Below, one piece after another: positions 1 through 64,000 of a stretch of DNA of 64,000 bases. The notes beneath the pieces were generated by a model. It searched no databases. It was given only the letters and a program-made list of their open reading frames with translations, and was not told the DNA's origin. How positions within the stretch are numbered: position 1 is the stretch's first letter; every line of letters begins with the position of its first letter. Source of the stretch: Stappia sp. TSB10P1A (GTDB lineage Bacteria > Pseudomonadota > Alphaproteobacteria > Rhizobiales > Stappiaceae); assembly GCF_900185725.1 (NCBI RefSeq), contig NZ_FYAU01000024.1, positions 1 to 64,000 of the forward strand. Direction: 5' to 3'. Both the position numbers and the translations under genes were made by a program.

Positions 1-959
1 GGCGTGTCGCCGTCCGGCGCGCTCTCGGTCTTGCTGCCGCCGCCGAAGATCGCCGCGATCTGGGCGCGGCGCCGCTCGGCCCGCTCCTCCGCCTCGGTGA
101 TCTCGATGATCTTCTGCTCGTCCTTGCGCTGCTTCTGCGCCACCGCCATCTCGACGGTCGGCGGCACGCTGAATTCCGGGCATTTCGCGGTGGCGCGGAA
201 GGGCACGCCCTCCACCAGCGGCACCGCGTCGAAGACATAGCGCTTCTCGCAGACGTCGATCTTCGGCGGCTGCTTGGTCACCTCGAAATGGTCGTAGCCG
301 CGCTTCAGCATCTGCCAGAAGTCGTAATGCTCCGACTTGCGGTGCTTGGCCATGTTTTCCGCGGTCATGCGGAAGGGGAAGGCCTGCACCTGGAACGAGC
401 GCTGGCCGCCCTTGAAGCTCTCGCGTGCCAGCGCGTAGATGTCCTGCACCTGCTCGTCGGTCATCGCGTAGCAGCCGCGCGAGGAGCAGGCGCCATGCAC
501 CATCAGATGCGAGCCGGTGCGGTTGTGGGAGCGGTCGAACTGGTTGGGAAATCCGAGATTGAAGGCAAGATGATAGCTGGAATTCGGGTTCATCAGCGCC
601 GGAGTGATCTCGTAGAAGCCCTCCGGCGCCTGCCGGTCGCCCTCCTTGACCTTCGGACCGAGTTCGCCCGACCACTTGCAGATCTCGAACGTCTGCAACA
701 GCGCGTAGCGGCCCGAGCGGGTCTGCTTCCACACTTCCAGCGTCGAGTCTTCCTTGAAGATGCGCAGCATGATCGGGCTCGACATGGTCATGTCCAGCCC
801 CGACATCTTGGTCTTGATGCTGGCCCTGACGTCCCGCAGGTGCTTCGGGCCGGTGCCCATCATCTCGTCGGCCTGACAGCCGGCGAGCGCGCCGGCCAGC
901 GCCAGCGTCATCAGCACCCTGCGAGTGTTCCTGCCAAACCGCGCGATACCCAGCGCCAT
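1..959 (-). CDS. L,D-transpeptidase (YkuD-type) lipoprotein, 3' end outside window
   Basis: The frame opens at an ATG at 959 and runs off the left edge, so about 319 N-terminal codons are visible and the C-terminus is missing. The first 30 residues form a lipoprotein signal ending in LAGALAGC, so the protein is probably anchored to a membrane on the periplasmic side. A YkuD catalytic signature is clear: a His followed by SSRGCYAM, where the Cys is the nucleophile that forms 3-3 or protein cross-links to peptidoglycan. A long charged tail after the domain contains runs of Glu, Arg and Lys. Family membership is seen in the motif; the exact cross-linking substrate cannot be told. Confidence 0.85.
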   Translation of the reverse strand, partial: MALGIARFGRNTRRVLMTLALAGALAGCQADEMMGTGPKHLRDVRASIKTKMSGLDMTMSSPIMLRIFKEDSTLEVWKQTRSGRYALLQTFEICKWSGELGPKVKEGDRQAPEGFYEITPALMNPNSSYHLAFNLGFPNQFDRSHNRTGSHLMVHGACSSRGCYAMTDEQVQDIYALARESFKGGQRSFQVQAFPFRMTAENMAKHRKSEHYDFWQMLKRGYDHFEVTKQPPKIDVCEKRYVFDAVPLVEGVPFRATAKCPEFSVPPTVEMAVAQKQRKDEQKIIEITEAEERAERRRAQIAAIFGGGSKTESAPDGDT

Positions 960-1001
960 CGTCTCTGCCCGTTCGAAGCTGCCCGTCCGAAACTACGCGT
1001 A

Positions 1002-1029
1002 CGAATCTACCCGCCCGAATCTACCCGTC
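1002..1029. repeat. 14-bp imperfect tandem repeat upstream of the transpeptidase gene
   Basis: Two copies of CGAATCTACCCG lie 14 bases apart at 1002-1013 and 1016-1027, followed by a partial third start (TCCGAAA). The stretch 960-1261 between the transpeptidase gene and accA otherwise shows no gene. The repeat sits where the promoter of the transpeptidase gene should be, but no function can be read from it. Confidence 0.5.
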
Positions 1030-1261
1030 CGAAAACGCACGCCCAAAACCGCCAGCCTGCGCGTCTTGCGGCAAATATGCGCCACGCCGACCCGCAAGGC
1101 CAATCACTTGGGAGTTAGTGCCGGAAGCCCCACCGACCTGCCCGCGCCCGATCACCGGTCCCGGCTGCTGGTCCTGAGGCACGGCCCCCGCCCCGTATCG
1201 CCTTGCTGACGCAAGATTCCGGCGTTTTCGCGGCGAGGAGCGACGGGCGGTGCCGCCGGCC

Positions 1262-2215
1262 TTACAGCGAGCGGCCGATGGCGAGAAACTTGTCGCGGCG
1301 ATGGGCGCGGATCTCCCCGGCGCTCATGCCGTCGAAGCGGGCGAGCGCGGCGTCGAGCACCGAGCCGGCGCGGTCGATGACGATGGCCTTGGCCCGGTGC
1401 GCGCCGCCGAGCGGCTCCTCGACGATCTCGTCGATCACCTTGAGCTGGATCAGGTCCTGCGCGGTGATCTTCATGTTGGTGGCCGCGTCCTGCGCCCTGG
1501 CGCTGTCGCGCCACAGGATCGAGGCGCCGGCCTCCGGCGAGATGACACTGTAGATCGCATGCTCCAGCATGGCGACGTGATTGGCCGTGGCGATGGCGAT
1601 CGCCCCGCCCGAGCCGCCCTCGCCGATGATCAGGGCGATGTTGGCGGTTCCCAGTGCGAGGCACGCATCGGTCGAGCGGGCGATCGCCTCGGCCTGGCCG
1701 CGCTCCTCGGCGCCGATGCCCGGATAGGCGCCGGCGGTGTCGACGAAGGAGACCACCGGCAGGCCGAAGCGCTCGGCCATCTGCATGATGCGCACCGACT
1801 TGCGGTAGCCCTCGGGCCGCGCCATGCCGAAATTGTGCTTGAGCCGCGACTGGGTGTCGGCGCCCTTCTCCTGGCCGAGGATCGCCACCGAGCGGCCGCG
1901 GAACCGGCCGATGCCGGCAATGATCGCCGCGTCCTCGGCATAGCCGCGGTCGCCGGCCAGCGGCGTGAACTCGTCGACCAGCCCGGTGATGTAGTCGGCC
2001 GCGTGCGGCCGGTCCGGATGGCGCGCCACCAGGGTCTTCTGCCAGGGCGTCAGCCGCGAATAGAGGTCGCGCAGGGTCTGCTCGGCCTTCGCCTCGAGCC
2101 GCTCGATCTCGCCCGATACCTCCACCGTCTCGCCCGATCCCGCGACCGACCGCAACTCGTGGATCTTGCCCTGCAGGTCGGCGACGGGTTTTTCGAACTC
2201 GAGAAAGCTGTGCAT
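1262..2215 (-). CDS. accA: acetyl-CoA carboxylase carboxyltransferase subunit alpha
   Basis: A 317-residue protein, the normal length for bacterial AccA. It forms the alpha half of the alpha2beta2 carboxyltransferase that moves CO2 from biotin-carrier protein to acetyl-CoA, the committed step of fatty-acid synthesis. The N-terminus MHSFLEFEKPVADLQGKI and the core segments ARPEGYRKSVRIMQMAERF, SFVDTAGAYPGIGAEERGQ and IGEGGSGGAIAI are family hallmarks, including the glycine-rich acyl-CoA oxyanion region. The gene stands alone; the upstream gene ends in its own terminator hairpin at 2348-2384. Confidence 0.97.
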   Translation of the reverse strand: MHSFLEFEKPVADLQGKIHELRSVAGSGETVEVSGEIERLEAKAEQTLRDLYSRLTPWQKTLVARHPDRPHAADYITGLVDEFTPLAGDRGYAEDAAIIAGIGRFRGRSVAILGQEKGADTQSRLKHNFGMARPEGYRKSVRIMQMAERFGLPVVSFVDTAGAYPGIGAEERGQAEAIARSTDACLALGTANIALIIGEGGSGGAIAIATANHVAMLEHAIYSVISPEAGASILWRDSARAQDAATNMKITAQDLIQLKVIDEIVEEPLGGAHRAKAIVIDRAGSVLDAALARFDGMSAGEIRAHRRDKFLAIGRSL

Positions 2216-2345
2216 CGGATACCGGTCCAGAAAGTCGGAGGCGCGGCCTCATGCCGGCGCCGGGTCAGTTGCGGCGCGACACTGGCGAGGGAGGCTGCCG
2301 CTGTCAAGTTGCCCGCCGCGTCGACATGGGCTCGCGGCGCCGAAA

Positions 2346-2386
2346 ATGCAAGCGCCGGCGGGAATGGTCCGCGCCGGCGCTTGCGA
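2346..2386 (-). terminator. hairpin terminator after the DUF3108 gene
   Basis: A perfect 13-bp stem pairs 2348-2360 with 2372-2384 around an 11-base loop. Read on the minus strand the stem is followed by ATTTTCG, so it suits termination of the DUF3108 transcript before accA. Confidence 0.65.
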
Positions 2387-2416
2387 AATCGGAGGTCAGT
2401 TCGGAGCTGTTTTGTC

Positions 2417-3274
2417 TCAGCGGGCGGCCTGATCGTTGCCGGGCTTGAAGTCGAGCTGGCGCGGCTCAACCACCAGCGTGCCGCTCTTGGTGCCCATCTC
2501 GATCCGGTAGGGCACGAAGACCCGGCCCGAGCCGAGCGGCGCCAGCCAGGCTTCCATCTGGCGGTTCTCGGCCATGTATTGCACCGACTGGGTGGAGGGA
2601 CGATGGCCGGCGACCGGGATCCAGCGGGCCGAGCACACCACCACCTTGCCGTCATAGCCCTTGCCGGAGACCTCGCGGACCTCCTTGTAGCCGAGCTGGA
2701 TGTCGAAGCGGGTCCAGCCGTCGAACACCGGGATGCGGCGGTCGCAGACCGAGGCGTCGGGCTGGCCCTTGGTCGCCTTCACCGGCATCAGGATGGCGCT
2801 GAGCGGGTCGACCACGTCGCGAATGTGCTGCTTGGTGACCTCGATCCGCTCCGGATTGGGCTTGAATTTCGGCGTCACCTGCATCGAGCGCACCGCGCCC
2901 GAGCCCTGCGCCAGATCGACGAAGAAATCGCGGTCGGCGGCACGCGAGGCCATCTTGTAGCTGGACGGCACCACCTTCTTGCCGGACACCCAGCCGGAGG
3001 CCTCGGCCCCGCCCTTGCCGGCGGAGAACAGCGTGCCGATGCCCGCCGGCTCCATGCCGACCTTGGCCGAATAGGCATTGGCCTGCAGCACCAGCGACAG
3101 CGAGCCGCGGGCGATCTTGAAGCCGGAAACGGAGATGTCGTAGACGCCGCCGAGCCGCGCGGTTTCCGCCAGCGCCGGGGAGGCGGCGAACGGGGCGGCG
3201 AACAGGGCGGCGGCGGCCAGTCCTGCGGGGAGCAGGCGACGGGACCTTGCAAGGGAAACAGAGAGCCTGGACAT
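2417..3274 (-). CDS. DUF3108 family exported protein
   Basis: The start at 3274 is preferred over an upstream ATG at 3379 because it is preceded by GAGG six bases upstream and begins a clean signal peptide: basic MSRLSVSLARSRR, a hydrophobic Leu/Ala core, and a likely cleavage at ASPALA. The mature 250-residue protein opens with GGVYDISVSGFKIARGSL, which matches the start of DUF3108 proteins, predicted beta-rich periplasmic proteins of unknown function in alphaproteobacteria. No enzyme motif is seen. Divergent from rpmB across about 540 bases. Confidence 0.8.
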   Translation of the reverse strand: MSRLSVSLARSRRLLPAGLAAAALFAAPFAASPALAETARLGGVYDISVSGFKIARGSLSLVLQANAYSAKVGMEPAGIGTLFSAGKGGAEASGWVSGKKVVPSSYKMASRAADRDFFVDLAQGSGAVRSMQVTPKFKPNPERIEVTKQHIRDVVDPLSAILMPVKATKGQPDASVCDRRIPVFDGWTRFDIQLGYKEVREVSGKGYDGKVVVCSARWIPVAGHRPSTQSVQYMAENRQMEAWLAPLGSGRVFVPYRIEMGTKSGTLVVEPRQLDFKPGNDQAAR

Positions 3275-3618
3275 CGGAACCTCATGACACCGCGCGGCCA
3301 CGGCCGGCCTGACACACCTCGACCCTGCCGAACCTGCCCCTTGCCCCGTCGAGACACAGGCCGGACCTGGCCGGAACAACGAAGATCAGCCCCGCACGGA
3401 CCGGACGGCCTGCCCGGACAACCGGACCTTGCCATGCGGGACGGCGCGCCGCTCCTGCCTGCATTCTCGCCAGACAGGGTAACCGCATGGTTAACGCAGT
3501 GCAAATGACACGGCCGGCATCGCTCGCCGTTTCGCGCCCGCGTTGCCGCGCTGCCACGGCGGGGCGAGCATGGGACCGCCGCGCCCGGCGGCTTTCGCGC
3601 TTTCCCGTGCAAGATGCC

Positions 3619-3647
3619 TTGACGGCGCGGCGCGCGCCCCGTATAGC
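3619..3647 (+). promoter_or_regulatory. sigma70-type promoter for rpmB
   Basis: TTGACG at 3619-3624 and TATAGC at 3642-3647 are separated by 17 bases, an almost ideal housekeeping promoter. It would give a leader of about 165 bases before rpmB. That leader carries two copies of CTTGAAACGNTCGGG, 30 bases apart (3742-3756 and 3772-3786). The rest of 3275-3817 shows no gene. Confidence 0.6.
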
Positions 3648-3817
3648 ACAGGCCGACTTTTCAACCATTGCCGGTCAATGGGCGCCGGGCCGTGCGGTCC
3701 GCGAACGCCCCGGCAATCTCCGAAAGGGGCATCCGCCCCGTCTTGAAACGATCGGGGCTCGCCCCGAGACCCTTGAAACGCTCGGGCCTGTCCCGAAAAC
3801 AAAGAAAAAGGTGTCCC

Positions 3818-4120
3818 ATGGCACGCCGTTGCGAACTCACCGGCAAGGACGTGATGACCGGTAACAACGTCAGCCACGCCAACAACAAGACGCGCCGCCG
3901 GTTCCTGCCGAACCTGTGCAACGTGTCGCTGATCTCCGACGCGCTCGGCGAGACCTACAAGCTGCGCATCTCCGCCCATGCCCTGCGCTCGGTCGAGCAT
4001 CGCGGCGGCCTCGACGCCTTCCTGCTGAAGGCCGCCGAGAGTGACCTGTCGCCGAAGGCCCGCATCCTGCGCACCGAGATCAAGCGCCGCCTCGCCGCTT
4101 CGGCCGCCGCCGCGGCCTGA
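3818..4120 (+). CDS. rpmB: 50S ribosomal protein L28
   Basis: A 100-residue L28 beginning [20 protein letters not shown], with the family's basic segment ANNKTRRRF. The ATG at 3818 is preferred to upstream in-frame starts because it begins exactly at the conserved L28 N-terminus and has a purine-rich AAAAAGG just upstream. The alanine-rich C-terminal end is typical of alphaproteobacterial L28. A strong terminator follows at 4194-4217. Confidence 0.97.
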
Positions 4121-4193
4121 TCCGCACGCCGGATCCGCACGTCTGGCAGGCTCGCCTGCCGGGCCTGATGCGATCACCGACGACCAAGCTTGC

Positions 4194-4217
4194 AAGAGGC
4201 GCCATCGCGCCTCTTTT
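4194..4217 (+). terminator. rho-independent terminator after rpmB
   Basis: A 9-bp perfect stem AAGAGGCGC / GCGCCTCTT closes a CATC tetraloop and runs into TTTT. It lies inside the 155-base gap between rpmB and the transporter gene. Confidence 0.8.
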
Positions 4218-4275
4218 CGCGTTCCGGCATCGGCGCGGCCGGTTCCGAACGCCACCAGACCGGGACCTTTTCGCC

Positions 4276-4956
4276 ATGACGCAAGCCCCCTCCCGCTTCA
4301 CGCCGGCCTCCTTCACCGCCGCCCAGGCTGTGCAGGCGGTCATCGCCATGGCGGCGGTCATCGTCGCCTCCAACATTCTCGTGCAATATCCGGTCGCCGC
4401 GACCCTCGGCGGGCTCGACCTTGCCGACCTGCTGACCTGGGGCGCCTTCACCTATCCGGCCGCCTTCCTGGTCACCGACCTCACCAACCGCCGCTTCGGC
4501 CCGGTAGCTGCACGCAAGGTCGTGCTGGTCGGCTTCGCGCTGGCCGTGCTGCTGTCGGTGTGGCTGGCGACCCCGCGCATCGCGGTCGCCTCCGGTTCCG
4601 CCTTCCTGCTGGCGCATCTGCTCGACATTGCCGTCTTCGACCGGCTGCGCCGCTTCGCCTGGTGGCTGGCCCCGGCCGTCTCTTCGGCGCTGGCCTCGGT
4701 GCTCGACACGGTGCTGTTCTTCGGCCTCGCCTTCTCGCTCGCGGCCACCCCGCTGCTCGGTCATGGCGACGAGTTCGCCACCGCCGCCGCCCCGTTCCTC
4801 GGCGTCTTTTCCCTGGAGCTGCCGCGCTGGCTGTCCTGGGCCGCCGGCGACCTGACGGTGAAGCTGCTGGTCGCCGCCGCCCTGCTCGTGCCCTACCGGC
4901 TGCTGCTCGCCGTGCTGGTCCCGGCCGCCGCCAGCGAGCGCGCCAACCGCGCCTGA
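4276..4956 (+). CDS. yhhQ: queuosine precursor transporter (VUT / YhhQ family)
   Basis: A 226-residue membrane protein with about six hydrophobic segments. The YhhQ/VUT signature is present: NILVQYPV, the acidic FLVTDLTNRRFGP motif after the second helix, and a late segment LPRWLSWAAGDLTVKLLVA. Family members import queuine or preQ precursors for the Q modification of tRNA anticodons. The start at 4276 is chosen because residues upstream overlap the rpmB terminator and look like leader sequence. Terminators on both sides make it a single-gene unit. Confidence 0.85.
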   Translation: MTQAPSRFTPASFTAAQAVQAVIAMAAVIVASNILVQYPVAATLGGLDLADLLTWGAFTYPAAFLVTDLTNRRFGPVAARKVVLVGFALAVLLSVWLATPRIAVASGSAFLLAHLLDIAVFDRLRRFAWWLAPAVSSALASVLDTVLFFGLAFSLAATPLLGHGDEFATAAAPFLGVFSLELPRWLSWAAGDLTVKLLVAAALLVPYRLLLAVLVPAAASERANRA

Positions 4957-4980
4957 TCCGGCCGCAGCCTTCGAGACACA

Positions 4981-5006
4981 AAAGCGCGCCCTCCGGCGCG
5001 CTTTTT
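4981..5006 (+). terminator. rho-independent terminator after the transporter gene
   Basis: AAAGCGCGCC pairs with GGCGCGCTTT across a CTCC loop and is followed by further T residues. This is a strong intrinsic terminator 25 bases after the stop codon. Confidence 0.85.
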
Positions 5007-5123
5007 CGTCTCCGGAGAGGAGCGGCAAGCGCTCTGGAAATGAATGGCCCCCGGCTCTCCGGCTTTGCCTGCGGCCGGGGTGACGGCGGAGGGTGGGGCA
5101 AGGCCGCGCCTCTCTCTCAGGAT

Positions 5124-5259
5124 GTCATCCCGGTCAAGCGCAGCGCAGAACCGGGAACCATTGGCACCCTCGGCAGGCGCGCGATGGTGCGTGCGCTGCC
5201 CCCTCGCTCCTGCCTCTCCCCGCGTCATTCCGGCCAAGCGAAGCGCGAGCCGGAACCGG
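5124..5259. repeat. pair of diverged intergenic inverted-repeat elements
   Basis: Two related copies of about 36 bases lie 100 bases apart: 5124-5160 begins GTCATCCCGGTCAAGCGCAG and 5224-5259 begins GTCATTCCGGCCAAGCGAAG. Each ends in a reverse-complement of its own CCGG-containing start, so each can form a hairpin. This resembles short dispersed intergenic repeats common in alphaproteobacterial genomes. The remaining part of 5007-5355 shows no gene. Confidence 0.6.
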
Positions 5260-5355
5260 CGAGCCACAAGCGGTCGTGGGGACGTCGGGGCGCGCATCCG
5301 ATGGGCTTCTGCCCCCCGAGCGCTCATCCGCTTGCGCAGATCCTCAACGCGCCTC

Positions 5356-6252
5356 CTACAGCGCCGGCGCCGGCAACCCGCGGCGGGCGCAGGCCGCCTG
5401 CACCGTGTTGGCGAGCAGGCAGGCGATGGTCATCGGCCCGACGCCGCCCGGCACCGGCGTGATCGCCCCGGCGACCTTCACCGCCTCGTCGAAGGCGACG
5501 TCGCCGACCAGCCGCGTCTTGCCCTCGCCGCGTTCGGGCGCCGGCACCCGGTTGATGCCGACATCGATCACCGTCGCCCCCGGCTTCACCCAGTCGCCGC
5601 GCACCATCTGCGGCCGGCCGACGGCCGCCACCAGGATGTCGGCGCGCCGGCACAGCCCGGCGATGTCGCGGCTGCGCGAATGCGCCATGGTCACCGTGCA
5701 ATTGGCGTTCTGCAGCAGCAGCGCGACCGGCTTGCCGACCAGGATCGAGCGGCCGAGCACCACCGCATCGAGGCCGGAGAGATCCCCGCCATGCGCCTCG
5801 CTCGCCAGCATCACGCAGCCCTTCGGCGTGCAGGGCACCAGGCCCGGCCGGCCGAGCACGATCCGCCCGGCATTGGTCGGATGCAGCCCGTCGACATCCT
5901 TGGCCGGGTCGATCGCCAGCACCACCTTGTCCGTATCGATCTGCGCCGGCAGCGGCATCTGCACCAATATGCCGTCGATCTCCGGGTCGGCATTGAGCCG
6001 CGCCACCAGGGCGAGCAGCTCCGCCTCCGGCGTCTCCGCCGGCAACCGGTGCTCGATCGAGCGCATGCCGCACTCCTCGGTCTGGCGCACCTTGTTGGCG
6101 ACATAGACCTGGCTCGCCGGGTCCTCGCCGACCAGCACCACCGCAAGGCCGGGCCTCACGCCGGGGCCGGCCTTCAGCGCGGACACCGCCTCGCGCACGT
6201 CGGCCCGCAGGCGCGCCGCCCGCGCCTTGCCGTCGATCAGCTTTGCAGTCAT
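5356..6252 (-). CDS. folD: bifunctional methylenetetrahydrofolate dehydrogenase / cyclohydrolase
   Basis: A 298-residue FolD of normal length. It interconverts methylene-, methenyl- and formyl-tetrahydrofolate for purine and formyl-Met-tRNA synthesis. Visible hallmarks are [14 protein letters not shown] with the catalytic Lys of the YxxxK motif, the substrate segment [22 protein letters not shown], and the nucleotide-binding segment [17 protein letters not shown]. The gene is followed by repeat-containing intergenic DNA and preceded by the DUF167 gene 50 bases upstream on the same strand. Confidence 0.96.
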
Positions 6253-6302
6253 GGAACCTCCGGGGACACCGTCAAAGTTGGGCAGAGTTGGGCAAAGTCG
6301 GG

Positions 6303-6653
6303 TTACTTTAGCCGCCCGCCGCCGGCGATGTCGGCAAGGCGAGCGGCAATCGCTTGCGCATCCGCGTCATCGCGGGCGGCAAGCACGAATGTCTTGAGCC
6401 GGGCCGTCGCGCCCGCGGTCAGCCGCACATCGCCCTTGGCAAGGCCGAGTTCGCTAGCCAGCACGCTGGCGACGGCCGCATTGGCCGCGCCCTTGTCGGC
6501 GACGGCGCGCACCCGCACGCAGAGCACGGCGCGTCCGTCGGACAGCCGCGTCAGCCCGTCGATGCCGTCGCGCGCGGCGCGCGGCGTTGCCCGCACCGCA
6601 AGGCGCACCCCGTCCTTCGTCACGCTCCAGGCCGTCCCGGCGTCGCCGGTCAT
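6303..6653 (-). CDS. DUF167 (YggU) family protein
   Basis: A 116-residue small protein. The segment [18 protein letters not shown]-like (here [20 protein letters not shown]) is the DUF167 hallmark, followed by [19 protein letters not shown]. Function is unknown in the family. The start at 6653 is 20 bases after the stop of the YggT gene, so the two are probably co-transcribed, an association common in proteobacteria, and folD may be in the same unit. Confidence 0.88.
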
Positions 6654-6673
6654 CGCGGCTGGCCCGGCCGGCC

Positions 6674-6964
6674 TCAGAACACGTTGGGATAGACGTAATA
6701 GGCCAGCAGCCGCTGCAGCAGGAAGATGCCGAGCAGCAGCACGATCGGCGACAGGTCGAGCCCGCCCATCGACGGCACATAGCGGCGGATCGGCCGCAGC
6801 AGGGGTTCGGTCAGGTTGTAGAGCACCTGTCCGATCATCGCGACGAACTGATTGCGCGAGTTGATGACGTTGAAGGCATAGAGCCAGGAGAAGATCGCGC
6901 TGGCGATGATCACCCATGTGTAGAGATTGAGGATGAGGAAGATGACATCAAGGATGGCGCGCAT
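6674..6964 (-). CDS. YggT family integral membrane protein
   Basis: A 96-residue protein with two hydrophobic stretches (about residues 3-25 and 65-90) separated by the conserved [20 protein letters not shown] and [19 protein letters not shown] segments of YggT proteins. The family has been linked to osmotic or membrane processes but has no firm biochemical role. Start at 6964 is chosen at the conserved [13 protein letters not shown]; an in-frame ATG 15 codons upstream would add an uncharacteristic leader. Confidence 0.88.
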
Positions 6965-7187
6965 CGGGAACGGGTCTCCGGCTGGAGCGAAAGGGCTGTT
7001 TCCCCTCATGTAGCCGCCACGCGCGCCGGCCGCAAGGCTCCAGGCCCACGCGTCCGGGCGCCGCGCAGGGGAGATCGCCAGGCTTTCGTCCTCCGCTTTG
7101 CCGGCCTCCCGCCAACCGCCCCCACTCGCGCCAACCTCCCGCCAACCTCGGGCCAGCCGCCTCGCCGGCGCGTCGAGAGCGCTCCCC

Positions 7188-7271
7188 GAGACGCTTCCCG
7201 AGACGCTTCCCGAGATGCTCCCCGAGATGCTCCCCGAGACAGTCCCCGAGGCTCTCTCGGAAACGCTCCCG
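7188..7271. repeat. 12-bp tandem repeat array, about seven units
   Basis: Seven consecutive 12-base units, drifting from GAGACGCTTCCC through GAGATGCTCCCC to GAAACGCTCCCG. In one frame they read as repeated E-T-L-P, but no start signal or domain supports a gene, and the drift includes changes that would be non-conservative. The array sits between the YggT promoter region and tRNA-Ala. Confidence 0.75.
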
Positions 7272-7310
7272 TGCGCCTCGGGGGGCTGTCGGGGCAGGCC
7301 TCCAGCCCTC

Positions 7311-7402
7311 CTGGCAGTCTGTTGGCGGCCCTCCTGGCAGTCTGTTGGCGGCCGTCCCGGTAGTCTGTTGGCAGCCGTCCCGGTAGCCTGTTGGCGGCCG
7401 TC
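7311..7402. repeat. 23-bp tandem repeat array, four units
   Basis: Four head-to-tail 23-base units start at 7311, 7334, 7357 and 7380, each containing GTAGTCTGTTGG or GCAGTCTGTTGG. The last two units share a T variant and the first two a C variant, indicating stepwise duplication. The array ends 20 bases before the tRNA-Ala promoter. No spacers are present, so this is not a CRISPR. Confidence 0.8.
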
Positions 7403-7422
7403 CCGGCCGGTGGGGGAAACGC

Positions 7423-7451
7423 TTGACAGGACCGCCCGCCCTCCCCTAAAT
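7423..7451 (+). promoter_or_regulatory. sigma70-type promoter of tRNA-Ala
   Basis: A consensus TTGACA at 7423-7428 and CTAAAT at 7446-7451 are 17 bases apart, with the tRNA starting 20 bases after the -10 box. Spacing and position fit a housekeeping tRNA promoter. Confidence 0.7.
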
Positions 7452-7471
7452 GCCGCTCACGCTCGACGAGC

Positions 7472-7547
7472 GGGGCCGTAGCTCAGATGGGAGAGCGCTG
7501 CAATCGCACTGCAGAGGTCAGGGGTTCGATTCCCCTCGGCTCCACCA
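7472..7547 (+). tRNA. tRNA-Ala(CGC)
   Basis: 76 bases fold as a complete cloverleaf: acceptor GGGGCCG / CGGCTCC, D arm GCTC/GAGC, anticodon stem CTGCA/TGCAG with loop ATCGCAC giving anticodon CGC for alanine GCG codons, T stem AGGGG/CCCCT with TTCGATT loop, and an encoded CCA end. It marks the edge of the accessory region that follows. Confidence 0.97.
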
Positions 7548-7741
7548 CTTTTTCGCTCACGCAAAACTCGCTTCGCTCGCCTGCTCCGCGGGGGCGGGCC
7601 AAAGCCCGGGCCGCGGTCGCGGCCTTGTTCCGGTGCGCGGTTCCTCCGCCCACCTCCACCAATTTTCCCTTCCGTTGAAATCACGCGCCGGAAGCGCCGG
7701 CCAGGGCCCTTCGCGCTGACCTGCAAGGTCGCCGCGCGGGC

Positions 7742-7905
7742 ATGATGACCTGTGCAGAAAACGGCAGGCAGGCAAGGCCGGGCGATCTGGTCACGCGCCT
7801 CGGCGGCAACGAATTCGTCCTGCTGCTCCCCGAGACCACCCTTTCCGAGGCCCTCGCACAGGCGATTCGCTGCAAGGTGGCCGTGTCGCCGCTAACCGTG
7901 GGCGA
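7742..7905 (+). pseudogene. truncated GGDEF-domain (diguanylate cyclase) remnant
   Basis: The frame from 7781 reads GDLVTRLGGNEFVLLLPET followed by an Ala/Leu-rich helix and VAVSPLTVGDHS. This is the core of a GGDEF domain (G-D-x-x-x-R-x-G-G-D-E-F-x-x-L-L-P), with the catalytic-site Asp replaced by Asn. Neither the N-terminal part of the domain nor the region after the active loop can be found, and the frame ends in the convergent 3' end of the next gene. It is best read as debris of a diguanylate cyclase gene. The rest of 7548-7905 shows nothing else. Confidence 0.65.
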
Positions 7906-10524
7906 TCACTCCGGTTCGCGTCGGGCGACGCTCAGATCGCCCCTTTTCAGCATCAGATAGCGATACATGACCGAGGAGAAATTCTGATTGTCCGCCCCCG
8001 ACGTCATGACGCCCGCAAGCAGGTCGAGATAGTCCTGCGCCCAGCGCGCGGCCCAGGTTGCGGTGTCCTCGTTCGGCAAGGCACCCGCCATGCGCCGCAC
8101 GTCGACCCGCACATCCGTGCCCGACCGCAGGGCCTGCAGCCAGTAGATCGGCACCCCCAGCGCCTGGGCGACCTTCGGCACCGTGTCGAGCAGCGTGCAG
8201 TTCACGCCGAACAGGCTGCCGACCGCCTCGCTCCGGAAGCCGACCCTGGCGTTGGCCTCGGCGGGAAAGTCGGGGGTGGAGAAGACGCTCATCCCGCCTT
8301 TCAGGCATTTGACGATGCGTGCTGCCGCCAGCCGGTCTGTCATTTGAATGATCTCGTAGCTGCGGTTTATGTCCGAATGGCGGGTCTTCGAGCTCACCAG
8401 GAACGCGGTGTTCCGGAAGTGGTTTTCGAGGAAAATCAGGTTCCCGAGCCCAAGATGCGTTCCAACGATCAGCGTGGGAACACGCGACCGCATGCGCTCT
8501 TCCAGCTCGGCGAAGGCCTCGCTCCGCTCGAATGCGAGTTTGGCCTCGGAGCGCACATTGCGAGAGGCGATGACCCGTTGGAGATAGGTCGCGTGCTGCG
8601 CGCGTGCCAGCCACGCTTGCCCGACGCCACCGCCCTCACCCTGAAGCTGCCATGCAATCAGCCCGGCGACCGAGGGCAGGCCCGGTTCGGCCTGCCCCTC
8701 TTCCGCGGCCACGAACAGGTCGCGCAGGTCCTCGCCGCTCACCGGTCGGTAACGGGGATAGGACGGGATGGTCAGTTCGCCCAGGTCATCGTGATGGCCC
8801 AGGAAATGCCTCGAAAGCCTGATGGCGTTGGAAGCGCTCGGCGTCTGCCCGTCCGCCTGGCTGGCGATCAACGCGGGGAGCACCTCCGGACGGCCCATCA
8901 TCCGCAAGTCGCATAGCATCCAGGATTCGAGGGTCAGCGCGCCGGAGCAGACCCGCTCGACGAGAAACGCCGCCCCGCCTTCGGCATCGCCGAATGCGAG
9001 GAACAGGGCATAACGCAGCTTCAATGCCGGCGCATGAGCAGGGTGATGCGCCAGCACGGTCTCGATCGTCGCCAGCGCGCTGTCGAACCGTTCCGTCTCG
9101 AACTCTGCCCGCGCCTTCAGCGCCAGCAGCAGCACATCGCCGAGCGACTGGACGCAGGCGCGCCTGGTGCGCTCCACCATCTCCGCCCATGCGCTCGTGC
9201 CCATGGCGACCTGCGCCCGCAGCGCATCGATCGTGAACTCGGGAAACCGGCTCTCGGCCCCGGCCAGCAGGTGCTCGAGCCTTGCCATCACAGCGCGCGA
9301 GGGCGCCGTCCCGAAGCCCCACCGCCCCGCGGCCGACACCAGCCGCGTCACATGGTCGAGGATCGAGGGGGCGTGCCTTGCATCCTCGATCAGGAGGTCC
9401 GTGAACCTCTCGATCTCCCCCAGCATCAGCAGCAGATGGGCCAGCGCCCGCCTGACCGCGGTGTGGTCTCTCAAGGCGTCCGAAAGCCCGGCGGCAAAGG
9501 CTTCCGCTTCCTCGATACGCTCGGCGGTGACAAGCCCGTTCAGGACCAGCGCTGCGGCTTCCGGGGAGCCGGTGTCCTGGTGCCAATAGGCGAGCATCCG
9601 CGCATGGGCCTCGTCAGCCCGGCCCTCGTTTCGCAACAGGCGGATCTCCAGCCGCTGCAGCGCCGGAGTGAGTGCCTCCCCTTGCGCGATCTGCGCGTCG
9701 AAGCGGCCCCGCGCGCGGTCGAAGCGGCGCAGGTCGAGGTCCAGCCCGATCCACAGGTCGGCGTGTCGGTGGCGCGAAGCGGACAGCACCGCCTCCACGC
9801 CGCTCATGTCGCCCGCCTGCGTCAGCGTCACCGCCTTTTGCCGCACGAAGCCCTCGTCGTCCGGCCAGCGGTCCAGCGTCGCCTCGCACAGCCGCAAGGC
9901 CGCCGTATGGTCGAGGGCGAACCGCTCCAGCCCGATCGCCTGCATCACGGCCTCGCGGCTGTCGGGCGCCTCCTTCAGCGCCGCCCGCACGGCCGCGAGC
10001 GCGGCCCGTATCTCGCCGGCATCAGCGAGACAGCGCGACGCCTCCACCTGCAAGCTCGCCCGCGCCTGCGGCTGGAGAGCCTCCCACTGTCCCAGCACCC
10101 GCTCGATGATGTCCCGCGCGCCCGACGGGTCGCCGGCACGGCGCAGCGCCACCGCATGGCGCAACTGCGCCTGCCACTCGTCCGGATGCCGCCGCGAAAG
10201 CACGGCCCCGGCGGCGGCGGCCGCGGCGAAGTCCTTCATCCGCGTCAGGAGTTCGACCCTCAAATAGAGCGCCGGCTTGTGCATCGGCTCGGCCGCCAGG
10301 ACCTCCTCGGTCAGCGCCAGGCTCTCGGCGTGCTCGCCGTTCCAGTGCAGCGACACCGCCAGTTCGTACTTGATCAAAAGGCTGGCGGGATGCCGCCGCA
10401 TCCCCTCGCGCAAGAGGCGGATGCTCTCGTCGACGCGCCGGCCCTGCCGCAGCACATTCCCCTGCCTTGCGACCGCCGCCGGGTCGTCGGGCTCGCACCT
10501 TGCGGCGTCTGGCGTGTCTGACAT
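7906..10524 (-). CDS. TPR protein with C-terminal LpxL/HtrB-like acyltransferase domain
   Basis: An 872-residue protein. Residues 1 to about 600 are helical, Ala/Leu/Arg-rich and show TPR-like periodicity (for example ALTEEVLAAEPMHKPALYLR). The last 200 residues look like a lysophospholipid-acyltransferase fold: VGTHLGLGNLIFL at about 687-699, LKGGMSVFSTPDF at about 741-753, and LLDTVPKVAQALGVPIYW, in the order found in LpxL/HtrB. In the H-x4-D/E active-site motif the acidic residue is replaced by Asn (His690, Asn695), so catalysis is uncertain. It is the last gene of the six-gene cluster, 30 bases after the carbamoyltransferase. The acyltransferase assignment is inference from motif order; a carrier-binding or scaffold role is possible. 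Confidence 0.6.
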   Translation of the reverse strand: MSDTPDAARCEPDDPAAVARQGNVLRQGRRVDESIRLLREGMRRHPASLLIKYELAVSLHWNGEHAESLALTEEVLAAEPMHKPALYLRVELLTRMKDFAAAAAAGAVLSRRHPDEWQAQLRHAVALRRAGDPSGARDIIERVLGQWEALQPQARASLQVEASRCLADAGEIRAALAAVRAALKEAPDSREAVMQAIGLERFALDHTAALRLCEATLDRWPDDEGFVRQKAVTLTQAGDMSGVEAVLSASRHRHADLWIGLDLDLRRFDRARGRFDAQIAQGEALTPALQRLEIRLLRNEGRADEAHARMLAYWHQDTGSPEAAALVLNGLVTAERIEEAEAFAAGLSDALRDHTAVRRALAHLLLMLGEIERFTDLLIEDARHAPSILDHVTRLVSAAGRWGFGTAPSRAVMARLEHLLAGAESRFPEFTIDALRAQVAMGTSAWAEMVERTRRACVQSLGDVLLLALKARAEFETERFDSALATIETVLAHHPAHAPALKLRYALFLAFGDAEGGAAFLVERVCSGALTLESWMLCDLRMMGRPEVLPALIASQADGQTPSASNAIRLSRHFLGHHDDLGELTIPSYPRYRPVSGEDLRDLFVAAEEGQAEPGLPSVAGLIAWQLQGEGGGVGQAWLARAQHATYLQRVIASRNVRSEAKLAFERSEAFAELEERMRSRVPTLIVGTHLGLGNLIFLENHFRNTAFLVSSKTRHSDINRSYEIIQMTDRLAAARIVKCLKGGMSVFSTPDFPAEANARVGFRSEAVGSLFGVNCTLLDTVPKVAQALGVPIYWLQALRSGTDVRVDVRRMAGALPNEDTATWAARWAQDYLDLLAGVMTSGADNQNFSSVMYRYLMLKRGDLSVARREPE

Positions 10525-10554
10525 TGAGCGACTTCTTGCCTTGGCTGCAGCGGC

Positions 10555-12243
10555 TCAGGCCGCTGCCGACTTCTCGATCAAGGTGGTCTCGATCACCACC
10601 GCGGACAGTCCCGAGGTCATGAACACCGCCAGCGCATCCTCGGGCGAATGGACGATCGGCTTGCCCATGATGTTGAAGCTGGTGTTGAGGACGATCGGAA
10701 CGCCGGTCCGCTCGCCGAAGCATCGCACCACCCCATGCATCCACGGCGCATTGTCCGGCGAGACGGTCTGCAGCCGCCCGGTGCCGTCGGCATGGACGAC
10801 CGCCGGCACCTGCCGGGCCCTCGCCTCGCGCCAGCGCAGCGTCATCGACATATAGGGCGAAGGCTGGGCACGCTCGAACCAGTCCGCGACATCCTCCTCG
10901 CAGACCACCGGCGCGAAGGGGCGATAGGGCTCGCGCCCCTTTACCAGCCGGTTGATCCGGTCCTTCATGTCGGCCGGACGCGGATCGGCCAGGATCGAGC
11001 GGTTGCCGAGCGCACGCGGACCGAACTCCGCCCGCCCGCGCATCACGCCGACGATCTTTCCCTCGGCCAGCAGCTCGGCGACCCGGTCCTCGCTGCCCGC
11101 CGAAGCATCGCTCACCCGCGCGATGCCGCCGAGAGCGTCCAGCCGCGACAGCGCGGCCGTGGCGGCGACCGACCCCAGATACGGCGTCGCCGCAAGCACA
11201 GGCACGCAGGGTGTCTTCGTCGTTTCCATCCAGCTCAGCAGCGCCGCGCCGACCGCATTGCCGTCGTCGGCGGGCGCGGGCGGCACGAACAGCCGGTCAT
11301 AGCCCATGCGCCCGGCGATCGTGCCATTATAGGAGGAGTTGAGCGCGCAGCCGCCGCCAAGGATCAGGTTTCCGTCCGACCCGTCCGCGCTTTCGCACAG
11401 GATCCGGTCGGCGAGGATCGCATAGGCGGCCTGCCCGCTCGCCGCAAGGTCCGCCGCGCTCATCAAGGGCTCGCCCGCCGCGCGGGCGAAGGTCCTGATC
11501 CTGGCAGCAAGGGGCAGCAGCGCCTCCCGCTCGACGAAGCGCAGGCGGCCCCGGTCCACCTCCAGCAGCGACGTCAGCGCATCGCGGATCTCCGGCCGGA
11601 CCGTCCCATAGGCGGCAAGCCCCATCACCTTCCACTCTTCGCCGAGCCGCCAGTCGAAGCCGCAGAGCTGCGTCAGCCAGGCATAGAGCGTTCCAAGGCT
11701 GCCGGGCCCCCACGAGCGCCAGCGGCGCTTGAGCACCCGCTCGCGCAGGTCGAACATCGACACGGCGCCGGCCTCGCCCTCCCCGTCGATGACGAGGCAG
11801 GAGGCGGTGTCGACGGGGGCGAAGGCGCAGGCCGTCACCGCATGGCACAGGTGATGGTCGTAGCGGCGGACCTCCGGCATCTGCTGCGCGAGGCCCAGCC
11901 GCAGCAGCGAGGCGCCCGCGTGCGTGTTGATCCCGGCCTGCAGCTCCCGCAGCCACAGGGCATCGGTCACGGGCAGCAGGTCGCCCATCAGCTCGACCGG
12001 CAGCTCCGCCTTGGCCTTCTTCCACGAGGTCGCGACCGCCAGCGTGTCGGAGCCGAAGTCGAAGCCGATCTGGCTCAAGGCGGAGGCAAGATGCGGCACA
12101 TGGTCGGGGGCAATGCCCCAGGCCCGCTTGTCCTGCAGGAAGCGCTCGCTCGCCTCGGCGAAGACGAGCTCCCCGCCGGCAGTAACGATCGCCAGCGCCG
12201 GGTCGTGCCCGGAGGTGGAAAGCCCGAGGTGAAACAGCGCCAT
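10555..12243 (-). CDS. NodU/CmcH-type O-carbamoyltransferase
   Basis: A 562-residue protein of normal family length. The N-terminal Kae1-like half shows the LGLSTSGHDPALAIV opening and a metal-binding DHHLCHA motif at about 129-135. The C-terminal YrdC-like half has RAEFGPRALGNRSILADPR and VLNTSFNIMGKPIVHSPEDA-type signatures. The family uses carbamoyl phosphate and ATP to carbamoylate a hydroxyl, as in Nod factors, cephamycin and tobramycin. The start at 12243 overlaps the ACP stop as TGATG, indicating translational coupling. Its likely target is a hydroxyl on the product of this cluster (inference). Confidence 0.9.
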   Translation of the reverse strand: MALFHLGLSTSGHDPALAIVTAGGELVFAEASERFLQDKRAWGIAPDHVPHLASALSQIGFDFGSDTLAVATSWKKAKAELPVELMGDLLPVTDALWLRELQAGINTHAGASLLRLGLAQQMPEVRRYDHHLCHAVTACAFAPVDTASCLVIDGEGEAGAVSMFDLRERVLKRRWRSWGPGSLGTLYAWLTQLCGFDWRLGEEWKVMGLAAYGTVRPEIRDALTSLLEVDRGRLRFVEREALLPLAARIRTFARAAGEPLMSAADLAASGQAAYAILADRILCESADGSDGNLILGGGCALNSSYNGTIAGRMGYDRLFVPPAPADDGNAVGAALLSWMETTKTPCVPVLAATPYLGSVAATAALSRLDALGGIARVSDASAGSEDRVAELLAEGKIVGVMRGRAEFGPRALGNRSILADPRPADMKDRINRLVKGREPYRPFAPVVCEEDVADWFERAQPSPYMSMTLRWREARARQVPAVVHADGTGRLQTVSPDNAPWMHGVVRCFGERTGVPIVLNTSFNIMGKPIVHSPEDALAVFMTSGLSAVVIETTLIEKSAAA

Positions 12244-12494
12244 CAGGCTGCCATGCGGTCCGCTATCGACCGTGCGAAGTCGCCGAGCGTGTCGTACTGG
12301 AAGATCTCGGCGGGATCGACCTCCACGTCGAAACGATCCTCGACCTCGCCGCACACCAGAACGGCATCGATCGATTGCAGGCCGAGATCCGACAGGGACA
12401 TGTCCATCCGGATCTGGTCGGCCGAGGTCTTGGTCCGCTGGGCAACCTGTTCGCGAAGGAAGGAAAACAGGCGCGATTCGCTGGTGTCAGTCAT
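12243..12494 (-). CDS. free-standing acyl carrier protein
   Basis: An 83-residue acidic protein with the phosphopantetheine site DLGLQSIDAV, whose Ser carries the prosthetic arm, followed by the typical helix EVEDRFDVEVDPAEIF. The start at 12494 was chosen over an upstream ATG because the ACP fold begins here; it overlaps the end of the P450 gene by 8 bases and the carbamoyltransferase start by one base. It is the probable carrier on which the cluster's acyl chain is held, loaded by the adjacent acyl-AMP ligase. Confidence 0.9.
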   Translation of the reverse strand: MTDTSESRLFSFLREQVAQRTKTSADQIRMDMSLSDLGLQSIDAVLVCGEVEDRFDVEVDPAEIFQYDTLGDFARSIADRMAA

Positions 12495-14676
12495 GATTGG
12501 GCTCTGTTCTGCTGAAGATGCATGGAAGCGTGCTGAGGGCGACGGTTTCCGACATGGGGTGATAGCGGTGCGCCTGGACGTCGAGCGCAAGGTTCGGGAA
12601 GCGGCGGAAAATTGCGGGAATCGCCTGCTTGAGGACCATCATGGAGAGCGTTGCGCCGACACAGCGGTGCAGACCCTTGCCGAAGGAAACATGTCCCTTG
12701 CCGGCGGGAGCCTGCCGGTTCAACACATGCACGTTCAGCCGCGCCGTGTCGCCGGCCTTCATCGCCAGATCCCCGAGGGACAGGTCGGTGCGGGCGACGC
12801 GGTAGATGAATTTCGGGCCGCTGCAACGCGCGACCAGCTCGTCGATATGCGCCTCGACCCACGCCTGCCCGCTCGCCGCACTGCGCTCCTCGGCGGGCTG
12901 CGACAGGATCGACAGCAGGGCATTCGACAGCGTGTGCGACAGGTTGAAGCTGGCCCCATACAGCACCAGCACCACCGCCTTGAGATCCGCCTCGTCGAAG
13001 CCCGCCGGCGCATCGGCAACCAGATGCTCCAGCAGCGACGGCGGCCCGTCGGATGCGGCAGGCACCTGCATCAGGGACAGCGCCTCGGTGAAGACCGCCT
13101 GCACGCGCCGCAGCTTGCGCATCGAAAGCCAGGGCTCCAGCACGTCCTGCAGATGCGGCGCGATGGCATCGAACCGTTGCGGATCTTGGCAGGAGATCCC
13201 GAGAATGCGCGTCATGATGCTCCTGCGGAGCGGATCGGCATAGTCCGACACCAGGTCCGGCCGCGTCGTCGCCGAAAGCGCCTGCAGCGCCGCGTCCAGG
13301 GCCGCATCGACGACGCCGCGCCAGGGCGCGAGCTGCGCCGCGCCCAGGAAGCGCATCAGGACCTGCTTGAGCGCCTCGTGCCGCGCACCGTCCATGAAGA
13401 ACAGGGCGTTTCGCGCGATCCGTGTCGCCTCGCCCATGTCCTCGCCGCTCGCCTGCGACAGCAGCGTCAGATGGCTTTCCATCGGCGGCGGCGCGAAGGC
13501 GTCGTTGTCCCGCAGGATCCGGTGGGCGCTGCCCATGTCGCGGATGTCGCAAAGGCGCGCGCTCATCCGCCGCGAGGTCTTGCCGATGGAGCACGGCAGC
13601 GCCGTGGGGGCCTGCATCATCGGCGTCACCACGAAGCGGCATTCGTCGGTCTTGAGGGTGATGTCGGGAAAGGTCCGCGCCAGGATCGGGATCGCCGTCT
13701 CGATCAGCATTTCGCTGAGGAACACCCCGGGGCATCTGTGCGCGCCGCTGCCGAAGCTCATATGGCTCTGGCGCGTTCCCCTGTCCGCGCGCAGGCTGTC
13801 CGCGCGCAGGCAGGCATTTGCCGCCACGATGTCGACGACAGCGGACTGCCCCTGGTGATACGGGCAACCGGCGACGTCCCTCGCCTCGGTCGCCACCCGG
13901 ACCAGGGTGCGGGTGGACTGGTAGAGGCCGAGCAGCTTCTGGGTCTCCTGCGCTCCCCAGCCGGGCCCTCCCGCATCGGCCCAAAGCTGCGCCGGGCCGC
14001 TGAGCAATCCGTAGAGCGCGAAAGCCAGCGATTGCGTTGCCGAGTTGGAGCCGACCAGCAGGCCGATGACGAAATAGTCCGGCTCCAGCCCGTCCGGCAG
14101 GTCGCCCTTGCGGCGGCGCAGATAGGCCAGCAGGCTTTCGGGCGCGGAACCCTCGCCCTCCCCGGTCTGCGCGCAGGTCGAGACCAGCAGGCTCGCGGCA
14201 CGGGTCAAGGCCTTGAGCGTCGGCAGCGACAGATAGGGTTCCGTCAGCCGCTGCGCGGTTTCGGCGGCTTGAAAATGCTCCCGCGTCGGCGGCATGTCGA
14301 GGCCGAGGATCCGCGGCATGACTTTGAGAAACAGGGGGATCGTCGCATCCCGGACGAGGTCCGGGTCGCGCGCGGTTTTGAGCTCCTCGCAGACGCTGTG
14401 GCACGCCTCTTTCATCAAGGGCCGCCACGGCGCCAGGCCCGACTGGCTGAAGAACGGGGCGATGACCCGGCGCACCTTGAGATGGGCCTCGCCGCTCATC
14501 GCCACCAGCGTGTTGGCCGACAACCGGCGCAACGCATCGAGGTCGACGCCGCCGCGCTCGGCGATCTCGTCGAGATAGCGGTCGATGCGCGGCAGTTCCA
14601 GGTCGCGCAGCACGGCGACGGCCATCGCCGGCGTCTTCACGAAACTGTCGGGATCGGACCAGACATGCCGTGTCAT
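12487..14676 (-). CDS. tandem two-domain cytochrome P450
   Basis: A 729-residue protein made of two P450-like domains in one frame. Domain 1 (about 1-368) has heme loop FGSGAHRCPG with Cys315; domain 2 (about 370-729) has FGKGLHRCVG with Cys672. Both share RVA segments before the heme loop and similar N-terminal helices. Each is short for a P450. In both, the K-helix ExxR is not recognisable (domain 1 reads QKLLG at that place), and the I-helix acid-alcohol pair is altered (VGSNSAT in domain 1, YGASFN in domain 2). The start at 14676 overlaps the ligase stop as ATGA. Redox partners are not encoded nearby. Reaction unknown; oxidation of an ACP-bound acyl chain is inferred from context. Confidence 0.85.
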   Translation of the reverse strand: MTRHVWSDPDSFVKTPAMAVAVLRDLELPRIDRYLDEIAERGGVDLDALRRLSANTLVAMSGEAHLKVRRVIAPFFSQSGLAPWRPLMKEACHSVCEELKTARDPDLVRDATIPLFLKVMPRILGLDMPPTREHFQAAETAQRLTEPYLSLPTLKALTRAASLLVSTCAQTGEGEGSAPESLLAYLRRRKGDLPDGLEPDYFVIGLLVGSNSATQSLAFALYGLLSGPAQLWADAGGPGWGAQETQKLLGLYQSTRTLVRVATEARDVAGCPYHQGQSAVVDIVAANACLRADSLRADRGTRQSHMSFGSGAHRCPGVFLSEMLIETAIPILARTFPDITLKTDECRFVVTPMMQAPTALPCSIGKTSRRMSARLCDIRDMGSAHRILRDNDAFAPPPMESHLTLLSQASGEDMGEATRIARNALFFMDGARHEALKQVLMRFLGAAQLAPWRGVVDAALDAALQALSATTRPDLVSDYADPLRRSIMTRILGISCQDPQRFDAIAPHLQDVLEPWLSMRKLRRVQAVFTEALSLMQVPAASDGPPSLLEHLVADAPAGFDEADLKAVVLVLYGASFNLSHTLSNALLSILSQPAEERSAASGQAWVEAHIDELVARCSGPKFIYRVARTDLSLGDLAMKAGDTARLNVHVLNRQAPAGKGHVSFGKGLHRCVGATLSMMVLKQAIPAIFRRFPNLALDVQAHRYHPMSETVALSTLPCIFSRTEPNHD

Positions 14677-16370
14677 GATACGGCCTCCGCAACCTGCGCC
14701 GTGTCGAGGCAGATAGCCGCGCCATGCAGGGAGGCCAGATCGTGCGCCACCTGCTGGCGCCGGATCTTGCCGCTGCTGGTGCGCGGCAGCGTGCCGCGGG
14801 GAAGCAGGGCGATGCGATCCAGCCGGACGCCGCAGCTCGCCGCCACCGCCTTGCGGATGCGCGCGGCGAGCGATGCAGGCTCGTCCATCGGCGCGGCGCC
14901 GGCCCGCAATTCGATCAGCAGTTCGGCATGGCCGGGCTTGGAGCCGGCCCCGGCGAAGGCCGCCGCCCCGGACGGGCTGAGGTCGCCGTGTTCGCGCGCG
15001 GCAAGCCATTCGACTTCCGCCGAGGCGACATTGCGGCCGTTGACGATGATGACGTCCTTGGCGCGCCCGGTGATGTGGAGATAGGCGCCGGAAATGCCGC
15101 CAAGGTCACCCGTCCTCAGCCACCTTGTGCCGTCGGGGTCCGTGGCGAAATCCTCGGTCTCCCCGGCATCGCGGCCAAGATACCGCTCGCAGACCGAGGG
15201 TCCTGTCAGCCAGATCTCGCCGGTCGTGCCGTCGGGCAGCGCCTGGCCCGTCTGCGGATCGGCGATCCGGATATGCCCGCGCGTCTCGCCGGACAGAAGG
15301 CAGCCCTCGAAGCCCGCCCAGGGCTCGGGAACCGTGTCCCGGCCGCGCACGGGGCCCGCCTCGCCGGCCGCGAACAGGGTGCATTCCGCCATCCCGTAGC
15401 AGGCGAACACCGCCTCGCGGGCAAGGCCGTTCCCCGCAAAGCGCTGGTGAAACCTTGCCGGCAAGCCGCTCGGCACCGGCTCGGCCCCGCAGAACGCCCT
15501 CTCCCATGAGCTGAGGTCGAGCCCGTGTGCCTCTTCCTCGGAGATCCGGTTGAGGCATTCGAGAAAGGCGAAGGTCGGGCCGCCGCTGATCGTGCCGCGC
15601 CACTCTGAGATCGCCTCCAGCCAGGCGGCCGGGCGGCGGATCATGTCGAACGGGCTCATCTGCACCGAATGCGCGCCCGACAGCAGCGGATAGAGGATGC
15701 AGCCCATCAGCCCCATGTCGTGATAGTGCGGCAGCCAGTTGACCATGACGCTGTCGGCATTCATCCCCCAGAGCGAGCGGATCAGCCCGCAATTGTGGCG
15801 GATCTGGTCGGCCGTCACCGGCACCGCCTTGGGAAAGCGCGTCGAGCCGGAGGTGTGCTGGATCACCGGGAAGACGCAAGGCTCCCCGGCAGCAAAAACC
15901 TCCCGGACCGGGACGGGATCGTCGACGGCCAGCACCGGACAGGCCGGCGCCCCGCTCCGTTCTGCTGATCCGCCGGCCAGTTGCTGTTCCACCATGGCGC
16001 GGTTGTTGGTGGTGCACAGCACCGCCCGCGCGCCGCAGGTCCGCGCCATGCGCGCCAGCCGGCCCGGCGGGTCGGCAGCGCGCGGCGGGGCGACCGGCAC
16101 CAGGGTGCCGCCGCCGAGCAGCGTCGCCACCAGCGCGACCAGAAACTCCTCGCCGGCCGGCAGCGCCACCATCAGCACATGCGGCCCTTCGCCGAGGCAG
16201 CGATCCCAGAGCGCCTGCATCTCCACCGCGCGCGCCGCCAGCTCCGCCCCGCTCAGCGTGCGGTGCCGGCCGCGCCGTCCCAGCACGGTGACCAGCGGCG
16301 CGTCGTGGCGCTGCTCGAGCACCGCCGCGATCTCGCGTTGAAGGCCTGTTTCGCTCACGCGCCTGTCCAT
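14673..16370 (-). CDS. fatty-acyl-AMP ligase (FAAL-like)
   Basis: A 565-residue adenylate-forming enzyme. It shows the A3 loop QHTSGSTRFPKAVP at about 171-184, the FAAL-typical NWLPHYHDMGL at about 211-221, GGPTFAFLECLNRI, YGMAECTLF, the TGDLGG motif, and a C-terminal LPRTSSGKIRR with the catalytic Lys. The WLPxxHDMG motif and local similarity favour FAAL, which makes acyl-adenylate and passes it to a carrier protein rather than to CoA. A stand-alone ACP two genes downstream fits. Start at 16370 lies 26 bases after the radical SAM stop; its ribosome-binding site is weak, and coupling is likely. Confidence 0.88.
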   Translation of the reverse strand: MDRRVSETGLQREIAAVLEQRHDAPLVTVLGRRGRHRTLSGAELAARAVEMQALWDRCLGEGPHVLMVALPAGEEFLVALVATLLGGGTLVPVAPPRAADPPGRLARMARTCGARAVLCTTNNRAMVEQQLAGGSAERSGAPACPVLAVDDPVPVREVFAAGEPCVFPVIQHTSGSTRFPKAVPVTADQIRHNCGLIRSLWGMNADSVMVNWLPHYHDMGLMGCILYPLLSGAHSVQMSPFDMIRRPAAWLEAISEWRGTISGGPTFAFLECLNRISEEEAHGLDLSSWERAFCGAEPVPSGLPARFHQRFAGNGLAREAVFACYGMAECTLFAAGEAGPVRGRDTVPEPWAGFEGCLLSGETRGHIRIADPQTGQALPDGTTGEIWLTGPSVCERYLGRDAGETEDFATDPDGTRWLRTGDLGGISGAYLHITGRAKDVIIVNGRNVASAEVEWLAAREHGDLSPSGAAAFAGAGSKPGHAELLIELRAGAAPMDEPASLAARIRKAVAASCGVRLDRIALLPRGTLPRTSSGKIRRQQVAHDLASLHGAAICLDTAQVAEAVS

Positions 16371-16396
16371 CGGATTGCTTGATCTGGTCGTGGGGG

Positions 16397-17950
16397 TCAG
16401 GCCGGCTGCGCGAGCGGCGCTTCGCGGTCCAGCCGGATCCGCCGGCTGTCCTGCTGCGACAGCCGACCAAGCGAGGTGAAGGAATTGAGGAAGATGGCAA
16501 GCGCGGACGACAGGTCGCGCGCAATCTCGGGGCGCTGGTGCGACAGGTCGTTGACGGCGTCGATGACGCGGCGCGCCCGCGGGTCCCTGGCCGCCTGCCG
16601 CAGCAGCCGCAGCACGCCGGAGGCGCCCTTGCCGGGCGTCACGATGTGATCGCTCGCGCGCAGATGCTCCGGCGGCGGGGCAAGGATCGCGGAAAGGTGC
16701 TCGAAGCGCTTGATCGCGTTGTCCGGCTCGTGCAGCGCCTCGACCAGCCAGATGGCGCCCTCGGCCAGTTGGCGGCGGGTCATCTGCCGCGGCTCGATAT
16801 TGGTCCACAGGTCGCCGCCTGGAAAATTGGTGTTGTCGCGGAAGAGCCGGCCTTCGGCCGCCATCTTCTCGTAGAGCGGGGTGGCGATCGGGGCGACCAG
16901 CACCGACACCCGCAGGTTGACGACCGGCAGGGCCATGCCGAATTCGAACTGGCGCTCGAAGCACCCCAGGTCGTCGTGGTCGAAGCCGACCATCATGCCG
17001 CCGGTCACCGTCAGCCCGCCGGCGACGATGCGGCTGATCTCGGCGACGAGGTCCCGGCGCAGGTTCTGGCGCTTCTTGACCTCCTTCAGCGCCTCCTCGT
17101 TGCTGGTCTCGATGCCGACGAAGATGTCGCGCAGCCCGGCCCTGTTGCACAGCTCGATCAGTTCCGCATCGCGCGACAGGTCGATCGAGGCCTGGGTGGC
17201 GAACTGGACCGGCTGGCGGCCGTCGCGCCCGTTCCAGCCGGCAAGCCCTTCCAGCAGGACGCGGGATTTTTTGCGGTGGACGGTGAAATTGTCGTCCGAC
17301 AGGTTGATGCTGCGATAGCCGAGATCATAGAGCACCTGCGCTTCGGCCAGCACGTTCTCGATCGGCTTGTGCCGCTGCACCCGGCCGAGATACTGGATCA
17401 CGTCGCAGAAGCTGCATTCGAACGGGCAGCCGCGGCTGGTCTGGATCACGCCGCTGATCGCCCGGTCGTTGCGGTAGAGATCCCAGCGCGGCACCGGCGA
17501 GCGTCCGAGATCGGCCTGGCCGCACAGGTAACGCGGCTTCAGGGCGCCGGCGAGAAGGTCGCGGCTCACCTCGCTTGCTACGGTCTCGAACTCGCCGATG
17601 ATCAGGCTGTCCGCCTCGCCGTCGAACTCGCCGGGGGCCAGCGACACATGCGGACCGCCCATGATCACGCGCCGCCCCATGGCGCGGAACCGGCGGGCGA
17701 TCTCGATGCCGCGGGCGGCCTGGGAGACGTTCATGCTGATGGCGACGACGCCGGACGGGTCGTCGAAATCGACCTCCTCGATCATCTCGTCGCACAGCCG
17801 GATGTTGAAATCGCCGTCCAGCAGCGCCGCGACGGTGGTGATCCCCGCCGAGGCCAGCAGGGCATAGCGCTCGTCGATGTTCAGCACCTTGTCGGCCACG
17901 AGCGCCTCACTGCCGAAATCCGGCAATGGAGCGATGAGATATACGTCCAT
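16397..17950 (-). CDS. B12-binding domain radical SAM enzyme
   Basis: A 517-residue protein with an N-terminal cobalamin-binding Rossmann domain (about 1-145, including VVAISMNVSQAARGIEIA and VIMGGPHVSLAPGEF), then a radical SAM core with SRGCPFECSFC (Cys175, Cys179, Cys182) and a C-terminal part resembling DUF4070 (TGGMMVGFDHDDLGCFERQF, then TPLYEKMAAEGRL). Relatives include hopanoid methylase HpnP and other class B methylases. The start at 17950 has AGGA six bases upstream; an ATG 18 codons earlier is less likely. As first gene of the cluster it probably methylates or rearranges an unactivated carbon of the product (inference). Confidence 0.9.
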   Translation of the reverse strand: MDVYLIAPLPDFGSEALVADKVLNIDERYALLASAGITTVAALLDGDFNIRLCDEMIEEVDFDDPSGVVAISMNVSQAARGIEIARRFRAMGRRVIMGGPHVSLAPGEFDGEADSLIIGEFETVASEVSRDLLAGALKPRYLCGQADLGRSPVPRWDLYRNDRAISGVIQTSRGCPFECSFCDVIQYLGRVQRHKPIENVLAEAQVLYDLGYRSINLSDDNFTVHRKKSRVLLEGLAGWNGRDGRQPVQFATQASIDLSRDAELIELCNRAGLRDIFVGIETSNEEALKEVKKRQNLRRDLVAEISRIVAGGLTVTGGMMVGFDHDDLGCFERQFEFGMALPVVNLRVSVLVAPIATPLYEKMAAEGRLFRDNTNFPGGDLWTNIEPRQMTRRQLAEGAIWLVEALHEPDNAIKRFEHLSAILAPPPEHLRASDHIVTPGKGASGVLRLLRQAARDPRARRVIDAVNDLSHQRPEIARDLSSALAIFLNSFTSLGRLSQQDSRRIRLDREAPLAQPA

Positions 17951-18264
17951 CGGCGTCCTGATTCTCGCCGCCCCCCAGGTGGCACCGCACATCATATATG
18001 ACACGCTCGGGATTCGTCAGGGGGCGGGGCATGTTTTTCGCAGCCCGCCCCTTCAGCGCACCGCCCTATCCCTTTGGTCTTTCGGCAGTTCCCGCCCCCA
18101 CGCGGCCGGCGGCAGGATGGCGCCGGCGATCGGCGCCGCGCAGCCGGCGAGCCGCCACGGGCGCATCGATATAACCCGACCGGGAAAATTCCGGCTGGTT
18201 GCACCGACACCCCCTCGTATATGAAGACGGGAAACTGGCAGGCAACGGAAGCGGGGGAGGCCCA

Positions 18265-18930
18265 ATGGGCGCGGACGGCGGACACCCAAGTGAGCCGTGC
18301 ATCTGGCTCGTTCAGGGGCATGATCTCAGCGAAAATGTTCGGGCTTGGTTGCCCGCCGAAAGTTTCGAAAACGATGGCAGAGTGCCCGAACCGATCCTGA
18401 TATCCATCAGGCAAACAAAAGTCGGATGGTTCCTGCCGCAGGACCGCTTCCCAACCGAAAACTATCCGCGTCCCAAGCACTATCCACCGGCGCACGAACA
18501 GCCGGCACCGCAGATCTTCTCCAATGGTTTCATTTTCCTGGCGGGCGAAAGCGCCGAGGTGGTGCGAAGCTTCGACATGGGCGAAGGCGCGCTCTATCCC
18601 GTGCGCCTGTGGCATCCGGACGGCAAGACCTTGATGCCGGGCGCGTTCTTCTATCTGAGCCAGGGCAACAGAAAGGACGCCTTTCTGCAGGAGCGATCCG
18701 ACAAGGAGGGCATCGATGCGATGTCGCAAGGGAGATGGCGCATTGATATCGTTCATTCACGGCCGCCACTGCTGTTCTTCTCGGAAAGCGCGCTCCACGG
18801 GCCGGACATCTGGTGGGACAAGTCGATTTACAAGCACTTCTTCATAAGCGACCGGTTGAAGCGCGCCCTCGATCAGCAACGCCTGTCGAGGGACTGGCAC
18901 CTCGTCCGATGCCCGGTCGTCTTCGACTGA
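18265..18930 (+). CDS. Imm11/DUF1629-like protein (immunity-type domain)
   Basis: A 221-residue cytosolic protein without signal peptide or membrane helix. The C-terminal segment HFFISDRLKRALDQQRLS followed by a short beta strand resembles the end of Imm11 (MXAN_0049, DUF1629) proteins, which occur as immunity partners of polymorphic toxins and as free genes. The ATG at 18265 is four bases after GGGGGAGG and is preferred to an upstream ATG at 18199. No toxin-like gene is adjacent. It is divergent from the biosynthetic cluster and visibly less GC-rich than its neighbours, so it may be a separate acquisition. Function not known. Confidence 0.55.
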   Translation: MGADGGHPSEPCIWLVQGHDLSENVRAWLPAESFENDGRVPEPILISIRQTKVGWFLPQDRFPTENYPRPKHYPPAHEQPAPQIFSNGFIFLAGESAEVVRSFDMGEGALYPVRLWHPDGKTLMPGAFFYLSQGNRKDAFLQERSDKEGIDAMSQGRWRIDIVHSRPPLLFFSESALHGPDIWWDKSIYKHFFISDRLKRALDQQRLSRDWHLVRCPVVFD

Positions 18931-18964
18931 GTTTGGCCGGCGCAGTTCCCTCAGCCGCCCCCCC

Positions 18965-19000
18965 AAAAAAACGCGCGCGAACCATACAGCCCGCGCGCGC
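18965..19000 (-). terminator. rho-independent terminator after the substrate-binding protein gene
   Basis: CGCGCGCG at 18972-18979 pairs with 18992-18999 across a 12-base loop; on the minus strand the stem is followed by seven T residues. This ends the aromatic-locus transcript and shows that no permease gene is co-transcribed downstream. Confidence 0.8.
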
Positions 19001-19038
19001 CAGTCGCCATCCCCGCCGGAAGGGCCGGCGGAAGCTGC

Positions 19039-20220
19039 TTACATCTTGCAGTCCTGGGCCAGGCTGTCCTTGTAGTCCTCCACCACCTTGCGCACGAAGG
19101 ACGTGGCGTATTTGCCGTCGTCCCGCTTCACCACCGTCAGCATGTGGAAGTCCTGGATCGGATAGTGGTTGGTGTTGAAGGAGAACTTGCCGCGCACCGA
19201 GGAAAACTCGGCCGCCTCCAGCGCCGCGCGCATCGCCGCCTTGTCGTCCGTCTTGCCGCCGGTCTTCTCCAGCGCGCTGGCGATCAGCAGCGCCGCGTCA
19301 TAGGACTGGGCAGCGTAGGAGCCCGGCACATAGCCGTATTTCTCCTCGAAGGCGGCGACGAAGGCCGTGTTGGTCTCGTTGTCGAGATCCGGCGCCCAGG
19401 ATCCGGCCGACAGGAAGCCGACCGCGGCGTCCTGCTGGCCCGGCAGCGTGGACTCGTCCGTGGTGAAGACCGAGAGGAACTTCATCTTGTCGGAGAGGCC
19501 CGCCGCGTCGAACTGCTTGACCAGCCGCACGCCCATGCCGCCCGGCATGAAGGCGAACAGCGCATCGGCGCCCGAGGTGGAAATGCGGGCGATCTCGGCG
19601 GAGAAGTCCTGATGGCCGAGCGGAGTATAGACCTCGTCCGCCAGCGTGCCCGAGAAGGTCTGCTTGAAGCCTTCGACATTGTCCTTGCCGGCCTGGTAGT
19701 TCGGCACCATGGCGAAGACGTTCTGGAACCCCTCCTCGACGGCGATCATGCCGCTGACTTCGGCCGGCTGGTTGTTCTGGTAGGAGGTGACGAAGAAATA
19801 CGGGTTGCAGTTGCGCCCGGCAAAGGTCGAGGGACCGGCATTCGGGCTGATCAGGAAGGTCTCAGCCTCCACCACCGGCTTGAAGATCGCCTGCAGCATG
19901 TTGGAGAACACGGTGCCGACGACGAAGTCGACCTTCTCGCGCTCCAGCAGCGAGCGTGCCTTCAGCAGCGCCACGTCCGGCTTCAGCTCGTCGTCCTCGA
20001 CGATCAGGTTGACCGGCTGGCCGCCGAGCTGGCCGCCGTTCTGCTCCAGCGCCAGCCGGAAGCCGTCGACGATCTGCTGGCCGAGCGCGGCCGGCGGGCC
20101 CGACAGCGTCACCACCATGCCGATCTTGATGTCCTGCGCCCAGGCCGCCGAGCTCGTCAAGGCGCCCAGCGCGACGCCGGCGGCAAGTCCGGTCAGTTTG
20201 CGTGTCCACGTGCAAGTCAT
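19039..20220 (-). CDS. ABC transporter substrate-binding protein (Leu/Ile/Val-type fold)
   Basis: A 393-residue periplasmic binding protein with a signal peptide ending AWAQD and the Peripla_BP_6 opening IKIGMVVTLSGPPAALGQQI. LISPNAGPSTFAG and YFFVTSYQNNQP line the usual ligand cleft. Relatives bind amino acids, amides or aromatic acids. The ATG at 20220 is seven bases after AGAGGGG and is preferred to one six bases upstream. It follows the flavin monooxygenase by about 130 bases, so an aromatic acid ligand is inferred. No permease or ATPase genes are in the window, so it must share components encoded elsewhere. Confidence 0.88.
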   Translation of the reverse strand: MTCTWTRKLTGLAAGVALGALTSSAAWAQDIKIGMVVTLSGPPAALGQQIVDGFRLALEQNGGQLGGQPVNLIVEDDELKPDVALLKARSLLEREKVDFVVGTVFSNMLQAIFKPVVEAETFLISPNAGPSTFAGRNCNPYFFVTSYQNNQPAEVSGMIAVEEGFQNVFAMVPNYQAGKDNVEGFKQTFSGTLADEVYTPLGHQDFSAEIARISTSGADALFAFMPGGMGVRLVKQFDAAGLSDKMKFLSVFTTDESTLPGQQDAAVGFLSAGSWAPDLDNETNTAFVAAFEEKYGYVPGSYAAQSYDAALLIASALEKTGGKTDDKAAMRAALEAAEFSSVRGKFSFNTNHYPIQDFHMLTVVKRDDGKYATSFVRKVVEDYKDSLAQDCKM

Positions 20221-20349
20221 GATCATTCCCCTCTTCTCGCCCCGTGTCGGGGTCGATGTGCCTCTGGCGGCCTCAGGGCGCGCAGCGCCCTTGCCCGCCG
20301 ACAGTCCTGCCGGTCTCCCGTCCACCGGTCTTGTTGTGCGCCGCGGCCC

Positions 20350-21585
20350 TCAGCCGGCCTTGCGCGCGGCAAAGCCCGCCATCCTGGCGTAACCCTCGAC
20401 GATCGCCTTGCGGTCCTCGTAAGACAGCACATCGTCGATATGGTCGAAGCGGCGCGGGCTCAGCCGCTCCACCTCGTCGATCACCCGCTCCGGCCCGCCG
20501 CGCCGGTTGGTGCGCACCACCTCCGCCGTCTTCGGCAGCCGCTCTTCCTCGTAGCGGTACAGCGCCTCGCGCGGATGCTCGGCCGCCGCCATGTGGTCGG
20601 CCAGGCACCTGGCGTCGAGGATCGCCTGCGCCGCCCCGTTGGAGCCGACCGGATACATCGGGTGCGCCGCATCGCCGAGCAGCGTCACCCGGCCATGGGT
20701 CCAGCGCGGCAGCGGGTCGCGGTCCGCCATCGGATATTCGAAGACCGTGCCGCTGGCCCGCACCAGGGCCTCGACGTCGAAGCCGGGGACCGTGAAGCGC
20801 CTTGCATAGGGCAGCACCCGCGACAGCGGCGCCTGGCGCGACCAGCTTTCGGGCGGCGGCGGCGACACCGAGCCGTCGGCAACGCGCACATTGACCACCC
20901 AGTTCATCAACTGCCGGCCGTCGCTGGCCGGGGCGATCGGGTAGAGCACCAGCTTGGCCCCCAAGCCGCCGGCGATCGCCATGGTCTCGCCGTCTTCCCA
21001 CACCGGCCATTCCGCCGCCCCGCGCCACATCACGACACCGGCCCAGCTCGGCGGCCCCTCGTTGGGGTAGAAGCGCTTGCGCCCGACGCTGTGGATGCCG
21101 TCGGCGCAGATCAGCACCTCGCCGCGCAGGGTGCGCGAGGCGAGGCCCTCCGCCGCATCGGTGAAATGCGCCGTGACGCCGGCCTCGTCCTGCACGAAGC
21201 CGGAGAGCCGCAGCCCGGTCAGCACCGCGCCCTCGCCCATCCGCTCGCACGCCGCGTCGTAGAGCACCTTCTGCAGCCGGCCGCGATGGATCGAGAATTG
21301 CGGGAACTTGTGGCCGGCATGCAGGCCGCGCAGCTCGCGCCACACTTCCTGCCCCTGCCGGGTCAGGTAGCGCAGCTCGCGGGTCCTCAGCCCCACCTCG
21401 TCCAGCCGGTCCAGCAGGTCCAGCCCGGCCAGCTCCTCGATCGAATGCGGCAGCGTGTTGATACCGACGCCGACCTCGCGCACCTGCGGCGCCTGTTCCA
21501 CCACCTGCACCTTGATGCCGCGCTGATGCAGCATCAACGCGGTGGTCAGCCCGCCGATGCCGGCGCCCGCGATGAGGACGGTCAT
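20350..21585 (-). CDS. FAD-dependent aromatic monooxygenase (3-hydroxybenzoate 6-hydroxylase / salicylate hydroxylase-like)
   Basis: A 411-residue flavoprotein. GAGIGGLTTALMLHQRGIKV near the N-terminus binds the ADP part of FAD, ICADGIHS matches the DG motif, and LLGDAAHPMYPVGSNGA is the GD motif of class A aromatic hydroxylases. Members use NAD(P)H and O2 to ring-hydroxylate phenolic acids, often giving gentisate. The start overlaps the preceding stop as ATGA. Substrate cannot be fixed from sequence; neighbouring cupins and AraC regulator fit a ring-hydroxylation pathway. Confidence 0.85.
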   Translation of the reverse strand: MTVLIAGAGIGGLTTALMLHQRGIKVQVVEQAPQVREVGVGINTLPHSIEELAGLDLLDRLDEVGLRTRELRYLTRQGQEVWRELRGLHAGHKFPQFSIHRGRLQKVLYDAACERMGEGAVLTGLRLSGFVQDEAGVTAHFTDAAEGLASRTLRGEVLICADGIHSVGRKRFYPNEGPPSWAGVVMWRGAAEWPVWEDGETMAIAGGLGAKLVLYPIAPASDGRQLMNWVVNVRVADGSVSPPPPESWSRQAPLSRVLPYARRFTVPGFDVEALVRASGTVFEYPMADRDPLPRWTHGRVTLLGDAAHPMYPVGSNGAAQAILDARCLADHMAAAEHPREALYRYEEERLPKTAEVVRTNRRGGPERVIDEVERLSPRRFDHIDDVLSYEDRKAIVEGYARMAGFAARKAG

Positions 21586-22946
21586 TGTCCCGCTCCGGCG
21601 TCTTCCGGCGGCAGGAAATCGATGGCATGGGCGGCGGAGACCGCGACGATCTCGGCCGGATCTGCGCCCTCGCCCATCGTGTGCAGCGCCCAGAACAGAT
21701 CGTAGAGCTGCAGCGTCGGCGTCACCCAGAACAGCGTCTTGATGGTGCTGTCCGACTTGTTGAAGATCCCGTGCGGGATACCGCGCGGCAGCTTGACCAG
21801 GTCGCCCGGCTCGCCGATCACCTCCTTGCCGTCCAGCAGGAAGGTGAAGCGCCCTTCCAGGATATAGAGGAACTCGTCCTGGTCCGGGTGGATATGCGGC
21901 GGCACGAAAGTGCCGGGCGGCAGCGTCGCGTGCCAGGAGAAGCATTCCTCGGTCATCTGCTTGGGCACATAGGTCTGGCCCAGGATGTTCCAGCGGATCT
22001 GGTCCAGGCTCTCGCGGGACTTGACGATACCGGGCTCCATCGCACTCGTTCTCCGTTCTGTCTGGCGCGCGCTTGCTGCTCCCGCCGGGGAGCCGACAAA
22101 GGCGTCGGTGATCGGCGATGCCGGGTCCTTGAGCCCCTCCAGCACCGTGAAATGATTGTGGTTGCCGTCGACATGGGCCCGCGCCGGCACGTCGAGCCCG
22201 CCCCAGATGTCGGCGAGCAGCTTCGCCTGGCGGATGAATTCGGGCCGCTCGCCGCCGCCGACCCAGCAGGTCAGGGGCGCCGCCAGCCCCGGCTCGGCGA
22301 GCACGGCGCTTTCGGCCCGCGCCTCGGCAAGGTCGAGATGCAGCGTGTCGTTCATCCCCGTGTGCAGCAGCGGCCGCAGGTCGTGCAGGCCGCTGATCGA
22401 CAGCGTGTGCTCGATGCGGTTGCGCACCCCCGCCTCCAGCGGGCTGTCGGCGCAGATCATGCGGGTCACCAGATGGCCGCCGGCCGAATGGCCCGACAGG
22501 CGGATCGGCCCCTCCACCCGCGCCGCCGCATGGGCGATGGCGAGGGCGATCTGGCCGGTGATCTGCGAGATGCGCGCCTCGGGGGTCAAGGTGTAGCTCG
22601 GCAGGCACACGGCCCAGCCGCGCGCCCGCGCCCCTTCGGCAAAGTCGGTCCAGTAGGACTTGTCGAGCCGCATCCAGTAGCCGCCATGCACGAAGACGGC
22701 GAGGCCGCGCGGCGTCCCTTGCGGCCAGACGATGTCATAGACCTCGCGCGGATGCGCGCCATGGGCCTCGCGCGAATGCGCGCCATAGGCAATGTCGAGG
22801 TCGAGCCGGTGGCCGGCCGCCTGCAGGGCGGCGCGGTAGTCGGCCGCACGCCCCGACCAGAAGCCGGGCAGTTCGTGCGAGTTTGCCACATGGGCCATGT
22901 TGGCGAAGGCGTCGTCCCAGTCTCGGGCGGGGGGCAGCAGGGGCAT
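21582..22946 (-). CDS. alpha/beta hydrolase fused to a cupin domain
   Basis: A 454-residue open frame with two parts. Residues 1 to about 290 are an alpha/beta hydrolase like kynurenine formamidase: HGGYWMRLDKSYW near the oxyanion hole, nucleophile elbow SGHSAGG, and a late His in HVDGNHNHFT. From about residue 306 (METs at MEPGIVKSRE) a cupin follows, with PPHIHPDQDEFLYILEG as metal motif 1 and GIPHGIFNKS as motif 2. The cupin closely parallels the separate cupin gene upstream. No stop separates the parts, but a weak GGAGA precedes the internal ATG, so separate translation of the cupin is possible. Start 22946 is chosen at the hydrolase N-terminus; the frame extends further upstream through low-complexity sequence. 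Confidence 0.75.
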   Translation of the reverse strand: MPLLPPARDWDDAFANMAHVANSHELPGFWSGRAADYRAALQAAGHRLDLDIAYGAHSREAHGAHPREVYDIVWPQGTPRGLAVFVHGGYWMRLDKSYWTDFAEGARARGWAVCLPSYTLTPEARISQITGQIALAIAHAAARVEGPIRLSGHSAGGHLVTRMICADSPLEAGVRNRIEHTLSISGLHDLRPLLHTGMNDTLHLDLAEARAESAVLAEPGLAAPLTCWVGGGERPEFIRQAKLLADIWGGLDVPARAHVDGNHNHFTVLEGLKDPASPITDAFVGSPAGAASARQTERRTSAMEPGIVKSRESLDQIRWNILGQTYVPKQMTEECFSWHATLPPGTFVPPHIHPDQDEFLYILEGRFTFLLDGKEVIGEPGDLVKLPRGIPHGIFNKSDSTIKTLFWVTPTLQLYDLFWALHTMGEGADPAEIVAVSAAHAIDFLPPEDAGAGQ

Positions 22947-23042
22947 CGGTCTCGGGTCTTGGATCTCGGGGGAAGACTGCGGCGGGCGCGGCGGCTCCGC
23001 CTGCGGCGGGCCGATCAGGCGTCCCGCCGACGGGCGGATAAG

Positions 23043-23078
23043 CCGGGCTTTCAGGCGGGCTTTCAGGCGGGCGATCAG
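23043..23078. repeat. three 12-bp tandem units
   Basis: CCGGGCTTTCAG, GCGGGCTTTCAG and GCGGGCGATCAG lie head to tail in the 190-base space between the cupin and hydrolase genes. In the minus-strand frame they would only extend the hydrolase N-terminus with low-complexity Arg/Leu/Lys repeats, which argues that this is not coding. Confidence 0.6.
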
Positions 23079-23134
23079 GTGGCGCAGCACGCCGCCCGCT
23101 CTCTCGCCCGGCATGCCTGCGGCCGGGCCTGTGG

Positions 23135-23575
23135 TCAGGCGGCCTCCGGCGGCGGCAGGAAGTCCACCTCATGCAGGGCCGACAGGCGCACCAGCTCGGC
23201 CGGATCGGTGACCCCGTCCAGCACCATGAACAATTCGTAGAGCTTGCGCGTCGGCGACACGCCGAAGACGCAGCGCGCCGTTTTGCCCGAGCGGTTGAAG
23301 ATGCCGTGGGCGACGCCCATCGGCATGCGCACCGTGTCGCCCGGCCCGGCCCGCACCACCTCCGCGCCGAACTCGACCTCCAGATTGCCCTCGATCAGGT
23401 AGATCCATTCGTCCTGGGTCGGGTGGATATGCGGCGGCACGAAGGTCCCGTCCGGGATCGTCGCGTGCCAGATGAAGGCGTCTTCGCTCTTCAGCTTGGG
23501 CACATAAGTGTGCCCGACCACGGTCCAGGAATGTCCGTTGAGACCGGTATCGGCCTTTGTCACGCCAGGTTGCAT
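23135..23575 (-). CDS. cupin-domain protein
   Basis: A 146-residue single-domain cupin. Motif 1 is PPHIHPTQDEWIYLIEG (two His and a Glu for a metal) and motif 2 is GVAHGIFNRSG. It is paralogous to the cupin half of the neighbouring fused protein: both begin M-x-P-G, share YVPK, WHAT and GTFVPPHIHP, and end in a V/I-DFLPP tail. The ATG at 23575 has CGGAG nine bases upstream. Members include ring-cleaving or isomerising enzymes and sugar-binding proteins; substrate is unknown. First gene of the operon, divergent from the AraC regulator. Confidence 0.85.
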   Translation of the reverse strand: MQPGVTKADTGLNGHSWTVVGHTYVPKLKSEDAFIWHATIPDGTFVPPHIHPTQDEWIYLIEGNLEVEFGAEVVRAGPGDTVRMPMGVAHGIFNRSGKTARCVFGVSPTRKLYELFMVLDGVTDPAELVRLSALHEVDFLPPPEAA

Positions 23576-23754
23576 TGTCGAGGCTCCGTCTGGACAGGGT
23601 TTTTTTGCGTTTTGTTCAGCCGAGCCTGCACCGGAACCGCAAAAACCCTTATCCAGAAAACGAACCTCTCTTGCGGCAACTCTTTTAGACTTGAAATATC
23701 GCCGGGAACTTGCGTTGATCACCCGGTCGGGACCCTGATCCCCCGGGGGACACC
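23576..23754. promoter_or_regulatory. divergent control region of cupin operon and AraC gene
   Basis: The 179 bases between the two divergent starts contain a less GC-rich stretch (for example ACTCTTTTAGACTTGAAATATC at about 23680-23701, partly quoted by position). By position this is where the AraC regulator would bind. I do not see a convincing inverted operator by eye. Confidence 0.4.
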
Positions 23755-24768
23755 ATGACTGCCGAACGCATTTTTCCGGCGCGGGAGTATTTCGCGCGCC
23801 ATCCGCTGCTGCGCACCAGCGACCTCGACGAGGCGCGCCACCGCGTCAGCCAGAAGCTTTGCGACCATCGGCTGGAGCTCGGCGACCGCCGCGCCAGCCT
23901 CAGCGTGCGCCACAACGCGGTGCAGGGGCGCAACCTGTCGCTCAACTATCTGTCCTATGGCACCGAGGTCACCGTCGAGCCGGGCCTGCTGGAGTCCTTC
24001 TACCTCCTGCACATCCCGCTGTCGGGCCGCACCCGCATCCAGCATCGCGGCGAGGACATGACGGCGACGCCGGCGGTGGCGGCGGCGGTCCTCAATCCCG
24101 ACCGCCCCGCCCGGCTGCACTGGGGCGAGGACACCAGCAAGATCCTGGTGCAGATCAACCGGGCGCATCTGGAGGAGGTGGCGCGCGACCTTGTCGGGGC
24201 GCCGCTGCCCGGCCCGGTGCGGTTCGACATGACGGTCGACCTCGCCTCGCCGCAAGGTCGCCAGTTGCACCGCGTCGTCGCCGCCTGCCTCGAGGCGGCG
24301 GAGGGAGGCCACCTGTTCCAGCGCCCGCTCGGCGGCCGCGACCTGCGCGCCGAGCACGACCTCGCCCATGCGCTGTTGATGCTCCAGCGCAGCAACATCA
24401 GCCATATCATCGAGCGCGCCGACGGCCAGGCGCGCCCCCGCGCGATCCGCCTGGCGCTCGACTACATCCATGCCAATCTCGCCGAGCCGATCACGCTCGC
24501 CGACATCGCCCGCGCCGCCGGCATCAATGTCCGCACCCTGCAGAAGGGCTTCCAGCGGGTCTTCGGCCTGTCCCCCATGCAGGTGCTGCGCAATGCCCGC
24601 CTCGACACCGCCCATTACCAGCTCATCGCCCATCGCGACGCGCCCAGCGTCACCGAGGCAGCCTTCTCCTGCGGATTCTCCCATCTCGGGCGCTTCTCGC
24701 GCGACTACAAGCAGCGCTTCGGTCACTCGCCGAGCGCGCGGCGGAGCTTGTCCCCGGTCGGCGCCTGA
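23755..24768 (+). CDS. AraC-family transcriptional regulator
   Basis: A 337-residue regulator. The N-terminal 200 residues form an effector-binding domain of the AraC-binding-like type, with LESFYLLHIPLSGRTRI and AVLNPDRPARLHWGED. The C-terminal 100 residues carry two helix-turn-helix units: PITLADIARAAGINVRTLQK and SVTEAAFSCGFSHLGRFSRD, then the family end YKQRFGHSPSA. Its divergent position beside the cupin operon suggests it activates that operon in response to an aromatic compound (inference from context). Confidence 0.9.
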   Translation: MTAERIFPAREYFARHPLLRTSDLDEARHRVSQKLCDHRLELGDRRASLSVRHNAVQGRNLSLNYLSYGTEVTVEPGLLESFYLLHIPLSGRTRIQHRGEDMTATPAVAAAVLNPDRPARLHWGEDTSKILVQINRAHLEEVARDLVGAPLPGPVRFDMTVDLASPQGRQLHRVVAACLEAAEGGHLFQRPLGGRDLRAEHDLAHALLMLQRSNISHIIERADGQARPRAIRLALDYIHANLAEPITLADIARAAGINVRTLQKGFQRVFGLSPMQVLRNARLDTAHYQLIAHRDAPSVTEAAFSCGFSHLGRFSRDYKQRFGHSPSARRSLSPVGA

Positions 24769-24818
24769 GCGCCGGAACGCGCGTATCCCCATGCAGCGGG
24801 CGCGCGGTGAGCGCCGGA

Positions 24819-24875
24819 ATTGAGACGGAAAAATCAAAATTCTGCGAGATTGAGACGGAATTTTGCAAAATTCCG
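24819..24875. promoter_or_regulatory. 20-bp perfect palindrome with 30-bp-spaced direct repeats
   Basis: ATTGAGACGGAA occurs at 24819-24830 and again at 24849-24860. The second copy runs into the perfect palindrome GGAATTTTGCAAAATTCC at 24857-24874 (one further C/G pair outside). The stretch is strikingly AT-rich for this genome. No gene is visible in 24769-25063. It may be an operator, a terminator remnant or a mobile-element end. Confidence 0.5.
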
Positions 24876-24992
24876 CGCAAATTCGCGCAAAATCCCGCGA
24901 TCGCTTGTCCCCGCCGGGTCCCCCTGCTGTTTCGCGGCGTTCCGCGGCTGCGCGCTCCTGCGCCCTCGTCCTGTCCCCGGCGCGCAATCAAA

Positions 24993-25020
24993 TTGATTTT
25001 TGACGTCAGTTTGCTATCAA
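24993..25020 (+). promoter_or_regulatory. possible promoter of tRNA-Arg
   Basis: TTGATT at 24993-24998 and TATCAA at 25015-25020 are separated by 16 bases, 43 bases before the tRNA. The match is moderate, and TTGACG at 25000-25005 is an alternative -35 box without a well-placed -10. Confidence 0.35.
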
Positions 25021-25063
25021 GCGCGGCGGGAAACGTGGTTTTCCCCGCCGCACCGGCAAGCAT

Positions 25064-25140
25064 GGTCCCGTAGCTCAGCAGGATAGAGCATCAGATTCCT
25101 AATCTGAGGGTCACAGGTTCGAATCCTGTCGGGATCACCA
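25064..25140 (+). tRNA. tRNA-Arg(CCT)
   Basis: 77 bases form a full cloverleaf: acceptor GGTCCCG / CGGGATC, D arm GCTC/GAGC, anticodon stem TCAGA/TCTGA with loop TTCCTAA giving anticodon CCT for AGG codons, T arm ACAGG/CCTGT with TTCGAAT, and encoded CCA. Confidence 0.97.
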
Positions 25141-25276
25141 GCTTTTGATCTTCTCCCCTCCCGATCGACCGTCCCGGACGCGTGGCCGGCCCCTGGCTGT
25201 CCCCGCAACAACCCGTACGGAATATTAAGCCTCACCGGGTAGGGTTTCCCGGTCGACCGCAGAGGAGTTCCCGGCG

Positions 25277-26692
25277 TTGCGCCTGTCGCCAGTGACATGG
25301 GCCGAAAGGATCTTGCCCGCCGCCCTGTTTTCGCGCGCGCAGCCGCTGCTTGCCCGTTGCGAGGAGATCCTGAAGGGCGAACCGGACGCCTCCCGCGCCC
25401 AGCGCATGGCGCTCACCGTGTTCGCGATCCGCGTTCTCGGCGCCGTTCTCGCCTATGCCATGCAGGTGATCCTGGCCCGGCTGATGGGGGGATACGAATA
25501 CGGCATCTATGTCGTGGTCTGGACGCTGGTGGTGGTGCTCGGCGTCTTCGCCCCGCTCGGCTTCTCGTCCTCCGTGCTGCGGCTTATCCCCGAATACCGG
25601 GCACAGGGCCGGCACGGCCGGCTCAGCGCCCTGCTGGTCGGCAGCCGGCTCGCCGGCGGGCTCGCCGCCACCGGCATCGCCCTTGCCGGCATCCTTGCGG
25701 TGTGGCTGGCCGGCGACCTGATCGCCTCGCATTACGTGCTGCCGCTGGCGCTCGGCGCCGTCTGCCTGCCGCTGTTCACCATCGGCAGCATCCAGGACGG
25801 CATCGCCCGCGCCCATGACTGGCCGCTGCTGGCAATGCTGCCGACCTTCATCTGGCGGCCGCTGGCTATCCTCGTCGGCCTCGCCGCCGCCGCCTTCGCC
25901 GGCATCCCGGCGACCGCGACCAATGCCTGCATCGTCACCATCCTCGCCACTTGGGGAGTAACGCTCGCCCAGATGCTGGTGCTGTCCCGCGCCCTGCCGC
26001 GCGAGCCCGGCGCCCGCCCGGCGCGCGGCGACTGGACCTATCGCGACTGGCTGCGCCTCTCGCTGCCGATCCTGCTGGTCGAGGGTTTCTTCCAACTGAT
26101 CACCAGCGCCGATGTGGTCATGGTCAGCCTGTGGGAGAGCCCGCAGCAGGTGGCGATCTATTTCGCCGCCTCCAAGACGCCGGCGCTTGCCCATTTCGTC
26201 TATTTCGCCGTGCGCTCGGCCAGCGCCCACCGCTATTCCCGTCTCTACCACGGCGGCTCGCGCGACGAGCTCGGCAGCTTTGTCCACGACACCGCCCGCT
26301 GGACCTTCTGGCCGACCCTGGCCCTGTGCGCCCTCTTGGTGCCGGCCGGGCCCCTGCTGCTGTCGCTGTTCGGCCCCGGCTTCCTCGCCGGTTATCCCGC
26401 GATGCTCATCCTGCTCGCCGGCGTCCTCGCCCGCGCCTCCGTCGGCCCCGCCGACGCCCTGCTGACCATGGCCGACCAGCAGGGCCGCTGCGCGCGGACC
26501 TATGTCCTTGCTTTTTCTATCAATATCGCGCTCAACGTCACGCTGATCCCGCTGCTCGGGATCGATGGCGCGGCCATCGCCACCGCCGCCGCCATGGTCT
26601 TCGAGGCCGGCGCCCTGCGTCATCAGGCCCGCCGGCATCTGGGCGTCGATCCGTTTATCCTCGGCGCCAGACCGGGCCGGACCGCACCGTGA
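25277..26692 (+). CDS. MOP-family polysaccharide flippase (Wzx-like)
   Basis: A 471-residue integral membrane protein with about 12 to 14 hydrophobic segments. The segment YAMQVILARLMGGYEYGIY and the later FSINIALNVTLIPLLGIDGA are typical of oligosaccharide flippases of the MOP superfamily, which move lipid-linked sugars across the inner membrane. The start is a TTG at 25277, nine bases after AGAGGAG; no nearby ATG fits as well. The CelD-like gene follows on the same strand, suggesting an exopolysaccharide unit, but no glycosyltransferase is in view. Confidence 0.82.
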   Translation: MRLSPVTWAERILPAALFSRAQPLLARCEEILKGEPDASRAQRMALTVFAIRVLGAVLAYAMQVILARLMGGYEYGIYVVVWTLVVVLGVFAPLGFSSSVLRLIPEYRAQGRHGRLSALLVGSRLAGGLAATGIALAGILAVWLAGDLIASHYVLPLALGAVCLPLFTIGSIQDGIARAHDWPLLAMLPTFIWRPLAILVGLAAAAFAGIPATATNACIVTILATWGVTLAQMLVLSRALPREPGARPARGDWTYRDWLRLSLPILLVEGFFQLITSADVVMVSLWESPQQVAIYFAASKTPALAHFVYFAVRSASAHRYSRLYHGGSRDELGSFVHDTARWTFWPTLALCALLVPAGPLLLSLFGPGFLAGYPAMLILLAGVLARASVGPADALLTMADQQGRCARTYVLAFSINIALNVTLIPLLGIDGAAIATAAAMVFEAGALRHQARRHLGVDPFILGARPGRTAP

Positions 26693-26870
26693 GCCGCACC
26701 GCATGGCCTGGCCGCCGTGCCAGAGCCTTCGCCCAAATCCCCGCAAGGTTAACCAGTTATCAACGAAACGGGTTCAATTGCCCGCGTCCTGTGGCATCTT
26801 CCGGGCGTGCTGCCGGCGACTGCCCCCGCGATGGGTCGGGCGCGCCGGGCCGGCGGCCGAAGGAACCGGC

Positions 26871-28166
26871 ATGGCGATCGCCGAGAACAGCAGGGCAAGC
26901 AGCGCGCGCTCGGGCGGGCCGGCCCTGCGCGCCCTGGAAATCCCCGCGCGCCGCCGCAAGGATCCCCGCACTCCCGCCCCTGGTGCGCCTGCCGAGATCC
27001 GGCCGGAGCGGGCGATGAGCGCCCTCCTCTTTTCCCCCGCCGAGGCCGCCGCCCATCTGGCGCAATGGCGGGCGCTCGCCGAGACCGCGCTGGAGCCCAA
27101 CCCGTTTTTCGGCCCCGATTTCCTGCTGCCCTATCTCGCCCATATGAAAATCGGCGAGGCGGCCCTCCTCGCCGTGCGCGACGAGGCGGACGGTGCCTTT
27201 CTCGCCCTCGTCCCGTTCCACCGCCGCCGTGCCGGCCTCGCCGTTCCGGTGACCTCCGCCTGCGCCGGCGACTACGGACCGCTCGGCACGCCGCTTCTGG
27301 CCCCTGCCGCCGGCCCCGCCGCCCTGGCGCTGCTGCTGGACGCGGCGGCGCGCGCCTTCGGCGCCTCGACCCTGCTGTTTCCCTGGCTGCGCACCGACGG
27401 GCCGGTCGCCGGCGTGTTCGACGCCCTGGCGCGGGAAAGCGGCTGGCATGTCGCCCGGACGGCGCCCGGGATGCGCGCCGGACATGCCGCCGGCCCGGCC
27501 GGCGAGGAGCAGTTCCGCCTGATCGGCACGCGCCGCCGCAAGACGCTCGAGCGGCAATTGCGCCGGCTGCAGGAAGCGCATCCGCCCGGCCGCTTCGAAA
27601 GCCTGTCGACGGCGCAAGAGGTCGAGGCCGCCTTCGAGCGGTTCCTTGCCCTGGAGGCTTCCGGCTGGAAGGGGCGGCGAGGCACGGCGCTGGCCTGCCG
27701 GCCCGAACGCGCCGCCTTCGCCCGCGCCTTCGTCTCGGCCATGGCCGCGCGCGGGCAGATCCGCATCGACACGCTGGAGGCGGACGGGGTGCCCGCCGCC
27801 ATGCTGGTGACGGTTCGCGACCGCGACCGGGTGTTTGCCTGGAAGATCGCTCATGACGAGCGTCTGGCGCGCTTTTCGCCGGGGGCGCAGCTCGCCCGCC
27901 GGACCATGCGCCGCACGCTCGACGAGGCCGGGGTCTCCGACACCGATTCCCTTGCCATTCCCGATCATCCGATGATCGCGCCGCTGTGGCGCGGCACGGT
28001 TCCCTATGCCACGCTGGTGGTCTCGAAGGGGCCGGCCGGCGCCCTGCGCGGCGCCCTTGTCCGTCTCGACATCGCCGCCGACAGCCACCTGCGGCGGCTG
28101 GCGCGCGCCGCGCTCGCCCGCCTGCGCAGGATTCGCCCCCGAGACGGCAAGATCGGCAGGGACTGA
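26871..28166 (+). CDS. GNAT-family acyltransferase, CelD/BcsL-like
   Basis: A 431-residue protein. After a 50-residue Arg/Ala-rich lead-in, the main part resembles BioF2/CelD-like GNAT proteins: NPFFGPDFLLPYLA, FRLIGTRRRKTLERQLRRL, FLALEASGWKGRRGTAL and the C-terminal AWKIAHDERLARFSPGAQL. Such proteins are found with cellulose or other exopolysaccharide genes. The ATG at 26871 has AGGAA six bases upstream; an alternative ATG at 27015 would start at the domain itself. Follows the flippase by 178 bases. Confidence 0.75.
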   Translation: MAIAENSRASSARSGGPALRALEIPARRRKDPRTPAPGAPAEIRPERAMSALLFSPAEAAAHLAQWRALAETALEPNPFFGPDFLLPYLAHMKIGEAALLAVRDEADGAFLALVPFHRRRAGLAVPVTSACAGDYGPLGTPLLAPAAGPAALALLLDAAARAFGASTLLFPWLRTDGPVAGVFDALARESGWHVARTAPGMRAGHAAGPAGEEQFRLIGTRRRKTLERQLRRLQEAHPPGRFESLSTAQEVEAAFERFLALEASGWKGRRGTALACRPERAAFARAFVSAMAARGQIRIDTLEADGVPAAMLVTVRDRDRVFAWKIAHDERLARFSPGAQLARRTMRRTLDEAGVSDTDSLAIPDHPMIAPLWRGTVPYATLVVSKGPAGALRGALVRLDIAADSHLRRLARAALARLRRIRPRDGKIGRD

Positions 28167-28209
28167 GACGGCGACGTTACAGCGCGGGCATCATGAAAGC
28201 CGGCGCCGC

Positions 28210-29850
28210 CTATTCGTCCGCCTCCAGCGCGGTCGGAATATCCTCCCGCAGCAACCGGCGTATCACCTTGCCGGTGGTGGTCAGCGGCAAGGCGTCGACA
28301 AAGGCGATCTCGCGGGGATATTCGTGCGCCGACAGGCGCGTGCGCACATGGTCGCGGATCTCCGTCTCCAGCGCCGCGTCGGGCGTGACCCCGGCGGCCG
28401 GCACGATGAAGGCCTTGACGATCTCGGTGCGCAGCGGATCCGGCTTGCCGACGGCGGCGGCGAGCGCCACGGCCGGATGCGCCAGCAGGCAGTCCTCGAT
28501 CTCGCCCGGGCCGATGCGGTAGCCGGCCGAGGTGATGATGTCGTCGTCGCGGCCGACGAAATGGACATAGCCGTCCTCGTCGGCGACGCCCTGGTCGCCG
28601 GTGGTCATCCAGTCGCCGATGAATTTCGAAACGGTCGCCTCGTCCTGTCCCCAGTAGCGCAGGAACATCACCGGGTCGGGCCGGCGCACGGCGATCTGGC
28701 CCTGCACGCCCGGCGCCAGCGCGCGGCCGTCCTCGCCTATCACCGCGACCTCGTGGCCGGGCACCGGCTTGCCGATCGCCCCCGCGCGGCTGACACCGAG
28801 CCCCGCGCAGGAGGCCAGCACCGCGTTGCACTCGGTCTGGCCATAGAATTCATTGACGGTGAGGCCGAGGTCCTCGCGCGCCCAGTCATAGGTCTCGCGG
28901 CCCAGCGCCTCGCCGGCCGAGCCGATTGTCCTCAAGGACAAGTCGAAGCGGGCGCGAGGATCGGCCACCGCCCGCATCATCTTCAGCGCCGTCGGCGGGA
29001 TGAAGGCATTGCGGACGGAAAACCGTGCCAGCAGCGCGAAAGCCCGCTCGGGATCGAACTTCTCGAAGCGGTAGGAAACGACCGGAACGCCGAGCGTCAG
29101 CGCCGGCAGCAGCGCATTGAGCAGCCCGCCCGCCCAGGCCCAGTCGGCCGGCGTCCAGAACAGATCTCCCCGCTGCGGCAGGAATTCATGCGCCATCTGG
29201 ATCCCCGGCAGATGCCCGGCCAGCACCCGGTGGCCATGCAGCGCACCCTTCGGCTGTCCCGTCGTACCGGAGGTGTAGATCATCATCGCCGGATCGTCCG
29301 GCCCGGTCGCCGCGCCGTCGAAGGAGGCCGAGCCCTTCTCGATCAGCGTGTCGAAGCACAGGGCCCCAGGCGCCGCGCCATCGGTGCAGACGAGAAGCCT
29401 CAGCGCGCCTAGCTCGTCCCGGATCTCCGCGATCTTGGCGAGGCCGGCGCTGTCGGTAACGATCGCCGCCGCGCCGCTGTCGGCGAGCCGGTAGCGCAGC
29501 GCGTCGACGCCGAAGAGGTTTGCCAGCGGCACCGCGATGGCGCCGAGCTTGTAGACCGCAAGATGGCTGAGCAACGTCTGTGGCGACTGCGGCAGCAGCA
29601 GCGCCACACGGTCACCGCGCGCGAGTCCCTGTGCCCGCAAGCCATTGGCAAGCCTGGAGGAAATCTCCTCCAGCCAGCCATAGGTCCAGCGTTCGAGGCT
29701 GCCGTCCTCGCGAAGATGCAACAGTGCCTCGCGCCCCGGCTCACGGGCGGCGAAGGCACTGCAGGCGGCGTCGGCGATGTTGTAGCGCGCCGGGATCCGC
29801 CAGCGGAATCCGGAAACGAGAGCCTCGTAGCTGTCGGCGCGCTCAAGCAT
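28210..29850 (-). CDS. AMP-dependent acyl-CoA synthetase
   Basis: A 546-residue adenylate-forming enzyme. Motifs in order are MMIYTSGTTGQPKGALHGHR, NEFYGQTECNAV, DWMTTGDQGVADEDG, GYRIGPGEIEDCL and LPLTTTGKVIRR with the catalytic Lys. The overall pattern matches medium-chain or acetyl/propionyl-type acyl-CoA ligases that feed carboxylic acids into CoA metabolism. Substrate is not determinable. The CAP-domain gene lies 12 bases upstream on the same strand, so the two probably share a transcript although their roles differ. Confidence 0.9.
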   Translation of the reverse strand: MLERADSYEALVSGFRWRIPARYNIADAACSAFAAREPGREALLHLREDGSLERWTYGWLEEISSRLANGLRAQGLARGDRVALLLPQSPQTLLSHLAVYKLGAIAVPLANLFGVDALRYRLADSGAAAIVTDSAGLAKIAEIRDELGALRLLVCTDGAAPGALCFDTLIEKGSASFDGAATGPDDPAMMIYTSGTTGQPKGALHGHRVLAGHLPGIQMAHEFLPQRGDLFWTPADWAWAGGLLNALLPALTLGVPVVSYRFEKFDPERAFALLARFSVRNAFIPPTALKMMRAVADPRARFDLSLRTIGSAGEALGRETYDWAREDLGLTVNEFYGQTECNAVLASCAGLGVSRAGAIGKPVPGHEVAVIGEDGRALAPGVQGQIAVRRPDPVMFLRYWGQDEATVSKFIGDWMTTGDQGVADEDGYVHFVGRDDDIITSAGYRIGPGEIEDCLLAHPAVALAAAVGKPDPLRTEIVKAFIVPAAGVTPDAALETEIRDHVRTRLSAHEYPREIAFVDALPLTTTGKVIRRLLREDIPTALEADE

Positions 29851-29862
29851 CGGTTGACGGAC

Positions 29863-30384
29863 TTAGGGCTGGCCGGCCGGCCCGGCAAGCACCAGCGACC
29901 AGTACACCTTGTGTCGGGACCCGGCGGCATAGGCCGTGGCGATGCCCATGCGGGTGGCCTTGCCGTCGAGCATCACCGCATTGTGCTTGGGCGAATCGCG
30001 CCAGCCGGAAAACGCCTCGGCGATCGTCCGGTAGCCGGCGCTGACATTTTCGACCGCGTAGGTCTTGCCCTCGCCGGCGACGGCAAGCCGCGTGGCCAGG
30101 CTGTTGCCCGGCTCCAGCGACGCCCTCACGTCCTCGGCACGCGCCATGGCGATCGCCTGCTTCTGCGCCGCCTGCATCAGGACCGGATCGACCATCAGCA
30201 GGCCGGCGCCGTTCGACTGGCGGTAGCTGGAGATCATCTGCTGCGCCGAAGCCGCGTCGACGGAGGCGTCGACCCGGGCAAGATCCCGGTAATAGGGCGG
30301 AACGACGCCTTCGCGCTCCGGCATGCAGGCGGCGGCGAGCAGCCCGACAAGGGCGACACACCCGAAACGGAACCAAGAGATCAT
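29863..30384 (-). CDS. CAP-domain (SCP/PR-1-like) lipoprotein
   Basis: A 173-residue protein with a lipoprotein signal ending LLAAAC. The mature part has a CAP domain: an N-terminal helix with SYRQSNGAGLLMVDPVLMQA, then AVENVSAGYRTIAEAFSGW and SPKHNAVMLDGKATRMGIA, in which the family's conserved His and Glu positions appear. Bacterial CAP proteins are exported and of varied function. The ATG at 30384 has GAGG six bases upstream. Confidence 0.85.
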   Translation of the reverse strand: MISWFRFGCVALVGLLAAACMPEREGVVPPYYRDLARVDASVDAASAQQMISSYRQSNGAGLLMVDPVLMQAAQKQAIAMARAEDVRASLEPGNSLATRLAVAGEGKTYAVENVSAGYRTIAEAFSGWRDSPKHNAVMLDGKATRMGIATAYAAGSRHKVYWSLVLAGPAGQP

Positions 30385-30579
30385 GCAGTCCTCATAACGT
30401 CCCGCGCGGCGCGGGGCGAGGAAAAACGAAAGGCGGCGGCCGCGCGGCGCCGCTTTGCTCACGTCGTCCGACCATGACGCACATGGTCTGTCGCGCAAGG
30501 ATAGGCCCGGCCCCTTGAGAAAGCGTTGATGCCCCGCCGCGAGAGACGTTCCGCGGCGGGGCAGGAGGCGACCGCCGGT

Positions 30580-31875
30580 TCAGGCCTTGCTGGCCGCCAG
30601 CACATCCTCGAAGCTGCGAAGACCGGTGGTCGGCGCGCAGACCAGCACCGCCATGTTGCCGGGAGCATGCTGGTTCTTCCACATCTTGGTATGGGCGCGC
30701 GGGATGTCCTCCCAGGGGAAGACCTCGCTCATGCAGGGATCGATGCGCCGGTCCATCACCGCCTTGTTGGCTTCCGAGGCCTGCTTGAGATGGGCGAAAT
30801 GCGACCCCTGGATGCGCTTCTGCCGCATCCAGACATAGCGGGCGTCGAAGGTCAGGTTGAAGCCGGTCGTGCCGGCGCAGAACACCACCATGCCGCCGCG
30901 CTTGACCACCAGACAGGAGACCGGGAAGGTCGCCTCGCCCGGATGCTCGAACACCATGTCGACATCGTTGCCCTTGCCGGTGATGTCCCAGATCGCCTTG
31001 CCGAAGCGTCGCGCCTCCTTCAGCCACTCGTTGTACTCGGGCGAGTTGACCTTGGGCATCTGGCCCCAACAGTTGAAGTCCTTGCGGTTGATCACCCCCT
31101 TGGCGCCGAGCGACAGCACATAGTCGCGCTTGTCCTCGTCGGAGATGATGCCGATGGCATTGGCGTCGGCGGCCGCCGCAAGCTGGATGCCGAAGACGCC
31201 GAGACCGCCAGAGGCGCCCCACACCAGCACGTTCTGGCCGGGGCGCAACTGGTGCGGTGCATGGCCGAACAGCATGCGATAGGCGGTCGCCAGCGTCAGC
31301 GTGTAGCAGGCCGCCTCCTCCCAGGTCAGGTGCTGGGGTCGCGGCATCAACTGCTGCGACTGCACCCGGCAGAACTGCGAGAACGATCCGTCCGGGGTCT
31401 CGTAGCCCCAGATCCGCTGGGTTGGCGAGAACATCGGGTCGCCGCCGTTGCACTCCTCGTCGTCGCCGTCGTCCTGGTTGCAATGGACGACGACCTCGTC
31501 GCCGACCTTCCAGCGCTTCACCTTGGATCCGACCGCCCAGACGATGCCCGAGGCATCCGACCCGGCGATGTGATAGGGCATGTCGTGCACCTTGAAGACC
31601 GAGATCGGCTCGCCGAGCCCGGCCCAGATGCCGTTGTAGTTGACGCCGGCGGCCATCACCAGCACCAGCACCTCGTTGCTGTCGAGCTCCCAGGTGGGAA
31701 CCACTTCCAGCTTCATCGCCTCTTCCGGCGGCCCGTGCCGATCCGGCCGGATCGCCCAGGCATACATCGACTTCGGCACATGGCCGAGCGGCGGGATCTC
31801 ACCGATCTCGTAAAGGTCCTTCACCGGGCGATCCTCCGCCTCGCGATTGTCGTTTGCCTGCTGAGCACTGCCCAT
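30580..31875 (-). CDS. ccr: crotonyl-CoA carboxylase/reductase
   Basis: A 431-residue enzyme of the medium-chain dehydrogenase superfamily, the usual CCR length. It reduces crotonyl-CoA with NADPH while fixing CO2, giving ethylmalonyl-CoA, the key step of the ethylmalonyl-CoA pathway for C2 assimilation. Segments GVNYNGIWAGLGEPISVFK, HCNQDDGDDEECNGGDPM and the NADPH loop VWGASGGLGVFGIQLAAA are CCR hallmarks; the acidic insert distinguishes it from plain quinone oxidoreductases. Start 31875 follows GGGAGG by 11 bases. Divergent from ecm. Confidence 0.96.
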   Translation of the reverse strand: MGSAQQANDNREAEDRPVKDLYEIGEIPPLGHVPKSMYAWAIRPDRHGPPEEAMKLEVVPTWELDSNEVLVLVMAAGVNYNGIWAGLGEPISVFKVHDMPYHIAGSDASGIVWAVGSKVKRWKVGDEVVVHCNQDDGDDEECNGGDPMFSPTQRIWGYETPDGSFSQFCRVQSQQLMPRPQHLTWEEAACYTLTLATAYRMLFGHAPHQLRPGQNVLVWGASGGLGVFGIQLAAAADANAIGIISDEDKRDYVLSLGAKGVINRKDFNCWGQMPKVNSPEYNEWLKEARRFGKAIWDITGKGNDVDMVFEHPGEATFPVSCLVVKRGGMVVFCAGTTGFNLTFDARYVWMRQKRIQGSHFAHLKQASEANKAVMDRRIDPCMSEVFPWEDIPRAHTKMWKNQHAPGNMAVLVCAPTTGLRSFEDVLAASKA

Positions 31876-32242
31876 ATTGCCGTTATCCTCCCGTTTGTCA
31901 GCCTTCGCGGATACAGCGCCCCCCGCCTCCGCTATGGCGCCGTCCTCCACACGATAATGCTGCAGCGCATTATCGCAAGCCGGCTCAGATGCCCGCTTCG
32001 CGAAACTATCGTGCGAAAAACGGGCGCCCCGCTATTGGACTATTGCTTAATTGCCGCATTTGCCCAAGAGTGTTTTTGCATTGCACCTAGAAATAGTGCG
32101 TGTGCGAGGCCGCAAGGCCGCGCGATTTCGGGAGGAGGGTGACCGGTCGCAAGGTCGGGAGCCTGAGGAAAATCAGGAAGATGCCCGGCATGCGGGGCCC
32201 TTGGGCGCTGCCGCGGGCGCGAAGCTTGCGAGGAGTGTTTCC
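31876..32242. promoter_or_regulatory. ccr-ecm divergent control region with two inverted motifs
   Basis: The 367-base gap holds an inverted repeat CGATAATGC / GCATTATCG (31952-31960 and 31967-31975, six-base spacer) near ccr, and TGCATTGCA at 32077-32085 near ecm, of the TGC-N3-GCA type known for PhaR/AniA-like regulators. The region is AT-richer than its surroundings. No gene is seen. Binding by a specific regulator is inference. Confidence 0.5.
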
Positions 32243-34264
32243 ATGGGCGACAGAGCGACCCCCGCCAACCCGCAGACGGGCGCCGCCGGCATCCGGCGCG
32301 ACAAGCCCTGGATCTTCCGCACCTATGCCGGCCATTCGACGGCCGCCGCCTCCAATGCGCTCTATCGCCGCAACCTCGCCAAGGGCCAGACGGGCCTGTC
32401 CGTCGCCTTCGACCTGCCGACCCAGACCGGCTACGATCCCCATCACCCGCTGGCGCGCGGCGAGGTCGGCAAGGTCGGCGTTCCGATCGCCCATCTCGGC
32501 GACATGCGGGCGCTGTTCGACGGCATCCCGCTTGAGCAGATGAACACGTCGATGACGATCAACGCCACCGCCCCCTGGCTGCTGGCGCTCTATGTCGCGG
32601 CGGCCGACGAACAGGGCGCCGACCGGGCGCAGCTTTCCGGCACGACGCAGAACGACATCATCAAGGAATACCTGTCGCGCGGCACCTATGTGTTCCCGCC
32701 TGCGCCCTCGCTGCGGCTGACCCGCGACGTCATCGCCTGGACCTACCGGGCGATGCCCAAGTGGAACCCGATGAACGTGTGCTCCTACCACCTGCAGGAG
32801 GCCGGCGCGACGCCGGTGCAGGAACTGTCCTTCGCGCTGGCGACGGCGATCGCCATCCTCGACGAGGTCAGGGCATCGGGCGCCATCGACCCGGCCGACT
32901 TTCCCGAGGCGGTCGGTCGCATCTCCTTCTTCGTCAATGCCGGCATGCGCTTCATCACCGAGATCTGCAAGATGCGCGCCTTCGCCGAACTGTGGGACGA
33001 GATCTGCCAGACCCGCTACGGCGTTGCGGACGAGCGCTACCGCCGCTTCCGCTACGGCGTGCAGGTCAACTCGCTCGGGCTCACCGAGCAGCAGCCGGAA
33101 AACAACGTCTACCGCATCCTCATCGAGGCGCTGGCCGTGGTGCTGTCGAAGAACGCCCGCGCCCGCGCCGTGCAACTGCCGGCGTGGAACGAGGCGCTCG
33201 GCCTGCCGCGCCCCTTCGACCAGCAATGGTCGCTGCGCGTGCAGCAGATCCTCGCCTACGAGACCGACCTGCTGGAATTCGAGGACATCTTCGACGGTTC
33301 CTCGGTGATCGGCGGCAAGGTCGAGGCGCTGAAGGACGAGGCACGCGCGGAGCTCGCCCGCATCGAGGAGATGGGCGGCGCCGTCGCGGCGGTGGAAACG
33401 AGCTACATGAAGCAGGCGCTGGTCGCCTCGAACGCCGCCCGCCTTGCCGCCATCGAGGCGGGCGAGCAGGTGGTGGTCGGCGTCAACCGCTTCACCGAGA
33501 GCGAGCCCTCGCCGCTCGCCACCGGCGAGGACGGCGGCATCCTGACCGTGCCCGAGCATGTCGAGGCGGAAGCCATTGCCACGCTGACGGCCTGGCGCGA
33601 GGCGCGCGACGAAGGCGCCGTGGCGGGCGCCATCGCCGCGCTGAAGCAGGCGGCCAGCGAGGGCACCAACATCATGGAGCCGTCGATCGCGGCGGCGAAG
33701 GCCGGCGTCACCACCGGCGAATGGGGCGCGGCGCTGCGCGAGGTGTTCGGCGAATACCGGGCGCCGACGGGTGTCGGCAAGGCGGCACGCGCCGATGCGC
33801 AGGACCTTGCTCCGGTGCGCGCGGCGGTGGAGAGCGTGTCGGCCAAGCTCGGCCGGCGGCTGAAGTTCCTGGTCGGCAAGCCCGGCCTCGACGGCCATTC
33901 CAACGGCGCCGAGCAGATCGCCGTGCGGGCCCGCGACTGCGGCATGGAAGTCGTCTACGAGGGCATCCGCCTGACGCCTGCGCAGATCGTCAATGCCGCG
34001 CTGGAGGAGGACGTCCATGTCATCGGCCTGTCGATCCTGTCCGGTTCGCACCTTGCCCTGGTGCGCGACGTGATGGAGCGGCTGCGCGCCGCCGGCATCG
34101 ACGATATCCCGGTCGTCGTCGGCGGCATCATTCCCGAGGAAGACGCCGCCAGTCTGCGGGCAATGGGCGTTGCCGCCGTCTACACGCCGAAGAACTTCCA
34201 GCTCACCGACATCATGAAGGAAGTGGTGGAGATCGTCGGCTCGCGGGCGGAAGCGGCTGCGTGA
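32243..34264 (+). CDS. ecm: ethylmalonyl-CoA mutase (B12-dependent)
   Basis: A 673-residue coenzyme B12 mutase: an N-terminal substrate barrel (YAGHSTAAASNALYRRNL, GLSVAFDLPTQTGYDPHHP) and a C-terminal cobalamin domain with GKPGLDGHSNGAEQIA, the DxHxxG motif whose His ligates cobalt. It converts (2R)-ethylmalonyl-CoA to methylsuccinyl-CoA. Its adjacency to ccr separates it from methylmalonyl-CoA mutase, which it resembles. The ATG at 32243 has GAGGAG eight bases upstream; the frame is open further 5' but without domain support. Confidence 0.94.
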   Translation: MGDRATPANPQTGAAGIRRDKPWIFRTYAGHSTAAASNALYRRNLAKGQTGLSVAFDLPTQTGYDPHHPLARGEVGKVGVPIAHLGDMRALFDGIPLEQMNTSMTINATAPWLLALYVAAADEQGADRAQLSGTTQNDIIKEYLSRGTYVFPPAPSLRLTRDVIAWTYRAMPKWNPMNVCSYHLQEAGATPVQELSFALATAIAILDEVRASGAIDPADFPEAVGRISFFVNAGMRFITEICKMRAFAELWDEICQTRYGVADERYRRFRYGVQVNSLGLTEQQPENNVYRILIEALAVVLSKNARARAVQLPAWNEALGLPRPFDQQWSLRVQQILAYETDLLEFEDIFDGSSVIGGKVEALKDEARAELARIEEMGGAVAAVETSYMKQALVASNAARLAAIEAGEQVVVGVNRFTESEPSPLATGEDGGILTVPEHVEAEAIATLTAWREARDEGAVAGAIAALKQAASEGTNIMEPSIAAAKAGVTTGEWGAALREVFGEYRAPTGVGKAARADAQDLAPVRAAVESVSAKLGRRLKFLVGKPGLDGHSNGAEQIAVRARDCGMEVVYEGIRLTPAQIVNAALEEDVHVIGLSILSGSHLALVRDVMERLRAAGIDDIPVVVGGIIPEEDAASLRAMGVAAVYTPKNFQLTDIMKEVVEIVGSRAEAAA

Positions 34265-34400
34265 GGGCGCGGGGGCGAGAGGCGCTTCCTTGCCGTACCT
34301 GTTCGTCTAAGGCCTTTCCCGGGCTTAACCGCGTTCGAGTGCGGTTGTAAACTTCCCGCCGGAGTGGCGTTGGCCGCTCGTTTCCGGAGGGAAACAGACA

Positions 34401-35975
34401 TTGCCGTTTTATATTCGCAAATCCGTATCTGCGGGCCCGTTTCGTTTCAATTTTTCCAAGGGCGGCGTGGGCCTATCCGTTGGCGTTCGAGGTCTGCGCG
34501 TCGGCACCGGGCCGCGCGGTCACTACATTCATGCCGGACGGGGCGGCCTCTATTACAGGTCCTCCATCAAGCCGGCCGGGACCGGCCCGGCGGAACGGAC
34601 CCCGCCGCCGGCGCCCCGCCCGGACATGGCACCCGAGGCGACCAGCTCGGACGACGTCGAGATGATCGAGATCGAGTCTGCCGACGTTCTTGGCATGCGC
34701 GACGAAACGTTTGGGCACCTGCTCGACGAGATCAATCGCAAAAGCGGACAAATTAAAATGTCGTCCGCATTCTGTTGGACCGCGATCATTGTCACGCTGG
34801 TCGCCGGATTTGCATCTGGAGGCGTCGGGTTTCTCTTCGGCCTGGCCGCAATCCCGGGCTGGATGATTGGGCGGTGGCTCGATTCCTATCGCCGAAGCTC
34901 GGTCCTCTACTATGACCTCGAGGGTGATGCAGAAGCTGCTTATCGGCAACTGGTCGAGGGCTTCGATAGCCTGCAGGCCTGCAAAGGCAAATGGCACATT
35001 GAGGAAAGCGGAGCCGTTACGAGCGATGTCACGAGAAAACGCAATGCTGGTGCGTCTCATCTGGTGAAACGGAAGACAACGCCCCTTTCCTACTCGCTTC
35101 CCGATGTGATCAAGAGCAATTTGACCCCACCGGCACTCGGAGTTGGAAAACAGACCCTGTTTTTCATGCCCGACACCGTACTGGTACAGGATGGTTCGCG
35201 CTTTGGGGCGGTCTCGTACAGCGACTTGACGGTCCACAGGAGCAACAGCCGATTTATCGAAGACGGGGCGGTGCCGTCGGATGCCCAGGTTGTCGGGCAC
35301 ACTTGGAAACATCCCAACAAAAACGGGGGACCGGACCGACGATTTCGCGACAACCGCCAGCTCCCGATATGCCTGTACGAAAGCATCCAACTGCGGAGTG
35401 CAACAGGCCTCAACGAGCTCGTGGAGTTCTCGCAGGCGGGCAAGGGCAGCGGGCTCGAGAGCGGATGCCGGCAACTCGCCGGCCTTCCCAAAGGCAAAAC
35501 AAGTGAAACTCCGCTCCCGCCACGAAGTGACGCTGGCCCCACTCCTGAGGCTTCCCCCCAACCTCAGCCGGAAAAGCGAAGATCGACAAGACGCTTGATA
35601 CTCGCTGTGTTCGCTCTTCTCGTCGGCCTGCCGATAATTGTCACACTCGTACAGGAAAGAGCGGTTAAGCCCGATGCCAGCCTGAAACTCGCAGCGCCGG
35701 CACCGGCGCCGAACGCCAGGCAAGAGGAAACTGTCCGGCCGCCCTCAGTCACGGACAGTCGGCCACCCGACAACCGAGTGGCCGACAACCCCATCCTCGT
35801 GACCAGCACAGCCGTCAATCTTCGCGAGGGTCCAAGTACCCTCACCGGTATTTTGATGACCGTGCCAAAGGGCGGAGCCGTCAGGCGTCTTGGTCAAAAG
35901 GAAGGCTGGAGTCATGTCGAGACGCAGAATGGCATGATCGGCTGGATGTCCAGCGAGTTTCTTGTCAGCAGATAG
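34401..35975 (+). CDS. DUF4236 membrane protein with C-terminal SH3 domain
   Basis: A 524-residue protein. The first 55 residues are a DUF4236 domain: FYIRKSVSAGPFRFNFSKGG, then GLRVGTGPRGHYIHAGRGG and LYYR. Two hydrophobic helices follow (about 125-155), then a 200-residue cytosolic-looking region, another membrane segment (RLILAVFALLVGLPIIVTLV), a Pro-rich linker, and a bacterial SH3-type domain (VNLREGPSTLTG to GWMSSEFL). It starts at a TTG ten bases after GGAGG. The gene is visibly less GC-rich than its neighbours, suggesting acquisition. Function unknown; the SH3 end implies binding of cell-wall or protein ligands outside the membrane. Confidence 0.75.
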   Translation: MPFYIRKSVSAGPFRFNFSKGGVGLSVGVRGLRVGTGPRGHYIHAGRGGLYYRSSIKPAGTGPAERTPPPAPRPDMAPEATSSDDVEMIEIESADVLGMRDETFGHLLDEINRKSGQIKMSSAFCWTAIIVTLVAGFASGGVGFLFGLAAIPGWMIGRWLDSYRRSSVLYYDLEGDAEAAYRQLVEGFDSLQACKGKWHIEESGAVTSDVTRKRNAGASHLVKRKTTPLSYSLPDVIKSNLTPPALGVGKQTLFFMPDTVLVQDGSRFGAVSYSDLTVHRSNSRFIEDGAVPSDAQVVGHTWKHPNKNGGPDRRFRDNRQLPICLYESIQLRSATGLNELVEFSQAGKGSGLESGCRQLAGLPKGKTSETPLPPRSDAGPTPEASPQPQPEKRRSTRRLILAVFALLVGLPIIVTLVQERAVKPDASLKLAAPAPAPNARQEETVRPPSVTDSRPPDNRVADNPILVTSTAVNLREGPSTLTGILMTVPKGGAVRRLGQKEGWSHVETQNGMIGWMSSEFLVSR

Positions 35976-36028
35976 CTTCAGGAACTGGCGGGGAGTTACC
36001 CGCCCCGCACCAGCGCAGCCCCCCACAC

Positions 36029-36748
36029 CTAGCGCGTGCGGTGGCCCTGGAGCCAGCGCTGCCATTGCCGACGCGAGCCGTGGAAGGCGTTGCGGTCGAC
36101 ATCGCCCTTGATGCCGTCGACGCGGCCCTTCGCCGTGTACTGCCAGAACACCCAGTCGCGGCGGTCCTCGTAGCGGCGGTTGGGATGGGCCGCGACAGAG
36201 CGCAGCCAGAAGTCGTAGCCGCGCTTCGCCCCGACCAGCCGGTCGCGGTGGAAATCGACGGAGGAATAGATCACCGGCCGCTTGCCGTAATGGCTCTCCA
36301 TCGCCCGCAGGAACAGGTCCATGTCATGCAGGACCTTCTCGCGGCCCGGGCGCTCCCGGCACCAGGAATGGCCGTTCCATTCCATGTCGAGCACCGGCGG
36401 CAACGCATCCGGGTCGACCGGAACGTTCTCGATGAACCAGGCGATCTGGTCCTCCACCGGACGGCAGAAGAAATAGAAGTGATAGGCGCCGCGCCGCACG
36501 CCGGCCGCCTTGGCGTTCGTCCAGTTCTCCATGAACTTCGGATCGAGATAGTCGCCGCCCTCGGTCGCCTTGATCCAGGCGAACTCGGTGCCGGCCTTCT
36601 TCACCCGGTGCCAATCGATGTCGCCCTGGTAGCGCGCCACATCGATGCCGTGGATGGGATAGTCCTGCGGCTTCGGATCTTCGAAATCGAATGCCGCGCA
36701 GGACGCCACGAAAAGGGTGCAAAACAGGATCAGCACGCGCGCAGTCAT
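36029..36748 (-). CDS. GH25 lysozyme-like lipoprotein
   Basis: A 239-residue protein with a lipoprotein signal ending FVASC. The rest is a GH25 fold: HGIDVARYQGDIDW with the catalytic-site Asp, FAWIKATEGGDYLD, YHFYFFCRP, and PPVLDMEWNG with the catalytic Glu region. It would cleave the glycan backbone of peptidoglycan in the periplasm. Convergent with the DUF4236 gene; a six-bp hairpin GGCGGG/CCCGCC lies between them at 35987-36004. Confidence 0.9.
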   Translation of the reverse strand: MTARVLILFCTLFVASCAAFDFEDPKPQDYPIHGIDVARYQGDIDWHRVKKAGTEFAWIKATEGGDYLDPKFMENWTNAKAAGVRRGAYHFYFFCRPVEDQIAWFIENVPVDPDALPPVLDMEWNGHSWCRERPGREKVLHDMDLFLRAMESHYGKRPVIYSSVDFHRDRLVGAKRGYDFWLRSVAAHPNRRYEDRRDWVFWQYTAKGRVDGIKGDVDRNAFHGSRRQWQRWLQGHRTR

Positions 36749-36900
36749 CGCTCTCTCTTTGGTCCAAAGCCCCCTTTCAACCGGGTCTGGACACTATGAC
36801 CAAAGCGTTAAGGAAGCACTTAGCAATCGAGCGAAGCGGAAATGAGATGAGGCCAAACCTTTCGGTTCGGCCTCACATGATCGTGATCGCAGCGCCGGCC

Positions 36901-37338
36901 TCAGCCGAGCGGCGGAATGCGCAGCACCTGGCCCGGATAGATCTTGTCCGGCTCGGCCAGCATCGGCTTGTTGGCCTCGAAGATCACCATGTATTTGGAG
37001 CCGTCGCCATAGGCCTTCTTGGCCACCGCCCACAGCGTATCGCCCTTCGCCACCGTGTGGAAGCTGGCTTCCGGCGCGCTGGCGGCGACCGCGATCTCCT
37101 CTTCCACCCTGGCAACGCCGAGCACGTTGCCGGCGGCCAGGATCAGCTTCTCGCGGGCTTCCTGGGTCGGGGCGGCACCGGCGATCTTCACCGTGTCGCC
37201 GGACACTTCCACCTTGACGTCGCCGTCGAGGCCGAGCGCCGCCACTTCCTTCTCGATCGCCGCGGCCGCATCGGCCTCCGGCTCCTTGCTGCCCCACAGC
37301 GATTTGCCTGCATCCTTCACGAAATCAAAAAAGCCCAT
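36901..37338 (-). CDS. BON-LysM domain protein (YgaU-like)
   Basis: A 145-residue protein: an N-terminal lead MGFFDFVKDAGKSLWG, a BON-like region (about 25-85, with VKVEVSGDTVKIAGAAP), and a C-terminal LysM (FHTVAKGDTLWAVAKKAYGD, then IYPGQVLRIP). It matches the YgaU/LysM small-protein family linked to potassium sensing or envelope functions. No signal peptide. The ATG at 37338 has GGGGAG eight bases upstream. Confidence 0.88.
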   Translation of the reverse strand: MGFFDFVKDAGKSLWGSKEPEADAAAAIEKEVAALGLDGDVKVEVSGDTVKIAGAAPTQEAREKLILAAGNVLGVARVEEEIAVAASAPEASFHTVAKGDTLWAVAKKAYGDGSKYMVIFEANKPMLAEPDKIYPGQVLRIPPLG

Positions 37339-37620
37339 GTCGCGGCTCCCCTTCGGTCCTGCCCCATCGCGGCTGATGCCGCGCGGTCCCATCTGACGCG
37401 GCAGGTGCCGCGTCTCCCACTGCAACAGCGCGGCTTGCCCGCGCCGTTCGACACCAGTGTCAGCCGCAGTCAATACAGCCGCCAGGGCCGGATTCCTGTG
37501 ACAGGCAACACAGAAATCCGCCGGGCCGGAGAAAGGCCGGCCTTGCAAGGCGCGCCGGCAACTGGCAATCAGTCAGGAAGCCGCTCAGGCTCCGCCCCGC
37601 CCTGCCAGACCCGGATCGCC

Positions 37621-38424
37621 ATGACCGACCGCCTGACCATCGCCACCTGGAACATCAACTCGGTGCGGCTGCGGCTGCCGATCGTCGAGAAGCTGATCCT
37701 CGACCATGCGCCGGACGTGATCTGCCTGCAGGAAACCAAGTGCGCGGACGGCAATTTTCCGCTCTCCGCCTTCCGCAAGCTCGGCTACGAGCATATCGCG
37801 ATCAAGGGCCAGAAGGGCTATCACGGCGTCGCGACGATCTCCCGCCGCCCCTTCCTCGACGAGGAGCGGATCGACTACTGCACCAAGGGCGACAGCCGGC
37901 ATCTTTCGACCGGCATCCCCTTCGGCGGCGACCGCTTCACCCTGCAGAACTTCTATGTGCCGGCCGGCGGCGACCTGCCCGATCCGGAGCTCAACGACAA
38001 GTTCGCGCACAAGCTCGCCTTTCTCGACGAGATGGGCGAGCGCTTCGCCGCGATGTCCGGCAATGCCATCGTCGTCGGCGACCTCAATGTGGCGCCCTAC
38101 GAGCATGACGTGTGGTCGCACAAGCAGCTCTTGAAGATCGTCAGCCACACGCCGATCGAATGCGAGAAGCTGGAGGCGGTGCGCACCGCCGCCGGCCTTA
38201 CCGACGTGATGCGCGCCTTCGTGCCGATGGAGGAGAAGCTCTACACTTGGTGGAGCTACCGGGCCGCGGACTGGTCGGCGGCCGACAAGGGCCGCCGCCT
38301 CGATCATGTCTGGGCCAACCCGGCGCTGGCCGGCCAGGCGGTCTCCATGCAGGTGCTGCGCGATGCCCGCGGCTGGGACCAGCCCTCCGACCACGCCCCG
38401 GTGCTGGTGCGGCTGGAGGCTTAA
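37621..38424 (+). CDS. xthA: exodeoxyribonuclease III
   Basis: A 267-residue AP endonuclease/3' exonuclease of the EEP fold for base-excision repair. Catalytic signatures are WNINSVRLRL, CLQETKC with the metal-binding Glu, VVGDLNVAPYEHD, and SDHAPVLV with the catalytic Asp and His. The ATG at 37621 starts exactly at the conserved N-terminus; upstream in-frame sequence is non-homologous. Confidence 0.95.
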   Translation: MTDRLTIATWNINSVRLRLPIVEKLILDHAPDVICLQETKCADGNFPLSAFRKLGYEHIAIKGQKGYHGVATISRRPFLDEERIDYCTKGDSRHLSTGIPFGGDRFTLQNFYVPAGGDLPDPELNDKFAHKLAFLDEMGERFAAMSGNAIVVGDLNVAPYEHDVWSHKQLLKIVSHTPIECEKLEAVRTAAGLTDVMRAFVPMEEKLYTWWSYRAADWSAADKGRRLDHVWANPALAGQAVSMQVLRDARGWDQPSDHAPVLVRLEA

Positions 38425-38451
38425 AGCCGCCTGCAGCCTGCTCCAACGCCC

Positions 38452-39426
38452 TTATGGGCGGATGATCACCTTGCCCTGGGCCTTGCGGTCCGCGAGTTCG
38501 CGCAGGGCGCGCGCCGTCTCCTCGATCGGATAGGCCGCGTGCAGATGCGGCACGATACGCCCCTCGCGCACCCAGGCGAGCAACTGCTCCATATTGTCGC
38601 GATGCGCCTCCGGCTCGCGCACGATGGCATCGCTCCAGAACACGCCGAGCACGTCGCAGCCCTTCAGCATGACCAGATTGAGCGGCAGCTTCGGGATCTC
38701 GCCGGCGGCAAAGCCGACAACCAGATAGCGGCCGCGCCAGGCGGTGGCGCGCAGCGCCGCTTCGGCGTAGTCGCCGCCGACCGGATCGTAGACCACATCG
38801 ACGCCGCTGCCATTGGTGAGCTGCTTCAGCCGGAGCTTGAGGTCGTCCTCGGCATAGTTGACCAGTTCGTCGGCGCCATGGGCGCGGGCGAGCTCCAGCT
38901 TGTCCGCGCTGGAGGCACAGGCGATCACCCGCGCGCCCATCGCCTTGGCGATCTCGACAGCGGCAAGTCCGACGCCGCCCGAGGCGCCGAGCACGGCCAC
39001 GGTCTCGCCCGGCTCCAGCCGCGCCCGATCACGAAAGGCATGCAGCGTTGTGCCATAGGTGACCGACAGGCCGGCCGCCGCCTCGTCCGAAACCTCGTCC
39101 GGCAGGGCGATGAGATCGTCCTCGCTGGCGATCACCGCGCCGCGCACCGCGCCCCAGCGCACATAGCCCATCACCCGGTCGCCCGGCTCGAACGCCTCGA
39201 TCCCTTCGCCCGTCTCCAGCACCCGGCCGGCGAACTCCGCGCCGGGTGAGAACGGCATCTCGGGACGGAACTGATACTTGCCCTGAATGATCAGCGTATC
39301 GAAGAAGTTGAGCGCCGCGGCGTGGACCTCCACCAGCACCTCCCCCGGCCCGGGCGTCGGCATCTCGATGTCGCGCAGGACGAGATCCTCGGGCGCGCCG
39401 AAGCGTTCGCACAAGATGGCTTTCAC
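38452..39426 (-). CDS. NADPH:quinone oxidoreductase family protein
   Basis: A 324-residue zinc-free medium-chain dehydrogenase. It shows PGPGEVLVEVHAAALNFFD, the NADPH loop VLGASGGVGLAAVEIAKAMG, and DVVYDPVGGDYAEAALRA. These enzymes reduce quinones or enoyl substrates; the substrate here is not known. It begins at a GTG (39426) seven bases after GGGGAG. Convergent with xthA, divergent from the RNA methyltransferase. Confidence 0.9.
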   Translation of the reverse strand: MKAILCERFGAPEDLVLRDIEMPTPGPGEVLVEVHAAALNFFDTLIIQGKYQFRPEMPFSPGAEFAGRVLETGEGIEAFEPGDRVMGYVRWGAVRGAVIASEDDLIALPDEVSDEAAAGLSVTYGTTLHAFRDRARLEPGETVAVLGASGGVGLAAVEIAKAMGARVIACASSADKLELARAHGADELVNYAEDDLKLRLKQLTNGSGVDVVYDPVGGDYAEAALRATAWRGRYLVVGFAAGEIPKLPLNLVMLKGCDVLGVFWSDAIVREPEAHRDNMEQLLAWVREGRIVPHLHAAYPIEETARALRELADRKAQGKVIIRP

Positions 39427-39604
39427 GGATGACTCCCCCAACTGTTCCCCAAGTTTTCCCCAAGCCTCGCCTAGCACGGCCTGCGAAGTCCTGGAAGCAG
39501 CGAAGGCCCGCAAACTTGCCAGGGCCGCGGCCAGCCGCTATCTCCGGGCACCTGCGGTTGCCCGGCACCGGCCGGGCACAACGACAAGGAGGTCGCAAGG
39601 CGAC

Positions 39605-40156
39605 ATGCGCGGTTATTTCGCCGTCGGAGCGGAAGGCATTTCCAAGCAGATGAACCTCGGCAACCTGATGCGCTCGGCGCATGCCTTCGGGGCGAGCTTC
39701 TTCTTCACCGTCGATGCCGACAAGCGGATCCGCAGGGCGCCGGCCTCCGACACGTCGAAGAGCACCGGTCATCTGCCGCTGTTCCACTGGCCCTCGATCG
39801 CCGAGATGGACCTGCCGCAGGGCTGCCAGCTTGTCGGCGTCGAACTGACCGACGAAGCGATCGACCTGCCGAGCTTCATGCATCCGCTGCAGGCAGCCTA
39901 TATCCTCGGTCCCGAGCGCGGCTCGCTCTCGCCGGACATGCAGGCGGCCTGCCAGCACATCATCAAGATCCCGACCAAGTTCTGCCTGAACATCGCGATT
40001 GCCGGGGCCGTGGTGCTCTATGACCGCCACCGGGTGCATGGACAATATGCCGCACGCCCGCTGACCGCCGGCGGCCCGAAGACGCCGCGCCCGGAGCACA
40101 GGCATGGCGGCCCGATCATGCGCACCGGGCGCAAGATCCCCGGCCAGCCGGACTAA
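39605..40156 (+). CDS. SpoU/TrmH-type RNA methyltransferase
   Basis: A 183-residue protein with the three SPOUT motifs: NLGNLMRSAHAFGASFFF, AYILGPERGSLSPDM, and IKIPTKFCLNIAIAGAVVLY, which form the trefoil knot that binds SAM. It lacks the N-terminal RNA-binding extension of RlmB-like enzymes, similar to small TrmL-like proteins, but the target is unknown. The ATG at 39605 follows AAGG by four bases, with a longer AAGGAGG further upstream. Confidence 0.88.
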   Translation: MRGYFAVGAEGISKQMNLGNLMRSAHAFGASFFFTVDADKRIRRAPASDTSKSTGHLPLFHWPSIAEMDLPQGCQLVGVELTDEAIDLPSFMHPLQAAYILGPERGSLSPDMQAACQHIIKIPTKFCLNIAIAGAVVLYDRHRVHGQYAARPLTAGGPKTPRPEHRHGGPIMRTGRKIPGQPD

Positions 40157-40196
40157 CGGGAGACGCGCGCCCCAAGGGTGGATCGGCGGCGCGAGG

Positions 40197-41237
40197 TCAG
40201 CGCCGGCCGCGCGAGCGGGCCACCCGGCCGAGCGTCAGCAGCACATCGCCGACCAGCGCCTCGGCCAGGGCCGGCGACTTGCGCGCCGCCGCCACCGCAT
40301 CCGCCAGCCGCTCGCCCGCCTTGGCAAGGTCGTCTCCCGACCACAGCGACAGCTCCCGCGCGACAAGGTCGCGGCGCTTGTAGAAGATCGGCGGACGCGC
40401 CTGCTCGACGACGCGGGCCGGCGGCACGCCGCGGTCGACCTCCGCCCTGGCGCGGGCGAGGAACTGGAAATGCCGCAGCGCTGCCGAGGCGATCATGTCG
40501 GCGCGCTGGCCGCTGGCCGACAACCGCTCCAGCCCGTGGTCAAGCGTGCCAAGATCACCAAGCGCGGCCGCATCGATCAACTCGTCGACGGCAAAGGCCG
40601 AGGCATCGCCGATCACCGCCTCGACATCGGCGACATCGATGCGCTCGCGCCCATAGGCATAGAGGCAGAGCTTGCGCACCTCGCCGCGGCTGGCCAGCCG
40701 GTCGGCGCCGAGCAGCCCCATCAGCACCTGTCGCGCCTCGCGGCTGATCGCAAGGCCGGCCTCGCGCAATTCGCCGTCGATCACCCGCTCCAGATCGCGC
40801 GCCTCGTCGCCATAGCAGGGGATCGCCACCGCCTTGCGGTCGCGCTCGAACTTGCCGCGCAGGCCCGTGCCCTTCTTCAGGTCGCCCGCCTCGATCACCA
40901 CCAGCGCGCTTTCCGCGCGCAGTTCGCCGAACAGCGGATCGACCGCCGGCGACAGGTTCTTGCCCGCCCCGTCGCGCAGCCAGACCACCCGCCGGCCGCC
41001 GAACAGCGGCACGGTCGAGGCCTCGTCGATCAGCCGCGCCGGGTCGGAGACCACCTCGGTGGCATCCAGGCGAACGAGCGAGAAGGGATCGTCGACGCCG
41101 CCGGAAGCGCGCGTCACCAGCGCCTGGGCGCGCTCGGAGACGAGCCCGGTATCAGGCCCGAAGACGAGGACGAGGGAGACGTCGGCCGGCGGTTCGGCGA
41201 TGAAACGGTCGATCTCGCCGGCCTTGAGCGCGACCAT
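40197..41237 (-). CDS. holA: DNA polymerase III subunit delta
   Basis: A 346-residue clamp-loader delta subunit. It shows the delta N-terminal pattern LVLVFGPDTGLVSERAQAL, VPLFGGRRVVWLRD, and DLKKGTGLRGKFERD, then a helical C-terminal part. It opens the beta clamp in the DnaX complex. Located directly after lptE on the same strand, a standard leuS-lptE-holA arrangement. Confidence 0.93.
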   Translation of the reverse strand: MVALKAGEIDRFIAEPPADVSLVLVFGPDTGLVSERAQALVTRASGGVDDPFSLVRLDATEVVSDPARLIDEASTVPLFGGRRVVWLRDGAGKNLSPAVDPLFGELRAESALVVIEAGDLKKGTGLRGKFERDRKAVAIPCYGDEARDLERVIDGELREAGLAISREARQVLMGLLGADRLASRGEVRKLCLYAYGRERIDVADVEAVIGDASAFAVDELIDAAALGDLGTLDHGLERLSASGQRADMIASAALRHFQFLARARAEVDRGVPPARVVEQARPPIFYKRRDLVARELSLWSGDDLAKAGERLADAVAAARKSPALAEALVGDVLLTLGRVARSRGRR

Positions 41238-41243
41238 CGCGGA

Positions 41244-41822
41244 TCAGCCGCGGGACGCGAAGAAGCCGGCGAGCCGCGTCTGGATGTCGCCGGCCACCAT
41301 CTTCGCCGCCCGGTCCTCGGCATCGCGCTGGGCGCGCAGGTTGGCGAAGCGCTGGCTGGAGAAGTCGAAGGAGGCGGAGCCGAAGGCGCGGCCCGTGGTC
41401 ACCGTGCGGCCCGTACCGAGCTCGCTCAGCACATAGGTGGCGTTGACGGTGACCGTATAGGCTGACGGCACGTCGGCGAGCCGCTCGACGCCGACCTCGT
41501 TGAGCGGCCGGTCGATCAGGATCCGCAGCCGGTAGCGCTGCTCGCCCGCCTCGCGGCCGCGGCGGAAGCCGAAGATCAGCTCGTTGCGCAGCACCTGGCC
41601 GACCCGGTCGAGATCCTCCCTGGAGGAGGTCTCCACCAGATCGATGTCGATGGCCGCCAGTTCGCTGGCGACGGCGGGGGAGGCTCCCGACACTCCGCCG
41701 ATGGTGCCGTAGAGCGGCCGCACCTGGCAGGCGCCGGCAAGCAGCGCCGCACCGATGACGAGAACGGCGAGCGTCCGCCGGCGGGCGGGCTGCTGCGGTT
41801 GCGGATGGTCACACGACGACAT
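41244..41822 (-). CDS. lptE: LPS-assembly lipoprotein LptE
   Basis: A 192-residue lipoprotein with signal peptide ending LLAGAC and the LptE-type mature start QVRPLYG. It would plug the LptD barrel that places lipopolysaccharide in the outer leaflet. Sequence identity of LptE is low, so the call leans on size, the RPLYG start and the position between leuS and holA. Its first 14 bases overlap the end of leuS. Confidence 0.88.
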
Positions 41823-44418
41823 TCACGATCCTCTGCGGAACCACGATGATCTTGCGGGCGGGCTTGCCGTCCAGCGCGCGCTGCACGGCCTCGAGCAGCA
41901 AGGTAGCCGCTTCGACCTCCTCATTGGAAGCCTCGCGTGAGACGACGAGGTCCGCGCGCTTCTTGCCGTTGACCTGCACCGGCAGGGTGATGGTCGCCTC
42001 GACCAGGAGATCCGCCTCGATCTCCGGCCAGCCCTGCGTTGCCAGCAGGCTCTCGTGGCCGAGCGCCCGCCAGCATTCCTCGGCCAGGTGCGGCGCCATC
42101 GGCGCCATCATCTGCACCAGGAAGGCCGCCGCCTCGCGCTGGGCGAAGCGCATGTCGTCGCCCTCCGCGCCGCCCTGCAAGGCCTTGGACAGCGTGTTGA
42201 CCAGTTCGTAGATCCGGGCGACGGCGCGGTTGAAGGACAGCGCCTCGATATCGGCCGAGATCGCCTGGCAGGCCTTGTGGGTCGCCCGGCGCAGGGCGGT
42301 CGCCGCCTCGCCGAACGCGTCGGGACGCGCCGTCTGCGGCACGCTCTCGCCGATCTCGGAGATCAGCCGCCAGACGCGCTGCATGAAGCGCCAGGCGCCC
42401 TGCACCCCGTCCTCGGTCCACTGCACGTCGCGCTCGGGCGGGCTGTCGGACAGCATGAACCAGCGGGCCGTGTCGGCGCCGTAAGTCTCGATGATGTCGG
42501 TCGGGTCGACGGTGTTCTTCTTCGACTTCGACATCTTCTCGATGGAGCCGATGGCGACTTCCTCGCCGCTCTCCAGCAGGAAGGCCTTGCGCACCTCGCC
42601 GTCGCCCTCGATGCGCACTTCGGCCGGCGAGACCCAGCCGCCGCCCGGCGCCTTGTAGGTCTCGTGCGTCACCATGCCTTGCGTGAACAGGCCTCGGAAC
42701 GGCTCCTTGACGCTCAGATGCCCGGTGACGCTCATCGCCCTGGCGAAGAAGCGCGAATAGAGCAGGTGCAGGATCGCGTGCTCGATGCCGCCGATATACT
42801 GGTCGACCGGCAGCCAGGCATCCGCCACCGCCTTGTCGGTCGGCGTCTTGGCGCGCGGATCGGTGAAGCGGGCGAAATACCACGAGGAATCGACGAACGT
42901 GTCCATCGTGTCGGTCTCGCGCCGCGCCGGCTTGCCGCAATTCGGACAGGCGACGTTGCGCCAGGTCGGATGGCGGTCGAGCGGATTGCCCGGCTTGTCG
43001 AAGTCGATGTCGTCGGGCAGTTGCACCGGCAGGTCGGCCACCGGCACCGGCACCACGCCGCAATCGTCGCAATGGATGACCGGGATCGGGCAGCCCCAGT
43101 AGCGCTGGCGCGAGATGCCCCAGTCGCGCAGGCGGTAATTGACCTGGCGCTGCGCCTGCGGCGCCCCGTCCAGCATCGCCGCCTCCAGCCGCACGGCCAC
43201 CGCTTCCTTGGCATCCGCGATCGACAGACCGTCCATGAAGGCGGAATTGTAGATCGTGCCCTCGTCCGTATAGGCCTCGTCGCGGATCTCGAAGGTCTCC
43301 GGATCCGCCCCGTTCGGCAGCACCACCGGGCGCACCGGCAGGTGATACTTGCGGGCGAAGTCGAGGTCGCGCTGGTCATGCGCCGGGCAGGCGAAGATCG
43401 CGCCGGTGCCGTAGTCCATCAGGATGAAGTTGGCGATATAGACCGGCAGCGTGATCGAGGGGTCGAGCGGATGGACGACCGTCAGCCCGGTGTCGATGCC
43501 GATCTTCTCCGCCGTCTCGATGGCCTCGGCCGAGGTGCCGATGCGCCGGCACTCCTCGACGAAGGCGGCGATCTTCGGATCGCCCTCGGCGAGCCTGCGC
43601 GAGATCGGATGGTCCGGCGACAGGCCCATGAAGGAGGCGCCGAACAGCGTGTCCGGGCGGGTGGTAAAGATCTCCAGCGACGTGTCGCCGGTCGGGGCGG
43701 GCGTCGAGAAGGCGAAGCGCACGCGCAGGCCCTCGGACCGGCCGATCCAGTTCTTCTGCATCAGGCGGACCTTGTCCGGCCAGCGATCGAGCGTGTCGAG
43801 CGCCGACAACAGCTCTTCCGACCAGTCGGAGATCTTGAAGAACCACTGGGTCAGCTCGCGCTGCTCGACCAAGGCGCCGGAGCGCCAGCCGCGCCCGTCG
43901 ATCACCTGCTCGTTGGCGAGCACGGTCATGTCGACCGGGTCCCAGTTGACCTTGGAGTTCTTGCGATAGGCAAGGCCGGCCTTCAGGAAATCCAGGAACA
44001 GGTGCTGCTGCTGGGTATAATACTCGACGTCGCAGGTGGCAAACTCGCGCTCCCAGTCGAGCGACAGGCCCATGATCTTCAACTGGCCGCGCATCGTCGC
44101 GATGTTCTGATAGGTCCAGTCGCGCGGATGCACCTTGTTCTGCATCGCCGCGTTTTCCGCCGGCATGCCGAAGGCGTCCCAGCCCATCGGGTGCAGCACG
44201 TTGAAGCCGCGCGCCCGCTTGTAGCGCGCCACGACATCGCCCATGGCATAGTTGCGCACATGCCCCATGTGGATGCGCCCCGACGGATAGGGGAACATCT
44301 CGAGCACGTAATACTTCGGCCGGGGATCCTCGTTGCGGGTGGCGAAAACCTTCGCCTCGTCCCAGACCTTCTGCCAGCGGCTTTCCGCTTCGCGGGCGTT
44401 GTAGCGCTCCGTCGCCAT
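41809..44418 (-). CDS. leuS: leucyl-tRNA synthetase
   Basis: An 869-residue class I synthetase of normal length. The HIGH-type motif reads [15 protein letters not shown] near residue 45, a CP1 editing domain with [12 protein letters not shown] follows, and the KMSKS motif is [14 protein letters not shown]. The C-terminal anticodon and zinc-free end [16 protein letters not shown] is normal. The ATG at 44418 matches the conserved N-terminus [16 protein letters not shown]. Confidence 0.97.
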
Positions 44419-44606
44419 GATGTCGTGTGCTTCGCTCGTTGCCGTGAAAAGAAATGATGTGGCGCGACTGTCACCAGAAATCGCCGGCCCGGTCAACCGG
44501 CAAGGCCGGCGGCGCGCGCCTCTCCCCTCCAGGACTTGCATTCGCGCCGCACCCGTCGCATGTCCATGGCAGCGACCGCAACGCCCAAGCACGAAGAGCC
44601 AGCAAG

Positions 44607-45305
44607 ATGTCCGCGCACGCCGCCGAACCGACCAAGACCGACGCCGCCGGCCGGATCGCCGGCATCCGCGACAGGATCGCCGCCGCCGAGCAGGACGGCG
44701 CGCGCGCGCCCGGCTCGGTCACGCTGATCGCCGTCAGCAAGACCTTCGATGCCGAGGCCATCCGCCCGGTGATCGCCGCCGGCCAGCGCGTCTTCGGCGA
44801 GAACCGGGTGCAGGAGGCGCAGGGCAAGTGGCCGGCGCTGCGCGGGGAGTTTCCCGACATCGAGCTGCACCTGATCGGGCCGCTGCAGTCGAACAAGGCG
44901 AAGGACGCCGTCGCCCTGTTCGACGTGATCCACACGCTCGACCGGGAGAAGATCGCCCGCGCGCTCGCCGCGGAGTGCGCGGAGCAGGGCCGGACCTTGC
45001 GCTTCTTCATTCAGGTGAACACCGGCGAGGAGCCGCAAAAGGCCGGCATCGCCCCACGCGAGGCGGACGAGTTCGTCGCCTTCTGCCGGGACGAACTGCG
45101 CCTGCCGCTGCTCGGCCTGATGTGCATCCCCCCGGTCGACGACACGCCGGGCCCGCATTTCGCGCTGCTGCGCAAGATCGCCGAGCGCAACGGCCTTGCC
45201 GGCCTGTCGATGGGCATGTCCTCGGACTTCGAGAGCGCCGTGCGCGTCGGCGCCACCCATGTGCGCGTCGGCTCGGCGATTTTCGGCACGCGCGACTACC
45301 CCTGA
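44607..45305 (+). CDS. YggS-family PLP homeostasis protein
   Basis: A 232-residue PLP-binding barrel protein. LIAVSKTF carries the PLP-binding Lys, and [29 protein letters not shown], and [29 protein letters not shown] (quoted in part: [11 protein letters not shown] and VRVGSAIFG) are family hallmarks. It balances pyridoxal phosphate rather than acting as a racemase. Divergent from leuS. Confidence 0.92.
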
Positions 45306-45324
45306 GCCGGCAGGCCGTGGCTTC

Positions 45325-45374
45325 GGCGTTTTGCAAAGGGGGGGCGTTTCGCAAAGGGGGGCGTTTTGCAGGGA
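45325..45374. repeat. three tandem 17-18 bp G-rich units
   Basis: GGCGTTTTGCAAAGGGG, then GGGCGTTTCGCAAAGGGG, then GGCGTTTTGCAGGG lie head to tail just upstream of the predicted ffh promoter. The remainder of 45306-45616 is the promoter and leader of ffh; no other gene is visible. Confidence 0.65.
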
Positions 45375-45388
45375 ATGCGCCGGCTCCC

Positions 45389-45418
45389 TTGACTTTCGCT
45401 GGCGTTTGCGGGTATCAG
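45389..45418 (+). promoter_or_regulatory. promoter upstream of ffh
   Basis: TTGACT at 45389-45394 and TATCAG at 45413-45418 are 18 bases apart. It would yield a leader of about 190 bases before ffh containing the hairpin at 45498-45528. Confidence 0.5.
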
Positions 45419-45497
45419 CCCGTCAACTCCGAAAGAGTGACGACACTACGATCCGCCGCCCGGGACCCGCAGAGGTATAAAGAGATCCCGGAGGTTC

Positions 45498-45528
45498 ACA
45501 CCCGACAGCGCGATGCGCCCTCGGGTGT
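45498..45528 (+). promoter_or_regulatory. stable hairpin in the ffh leader
   Basis: ACACCCGA pairs with TCGGGTGT (8 bp) and an inner GCGC pairs with GCGC around a GAT loop, with a CA/CC internal loop between. There is no T tract after it, so it looks like a leader structure rather than a terminator. Confidence 0.5.
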
Positions 45529-45616
45529 CACACCGCTTTGCGGATCGCGCTTCGTCCCGCCCGGGGGACACGGAAGCAGCGACAGCCGCTGCCTCGAGAG
45601 AGTTTAAGGAGACGGC

Positions 45617-47191
45617 ATGTTCGAAAGTCTGTCAGATCGCCTCAGCGGCATTCTCGACAAGCTGACGCGGCGCGGTGCGCTGTCGGAGGCCGATGTCTCC
45701 GAGGCGCTGCGCGAGGTCCGCCGCGCCCTGATCGAGGCCGATGTCGCGCTGCCCGTGGTCAAGTCCTTCACCGACAAGGTGCGGACCCGGGCCGTCGGCC
45801 AGGAAGTCCTCAAGTCGGTGACGCCGGGCCAGCAGGTCGTCAAGATCGTCCACGACCAGCTCGTCGAGATGCTGGGCGGCGCCGGCGAGCCGATCGACCT
45901 CAACGCGGCCGCGCCCTTCGCCATCATGATGGTCGGCCTGCAGGGCTCGGGCAAGACCACCTCGACCGCCAAGATCGCCCTGCGGCTGACCAGGAACGAG
46001 CGCCGCAAGGTGCTGATGGCCTCGCTCGACACCCGCCGCCCGGCGGCGCAGGAGCAGCTCAAGGTGCTCGGCGAGCAGACCGGCATCGACACGCTGCCGA
46101 TCGTCGCCGGCCAGACACCGGTGCAGATCGCCTCGCGCGCCATGACCGCGGCGCGGCTCGGCGGCTATGACATCGTCATGCTCGACACCGCCGGCCGCAC
46201 CCATATCGACGAGCCGCTGATGGTCGAGATGGCCGAGATCAAGGCGGCGACCAATCCGCACGAGATCCTGCTCGTCGCCGACAGCCTGACCGGCCAGGAC
46301 GCCGTCAATCTCGCCACCTCCTTCGACGAGCGCGTCGGCATCACCGGCATCGTGCTGACCCGCATGGACGGCGACGGCCGCGGCGGCGCGGCGCTCTCGA
46401 TGCGCGCGGTCACCGGCAAGCCGGTGAAGCTCGTCGGTACCGGCGAGAAGGCCGATGCGCTGGAGGAATTCCACCCGGCGCGGATCGCCGACCGCATTCT
46501 CGGCATGGGCGACATCGTCTCGCTGGTGGAGAAGGCGGCGCGCGAGCTCGACCAGGAAAAGGCGGCCAAGATGGCCGCCCGCATGCAGAAGGGCAATTTC
46601 GACCTGGAGGACCTTGCCGAGCAGCTTCGCCAGATGGAGAAGCTCGGCGGCATGTCCGGGATCATGGGCATGATGCCCGGCGTCGGCAAGATCAAGAAGC
46701 AGCTCGACGCGGCCAATATCGACGACCGCGTGATCAAGCGTCAGGTCGCGATCATCCAGTCGATGACCCCGCAGGAGCGCCGCAAGCCCGACATTCTCAA
46801 GGCCAGCCGCAAGAAGCGCATCGCCACCGGCTCCGGCGTCGACGTCGCCGACGTCAACAAGCTGCTGAAGATGCACCGGCAGATGGCCGACATGATGAAG
46901 CAGATGGGCAAGGGCAAGGGCCTGCTCGGCAAGATGATGGGCGGCATGGGCCTGCCCGGCGGCGGCATGCCGAACATCGACCCGAAGGAACTGGAGCGCA
47001 TGGCCGAATCCGGTCAACTTCCCGGTCAACTTCCCGGCGGGCTTCCAGGCCAGATGCCGGGCCAGATGCCGGGTCTGCCCGGCGGGCTTGGTGGTTTGGG
47101 CGGCCTCGGTGGCCTCGGTGGACTGGGCGGGCCGAAGCTGCCCGGCGGTCTCGGCGGCCTTCCGGGCCTGGGACGGGGGAAGAAGAAATGA
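45617..47191 (+). CDS. ffh: signal recognition particle protein Ffh
   Basis: A 524-residue SRP GTPase with N, G and M domains. GTPase motifs are GLQGSGKTTSTAK, DTAGRTHID, and TRMDGDGRGGAALS; the methionine-rich M domain (about 300-450, including MEKLGGMSGIMGMMPG) binds 4.5S RNA and signal peptides. After it a 55-residue tail of GQLPG, GQMPG and GLGGLGG repeats precedes a basic RGKKK end, longer than in most Ffh proteins. Start 45617 has AAGGAG upstream. The chorismate mutase gene overlaps its stop by 4 bases. Confidence 0.97.
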   Translation: MFESLSDRLSGILDKLTRRGALSEADVSEALREVRRALIEADVALPVVKSFTDKVRTRAVGQEVLKSVTPGQQVVKIVHDQLVEMLGGAGEPIDLNAAAPFAIMMVGLQGSGKTTSTAKIALRLTRNERRKVLMASLDTRRPAAQEQLKVLGEQTGIDTLPIVAGQTPVQIASRAMTAARLGGYDIVMLDTAGRTHIDEPLMVEMAEIKAATNPHEILLVADSLTGQDAVNLATSFDERVGITGIVLTRMDGDGRGGAALSMRAVTGKPVKLVGTGEKADALEEFHPARIADRILGMGDIVSLVEKAARELDQEKAAKMAARMQKGNFDLEDLAEQLRQMEKLGGMSGIMGMMPGVGKIKKQLDAANIDDRVIKRQVAIIQSMTPQERRKPDILKASRKKRIATGSGVDVADVNKLLKMHRQMADMMKQMGKGKGLLGKMMGGMGLPGGGMPNIDPKELERMAESGQLPGQLPGGLPGQMPGQMPGLPGGLGGLGGLGGLGGLGGPKLPGGLGGLPGLGRGKKK

Positions 47192-47505
47192 CCGACAGCG
47201 CCGAGGAGATCCTCGAGCCGGCGTCCACCGCGATGGACGAACTGCTGCGCCTGCGCGGCTCCATCGACAACATCGACGCCGCGCTGGTTCACATGCTTGC
47301 GGAGCGCTTCAAGTGCACGCAGAAGGTCGGCCTGCTGAAGGCGACGCACAATCTTCCGCCCGCCGATCCGGCGCGCGAGGAACGGCAGATCGCGCGGCTG
47401 CGCGCGCTTGCCCGGGACGCCAATCTCGATCCCGATTTCGCGGAGAAATTCCTGAACTTCATCGTCAGGGAAGTGATCCGACACCATGAAGCCATTCGCC
47501 GCTGA
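47188..47505 (+). CDS. chorismate mutase (AroQ type)
   Basis: A 105-residue all-helical protein with LRGSIDNIDAALVHMLAERF, KCTQKVGLLKA and AREERQIARLR, matching single-domain AroQ mutases that turn chorismate into prephenate for Phe/Tyr synthesis. The ATG overlaps the ffh stop, so it is translationally coupled; the ffh-aroQ-rpsP order is common in this group. Confidence 0.9.
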   Translation: MTDSAEEILEPASTAMDELLRLRGSIDNIDAALVHMLAERFKCTQKVGLLKATHNLPPADPAREERQIARLRALARDANLDPDFAEKFLNFIVREVIRHHEAIRR

Positions 47506-47541
47506 ACCCGGCGTCGCACTGAAGTACCAAAGGAGACTACC

Positions 47542-47937
47542 ATGGCCCTGAAAATTCGTCTTGCCCGCGGCGGCGCCAAGAAGCGTCCGTTCTACCGCAT
47601 CGTCGTTGCCGACGTCCGCTCGCCGCGCGACGGCCGCTTCATCGAGAAGGTCGGCCTCTACAACCCGATGCTGCCGAAGGACAATGCCGACCGCATCGTC
47701 CTCGACGTCGAGCGCATCCAGCACTGGATGAGCCACGGCGCCCTGCCGACCGACCGCGTCCTGCGCTTCCTCGATGCCGCCGGCGTGCTGAGCCGCGAGG
47801 CCCGCAGCAACCCGAAGAAGGCCGAGCCGGGCACCAAGGCCAAGGAGCGTCTCGCTGCCAAGCGCCAGGCCGCCGAAGAGGCCGCTGCGGCCGCTGCCGA
47901 GGCTGCCGGCGGCGGCGAGGAAGCCGCTGCCGAGTAA
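47542..47937 (+). CDS. rpsP: 30S ribosomal protein S16
   Basis: A 131-residue S16 beginning [20 protein letters not shown], with the [15 protein letters not shown] segment. The Ala/Glu-rich C-terminal extension is typical of alphaproteobacteria. A good AAAGGAG ribosome-binding site precedes the ATG. Confidence 0.97.
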
Positions 47938-47963
47938 TCGGCACGGCCCTTCGAGCACCTTCA

Positions 47964-48009
47964 GGATCCGCGCCCTCCCGGCGCGGATCCGCCGGGGCCC
48001 TCAGGCCCC
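47964..48009. promoter_or_regulatory. two consecutive hairpins between rpsP and rimM
   Basis: GGATCCGCGCC pairs with GGCGCGGATCC (47964-47974 and 47980-47990), and GGGGCC pairs with GGCCCC (47994-47999 and 48004-48009). Neither has a T tract, so they may attenuate or process the message between the two genes. Confidence 0.5.
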
Positions 48010-48072
48010 GACCCTGAACCGGATACCACCCGGGGACTGCACACCCGCCCTCCCCGTCAGGAGCACGGCCGC

Positions 48073-48633
48073 GTGAGCAAGGATCGCATTCTGATTGCCC
48101 GGATCGGCGCCGCCCATGGCGTGCGCGGCGAGGTTCGCGTCAAGCCGTTCGGCGACGACCCCCTGTCCTTCTGCGACTATGGACCGCTGGAGACCGCCGA
48201 CGGCAAGCGCCGGCTGGTGGTGACATCCGCGCGCCTGCAAAAGGCGATGGTGGTGACCCGCTTCGAAGGCATCGACGACCGCACCGCCGCCGAGGCGCTG
48301 AACGGCCTCGATCTCTACATCCCGCGCGACGCCCTGCCGGAACTCCAGGACGACGACGAGTTCTACCACACCGACCTGCTCGGCCTCGAAGCGGTCTCGC
48401 CGGAGGGGGAGACCATCGGCAGGATTGTCGCGCTGCCCGATTTCGGCGCCGGCACGCTGGTCGAGATCCGCCCGCAAGGGACAGCGTCCTTCTACGTGCC
48501 CTTCACCCGCGAGGCGGTGCCGGAGATCGACCTGGCCGCCGGCAAGGTGACCGTCGTTGTGCCCGAAAGCACGGAAGACGACGAGGCTCGGGACGACGGT
48601 GCGCGCGACGCGGACGAAGACACGGTGGACTGA
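48073..48633 (+). CDS. rimM: ribosome maturation factor RimM
   Basis: A 186-residue protein with the N-terminal RimM barrel (IARIGAAHGVRGEVRVKPF) and a PRC-like C-terminal half (DEFYHTDLLGLEAVSPEG, then FYVPFTREAVPEIDLA). It helps assemble the 30S head and binds S19. The start is a GTG at 48073. The acidic tail overlaps the 3' end of the convergent VanZ-like gene by about 140 bases. Confidence 0.95.
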   Translation: MSKDRILIARIGAAHGVRGEVRVKPFGDDPLSFCDYGPLETADGKRRLVVTSARLQKAMVVTRFEGIDDRTAAEALNGLDLYIPRDALPELQDDDEFYHTDLLGLEAVSPEGETIGRIVALPDFGAGTLVEIRPQGTASFYVPFTREAVPEIDLAAGKVTVVVPESTEDDEARDDGARDADEDTVD

Positions 48634-49088
48634 GCCTGCGGGGCCTCAGCCGGCTCGGCCGGCTCCGCGGCGGACGCCCTGCCGCCGGCAAGGGCGGCTC
48701 TCCTCTGCGAGCGCAGCAGCGCGATGGCGGCGACAATCAGGGCAACGCCGATCAGGTTCGCGGCGATGTCGCCCAGCGAGAATTCCCGGTGGGGAAACAG
48801 CGACTGCACCAATTCCCCGGCCAGCCCCAGCCCGGTGGCGACGGCGGCCGAAATCCGCAGCCGGCAACAGAAGACCGCATGCACCGCCAGGGTCAGAAGC
48901 CCGAAGAAAACCAGGTGCTGCAGCTTGTCGAAAGGGTGGTCGATGCCCGGATTGGAGATGAAACCGGCGAAGATCCCGTAGGCGACGAGCAGGGCCAGCG
49001 GCCACACCCGGGCCGGCGACAGGTCGAGATAGTGCCGCCGCGCCAGGGAGCGAACGAGATCGACAAGGCGGGCAACCGGCTGCGGCAT
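48492..49088 (-). CDS. VanZ-like membrane protein
   Basis: A 198-residue protein with four hydrophobic segments in the first 140 residues (VWPLALLVAYGIFAGF, QHLVFFGLLTLAVHAVF, and two more), plus the VanZ-type DKLQHLVFFG and ELVQSLFPHREFSLGDIAANLIG motifs. The Ser/Ala-rich 55-residue tail is antisense to rimM and probably unstructured. Function in the family is unclear. A frameshift ending the protein earlier would remove the overlap, but none is visible. Confidence 0.78.
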   Translation of the reverse strand: MPQPVARLVDLVRSLARRHYLDLSPARVWPLALLVAYGIFAGFISNPGIDHPFDKLQHLVFFGLLTLAVHAVFCCRLRISAAVATGLGLAGELVQSLFPHREFSLGDIAANLIGVALIVAAIALLRSQRRAALAGGRASAAEPAEPAEAPQAQSTVSSSASRAPSSRASSSSVLSGTTTVTLPAARSISGTASRVKGT

Positions 49089-49262
49089 GAAGATCTCCGG
49101 GGATTGCGCCTTCCTTGCTGCGCGGGAAAGCCTTAAGCGGGGGTTGCCCCTCTCATCAAGCGGCGGCAACGCATCCAGTGACGGCAACGCTCCGTGCATC
49201 GGCGCAAATCCGGCCAACAATATGGCCGCGCAACCAGGTCCACCACATCTAAGGAGCAAACG

Positions 49263-49958
49263 ATGGCGTTCCGGGCGTCGATCCTCAGCCTCTATCCGGA
49301 GATGTTTCCAGGTCCGCTCGGCACCTCGCTGGCCGGGCGGGCGCTGGAGCGCGGCGACTGGGATCTGGAGCTGCACCAGATCCGTGATCACGCCACCGAC
49401 CGCCACCGCTCCGTCGACGACACCCCTGCCGGCGGCGGTGCCGGCATGGTGCTGCGCGCCGACATCCTCGCCCTGGCCATCGATGCGGCGAGCCCTGCCG
49501 GCGATCCGCGGCCGCGCCTCTTGATGAGCCCGCGCGGCCGGCCGCTCGACCAGGGCCGGGTCCGCGAGTTGGCGCAGAGCCCCGGCGCGGTGATCGTCTG
49601 CGGCCGCTTCGAGGGGGTGGACCAGCGGGTGATCGAGGCGCGGGACCTGGAGGAGGTGTCGATCGGCGACTACATCCTCTCCGGCGGCGAACTCGCCGCC
49701 ATGGTCCTGCTCGACGCGGTGATCCGCCTGCTGCCCGGCGTCATGGGCAATGCCGAGAGCGGCGCCTTCGAGAGCTTCGAGACCGGCCTGCTGGAGCATC
49801 CGCACTACACCCGCCCGCGCGAATTCGAGGGCGCCGGCATTCCCGAGGTGCTGACCTCGGGCGATCACGCCCGCATCGACCGCTGGCGGCGGGAGGAGGC
49901 CGAGCGGCTGACCCGCGAGCGCCGGCCCGACCTGTGGCAGCGTCATACGGGTGAGTGA
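49263..49958 (+). CDS. trmD: tRNA (guanine-37-N1)-methyltransferase
   Basis: A 231-residue SPOUT enzyme. [32 protein letters not shown], and [20 protein letters not shown] with the deep-knot SAM site are diagnostic. It prevents frameshifting at proline and other codons. The ATG at 49263 has AAGGAG six bases upstream. Confidence 0.96.
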
Positions 49959-49994
49959 GGCGCGGGTTTCTGCGCCGAACGGGCGCAAAAGGGC

Positions 49995-50023
49995 ATGACA
50001 AACGCTGTAAGTTGCGCTAGACA
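49995..50023 (+). promoter_or_regulatory. possible promoter for rplS
   Basis: ATGACA at 49995-50000 and TAGACA at 50018-50023 are 17 bases apart, 215 bases before rplS. The 280-base trmD-rplS gap otherwise holds no gene. Confidence 0.4.
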
Positions 50024-50238
50024 GCGGCCACTCGGGCGCCTGCCGGCGCAAGCCGTGACGATTGTCGTTTGCCTTTGCCCCGGATCGCGGGCGCGGGGGC
50101 ACCGCATCTCGCGAGCGCGGCGGTCCCGGTCGAATTCCGTGGCCGGATCTGTCCGGCCTGGCCAAAACCCGGTGAATTCGCCCCTGCGGCTCGACCGTCA
50201 GCGGACGCTCTGACCGAGACGAACCAAAAGGCAGTGCC

Positions 50239-50700
50239 ATGAACATCATCGAACAGCTCAACGCCGAGGAAATGGCGAAGGTCGAAGCCCAGCGCAAGCT
50301 GCCGAGCTTCTCTCCCGGCGACACGATCCGCGTCAACGTCCGCGTGACGGAAGGCAACCGCACCCGTACCCAGGCCTATGAGGGCGTGTGCATCGCCCGT
50401 TCCGGCGGCGGCATCAACGAGAACTTCACCGTCCGCAAGATCTCTTATGGCGAAGGCGTGGAGCGCGTGTTCCCGATCTTCTCGCCGATGCTCGAGGGCG
50501 TCGAGGTCGTGCGCCGCGGCAAGGTGCGTCGCGCCAAGCTCTATTACCTGCGCGGCCGTCGCGGCAAGTCGGCCCGTATCGTCGAGGCGACCAACGTGCG
50601 CGCCCGTCGTCTGAACGACGAGGTCAAGGCCGACGTCGCCGCCGCCAAGGCCGCGAAGGAAGCCGAGCAGGCCGCCGCTGCCAGCGAGAGCGCCGAATAA
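50239..50700 (+). CDS. rplS: 50S ribosomal protein L19
   Basis: A 153-residue L19: [34 protein letters not shown], and [19 protein letters not shown]. It lies at the 30S-50S interface. The Ala/Glu-rich end is a typical alphaproteobacterial extension. A strong terminator follows. Confidence 0.97.
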
Positions 50701-50749
50701 GACACTCAAGGTCCGGCACCCGCGCCCGGATCTGCATCTTCCCAATGCG

Positions 50750-50781
50750 AAAACCCCGGAACCTCAGGCTCCGGGGTTTTT
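50750..50781 (+). terminator. rho-independent terminator after rplS
   Basis: AAAACCCCGGA pairs with TCCGGGGTTTT (11 bp) around a nine-base loop and is followed by another T. It closes the ffh-to-rplS block and also faces the convergent ftsX. Confidence 0.85.
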
Positions 50782-50833
50782 CATTTGTGGCGTCTCGTTG
50801 GTGGCACTTCGCTTGCGGAGCGGCGCCGCTCCG

Positions 50834-51856
50834 CTACTCGATCCGCCGCAGATGCGCGCGCACCGCGAGGCGCGAGGTCGCCGCCGTCAGCACGGTGACG
50901 AGGAAGATGATCGCCAGCACGCCGAGATAGCCGCCGACGCCGACCGACACGCCGCCGAACATGTCCATCGAGCGGGCAAGGCCCTGCAGGCCGCTGCGCT
51001 CGTCCGCCAGGAAGCCGAGGACGAGGAACACCAGACAGGCGGCGACGCCGCCGGCCAGCCCGCCCTGCAGGCCGAGCAGCAGGAAGTGGCGCTGGAACTC
51101 GCGGGCGACGAAACTGTCCTCCGCGCCGACGAAATGCAGCACCTCGACCACGTCGCGATTGCCGGCCATCGCCGCCCGCGTCGCGAAGACGACGGACAGC
51201 ACCATCGAGCCGAGCACCAGCAGCAGCACGGCGATGCCGCCCAGCACCACCGCATTGGCCATGGCCGCAAGCCGGCTGGTCCACAGGCTGTGATCGTCGA
51301 CGCTCGCCCCGCGCACCTCGGCGCTGACGGCCAGGCGCAGCGCGCCGAGGTCGAACGCCGCCGGCGCCGCCACCTGCACCTGGATCAGCCGCGGCACCGG
51401 CAGGCTCTCCAGGTCGAGCCCGGCGCCGAGCCAGGGCTGCAACAGGTTTCGCGTCTCCTGGTCGGACAGCGCCCGCACCGTGCCGACGCCGGCCTGGGCC
51501 CGTGCCGCCGCCGTCGCCTTCTCGATCTCGCGCAGCATGTCGACGCCTTCCGCCGGGCGGATCTGGATCGTCACCTCGCGCAGCAGGTCGTTGGACCAGG
51601 CGCTGGCCGCCTCGTGAATGACGGTCACCGCGCCGATGGTCAGGCAGGCGAGGAAGCTCATGATCGCCACCACCAGCGTCAGCGCGCGCCCCGCGACCGC
51701 CTGCGGCGGCACGATCGGGGCGGAGGGGCGCAGCTCGCCGGCGGCGCCGCGCTTGCGTGCCTTGGGTGCGGCCTTTGCCCGGCGCGGGGCGGCTGGCCGG
51801 CCAGCGGCCGGACGGGGGCCGCGCCCGGCCCTCTGGGTCCTGTCGTCGTCAGTCAT
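50834..51856 (-). CDS. ftsX: cell-division ABC transporter permease FtsX
   Basis: A 340-residue membrane protein: a 55-residue basic Pro/Ala cytoplasmic head, four hydrophobic segments, and a periplasmic loop (about 85-190) with NDLLREVTIQIRPAEGVD. With FtsE it links cell-wall hydrolases to division. Its start overlaps ftsE by 8 bases. Confidence 0.92.
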   Translation of the reverse strand: MTDDDRTQRAGRGPRPAAGRPAAPRRAKAAPKARKRGAAGELRPSAPIVPPQAVAGRALTLVVAIMSFLACLTIGAVTVIHEAASAWSNDLLREVTIQIRPAEGVDMLREIEKATAAARAQAGVGTVRALSDQETRNLLQPWLGAGLDLESLPVPRLIQVQVAAPAAFDLGALRLAVSAEVRGASVDDHSLWTSRLAAMANAVVLGGIAVLLLVLGSMVLSVVFATRAAMAGNRDVVEVLHFVGAEDSFVAREFQRHFLLLGLQGGLAGGVAACLVFLVLGFLADERSGLQGLARSMDMFGGVSVGVGGYLGVLAIIFLVTVLTAATSRLAVRAHLRRIE

Positions 51857-52508
51857 GGATCTGCAACCGTCCTTCGCCCAGTTCCATGCGCCGCGCGTCG
51901 ACCTGGTCCATCAGGGCGAGGTCATGGGTGGCGATCACCACCGAGGTGCCGAGCCGGTTCAGCTCGATGAACAGCCGCAGCAGCCGCCGCGCCAGCGGCG
52001 GATCCACATTGCCCGTCGGCTCGTCCGCCAGCAACATCTCCGGCCGGGTGATCAGCGCCCTGGCGATCGCCGCGCGCTGCTTCTCGCCGCCCGAGAGCAC
52101 CGGCGGCAGCACATGCATGCGCTCGCCGAGCCCCACCCATTTCAGCAGTTCCACCACGTCGGAGCGGTATTGGCTTTCCTCCTGGCCGATGACGCGCAGC
52201 GGCAGGGCGACATTCTCGTAGGTCGTCAGGTGATCGAGCAGGCGGAAATCCTGGAAGACGATGCCGATGCGCCGACGCAGCGCCGGGATCTGGCTCTTGT
52301 TCAGCGCCGAGGTGTCCTTGCCGAAGGCGCGGATCAGCCCGCGCGTCGGCTTCAGCGACAGGAACAGCAGGCGCATCAGGCTGGTCTTGCCCGCACCGGA
52401 CGGACCGGTAAGGAACTGGAATGACTGCGGCCTGATCTCGAAGGTCAGGTCGCGCAGGACTTCCGGCCCCATGCCGTAGCGCAGACCGACATTTTCGAAT
52501 CGGATCAC
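51849..52508 (-). CDS. ftsE: cell-division ATP-binding protein FtsE
   Basis: A 219-residue ABC ATPase: Walker A GPSGAGKTSL, Q loop IGIVFQDFRLL, signature LSGGEKQRAAIARAL, Walker B EMLLADEPTGNVDP and switch His in IATHDLAL. Pairs with FtsX. Divergent from the zinc-ribbon gene across 242 bases. Confidence 0.94.
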   Translation of the reverse strand: MIRFENVGLRYGMGPEVLRDLTFEIRPQSFQFLTGPSGAGKTSLMRLLFLSLKPTRGLIRAFGKDTSALNKSQIPALRRRIGIVFQDFRLLDHLTTYENVALPLRVIGQEESQYRSDVVELLKWVGLGERMHVLPPVLSGGEKQRAAIARALITRPEMLLADEPTGNVDPPLARRLLRLFIELNRLGTSVVIATHDLALMDQVDARRMELGEGRLQIHD

Positions 52509-52750
52509 GGCAACCTCTCGTTAAGACATTGGCCGGACAGTATCGCCTCGGCATTAACGCTTCATTAACGATATCCAGGCGTGATGGAGCCAGAACACCC
52601 GGAAAGCGGCCGGCGCGACGATCAATCGTTTCGCCGTTTGCGGCATGTTTACGGTCTTCGCCGGAAACTACCCGCTTTGCGAACCGGCTCTCCGGGTGTC
52701 GATACGCCTTTCCGGCCGGTATTTGCGGGCAAGACGAGGCCGCGTCCACA

Positions 52751-53779
52751 ATGAAGATCACCTGTCCGGACTGCGCAACCGCCTATCGGGTCAGCCCCGC
52801 CGCCCTCGGGCCGGAGGGCCGCGACGTCAAATGCGCCCGCTGCGGCACGCGCTGGCACGCGCTTCCCGATCCGGACACCGCCTCCATCGAGACCGAACTG
52901 CCCGAAGACGCCGATACCGAGGCACGGGCCGCGCGCAAACCGGCAGCGGCGATGGCCGGCCGTGACGACGCCTCCCCGGCCGAGGACGACGAGGACGACA
53001 GCGACGGCGCGCAGTGGGGCGACGACCGGGAGGAGGACCCTGCGGATCGGGACGAGGACGTCTTCTCCGCCGCGTCGGAGCCGCGCGACGACGGCCTGGA
53101 GGATGAGGACGACCAGGCCGAGGACGGCTGGGAAGCGGCCAAACGGGTCGAGCCCGCGGCCCTTCCGGTAGCCGCGGCGGCGGCCGAGGCGGATGGGGCA
53201 GCGGCAAGCGCCAAGCCGGTCGACATCGAAAGCCTCGCCCGCAAGCCGAAGATCTATGTCAAGCCGCGCAGCAGCGAGCCGGTGCTGGGCCGCCTGCTCG
53301 CCAGGATCGGCCAGCGCGCCCGCCGGCTGCGTCCCCGCCGGGTGGTCGGCACGATGATGTTCTTCGGCGCCATCGCCCTGTGCGCGCTGGCGGTCACCTT
53401 CCGCACGCCGATCGTCGCCCGCATGCCGGATCTGGCCGGCCTGTTCGCCCTCGCCGGGCTGGAGGTCAACCTGCGCGGGCTGGAATTCCGCGACCTGCGC
53501 ACCTTCCGGGAGATCGAGGACGGCGCCATCGTGCTGGTGATCGAAGGCACGATCGTCAATGTCGAGCGGGAAGCGGTGCCGATCCCGGCCATTCGCCTCG
53601 CCCTGCGCAGCGAGGATGCCCAGGAAATCTACGCCTGGACCATGGAACCGCGCTTGCGCCGGCTCGATGTCGGTGGCACGACGCGGTTTCGCACCCGCCT
53701 GTCGGCCCCGCCCGATCTGGCGGCGGACATCCAGGTGCGCTTCGTGGAGCGCAAAGAACGCCAGGTCAGGCTGCAATGA
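52751..53779 (+). CDS. MJ0042-type zinc-ribbon membrane protein
   Basis: A 342-residue protein. The first 40 residues are a four-Cys zinc ribbon (ITCPDCATAYRVS, then VKCARCGTRWHA). An acidic linker of about 120 residues follows, then one membrane helix (about 195-220, MMFFGAIALCALAVTF) and a C-terminal domain with an ER-G-type beta core. This layout is known in alphaproteobacteria and other groups with unknown function. The hpt gene overlaps its stop as ATGA. Confidence 0.85.
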   Translation: MKITCPDCATAYRVSPAALGPEGRDVKCARCGTRWHALPDPDTASIETELPEDADTEARAARKPAAAMAGRDDASPAEDDEDDSDGAQWGDDREEDPADRDEDVFSAASEPRDDGLEDEDDQAEDGWEAAKRVEPAALPVAAAAAEADGAAASAKPVDIESLARKPKIYVKPRSSEPVLGRLLARIGQRARRLRPRRVVGTMMFFGAIALCALAVTFRTPIVARMPDLAGLFALAGLEVNLRGLEFRDLRTFREIEDGAIVLVIEGTIVNVEREAVPIPAIRLALRSEDAQEIYAWTMEPRLRRLDVGGTTRFRTRLSAPPDLAADIQVRFVERKERQVRLQ

Positions 53780-54318
53780 ACGACACTGTCGACATCCGAA
53801 CCCTTTTCGACGAAGCCGCGATCGCCGCCCGGGTCGAGGAGGTCGCTCGCGAGATCGCGGCCTCGCGGCCGCAGGGGCTGCTCGTCGTTGCCGTGCTCAA
53901 GGGCAGCTTCATGTTCGCCGCCGATCTGGTGCGGGCCATGCATCGGGCCGGCCTGACGCCGGAGATGGAGTTCATCCACCTGTCGAGCTATGGCGCGGGC
54001 ACCGAGTCAAGGGAAATCCGCGTGTTGCGCGATGTGGAGAGCGATGTTGCCGGCCGGGATGTGATTCTCGTGGATGACATCCTGGAAAGCGGCCGCACGC
54101 TGGCTTTTGCGCGAGACCGACTCAGCGAGCGCGGCGCAGGCTCTGTGCGCATCGCCGCCTTGCTCGACAAGCCGATGCGCCGCAAAACCGCCATTTCCGC
54201 GGATTATGTCGGGTTCGAGTGTCCGGACAAGTTCGTTGTCGGCTACGGGATGGACATGGGCCACAAGTGGCGCCAGCTCCCGTTCATCGGCTACGTCGTC
54301 CAGGATGCACCGGCCTAG
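53776..54318 (+). CDS. hpt: hypoxanthine phosphoribosyltransferase
   Basis: A 180-residue purine-salvage enzyme. AVLKGSFMFAADLVRA, the PRPP loop VILVDDILESGRTL, and FVVGYGMDMGHKWRQLPFIG are diagnostic. It makes IMP or GMP from base and PRPP. Followed by the CpdR-type gene, a frequent pairing in this order. Confidence 0.95.
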   Translation: MNDTVDIRTLFDEAAIAARVEEVAREIAASRPQGLLVVAVLKGSFMFAADLVRAMHRAGLTPEMEFIHLSSYGAGTESREIRVLRDVESDVAGRDVILVDDILESGRTLAFARDRLSERGAGSVRIAALLDKPMRRKTAISADYVGFECPDKFVVGYGMDMGHKWRQLPFIGYVVQDAPA

Positions 54319-54348
54319 CGCGCGGATGGTTCAACAACGGAGGGGGAC

Positions 54349-54744
54349 ATGGCCCGCATTCTGATCGCCGAAGACGACGAAGCCGTTCGCAGCTTCGTCA
54401 AGCGCGCCCTCGAGCTGGACGGTCACGCCGTGGTCGCCCTGGAAGACGGTGCGGCGGCGGCCGAGACGCTGGCGAAGGAAAAGGGCGCCTTCGACCTCAT
54501 CCTTTCGGACATCAAGATGCCGGTGATGGACGGCATCGCCTTCGCCCTGATCGCCGCCCGCGACTATCCCGCCGTGCCGATCCTGCTGATGACGGGCTTC
54601 GCCGACCAGCGCGAGCGGGCGAACGGGCTCGACGCGCTGATCCACGACGTCGTCACCAAGCCGTTCTCGCTGGCGGAAATCCGCCGCGCCGTCAGCGATG
54701 CCCTGCTCGGCATCTGCCGCGAAGAGACCCGCCGCTACGCCTGA
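54349..54744 (+). CDS. cpdR: CpdR-type single-domain response regulator
   Basis: A 131-residue receiver domain without output domain: acidic pocket AEDDEAVR, phospho-acceptor Asp54 in LILSDIKMPVMDG, LLMTGFADQ and the switch Lys in VTKPFSLAE. In Caulobacter and rhizobia CpdR controls ClpXP adaptor activity and cell-cycle proteolysis. The call rests on size, single-domain form and the hpt neighbour. Confidence 0.88.
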   Translation: MARILIAEDDEAVRSFVKRALELDGHAVVALEDGAAAAETLAKEKGAFDLILSDIKMPVMDGIAFALIAARDYPAVPILLMTGFADQRERANGLDALIHDVVTKPFSLAEIRRAVSDALLGICREETRRYA

Positions 54745-54919
54745 CCGCGTGGCGGCCTGCGCCTCGGCCGCAGCCCTTCCTTCACGGAGGCGAGCCGTCG
54801 TCTCCCGCTCCGGCGCTGTCGCCGGCTTCCTTCTTCCCCCAATCGTCCGTTGAAACGCAACGGGCCCGAGCTTGTCCCGCGCGAGCCCGAAATCGCAGCG
54901 CACGCCCGCAAGGCGCCGC

Positions 54920-57508
54920 TCAGTTGCGCCGCAGCAGCCGCTCCAGATAATCGAGTTCGATCATCGGCCGGGTCGGGTCCGAGAAGCGCCGGCGCAACTC
55001 CTCCAGGATCCGGCGCGCCCGCTGCACGTCGATCTCGTCCGGCACCCGCACCCGGTCGCCGAAATCCGGCCCTTCCGTGCGGCGCGGCCGCCCGAGCGGG
55101 TCCTCGTCCATCGGGCTGCCCTGGCGTCCGGCCATGCCGGGCCCGTCGCCCGGCCCCGGCTGTCCGAACATCTGTTCCGCCATGCCCTGCGCCCCGCGCC
55201 GCAGCGCATCCAGCGCATTGCCCTGCTGTCCGACGGCATCGCCCGGCTGACCCTGGCCGAGGCTGTCGCGGGCATTGCCCATCTCCTCGCCGGCCCGGCC
55301 GAGGTCGTCGTTCGACGGCATGCCGTTGCGGGCCATCTGGTCGAGAAGCTGCTGCAGCCGCTCGCCCAGTTGCCCCTGCCCTTCCTGAAGCTGCCTCAGG
55401 GCCTCGGCAAGCTCTTCCGGCGTCATTTGTCCCGGCTGGCCTTGCTGACCCTGCTGGCCCTGCTGACGACCCTGCTCCTGCTGCTGGTTGAAGCGGTTGG
55501 TCTGGTCCATCAGCTCCTGCTGCCGCTGGATCATCCGGCCGAGCTCGTTGAGCGCCTGCATCATCTCCTGCGTCATGCTGTCCGGCATCTGCTGCGGCCG
55601 GCCGGCCTGCAGGTTCTCCAGCATCCGCTGCATCTGGGCGAGCAGTTCGCGCGCGGCATCGCGCGAGCCGCTGCGCGCCAGTTCCTCGATCCGCGACAGC
55701 ATCTCGTTGAGGTCCTGCGGCCGCAGGTTCTGCGCATTCGGATCGAGCGGCTGCATCGCTTGCGGGTTCTGCCGCAACTGCTCGGCCAGCGCCTGCATGT
55801 ATTCGTTCAGCGCCTGGCGCAGCTCTTCCGTCAGCCGGGCGATCTCCTCGTCGGACGCTCCCCCCTCCAGCGCCCGGCGCAGCGCTTCCTGCGCGTCGCG
55901 CAAGGCCCGCTCGGCGGTCGACAGGTCGCCGTCCTCGATGTTCAGCGCCAGTTCCCACAGCAGGTCGACGACATCGCGCAGCTCGTCGTCCGACTGCGCG
56001 GCAACGAGCTGGCCACGGGCGAAGCGCATGCCGAGATGGGTCCGCAGCTTCTCGCCGAAGACTTCCGGCGCCAGCATCAGGCCGTCGAACGCGTCGAGCA
56101 CGCGCACCTGCGCATTGGCGTCGAGCGCCAGGCTGCGGCGCTGCTCGACCACCGCACGCGCCAGCGGCTTGGCGAAGCGCCGCTGCGGCAGGGTGAAGCG
56201 GTGCGGCTCGGAATAGCCGGTCTGTCCGGCATGGTCGCTGGCGCTCAGCACCACGTCCACCTCGGAGCCGGCCCAGGGATGGCTGGTCAGGTCGCGAATC
56301 GTTTCGCCGGTCCCGGTGCGCCGCTCGCCGGCGGCCAGCGACAGCGGAAAGCTCGGCGCCTCGACCAGGGGGCGGATCGCCGCGCCGCTGTCCTGGTTGC
56401 GGCGCTGCGCCGGGCGGATGTCGGCGCGCGCGCCGACGATGCCGTAGTCGTCCTGCGCCAGATAGGTGAATTTGACCGCGCCGCTGAGCTGCTCTTCCGG
56501 ATCGTTGAGCAGGCGGATGGTCGGCGGCTCGTCCGGCTCCACCGCCACCTGCCAGGCATGCACGAGCGCTTCGCCGTCGCGGATCTCCAGCGTCGCGGAC
56601 GTCTCGAGCCGGCTGCGCAAACCGCCTGCGACAGCCGCCGGCGCCGCGCCCTCGTCGCCGCTCCCCCCGCCGGCCTCGGCCAGGTTCACCGTCTCCTGCG
56701 GCGTGACCAGCAGCACGGCAAGCGCACCGACCCCTTGCGCGCGGACGATCACCTCGCTGCCCTGCGGCACGCTGATCGCCTTGCCGGGGTCGCGCAATTC
56801 GGCCGCCGCCCCGGTCAGGAACACCGGCGCCCGGCCGGTATAGACCGGTGGCGCGATCCAGGCATCGATCCGGGCGGCAACGGGGGCCGCCTGCGGCGCG
56901 CCGCCGCCGAACGGCGACAGCCGCGACAGATGGCTGCCCTCGGCCGCGAAATAGCCGACCACCAGCAGCATCGCCGCCAGCACGCGCAGGGCAAAGGGAT
57001 CGCGGCGGAAGGCCTGCGGGCTCGGCAGATCGGTGCGCACGCTGGCCAGAGCGGCGCTGGCGCGGCGGCGGTGCACCTCCCACAACGCCCGCGTCTCGGC
57101 CCTCTCGCCGCCGTCGAACAGCCGGTCGTCCAGCGCCGCCAGCGGCCGGTGGCTGAGGCCCGAGACACGCTCGATCCGAGCCAGCGCTTCGGCGCGGGAG
57201 GGAGAACCGGCACGGGCGAGCGGCAGGGCGGCGTACACGGCAGCGGCCAGGACGCCGAGCGCGGCGATCGCCGACAGCCAGGACGGCAGCATCGACCACA
57301 GGCCGAGCCAGGACAGGCCGACATAGAGGGCGACAACGATCAGGACCGAGTGCAGCGGCGGCCAGACCCGCTCCCAAAGCAGCGACAGGCGCGTGCACAG
57401 AACCGCCCGTTCGAGGCGCGCGCGCGCGCGCCGGGCCTCGTCGCCCGGCGGCGGGACGGCTGGGCCGGGTTCCGCTCCGGAACCGGCCGGTGTCGTCGCG
57501 TCTGTCAC
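54920..57508 (-). CDS. TIGR02302 / DUF4175 family membrane protein
   Basis: An 862-residue protein: two or three hydrophobic helices in the first 180 residues, a beta-rich middle (GSEVIVRAQGVGALAVLLV, then YLAQDDYGIVGARADIR), and a long helical Gln/Gly/Met-rich C-terminal part with LQEGQGQLGERLQQLLDQMA repeats (shown in part). It matches the alphaproteobacterial TIGR02302 group of unknown function. Same strand as lysA and lptM. Confidence 0.85.
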   Translation of the reverse strand: MTDATTPAGSGAEPGPAVPPPGDEARRARARLERAVLCTRLSLLWERVWPPLHSVLIVVALYVGLSWLGLWSMLPSWLSAIAALGVLAAAVYAALPLARAGSPSRAEALARIERVSGLSHRPLAALDDRLFDGGERAETRALWEVHRRRASAALASVRTDLPSPQAFRRDPFALRVLAAMLLVVGYFAAEGSHLSRLSPFGGGAPQAAPVAARIDAWIAPPVYTGRAPVFLTGAAAELRDPGKAISVPQGSEVIVRAQGVGALAVLLVTPQETVNLAEAGGGSGDEGAAPAAVAGGLRSRLETSATLEIRDGEALVHAWQVAVEPDEPPTIRLLNDPEEQLSGAVKFTYLAQDDYGIVGARADIRPAQRRNQDSGAAIRPLVEAPSFPLSLAAGERRTGTGETIRDLTSHPWAGSEVDVVLSASDHAGQTGYSEPHRFTLPQRRFAKPLARAVVEQRRSLALDANAQVRVLDAFDGLMLAPEVFGEKLRTHLGMRFARGQLVAAQSDDELRDVVDLLWELALNIEDGDLSTAERALRDAQEALRRALEGGASDEEIARLTEELRQALNEYMQALAEQLRQNPQAMQPLDPNAQNLRPQDLNEMLSRIEELARSGSRDAARELLAQMQRMLENLQAGRPQQMPDSMTQEMMQALNELGRMIQRQQELMDQTNRFNQQQEQGRQQGQQGQQGQPGQMTPEELAEALRQLQEGQGQLGERLQQLLDQMARNGMPSNDDLGRAGEEMGNARDSLGQGQPGDAVGQQGNALDALRRGAQGMAEQMFGQPGPGDGPGMAGRQGSPMDEDPLGRPRRTEGPDFGDRVRVPDEIDVQRARRILEELRRRFSDPTRPMIELDYLERLLRRN

Positions 57509-57614
57509 TGTCTGCCTCCGCGGCCCGACCCTTGGGTCACCCGCCCCCGTTCCGTTAGGGTGGGGCGTTTCGTCCGCTTTGGCAAGGCCGCGCCGGGCAA
57601 AGGCGCCCCGCGGC

Positions 57615-58913
57615 TCAGCTCTCGTCGAGCCAGGACGGCAGCCTGTCGAGGCCGATCAACTCCTCGTAGGTCGGCCGGGGACGCACCACCGCGTGGGCGT
57701 CGCCCTTCACCAGAACCTCCGGAACGAGCAGCCGGCTGTTGTAGCTGCAGGCCTGCACCGCGCCATAGGCGCCGGCCGAATGCACGACCAGCAGGTCGCC
57801 CGGCACAACCGCCGGCATGTCGCGATCATGGCCGAGATAGTCGCCGGTCTCGCAGACCGGACCGACCACGTCGGCCATCACCCGCGGATGGTCGGGGGCC
57901 GGCAGGACCACCGTGCGGATCTCGTGATAGGCATCGTAGAGCGTCGGGCGGATCAGGTCGTTCATCGCCGCGTCGACGACCACGAAGGTCTTCGCCGCGC
58001 CCTGCTTCACATAGAGGACGCGGGTGACGAGGATGCCGGCATTGCCGGCGATCATCCGCCCCGGCTCGAAGATCACCTTGCAGTCGAGATGCTCGACATG
58101 CCGGCGCACCACCTCCGCATAGGCCTCCGGGTGCGGCGGCGGCTCGTTGTTGTCCCGGTAGGGAATGCCGAGCCCGCCGCCGAGATCGACATGATCGATG
58201 GCATGGCCGTCGCCGCGCAGGTCCGCGATCAACCCGCCGAGCCGCGAGAACGCCGTGTCGAAGGGCTCCAGCTCGGTGATCTGCGAGCCGATATGCATGT
58301 CGATGCCCGACACCTGCAGCCCCGGCAGGGCGGCCGCATGGGCATAGACCTCGCGCGCCCGGCCCCAGGGAATGCCGAACTTGTTCTCCGCCTTGCCGGT
58401 GGCGATCTTGGCATGGGTGCGCGCGTCGACATCCGGGTTGATGCGGATCGAGACCCGCGCCGTGCGGCCCTTCTGGCTCGCCACCTGCGAAAGCTGCACC
58501 AGTTCCGGCTCGCTCTCAACATTGAAGCACAGAATGTCCTCGTCGAGCGCGTGCGCCTGTTCCTGCGCCGTCTTGCCGACGCCGGAGAACATGATCCGGT
58601 CGGCCGGCACCCCGGCCGCCCGCGCCCGGCGCAATTCGCCTTCCGAAACCACGTCCATGCCGGCGCCGAGCCGCGCCAGCGTCGACAGCACCGCCTGGTT
58701 GGAATTCGCCTTCATCGCGTAGCAGACGAGCGTCGGGATGCCGGCGAAAGCCTCGCTGAACACCCGGTAGTGCCGCTCCAGCGTGGCGGTGGAATAGCAA
58801 TAGAACGGAGTTCCGACCTCGGCGGCGATGGTCTCGACCGGCACGTCCTCGGCAAACAGCCGGCCATCGACATAGTGGAAGTGATGCAAGGCCTTGTCCT
58901 GACCAGAGGGCAC
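57615..58913 (-). CDS. lysA: diaminopimelate decarboxylase
   Basis: A 432-residue PLP enzyme for the last step of lysine synthesis. The PLP Lys lies in CYAMKANSNQAV, with VDLGGGLGIPY and EPGRMIAGNAG in the barrel and the active-site Cys region CETGDYLGHDRDMP. The start is GTG at 58913, at the family N-terminus. Downstream of the LptM-like gene by 45 bases. Confidence 0.95.
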   Translation of the reverse strand: MPSGQDKALHHFHYVDGRLFAEDVPVETIAAEVGTPFYCYSTATLERHYRVFSEAFAGIPTLVCYAMKANSNQAVLSTLARLGAGMDVVSEGELRRARAAGVPADRIMFSGVGKTAQEQAHALDEDILCFNVESEPELVQLSQVASQKGRTARVSIRINPDVDARTHAKIATGKAENKFGIPWGRAREVYAHAAALPGLQVSGIDMHIGSQITELEPFDTAFSRLGGLIADLRGDGHAIDHVDLGGGLGIPYRDNNEPPPHPEAYAEVVRRHVEHLDCKVIFEPGRMIAGNAGILVTRVLYVKQGAAKTFVVVDAAMNDLIRPTLYDAYHEIRTVVLPAPDHPRVMADVVGPVCETGDYLGHDRDMPAVVPGDLLVVHSAGAYGAVQACSYNSRLLVPEVLVKGDAHAVVRPRPTYEELIGLDRLPSWLDES

Positions 58914-58958
58914 CGGTGGCGGTGGCGCCGCCGGCTGCCGGCATGAAAACGCGACGTC

Positions 58959-59171
58959 TCAGATGATGGCGTCGAGGATGAAGGGTCGGTCCGGGCGCGC
59001 CGACGCCGGCGCCTGCGCCGGAGCCGCCTGACCGGGCGCGGAGACGGCGGGATCCACCTGACCTGGACGATCGAGGGCGCCGCGACGGCCGCAGCCGGCC
59101 AGCGTCAGCGCCAGCACGGCCGCGATCAGCACGCCGCCGCTCAGGACCCGAGACATGCCAGCTTTCGCCAT
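58959..59171 (-). CDS. lptM: LptM-like small lipoprotein
   Basis: A 70-residue protein with signal peptide ending LTLAGCG, then GRRGALDRPG, the GC-G-x-x-G-x-L pattern of LptM (YifL). LptM assists LptD maturation. Position between argH and lysA is the usual one. Start 59171 is the only ATG giving a sensible signal peptide. Confidence 0.82.
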   Translation of the reverse strand: MAKAGMSRVLSGGVLIAAVLALTLAGCGRRGALDRPGQVDPAVSAPGQAAPAQAPASARPDRPFILDAII

Positions 59172-59305
59172 GGTGAGCGTCGCTCCTGTTGACGTCCGTT
59201 CGAAGCGGGCCGGCCCGGCCGGCCCCTGCCGTTTCCTCGCATGCGGCGGCGTTTGCCGCAAGTCCCCAGGGTCGGGACCTTGGGCCGCCTTGCTGCCGCA
59301 GGTCT

Positions 59306-60703
59306 CTAGCGCCGCGCGGCCTCGCGCTCCAGCGCCTTCAGCCAGCGCTTGGCCTGCTTGCGGACATTGGCCGGCGCCGTGCCGCCATAGCTGGTGCGCG
59401 AGCGCACCGACTTGTCGACCGACAGCACGGTGAAGATGTCCTCGGTGATGCGCGGCTCGATCGCCTGCAGGTCTTCCAGCGGCAGCCGGTGCAGCGGCAC
59501 CCCGCGCTCCACGGCAAGGCCGACGGCGCGCCCGGTGACGTGATGCGCCTCGCGGAACGGCATGCCGATCACCCGCACCAGCCAGTCGGCCAGATCCGTC
59601 GCGGTCGAGTAGCCCGAGCCGGCGGCGGCCTTCATCGTCCTGGTGTTGGCGGTCAGGTCGCGGACCATGCCGGTCATCGCGGCCAGCGCCAGCGACAGGC
59701 TCGGCAGCCCGTCGAAGGCCTGTTCCTTGTCTTCCTGCATGTCCTTCGAATAGGCCAGCGGCAGGCCCTTCATCATCACCAGCAGCGCCGTCAGCGAGCC
59801 GTAGATGCGGCCCGTCTTGGCGCGCACCAGCTCGGCCGCGTCCGGGTTCTTCTTCTGCGGCATGATCGAGGAGCCGGTTGAGAAGCGGTCGGACAGGGTG
59901 ACGAAGCCGAACTGCGCCGAGCACCAGATGACGATTTCCTCGGCAAGACGCGACAGGTGCATGGCGCAGATCGAGGCCGCCCCCAGCGCCTCGATGATGA
60001 AGTCGCGGTCGGACACCGCGTCGAGCGAATTGGCCGTCGGCCGGTCGAAGCCGAGCGCCGCCGCCGTCATCTCCCGGTCGATCGGGAAGGACGTGCCGGC
60101 CAGCGCGGCGGAGCCGAGCGGGCATTCGTTCATCCGCTTGCGGGCATCGCGCATGCGCGAGCGGTCGCGGGCGAACATCTCGACATAGGCCATCAGGTGG
60201 TGGCCGAAAGTCACCGGCTGGGCCGACTGCAGATGGGTGAAGCCCGGCATCACGTCGCCGGCATGGGCGAGCGCCCGCTCGCTGAGCGCCTGCAGGAGCT
60301 CGGTGAGCTGCTCGTCGAGCGTGTCCAGCGTGTCGCGCACCCAGATGCGGAAATCGGTGGCGACCTGGTCGTTTCGCGAGCGCGCCGTGTGCAGGCGGCC
60401 GGCGGCCGGGCCGATCAGTTCGGCCAGCCGCGCCTCGATGTTCATGTGGATGTCCTCGAGCGCCCGCGAGAAGGCGAAGTCGCCCGCCTCGATCTCTGAC
60501 CGGATCGTGTCTAGACCGTGAGCGATCTTCTCGGCATCCTCGGCGGCGACAATTTCGCGCGCTGCAAGCATGCGGACATGAGCCTTCGAACCCTCTATAT
60601 CCTGCCGGTAGAGCTTGCGATCGTAGTCGATGGAGGCGTTGATCTCCTCCATGATGGCGTCCGGCCCATCCGAGAACCGGCCTCCCCACATGCGATTGCT
60701 CAT
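59306..60703 (-). CDS. argH: argininosuccinate lyase
   Basis: A 465-residue lyase for the last step of arginine synthesis. [20 protein letters not shown] opens it, and the fumarase-superfamily signature [12 protein letters not shown] is present, with [14 protein letters not shown] near the end. Divergent from the TlpA-like gene by 43 bases. Confidence 0.96.
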
Positions 60704-60746
60704 GAACGTGCCTTTCTGGCGCCCCTAAGGAACGGGTAATGGATCG

Positions 60747-61427
60747 ATGACCAACGGAACCAGGCCTCCCCGGCGCACGCTCCTTCTCGGAGGTGCCGCC
60801 GTGGCCCTGATGGCGGGACTGGCGGGGGTATACGTGATCGGCGGGGCCGATGGCAACCGGCAGCAGGCCGGTGCCTGCAGCGCCGCAGCTAGCCTTGCCG
60901 CCGAGATCGCGCCGCTCGCCCGCGGCGAGGTGGCTGCGTTCCTGCCGGCGAAGAACCCGAACGCGCTCTCCGACCTTGCCTTCCGCAACGATGCGGGCGA
61001 GCCGATCACCCTCGGCGATTTCCGCAACAGGGTGGTCCTGGTCAATCTCTGGGCCACCTGGTGCGCGCCCTGCCGCAAGGAGATGCCGGCGCTCGACGAA
61101 TTGCAGGCGGACTTGGGCGGCGAGGATTTCGAAGTGGTCGCCGTCAGCGTCGACCAGACCGGCGAGGAAAAGCCGCGTGCCTTCCTTCAGGAGATCGGCG
61201 TCGGCAACCTCGCCTTCTATGCCGATCCCAGCATGAAGATCTTCCAGGACGTGCGCTCGCGCGGCCGCGCGCCGGGCCTGCCGACGACGCTGCTGGTCGA
61301 TGGCGAGGGCTGCGAGATCGGCGCGCTGATGGGACCGGCCGAATGGGCCTCGGACGATGCCAAGGCCCTGGTGCGCGCGGCCATCGACGCCCAGCGCAAG
61401 GCAGCTCCTGAAGGGACCGGCAGCTAA
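60747..61427 (+). CDS. tlpA: TlpA-family thiol:disulfide oxidoreductase
   Basis: A 226-residue protein with one N-terminal membrane anchor (about 12-32) and a periplasmic thioredoxin fold: LVNLWATWCAPCRKEMPAL holds the WCAPC redox pair, and GLPTTLLVDGEG carries the cis-Pro. It likely reduces apocytochrome c or copper-site cysteines, as TlpA does. The argH divergent position is conserved in this order. Confidence 0.9.
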   Translation: MTNGTRPPRRTLLLGGAAVALMAGLAGVYVIGGADGNRQQAGACSAAASLAAEIAPLARGEVAAFLPAKNPNALSDLAFRNDAGEPITLGDFRNRVVLVNLWATWCAPCRKEMPALDELQADLGGEDFEVVAVSVDQTGEEKPRAFLQEIGVGNLAFYADPSMKIFQDVRSRGRAPGLPTTLLVDGEGCEIGALMGPAEWASDDAKALVRAAIDAQRKAAPEGTGS

Positions 61428-61441
61428 GACGCCCGGCTCGA

Positions 61442-61497
61442 CGGAAACCGAACGACAAAAGCGCCGGGCGGATGCGTCCGGCGCTTGATGGTTTCCG
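61442..61497. terminator. nested bidirectional hairpin between convergent genes
   Basis: An inner AAGCGCCGG / CCGGCGCTT stem (61459-61467, 61478-61486) lies within an outer CGGAAACC / GGTTTCCG stem (61442-61449, 61490-61497). It is centred between the convergent tlpA and the small gene at 61515. Confidence 0.6.
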
Positions 61498-61514
61498 GCA
61501 GGTCGTGGAAAAGA

Positions 61515-61715
61515 TCAGGCGGAGATGTCGAGCCTGCCGCCGACGCCCGCCGGCGTCGGAGCCTTGGCCACGGCGGCGGCATAGTCGGCATTCTGCTCCA
61601 GCATGGCCGCGAGCGCGGCCGTGGCATCGGCATTCTGCTTCATGAAGGTCGCGGCAAGCTGCGTCTGGGTCTGCGCCTGCGACATGCCGACCATGGCGGC
61701 GGCAACACTGGACAT
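61515..61715 (-). CDS. small YjfB-like protein
   Basis: A 66-residue protein, MSSVAAAMVGMSQAQTQTQL and then an Ala/Met/Gln helix ending GGRLDISA. The MSQAQTQ segment near the N-terminus is like YjfB-type putative motility proteins. No other domain. The ATG at 61715 has GGGAGG nearby. Weakly supported as a family call, better supported as a real small gene. Confidence 0.55.
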   Translation of the reverse strand: MSSVAAAMVGMSQAQTQTQLAATFMKQNADATAALAAMLEQNADYAAAVAKAPTPAGVGGRLDISA

Positions 61716-61806
61716 GAAAGCCTCCCGGTTCGAGCCTTCCCACCCCTCGCACGACCAGCATTAACGACGGGTTAATCCGGGCAACCTGCGCGGGTACCCG
61801 CCCGCC

Positions 61807-62688
61807 TCAGCGGGTGGGAACCGGCACGTCGCCGCGATAGTCGTAGAAGCCGCGCTGGGTCTTGCGGCCGAGCCAGCCGGCCTCGACATATTTCACCAGC
61901 AGCGGGCACGGGCGGTACTTGGTGTCGGCGAGGCCCTCGTAGAGCACCTGCATGATCGACAGGCAGGTGTCGAGGCCGATGAAGTCGGCGAGCTGCAGCG
62001 GGCCCATCGGATGGTTGGCGCCGAGCTTCATCGCCGTGTCGATCGCCTCGACCGAGCCGACGCCCTCATAGAGCGTGTAGATCGCCTCGTTGATCATCGG
62101 CAGCAGGATGCGGTTGACCATGAAGGCGGGGAAATCCTCGGCAACCGCGATGGTCTTGCCGAGCTTGCGGGTGAACACCCGCGCCGCCTCGAAGGTCTCG
62201 TCCTCCGTGGCGATGCCGCGCACCAGTTCCACCAGCTCCATCAGCGGCACCGGATTCATGAAATGAATGCCGATGAAGCGCTCCGGCCGGTCGGTGGTCG
62301 CCGCCAGGCGGGTGATCGAGATCGACGAGGTGTTGGTGGCGAGGATCGCCTCCGGCTTCAGCAGCGGACAAAGCTGGCTGAAGATCTTGCGCTTGATCTG
62401 TTCGTTCTCGACGGCCGATTCGATGACGAGGTCGACATCGCCGAGTTCGTCCATGCTCTCGGCCGGCACGATCCGCGACAGGGCCGCCGTGCGCTCGTCC
62501 TCGGTCAGCTGCCCCTTGGACACCTGGCGGGCCATGTTGCCGTTGATCGAGGCCAGACCGGACTGGATCCGATCCCGGGAAATGTCGTTGAGCTGCACCT
62601 CGAAGCCGGCGACGGCGCAGACATGCGCAATGCCGCTGCCCATCTGGCCCGAGCCGATCACGCCGACTTTCTTGATCTCGACCACCAT
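61807..62688 (-). CDS. 3-hydroxybutyryl-CoA dehydrogenase
   Basis: A 293-residue NAD-dependent dehydrogenase: GVIGSGQMGSGIAHVCAVAG binds NAD, then ATNTSSISITRLA, GIHFMNPVPLMELVE, and DFPAFMVNRILLPMINEAIY with the catalytic His/Glu region. It acts in fatty-acid oxidation or in the acetoacetyl-CoA to crotonyl-CoA route feeding ccr. Downstream of etfA by 215 bases. Confidence 0.92.
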   Translation of the reverse strand: MVVEIKKVGVIGSGQMGSGIAHVCAVAGFEVQLNDISRDRIQSGLASINGNMARQVSKGQLTEDERTAALSRIVPAESMDELGDVDLVIESAVENEQIKRKIFSQLCPLLKPEAILATNTSSISITRLAATTDRPERFIGIHFMNPVPLMELVELVRGIATEDETFEAARVFTRKLGKTIAVAEDFPAFMVNRILLPMINEAIYTLYEGVGSVEAIDTAMKLGANHPMGPLQLADFIGLDTCLSIMQVLYEGLADTKYRPCPLLVKYVEAGWLGRKTQRGFYDYRGDVPVPTR

Positions 62689-62842
62689 CGTCCGTCCCGA
62701 TTTCGTTTCGGTGCCGCCGCGCGGCGCACCCTTGGGGAAAGTGAGGGCTATTCATGGCAACTTCGCGAGCCCGCCGCAAGGACCCGGCGGCGCTTTTTCG
62801 CAAGGCAGCAGCGCCATGGCGCCAACCGTCGCCGGCAACGCG

Positions 62843-62869
62843 GAAGGGCCCGCCGAGGACGGGCCCTTC
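62843..62869. terminator. hairpin downstream of etfA
   Basis: GAAGGGCCCG pairs with CGGGCCCTTC (10 bp) across a seven-base loop, 35 bases after the etfA stop on the minus strand. No T tract follows, so termination strength is uncertain. Confidence 0.5.
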
Positions 62870-62903
62870 GCAGTCGTCTCCCCCGCGCCGCGGCGCGGTG
62901 CCG

Positions 62904-63845
62904 TCAGCCCTTGGCGGCCTCGACGGCGGCCTTGAACTGCGGCAGCACCTCGAACAGGTCCGCGACGAGACCATAGTCGGCGACCTGGAAGATCGGCGCT
63001 TCCTCGTCCTTGTTGATCGCCACGATCACCTTGCTGTCCTTCATGCCGGCAAGGTGCTGGATGGCGCCCGAGATGCCGCAGGCGATATAGAGATCCGGCG
63101 CGACGACCTTGCCGGTCTGGCCGACCTGCCAGTCGTTCGGCGCGTAGCCCGCATCGACCGCCGCGCGCGAGGCGCCGACAGCCGCGCCCAACGCGTCGGC
63201 GACCGGCAGCATCACCTCCTCGAACTTCTCCTTGGAGCCGAGCGCGCGGCCGCCGGAGATGATCACCTTGGCCGAGGTCAGCTCCGGACGGTCGGACTTC
63301 GACAGTTCCTGGCCGACGAAGGTCGACAGATCCGACTGGGTCGCCGAAATCTCCTCGATCGCGGCCGAACCGGTCTCCTCGGCGGCAGCGAAACTCGCCG
63401 TGCGCACGGTCACCACCTTCTTGGGATCGTTCGACTTGACGGTCTGGATGGCGTTGCCGGCATAGATCGGCCGCTCGAAGGTCGACCCGTCGATGACGGC
63501 GGTGACGTCGGAAAGCTGCATCACGTCGAGCAGCGCGGCGACGCGCGGCAGGATGTTCTTGCCGTTGGCGGTGGCCGGCGCGACGATCGCGTCATAGCCG
63601 CCGGCCAGCGACACGATCAGCTCCGACATCGGCTCGGCGAGCTGCTGGGCAAGCCCGTCGCCATCGGCGAGCAGCACCTTGGCGGCACCCGCGATCTTGG
63701 CGGCCTGCTCGGCGGCAGCGCGCGCGCCCTTGCCGGCGACCAGCACATGCACGTCGCCGCCCATCGCGGCGGCGGCGGTCATCGCCTTGTGGGTGGCGTC
63801 GTTCAGTGCGGTGTTGCTGTGTTCGGCAACAAGAAGGATGGTCAT
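62904..63845 (-). CDS. etfA: electron transfer flavoprotein subunit alpha
   Basis: A 313-residue protein: [18 protein letters not shown], and the FAD-binding C-terminal part with [20 protein letters not shown] and [15 protein letters not shown]. It moves electrons from acyl-CoA dehydrogenases to ETF-quinone oxidoreductase. Follows etfB by 25 bases. Confidence 0.96.
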
Positions 63846-63870
63846 CGTCAGTGTCTCCCTGTCCGTCCGA

Positions 63871-64000
63871 TCACAGCACGCCGGCTTCGGTCTTCAGCTT
63901 GGCGACAAGCTCGGCGACATCGGCCACCTTGACGCCGGCCTGGCGTGCCGGCGGTTCGACGGTCTTCAGCACTTCCAGGCGCGGCGTGACGTCGACGCCG
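63871..64000 (-). CDS. etfB: electron transfer flavoprotein subunit beta, C-terminal end only
   Basis: The last 42 codons are in the window: [20 protein letters not shown] and then [20 protein letters not shown], ending VL. This is the conserved C-terminus of EtfB, which recognises the partner dehydrogenase. The start is beyond the right edge. Confidence 0.93.

Follow-up and report, generated by a model that had tools for sequence, protein, structure and literature searches.

Six adjacent minus-strand genes of Stappia sp. TSB10P1A (contig NZ_FYAU01000024.1, positions 17950-7906 of the 64,000-nucleotide stretch analysed, hereafter the window) most likely make, on a carrier protein, a fatty acid with unusual modifications that is then handed to an acceptor. 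We give a probability of about 0.6 to a dedicated acyl-ACP assembly line that loads, oxidises, carbamoylates and transfers the chain. The cluster suggests that alphaproteobacteria have a lipid-type biosynthetic pathway not yet described, with an acyl carbamate as the predicted product.

The run begins with a B12/class B-like radical SAM enzyme of 517 aa (17950-16397), which matches the Radical_SAM family of Pfam and carries a CxxxCxxC motif in the stretch RGCPFECSFCD. After a spacer of 26 nt follows a FAAL of 565 aa (16370-14673) without its own carrier domain, identified by the AMP-binding family, FAAL-type NCBIfam models and solved relatives. The FAAL joins through an ATGA junction (14676-14673) to a tandem cytochrome P450 of 729 aa (14676-12487), in which each of the two P450-like domains has the motif FGxGxHxCxG and the p450 family is matched. 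An overlap of 8 bases (12494-12487) leads to a free ACP of 83 aa (12494-12243; PP-binding, 3.6e-13) with its serine in GLQSID, and a TGATG junction (12245-12241) to a NodU/CmcH-type O-carbamoyltransferase of 562 aa (12243-10555) with both Carbam_trans_N and Carbam_trans_C. The last gene, 30 nt further on, encodes 872 aa (10524-7906) with TPR repeats and a C-terminal VexE/LpxL-like (LPLAT) acyltransferase domain, assigned by the TPR family, a VexE model and hhalign. The Pfam and NCBIfam scans used the longest open reading frames, part of which carry an untranslated lead, and gave E-values of 2.1e-47 for AMP-binding, 1.3e-9 for p450 and 1.8e-16 for TPR; for the FAAL and the P450 the scan was repeated from the correct start. 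The sequence-only reading had described a same-strand run of these six families joined by these three overlaps, and all six genes, their family calls and the junctions are confirmed.

The six genes are a real unit, inherited together and present or absent as one. Three further genomes of the genus carry orthologues of all six in the same order, the co-occurrence that the sequence-only reading had proposed to look for, and all six genes are under purifying selection (dN/dS 0.08-0.40). A fortuitous grouping of unrelated genes is rejected on the grounds of the conserved order and this selection. Between the same two neighbours, three close relatives have exactly these six genes; in one genome, G081, the cluster is absent, the site is empty and the stop codons of the two flanking genes lie 9 bp apart. 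Gene remnants lie at both edges of the unit in the window. At one edge is a plus-strand GGDEF remnant (7742-7960; GGDEF Pfam 1.3e-6) that matches the intact L035 gene at 73% over 45 aa, and the intact copy adjoins the cluster in relatives. At the other is the end of an EamA transporter gene (18091-18162, minus strand), 72 bases that are 83% identical to the EamA end in G081; an EamA gene adjoins the cluster in relatives, and the EamA protein has no match within positions 1-26000 of the window at E<=1e-8. A tmRNA called by ARAGORN at 7282-7547 overlaps a tRNA-Ala and is deemed unlikely.

The conserved unit is smaller than six genes. The tandem P450 was found in 16 genomes or plasmids, with E limits of 1e-3 in the family, 1e-30 in the class and 1e-20 in the family of G471 and in the phylum; the class, phylum and G471-family samples are draws from larger groups. 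FAAL, P450, ACP and carbamoyltransferase are contiguous and in this order in 13 of these 16 records, and the radical SAM gene is intact at 12 of the 16 loci. The conserved unit is a four-gene core, usually accompanied by the radical SAM enzyme. At E<=1e-30 the latter matches nothing anywhere in the G659 genome or on the Phaeobacter G2 plasmid. The earlier view of the cluster is changed in this respect: its conserved part is not the full set of six. Carbamoyltransferase relatives of NodU type at 44-45% occur in two further genomes (3/289 including self), neither with other core genes nearby, although one of the contigs is just 4.3 kb long. The single P450 of G933 was not found in 47 other genomes of its order.

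Other lineages keep the middle of the pathway but encode unrelated enzymes of transfer type in place of the last one. One of three such proteins is present at 14 of the 16 loci: the VexE-like TPR-LPLAT protein at six, a Cys-type thioesterase-like protein at five, and a DltB-like MBOAT with an SGNH-like partner at three. The best trees of the carbamoyltransferase, FAAL and P450 each require five changes of last-gene state; strongly supported branches by themselves force just two to four changes per state in the three trees. Each tree has 14 rows, with G003 and G684 left out and stops in best matches entered as X (for example in the G001 P450), and three long branches are of unsure placement: L056 throughout, L042 for the FAAL and L040 for the P450. 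The Cys-type proteins share an invariant GGNC at all five loci. They match solved proteins weakly (best E 0.0013), presumably in the thioesterase parts of the latter, and have no Pfam match in four of five cases, the fifth having a single chance-level match (E=0.25). The MBOATs of L034, L044 and L055 score 111.9, 112.3 and 114.1 bits (4e-32 to 9e-33) against the DltB model TIGR04091, below its equivalog cut-off of 375 bits, which makes them DltB-like rather than DltB; that of L034 is also below the Pfam cut-off. The SGNH-like proteins match no Pfam or other library model and are labelled from GTS and DxxH, motifs of SGNH proteins, as read in two sequences.

For the first step, family membership suggests that the FAAL would adenylate a fatty or hydroxy-fatty acid and load it onto the small ACP. 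FAAL-type models lead its NCBIfam matches, all below cut-off. Its 18 best solved relatives (best 5e-70) are FAAL/FadD, PKS or NRPS domains, four of them labelled 'acyl-CoA synthase' by their depositors, and the next is a malonyl-CoA synthetase at 1.3e-18, which places the protein closer to FAALs than to acyl-CoA synthetases. In most lineages the B12-type radical SAM enzyme may then alter an unactivated carbon of the chain. Its radical SAM domain is well recognised (PF04055, 7.5e-15, 55.9 bits, cut-off 29.5); the B12-binding family PF02310 scores 23 bits (7.4e-5) against a cut-off of 32.1, DUF4070 matches at 4.1e-6, and several B12-radical SAM models of NCBIfam match, all far below cut-off.

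The tandem heme-thiolate protein would oxidise the ACP-bound chain. Its best solved relative by profile is P450BioI (3EJB, E=9.8e-32), an enzyme that acts on acyl-ACP, and we take 3EJB to be an acyl-ACP complex. The two halves are 29% identical over 356 aa, and both retain the heme-ligand motif FGxGxHxCxG in 12 of 12 sequences, a set that leaves out G001 (in-frame stop), G003 and G684 (broken) and SC52 (98% identical to the Fluviibacterium copy); L032 and L037 come from one strain. The K-helix Arg of ExxR is absent from all 12 sequences in each domain, whereas ExxR occupies that column in 20 of 20 ordinary P450s; with this Arg missing from both domains, the protein may not oxidise in the ordinary way. 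It could instead be a heme-binding or ACP-docking scaffold like the P450-derived activators, in which case an oxidised chain would have to be loaded as a hydroxy acid. We consider this unlikely, even though the sequences also lack the I-helix acid-alcohol pair of ordinary P450s and the best-matching NCBIfam model is that of the P450-derived glycosyltransferase activators (2.8e-25, short of its cut-off). P450-derived activators lose the heme Cys motif, which here is kept in both domains throughout. In addition, CYP157 P450s are reported to lack ExxR. An AlphaFold model of the P450 (four sequences) had a pLDDT of 59.5 and is not used for claims.

In the assembly line, the NodU-type enzyme would carbamoylate a hydroxyl made by oxidation or present before it. 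Both of its Pfam families score above cut-off (Carbam_trans_N, 2.0e-26, 93.7 bits, cut-off 24; Carbam_trans_C, 1.8e-67, 226.6 bits, cut-off 27). The nearest solved proteins are novobiocin carbamoyltransferase, GdmN and TobZ, with which DHHLCHA and EFGPRALGNRSILADPR align. NodU is the sole NCBIfam model to match at E<=0.01 (1.1e-46), and its 159.7 bits against an equivalog cut-off of 1000 mark a member of the family, not NodU. In Nod factors, acyl transfer and carbamoylation by NodU occur on the same glycan. With this precedent and the NodU match, the carbamoyl and acyl groups could occupy different sites on a single acceptor such as a sugar, leaving the acyl chain itself without a carbamate. 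This arrangement is rather improbable: a single clade of carbamoyltransferases accompanies an unchanged set of FAAL, P450 and ACP while the final transferase, which would define the acceptor, varies, and a common acyl-ACP substrate fits such constancy better than three distinct acceptors do. The ACP and carbamoyltransferase genes also overlap in the window.

The sixth protein is similar to VexE, an acyltransferase of TPR-LPLAT type with acyl-ACP as donor and UDP-GlcNAc as acceptor, and our best inference is that the sixth protein is a putative transferase to the acceptor. Its acyltransferase end by itself matches no Pfam family at E<=0.5. The VexE model gives E=0.0024 and 16.1 bits for the window protein, against an equivalog cut-off of 1200, and 6.5e-8 to 5.1e-25 (31-88 bits) for four homologues. 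Profile-profile comparison by hhalign with eight LpxL-type proteins gives E=1e-8 and a probability of 95.7%, compared to 0.1-0.2% for four controls; together with the Pfam match it places TPR repeats N-terminal to an LPLAT domain, the architecture of VexE. All seven family members have His690 and Asp752, 62 residues apart, and in all seven the sixth residue of the HX4D/E motif of LpxL/LpxM-type LPLAT enzymes is N, M or V. VexE itself needs His466 and Asp532, 66 residues apart, and has Tyr in place of the HX4D/E acid. AlphaFold of the window LPLAT domain (two sequences) yielded nothing usable (pLDDT 32.7). By analogy with VexE and UDP-GlcNAc, the protein would acylate a hydroxyl group on an acceptor in the cytosol, taking the completed chain from the ACP. 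Elsewhere among bacteria this core may give its acyl-ACP to the DltB-like membrane O-acyltransferase with its SGNH-like partner or, alternatively, to the Cys-type thioesterase-like protein. The donors of VexE and DltB are ACP thioesters, and this supports the view that the product is an acyl-ACP that is handed to an acceptor. The earlier proposal of a carbamoylated, oxidised acyl chain passed to an acceptor remains the best inference, with the last step now specified as probably VexE-like and without the six genes as its conserved unit.

Several points count against the assembly line. Members of the FAAL family can also load acids of other kinds, and the carbamoyl group might end up elsewhere than on the acyl chain. 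The P450 without ExxR, the weakly recognised LPLAT domain in the window and the missing radical SAM enzyme in G659 weigh against it as well, as do the weak Cys-type matches, the DltB matches below cut-off and the few strongly supported changes in the trees. The product could also be a small secreted molecule such as an antibiotic, signal or surfactant, with the chain released onto a soluble small acceptor or as a free acid and no surface lipid or glycan involved. The thioesterase-like protein with its invariant GGNC at 5 of 16 loci would suit such a role, and the patchy distribution, plasmid carriage and all-or-none unit are typical of secondary metabolism. Against it stand the VexE-like protein at six loci and the DltB-like MBOAT with its SGNH-like partner at three, whose characterised relatives serve surface glycolipid or teichoic acid pathways, and the segment missing from G081, which comprises the six genes only, with no transporter or regulator among them. 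We regard a secreted product as having a low probability.

The assembly line may also be one form of something broader. A constant core, with a tandem ExxR-less heme-thiolate protein, would dress an ACP-bound fatty chain by oxidation and carbamate addition and plug into interchangeable but unrelated acyltransferases (a cytosolic VexE-like enzyme, a DltB/DltD-like system acting across the membrane, or a Cys-thioesterase-like protein), so that one acyl carbamate would reach different acceptors, at the surface or soluble, in different bacteria. We advance such a new class of carrier-protein-based decoration system tentatively, at odds somewhat below even. One acyl-ACP core coupled to three unrelated transfer enzymes is a natural experiment, and it links VexE-like TPR-LPLAT proteins and DltB-like MBOATs to one donor-making module. 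The conserved ExxR-less P450-like protein, in two fused copies, could also help to show which residues a P450 can do without.

Full-text literature searches, within the texts accessible to them, turned up no described pathway with this gene combination, in agreement with the sequence-only reading. A polyketide or NRPS cluster is rejected, as the six proteins contain no ketosynthase or condensation domain. A Nod factor locus is likewise rejected on the NodU cut-off; the cluster shares with Nod factor genes the pairing of carbamoyl and acyl decoration in one system and the match to the NodU model, but has no chitin-oligosaccharide synthase or NodA among its six genes. P450BioI, of biotin biosynthesis, is the best solved relative of the P450 by profile, but here two domains without the ExxR Arg are fused and no biotin gene is among the six. 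Cylindrocyclophane-type clusters have a FAAL start unit. The carbamidocyclophane/cylindrocyclophane clusters of cyanobacteria also share a lipid-type product and a dedicated carbamoyltransferase, CabL, but are PKS-based. The activity of CabL had still to be confirmed in the carbamidocyclophane study, whose passages covered here make no mention of a P450 pair, a radical SAM enzyme or a TPR-LPLAT protein. VexE, the acyltransferase for the Vi antigen glycolipid anchor, has no capsule, glycosyltransferase or export gene to match it among the six genes, the donor here would come from a dedicated FAAL and ACP, and the window protein scores far below the VexE cut-off; VexE nevertheless shares the arrangement of TPR repeats and then a divergent LPLAT domain, a His with an Asp 62-66 residues downstream and a replaced HX4D/E acid, and it uses acyl-ACP. 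The window cluster differs from the Dlt system (DltA-DltC-DltB-DltD) in having no MBOAT itself, and the related loci differ in that the acid is presumably fatty rather than D-Ala, in the added P450, carbamoyltransferase and radical SAM enzyme, and in missing the DltB cut-off. Like Dlt, however, Fluviibacterium, SC52 and G813 combine an adenylating enzyme, a separate carrier, a DltB-like MBOAT and an SGNH-like protein, and DltB has been singled out as the MBOAT with a carrier-protein donor.

The six genes lie on the minus strand of the window between 17950 and 7906, with the positions and overlaps that the sequence-only reading had given them, and its family calls agree with those of Pfam and NCBIfam: a B12-type radical SAM protein, a fatty acyl-AMP ligase (FAAL), a tandem P450, an ACP, a carbamoyltransferase in which both Pfam domains are present, and a TPR protein. 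Pfam gave no name to the C-terminal domain behind the TPR repeats of this sixth protein. Judged by the P450, the closest organism with a name is Stappia indica SBBC 49 (79% identity). Compared with three orthologous clusters of the genus, all six genes have dN/dS values of 0.08-0.40, the TPR-acyltransferase being the least constrained (0.37-0.40). The cluster is real and conserved. There is no glycosyltransferase or capsule gene among the six; a polysaccharide flippase-type gene (Polysacc_synt, 4.4e-11) is found at 25313-26692, about 7 kb from the cluster.

In three other genomes of the genus (G074, which is S. indica SBBC 49, G075 and G079) an EamA transporter gene and a GGDEF gene flank a 10.2-10.8 kb segment in which the six genes are the only ones called, whereas in a fourth, G081, the EamA and GGDEF genes stand tail to tail with their stop codons 9 bp apart. 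The filled site in the first three and the junction without the cluster in G081 show that the six genes are gained or lost as one unit. Relative to these four genomes the flanks in the window have decayed, and both neighbouring genes are down to remnants: 72 bases at 18091-18162 that match the EamA gene's end, and a piece of the GGDEF gene within 7742-7960. The cluster therefore stood at the same site. Neither gene is present in 16.5 kb at the folD locus of five further genomes of the genus (L071-L075). A plus-strand ORF of 243 residues at 18199-18930, for which Pfam gives nothing at E<=0.5, is conserved in G074, G075 and G081 (68-79%).

The distribution of the tandem P450 is rare and patchy. 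Orthologues (E 0 to about 8e-150) occur in 9 of the 87 genomes of the window's family, counted as the nine best matches, the weaker ones being ordinary P450s. The class sample holds it in one of 385 genomes, the window's own (E<=1e-30), and the family of Pseudotabrizicola in 4 of 394, Pseudotabrizicola included (E<=1e-20). The phylum sample gave 2 of 398, the window's own genome and G933, a distant single-domain relative. Three loci from genome contigs were found through peptide patterns, and two plasmid records carry a tandem P450 (60% and 39%), some P450 match being present in 392 plasmid records. Without double counting and without G933 the total is 16 genomes or plasmids: the window's own (G000), G074, G075, G079, G002, G072, G001, G003, G073, G471 (Pseudotabrizicola), G472 (Fluviibacterium), the SC52 plasmid, the Phaeobacter G2 plasmid, G659, G813 and G684.

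In 13 of the 16, counting G001, whose P450 has one in-frame stop, the FAAL, P450, ACP and carbamoyltransferase genes form an uninterrupted same-strand run in this order. G072 carries a rearranged double set (L039, 6513-13275) with a FAAL fragment, an ORF of 86 residues, and a shortened P450 of 222 residues that joins the beginning of domain 1 directly to the last part of domain 2; here two clusters have recombined or are decaying. The G003 locus is broken and without a FAAL match, and its decayed copy (L041, 6746-15346) has broken carbamoyltransferase, radical SAM and TPR-acyltransferase sequences. The G684 locus is in pieces. An intact radical SAM gene is found at the locus in 12 of the 16; in G001 and G073 it is encoded on the strand opposite to the core, in G003 it is broken, and it has no match at E<=1e-30 in the G659 and G684 genomes or on the Phaeobacter plasmid, where the search covered the plasmid alone. 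The same six genes, proposed as the unit, do occur together in G074, G075 and G079, but the set kept more widely is the four-gene run. An acyl-ACP core whose transfer enzyme can be exchanged is a better description of the locus than a cluster of six genes.

Three states of this last enzyme are seen, unrelated to one another. State (a), a TPR protein with a VexE/LpxL-like acyltransferase domain (TPR-LPLAT), occurs in six loci (G000, G074, G075, G079, G001 and G659), with the decayed copy in G003. State (b), in five (G471, G002, G072, G073 and Phaeobacter G2), is a protein of about 330-370 residues with invariant GGNC and HG motifs and the look of an alpha/beta-hydrolase; its profile matches solved proteins only weakly, among them a chain labelled 3-hydroxyacyl-ACP dehydratase (E 0.0013), an NRPS (0.0021) and NocB (0.09). 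State (c), in three (Fluviibacterium, SC52 and G813), is an MBOAT with an SGNH-like protein. Trees of the NodU-type carbamoyltransferase, the FAAL and the P450, each with 14 rows, call for 5 changes between the three states, the minimum being 2, and in none of the best trees does any state form a single clade. With shuffled labels the average is 6.7-6.8 changes, and 9, 20 and 24 of 200 shuffles need no more than the observed number, so clustering of the states is only weak. The exact number of changes is unsure: if only branches with strong support are counted, each state requires two to four, and three of the rows sit on long branches. The core was kept through more than one exchange of the last enzyme. 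At 26091-28565 of L044, one of the stretches with an MBOAT, a TPR protein ends in a Cu/Zn superoxide dismutase domain (Sod_Cu, 1.3e-13). The protein beside it has a homologue in L034, another MBOAT stretch, whose end weakly resembles PEP-CTERM (0.016, below cut-off).

The best inference for the product is a carbamoylated, oxidised acyl chain. The claim that no described cluster has this combination holds as far as the full-text literature was searched (titles and abstract starts, with most subscription journals outside), where no cluster with FAAL, carbamoyltransferase, P450, radical SAM and ACP was found; this is not proof of novelty. The excerpts of a laxaphycin review, a carbamidocyclophane paper and a Stappia natural-product paper treat other pathways. 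A separate FAAL, ACP and P450 group on a Pseudonocardia alni plasmid (L046, 9218-18895) has desaturase, methyltransferase and SDR genes and adjoins a type I PKS, with no carbamoyltransferase among the genes listed over 25 kb.

The two halves of the P450 share 29% identity over 356 residues, and both keep FGxGxHxCxG in 12 of 12 proteins. In the second domain, 10 of 12 have an almost constant LYGASFNLSHT stretch, which we take to lie at the oxygen-activating I-helix. The Arg of the K-helix ExxR motif is absent throughout, replaced by G, S or L in the first domain (12/12) and by A, S or V in the second (12/12); the column was fixed by aligning these proteins together with 20 ordinary P450s, every one of which has ExxR. 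CYP157 is a precedent for ExxR loss, going by a title cited in PMC3990721. The single-domain relative in G933 likewise lacks this Arg. On one 6.9-kb contig (contig 107, L060, 462-6745) it neighbours a VexE-like TPR-LPLAT gene, a canonical P450, a small methyltransferase and a protein that NCBIfam weakly recognises as radical SAM-like (2.4e-7, below cut-off) and that Pfam does not match. In G933 this type of P450 is thus combined independently with a VexE-like enzyme, and the group may be a distant sister pathway.

Among characterised proteins VexE is the nearest relative of the state (a) enzyme. According to PMC9597891 it combines 11 TPR repeats with an LPLAT domain, takes acyl-ACP as donor, requires His466 and Asp532, and has Tyr where HX4D/E has its acid. 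In the TPR-LPLAT family His690 and Asp752 are conserved (7 of 7), and the HX4 acid is lacking in all seven, as in VexE. The VexE model scores 16 bits in the window and 31, 47, 55 and 88 bits in homologues. Profile-profile alignment of the seven C-terminal domains with eight LpxL-type proteins gives E=1e-8 and 95.7% probability (0.1-0.2% for four unrelated control pairings). The state (c) MBOATs match the DltB model at 4e-32, 3e-32 and 9e-33, all below cut-off; DltB is described, in PMC10213974, as the one MBOAT with a carrier-protein instead of a CoA donor. The closest solved structure to the P450 family is BioI. The relations to VexE, DltB and BioI all point to an ACP thioester as the probable common intermediate.
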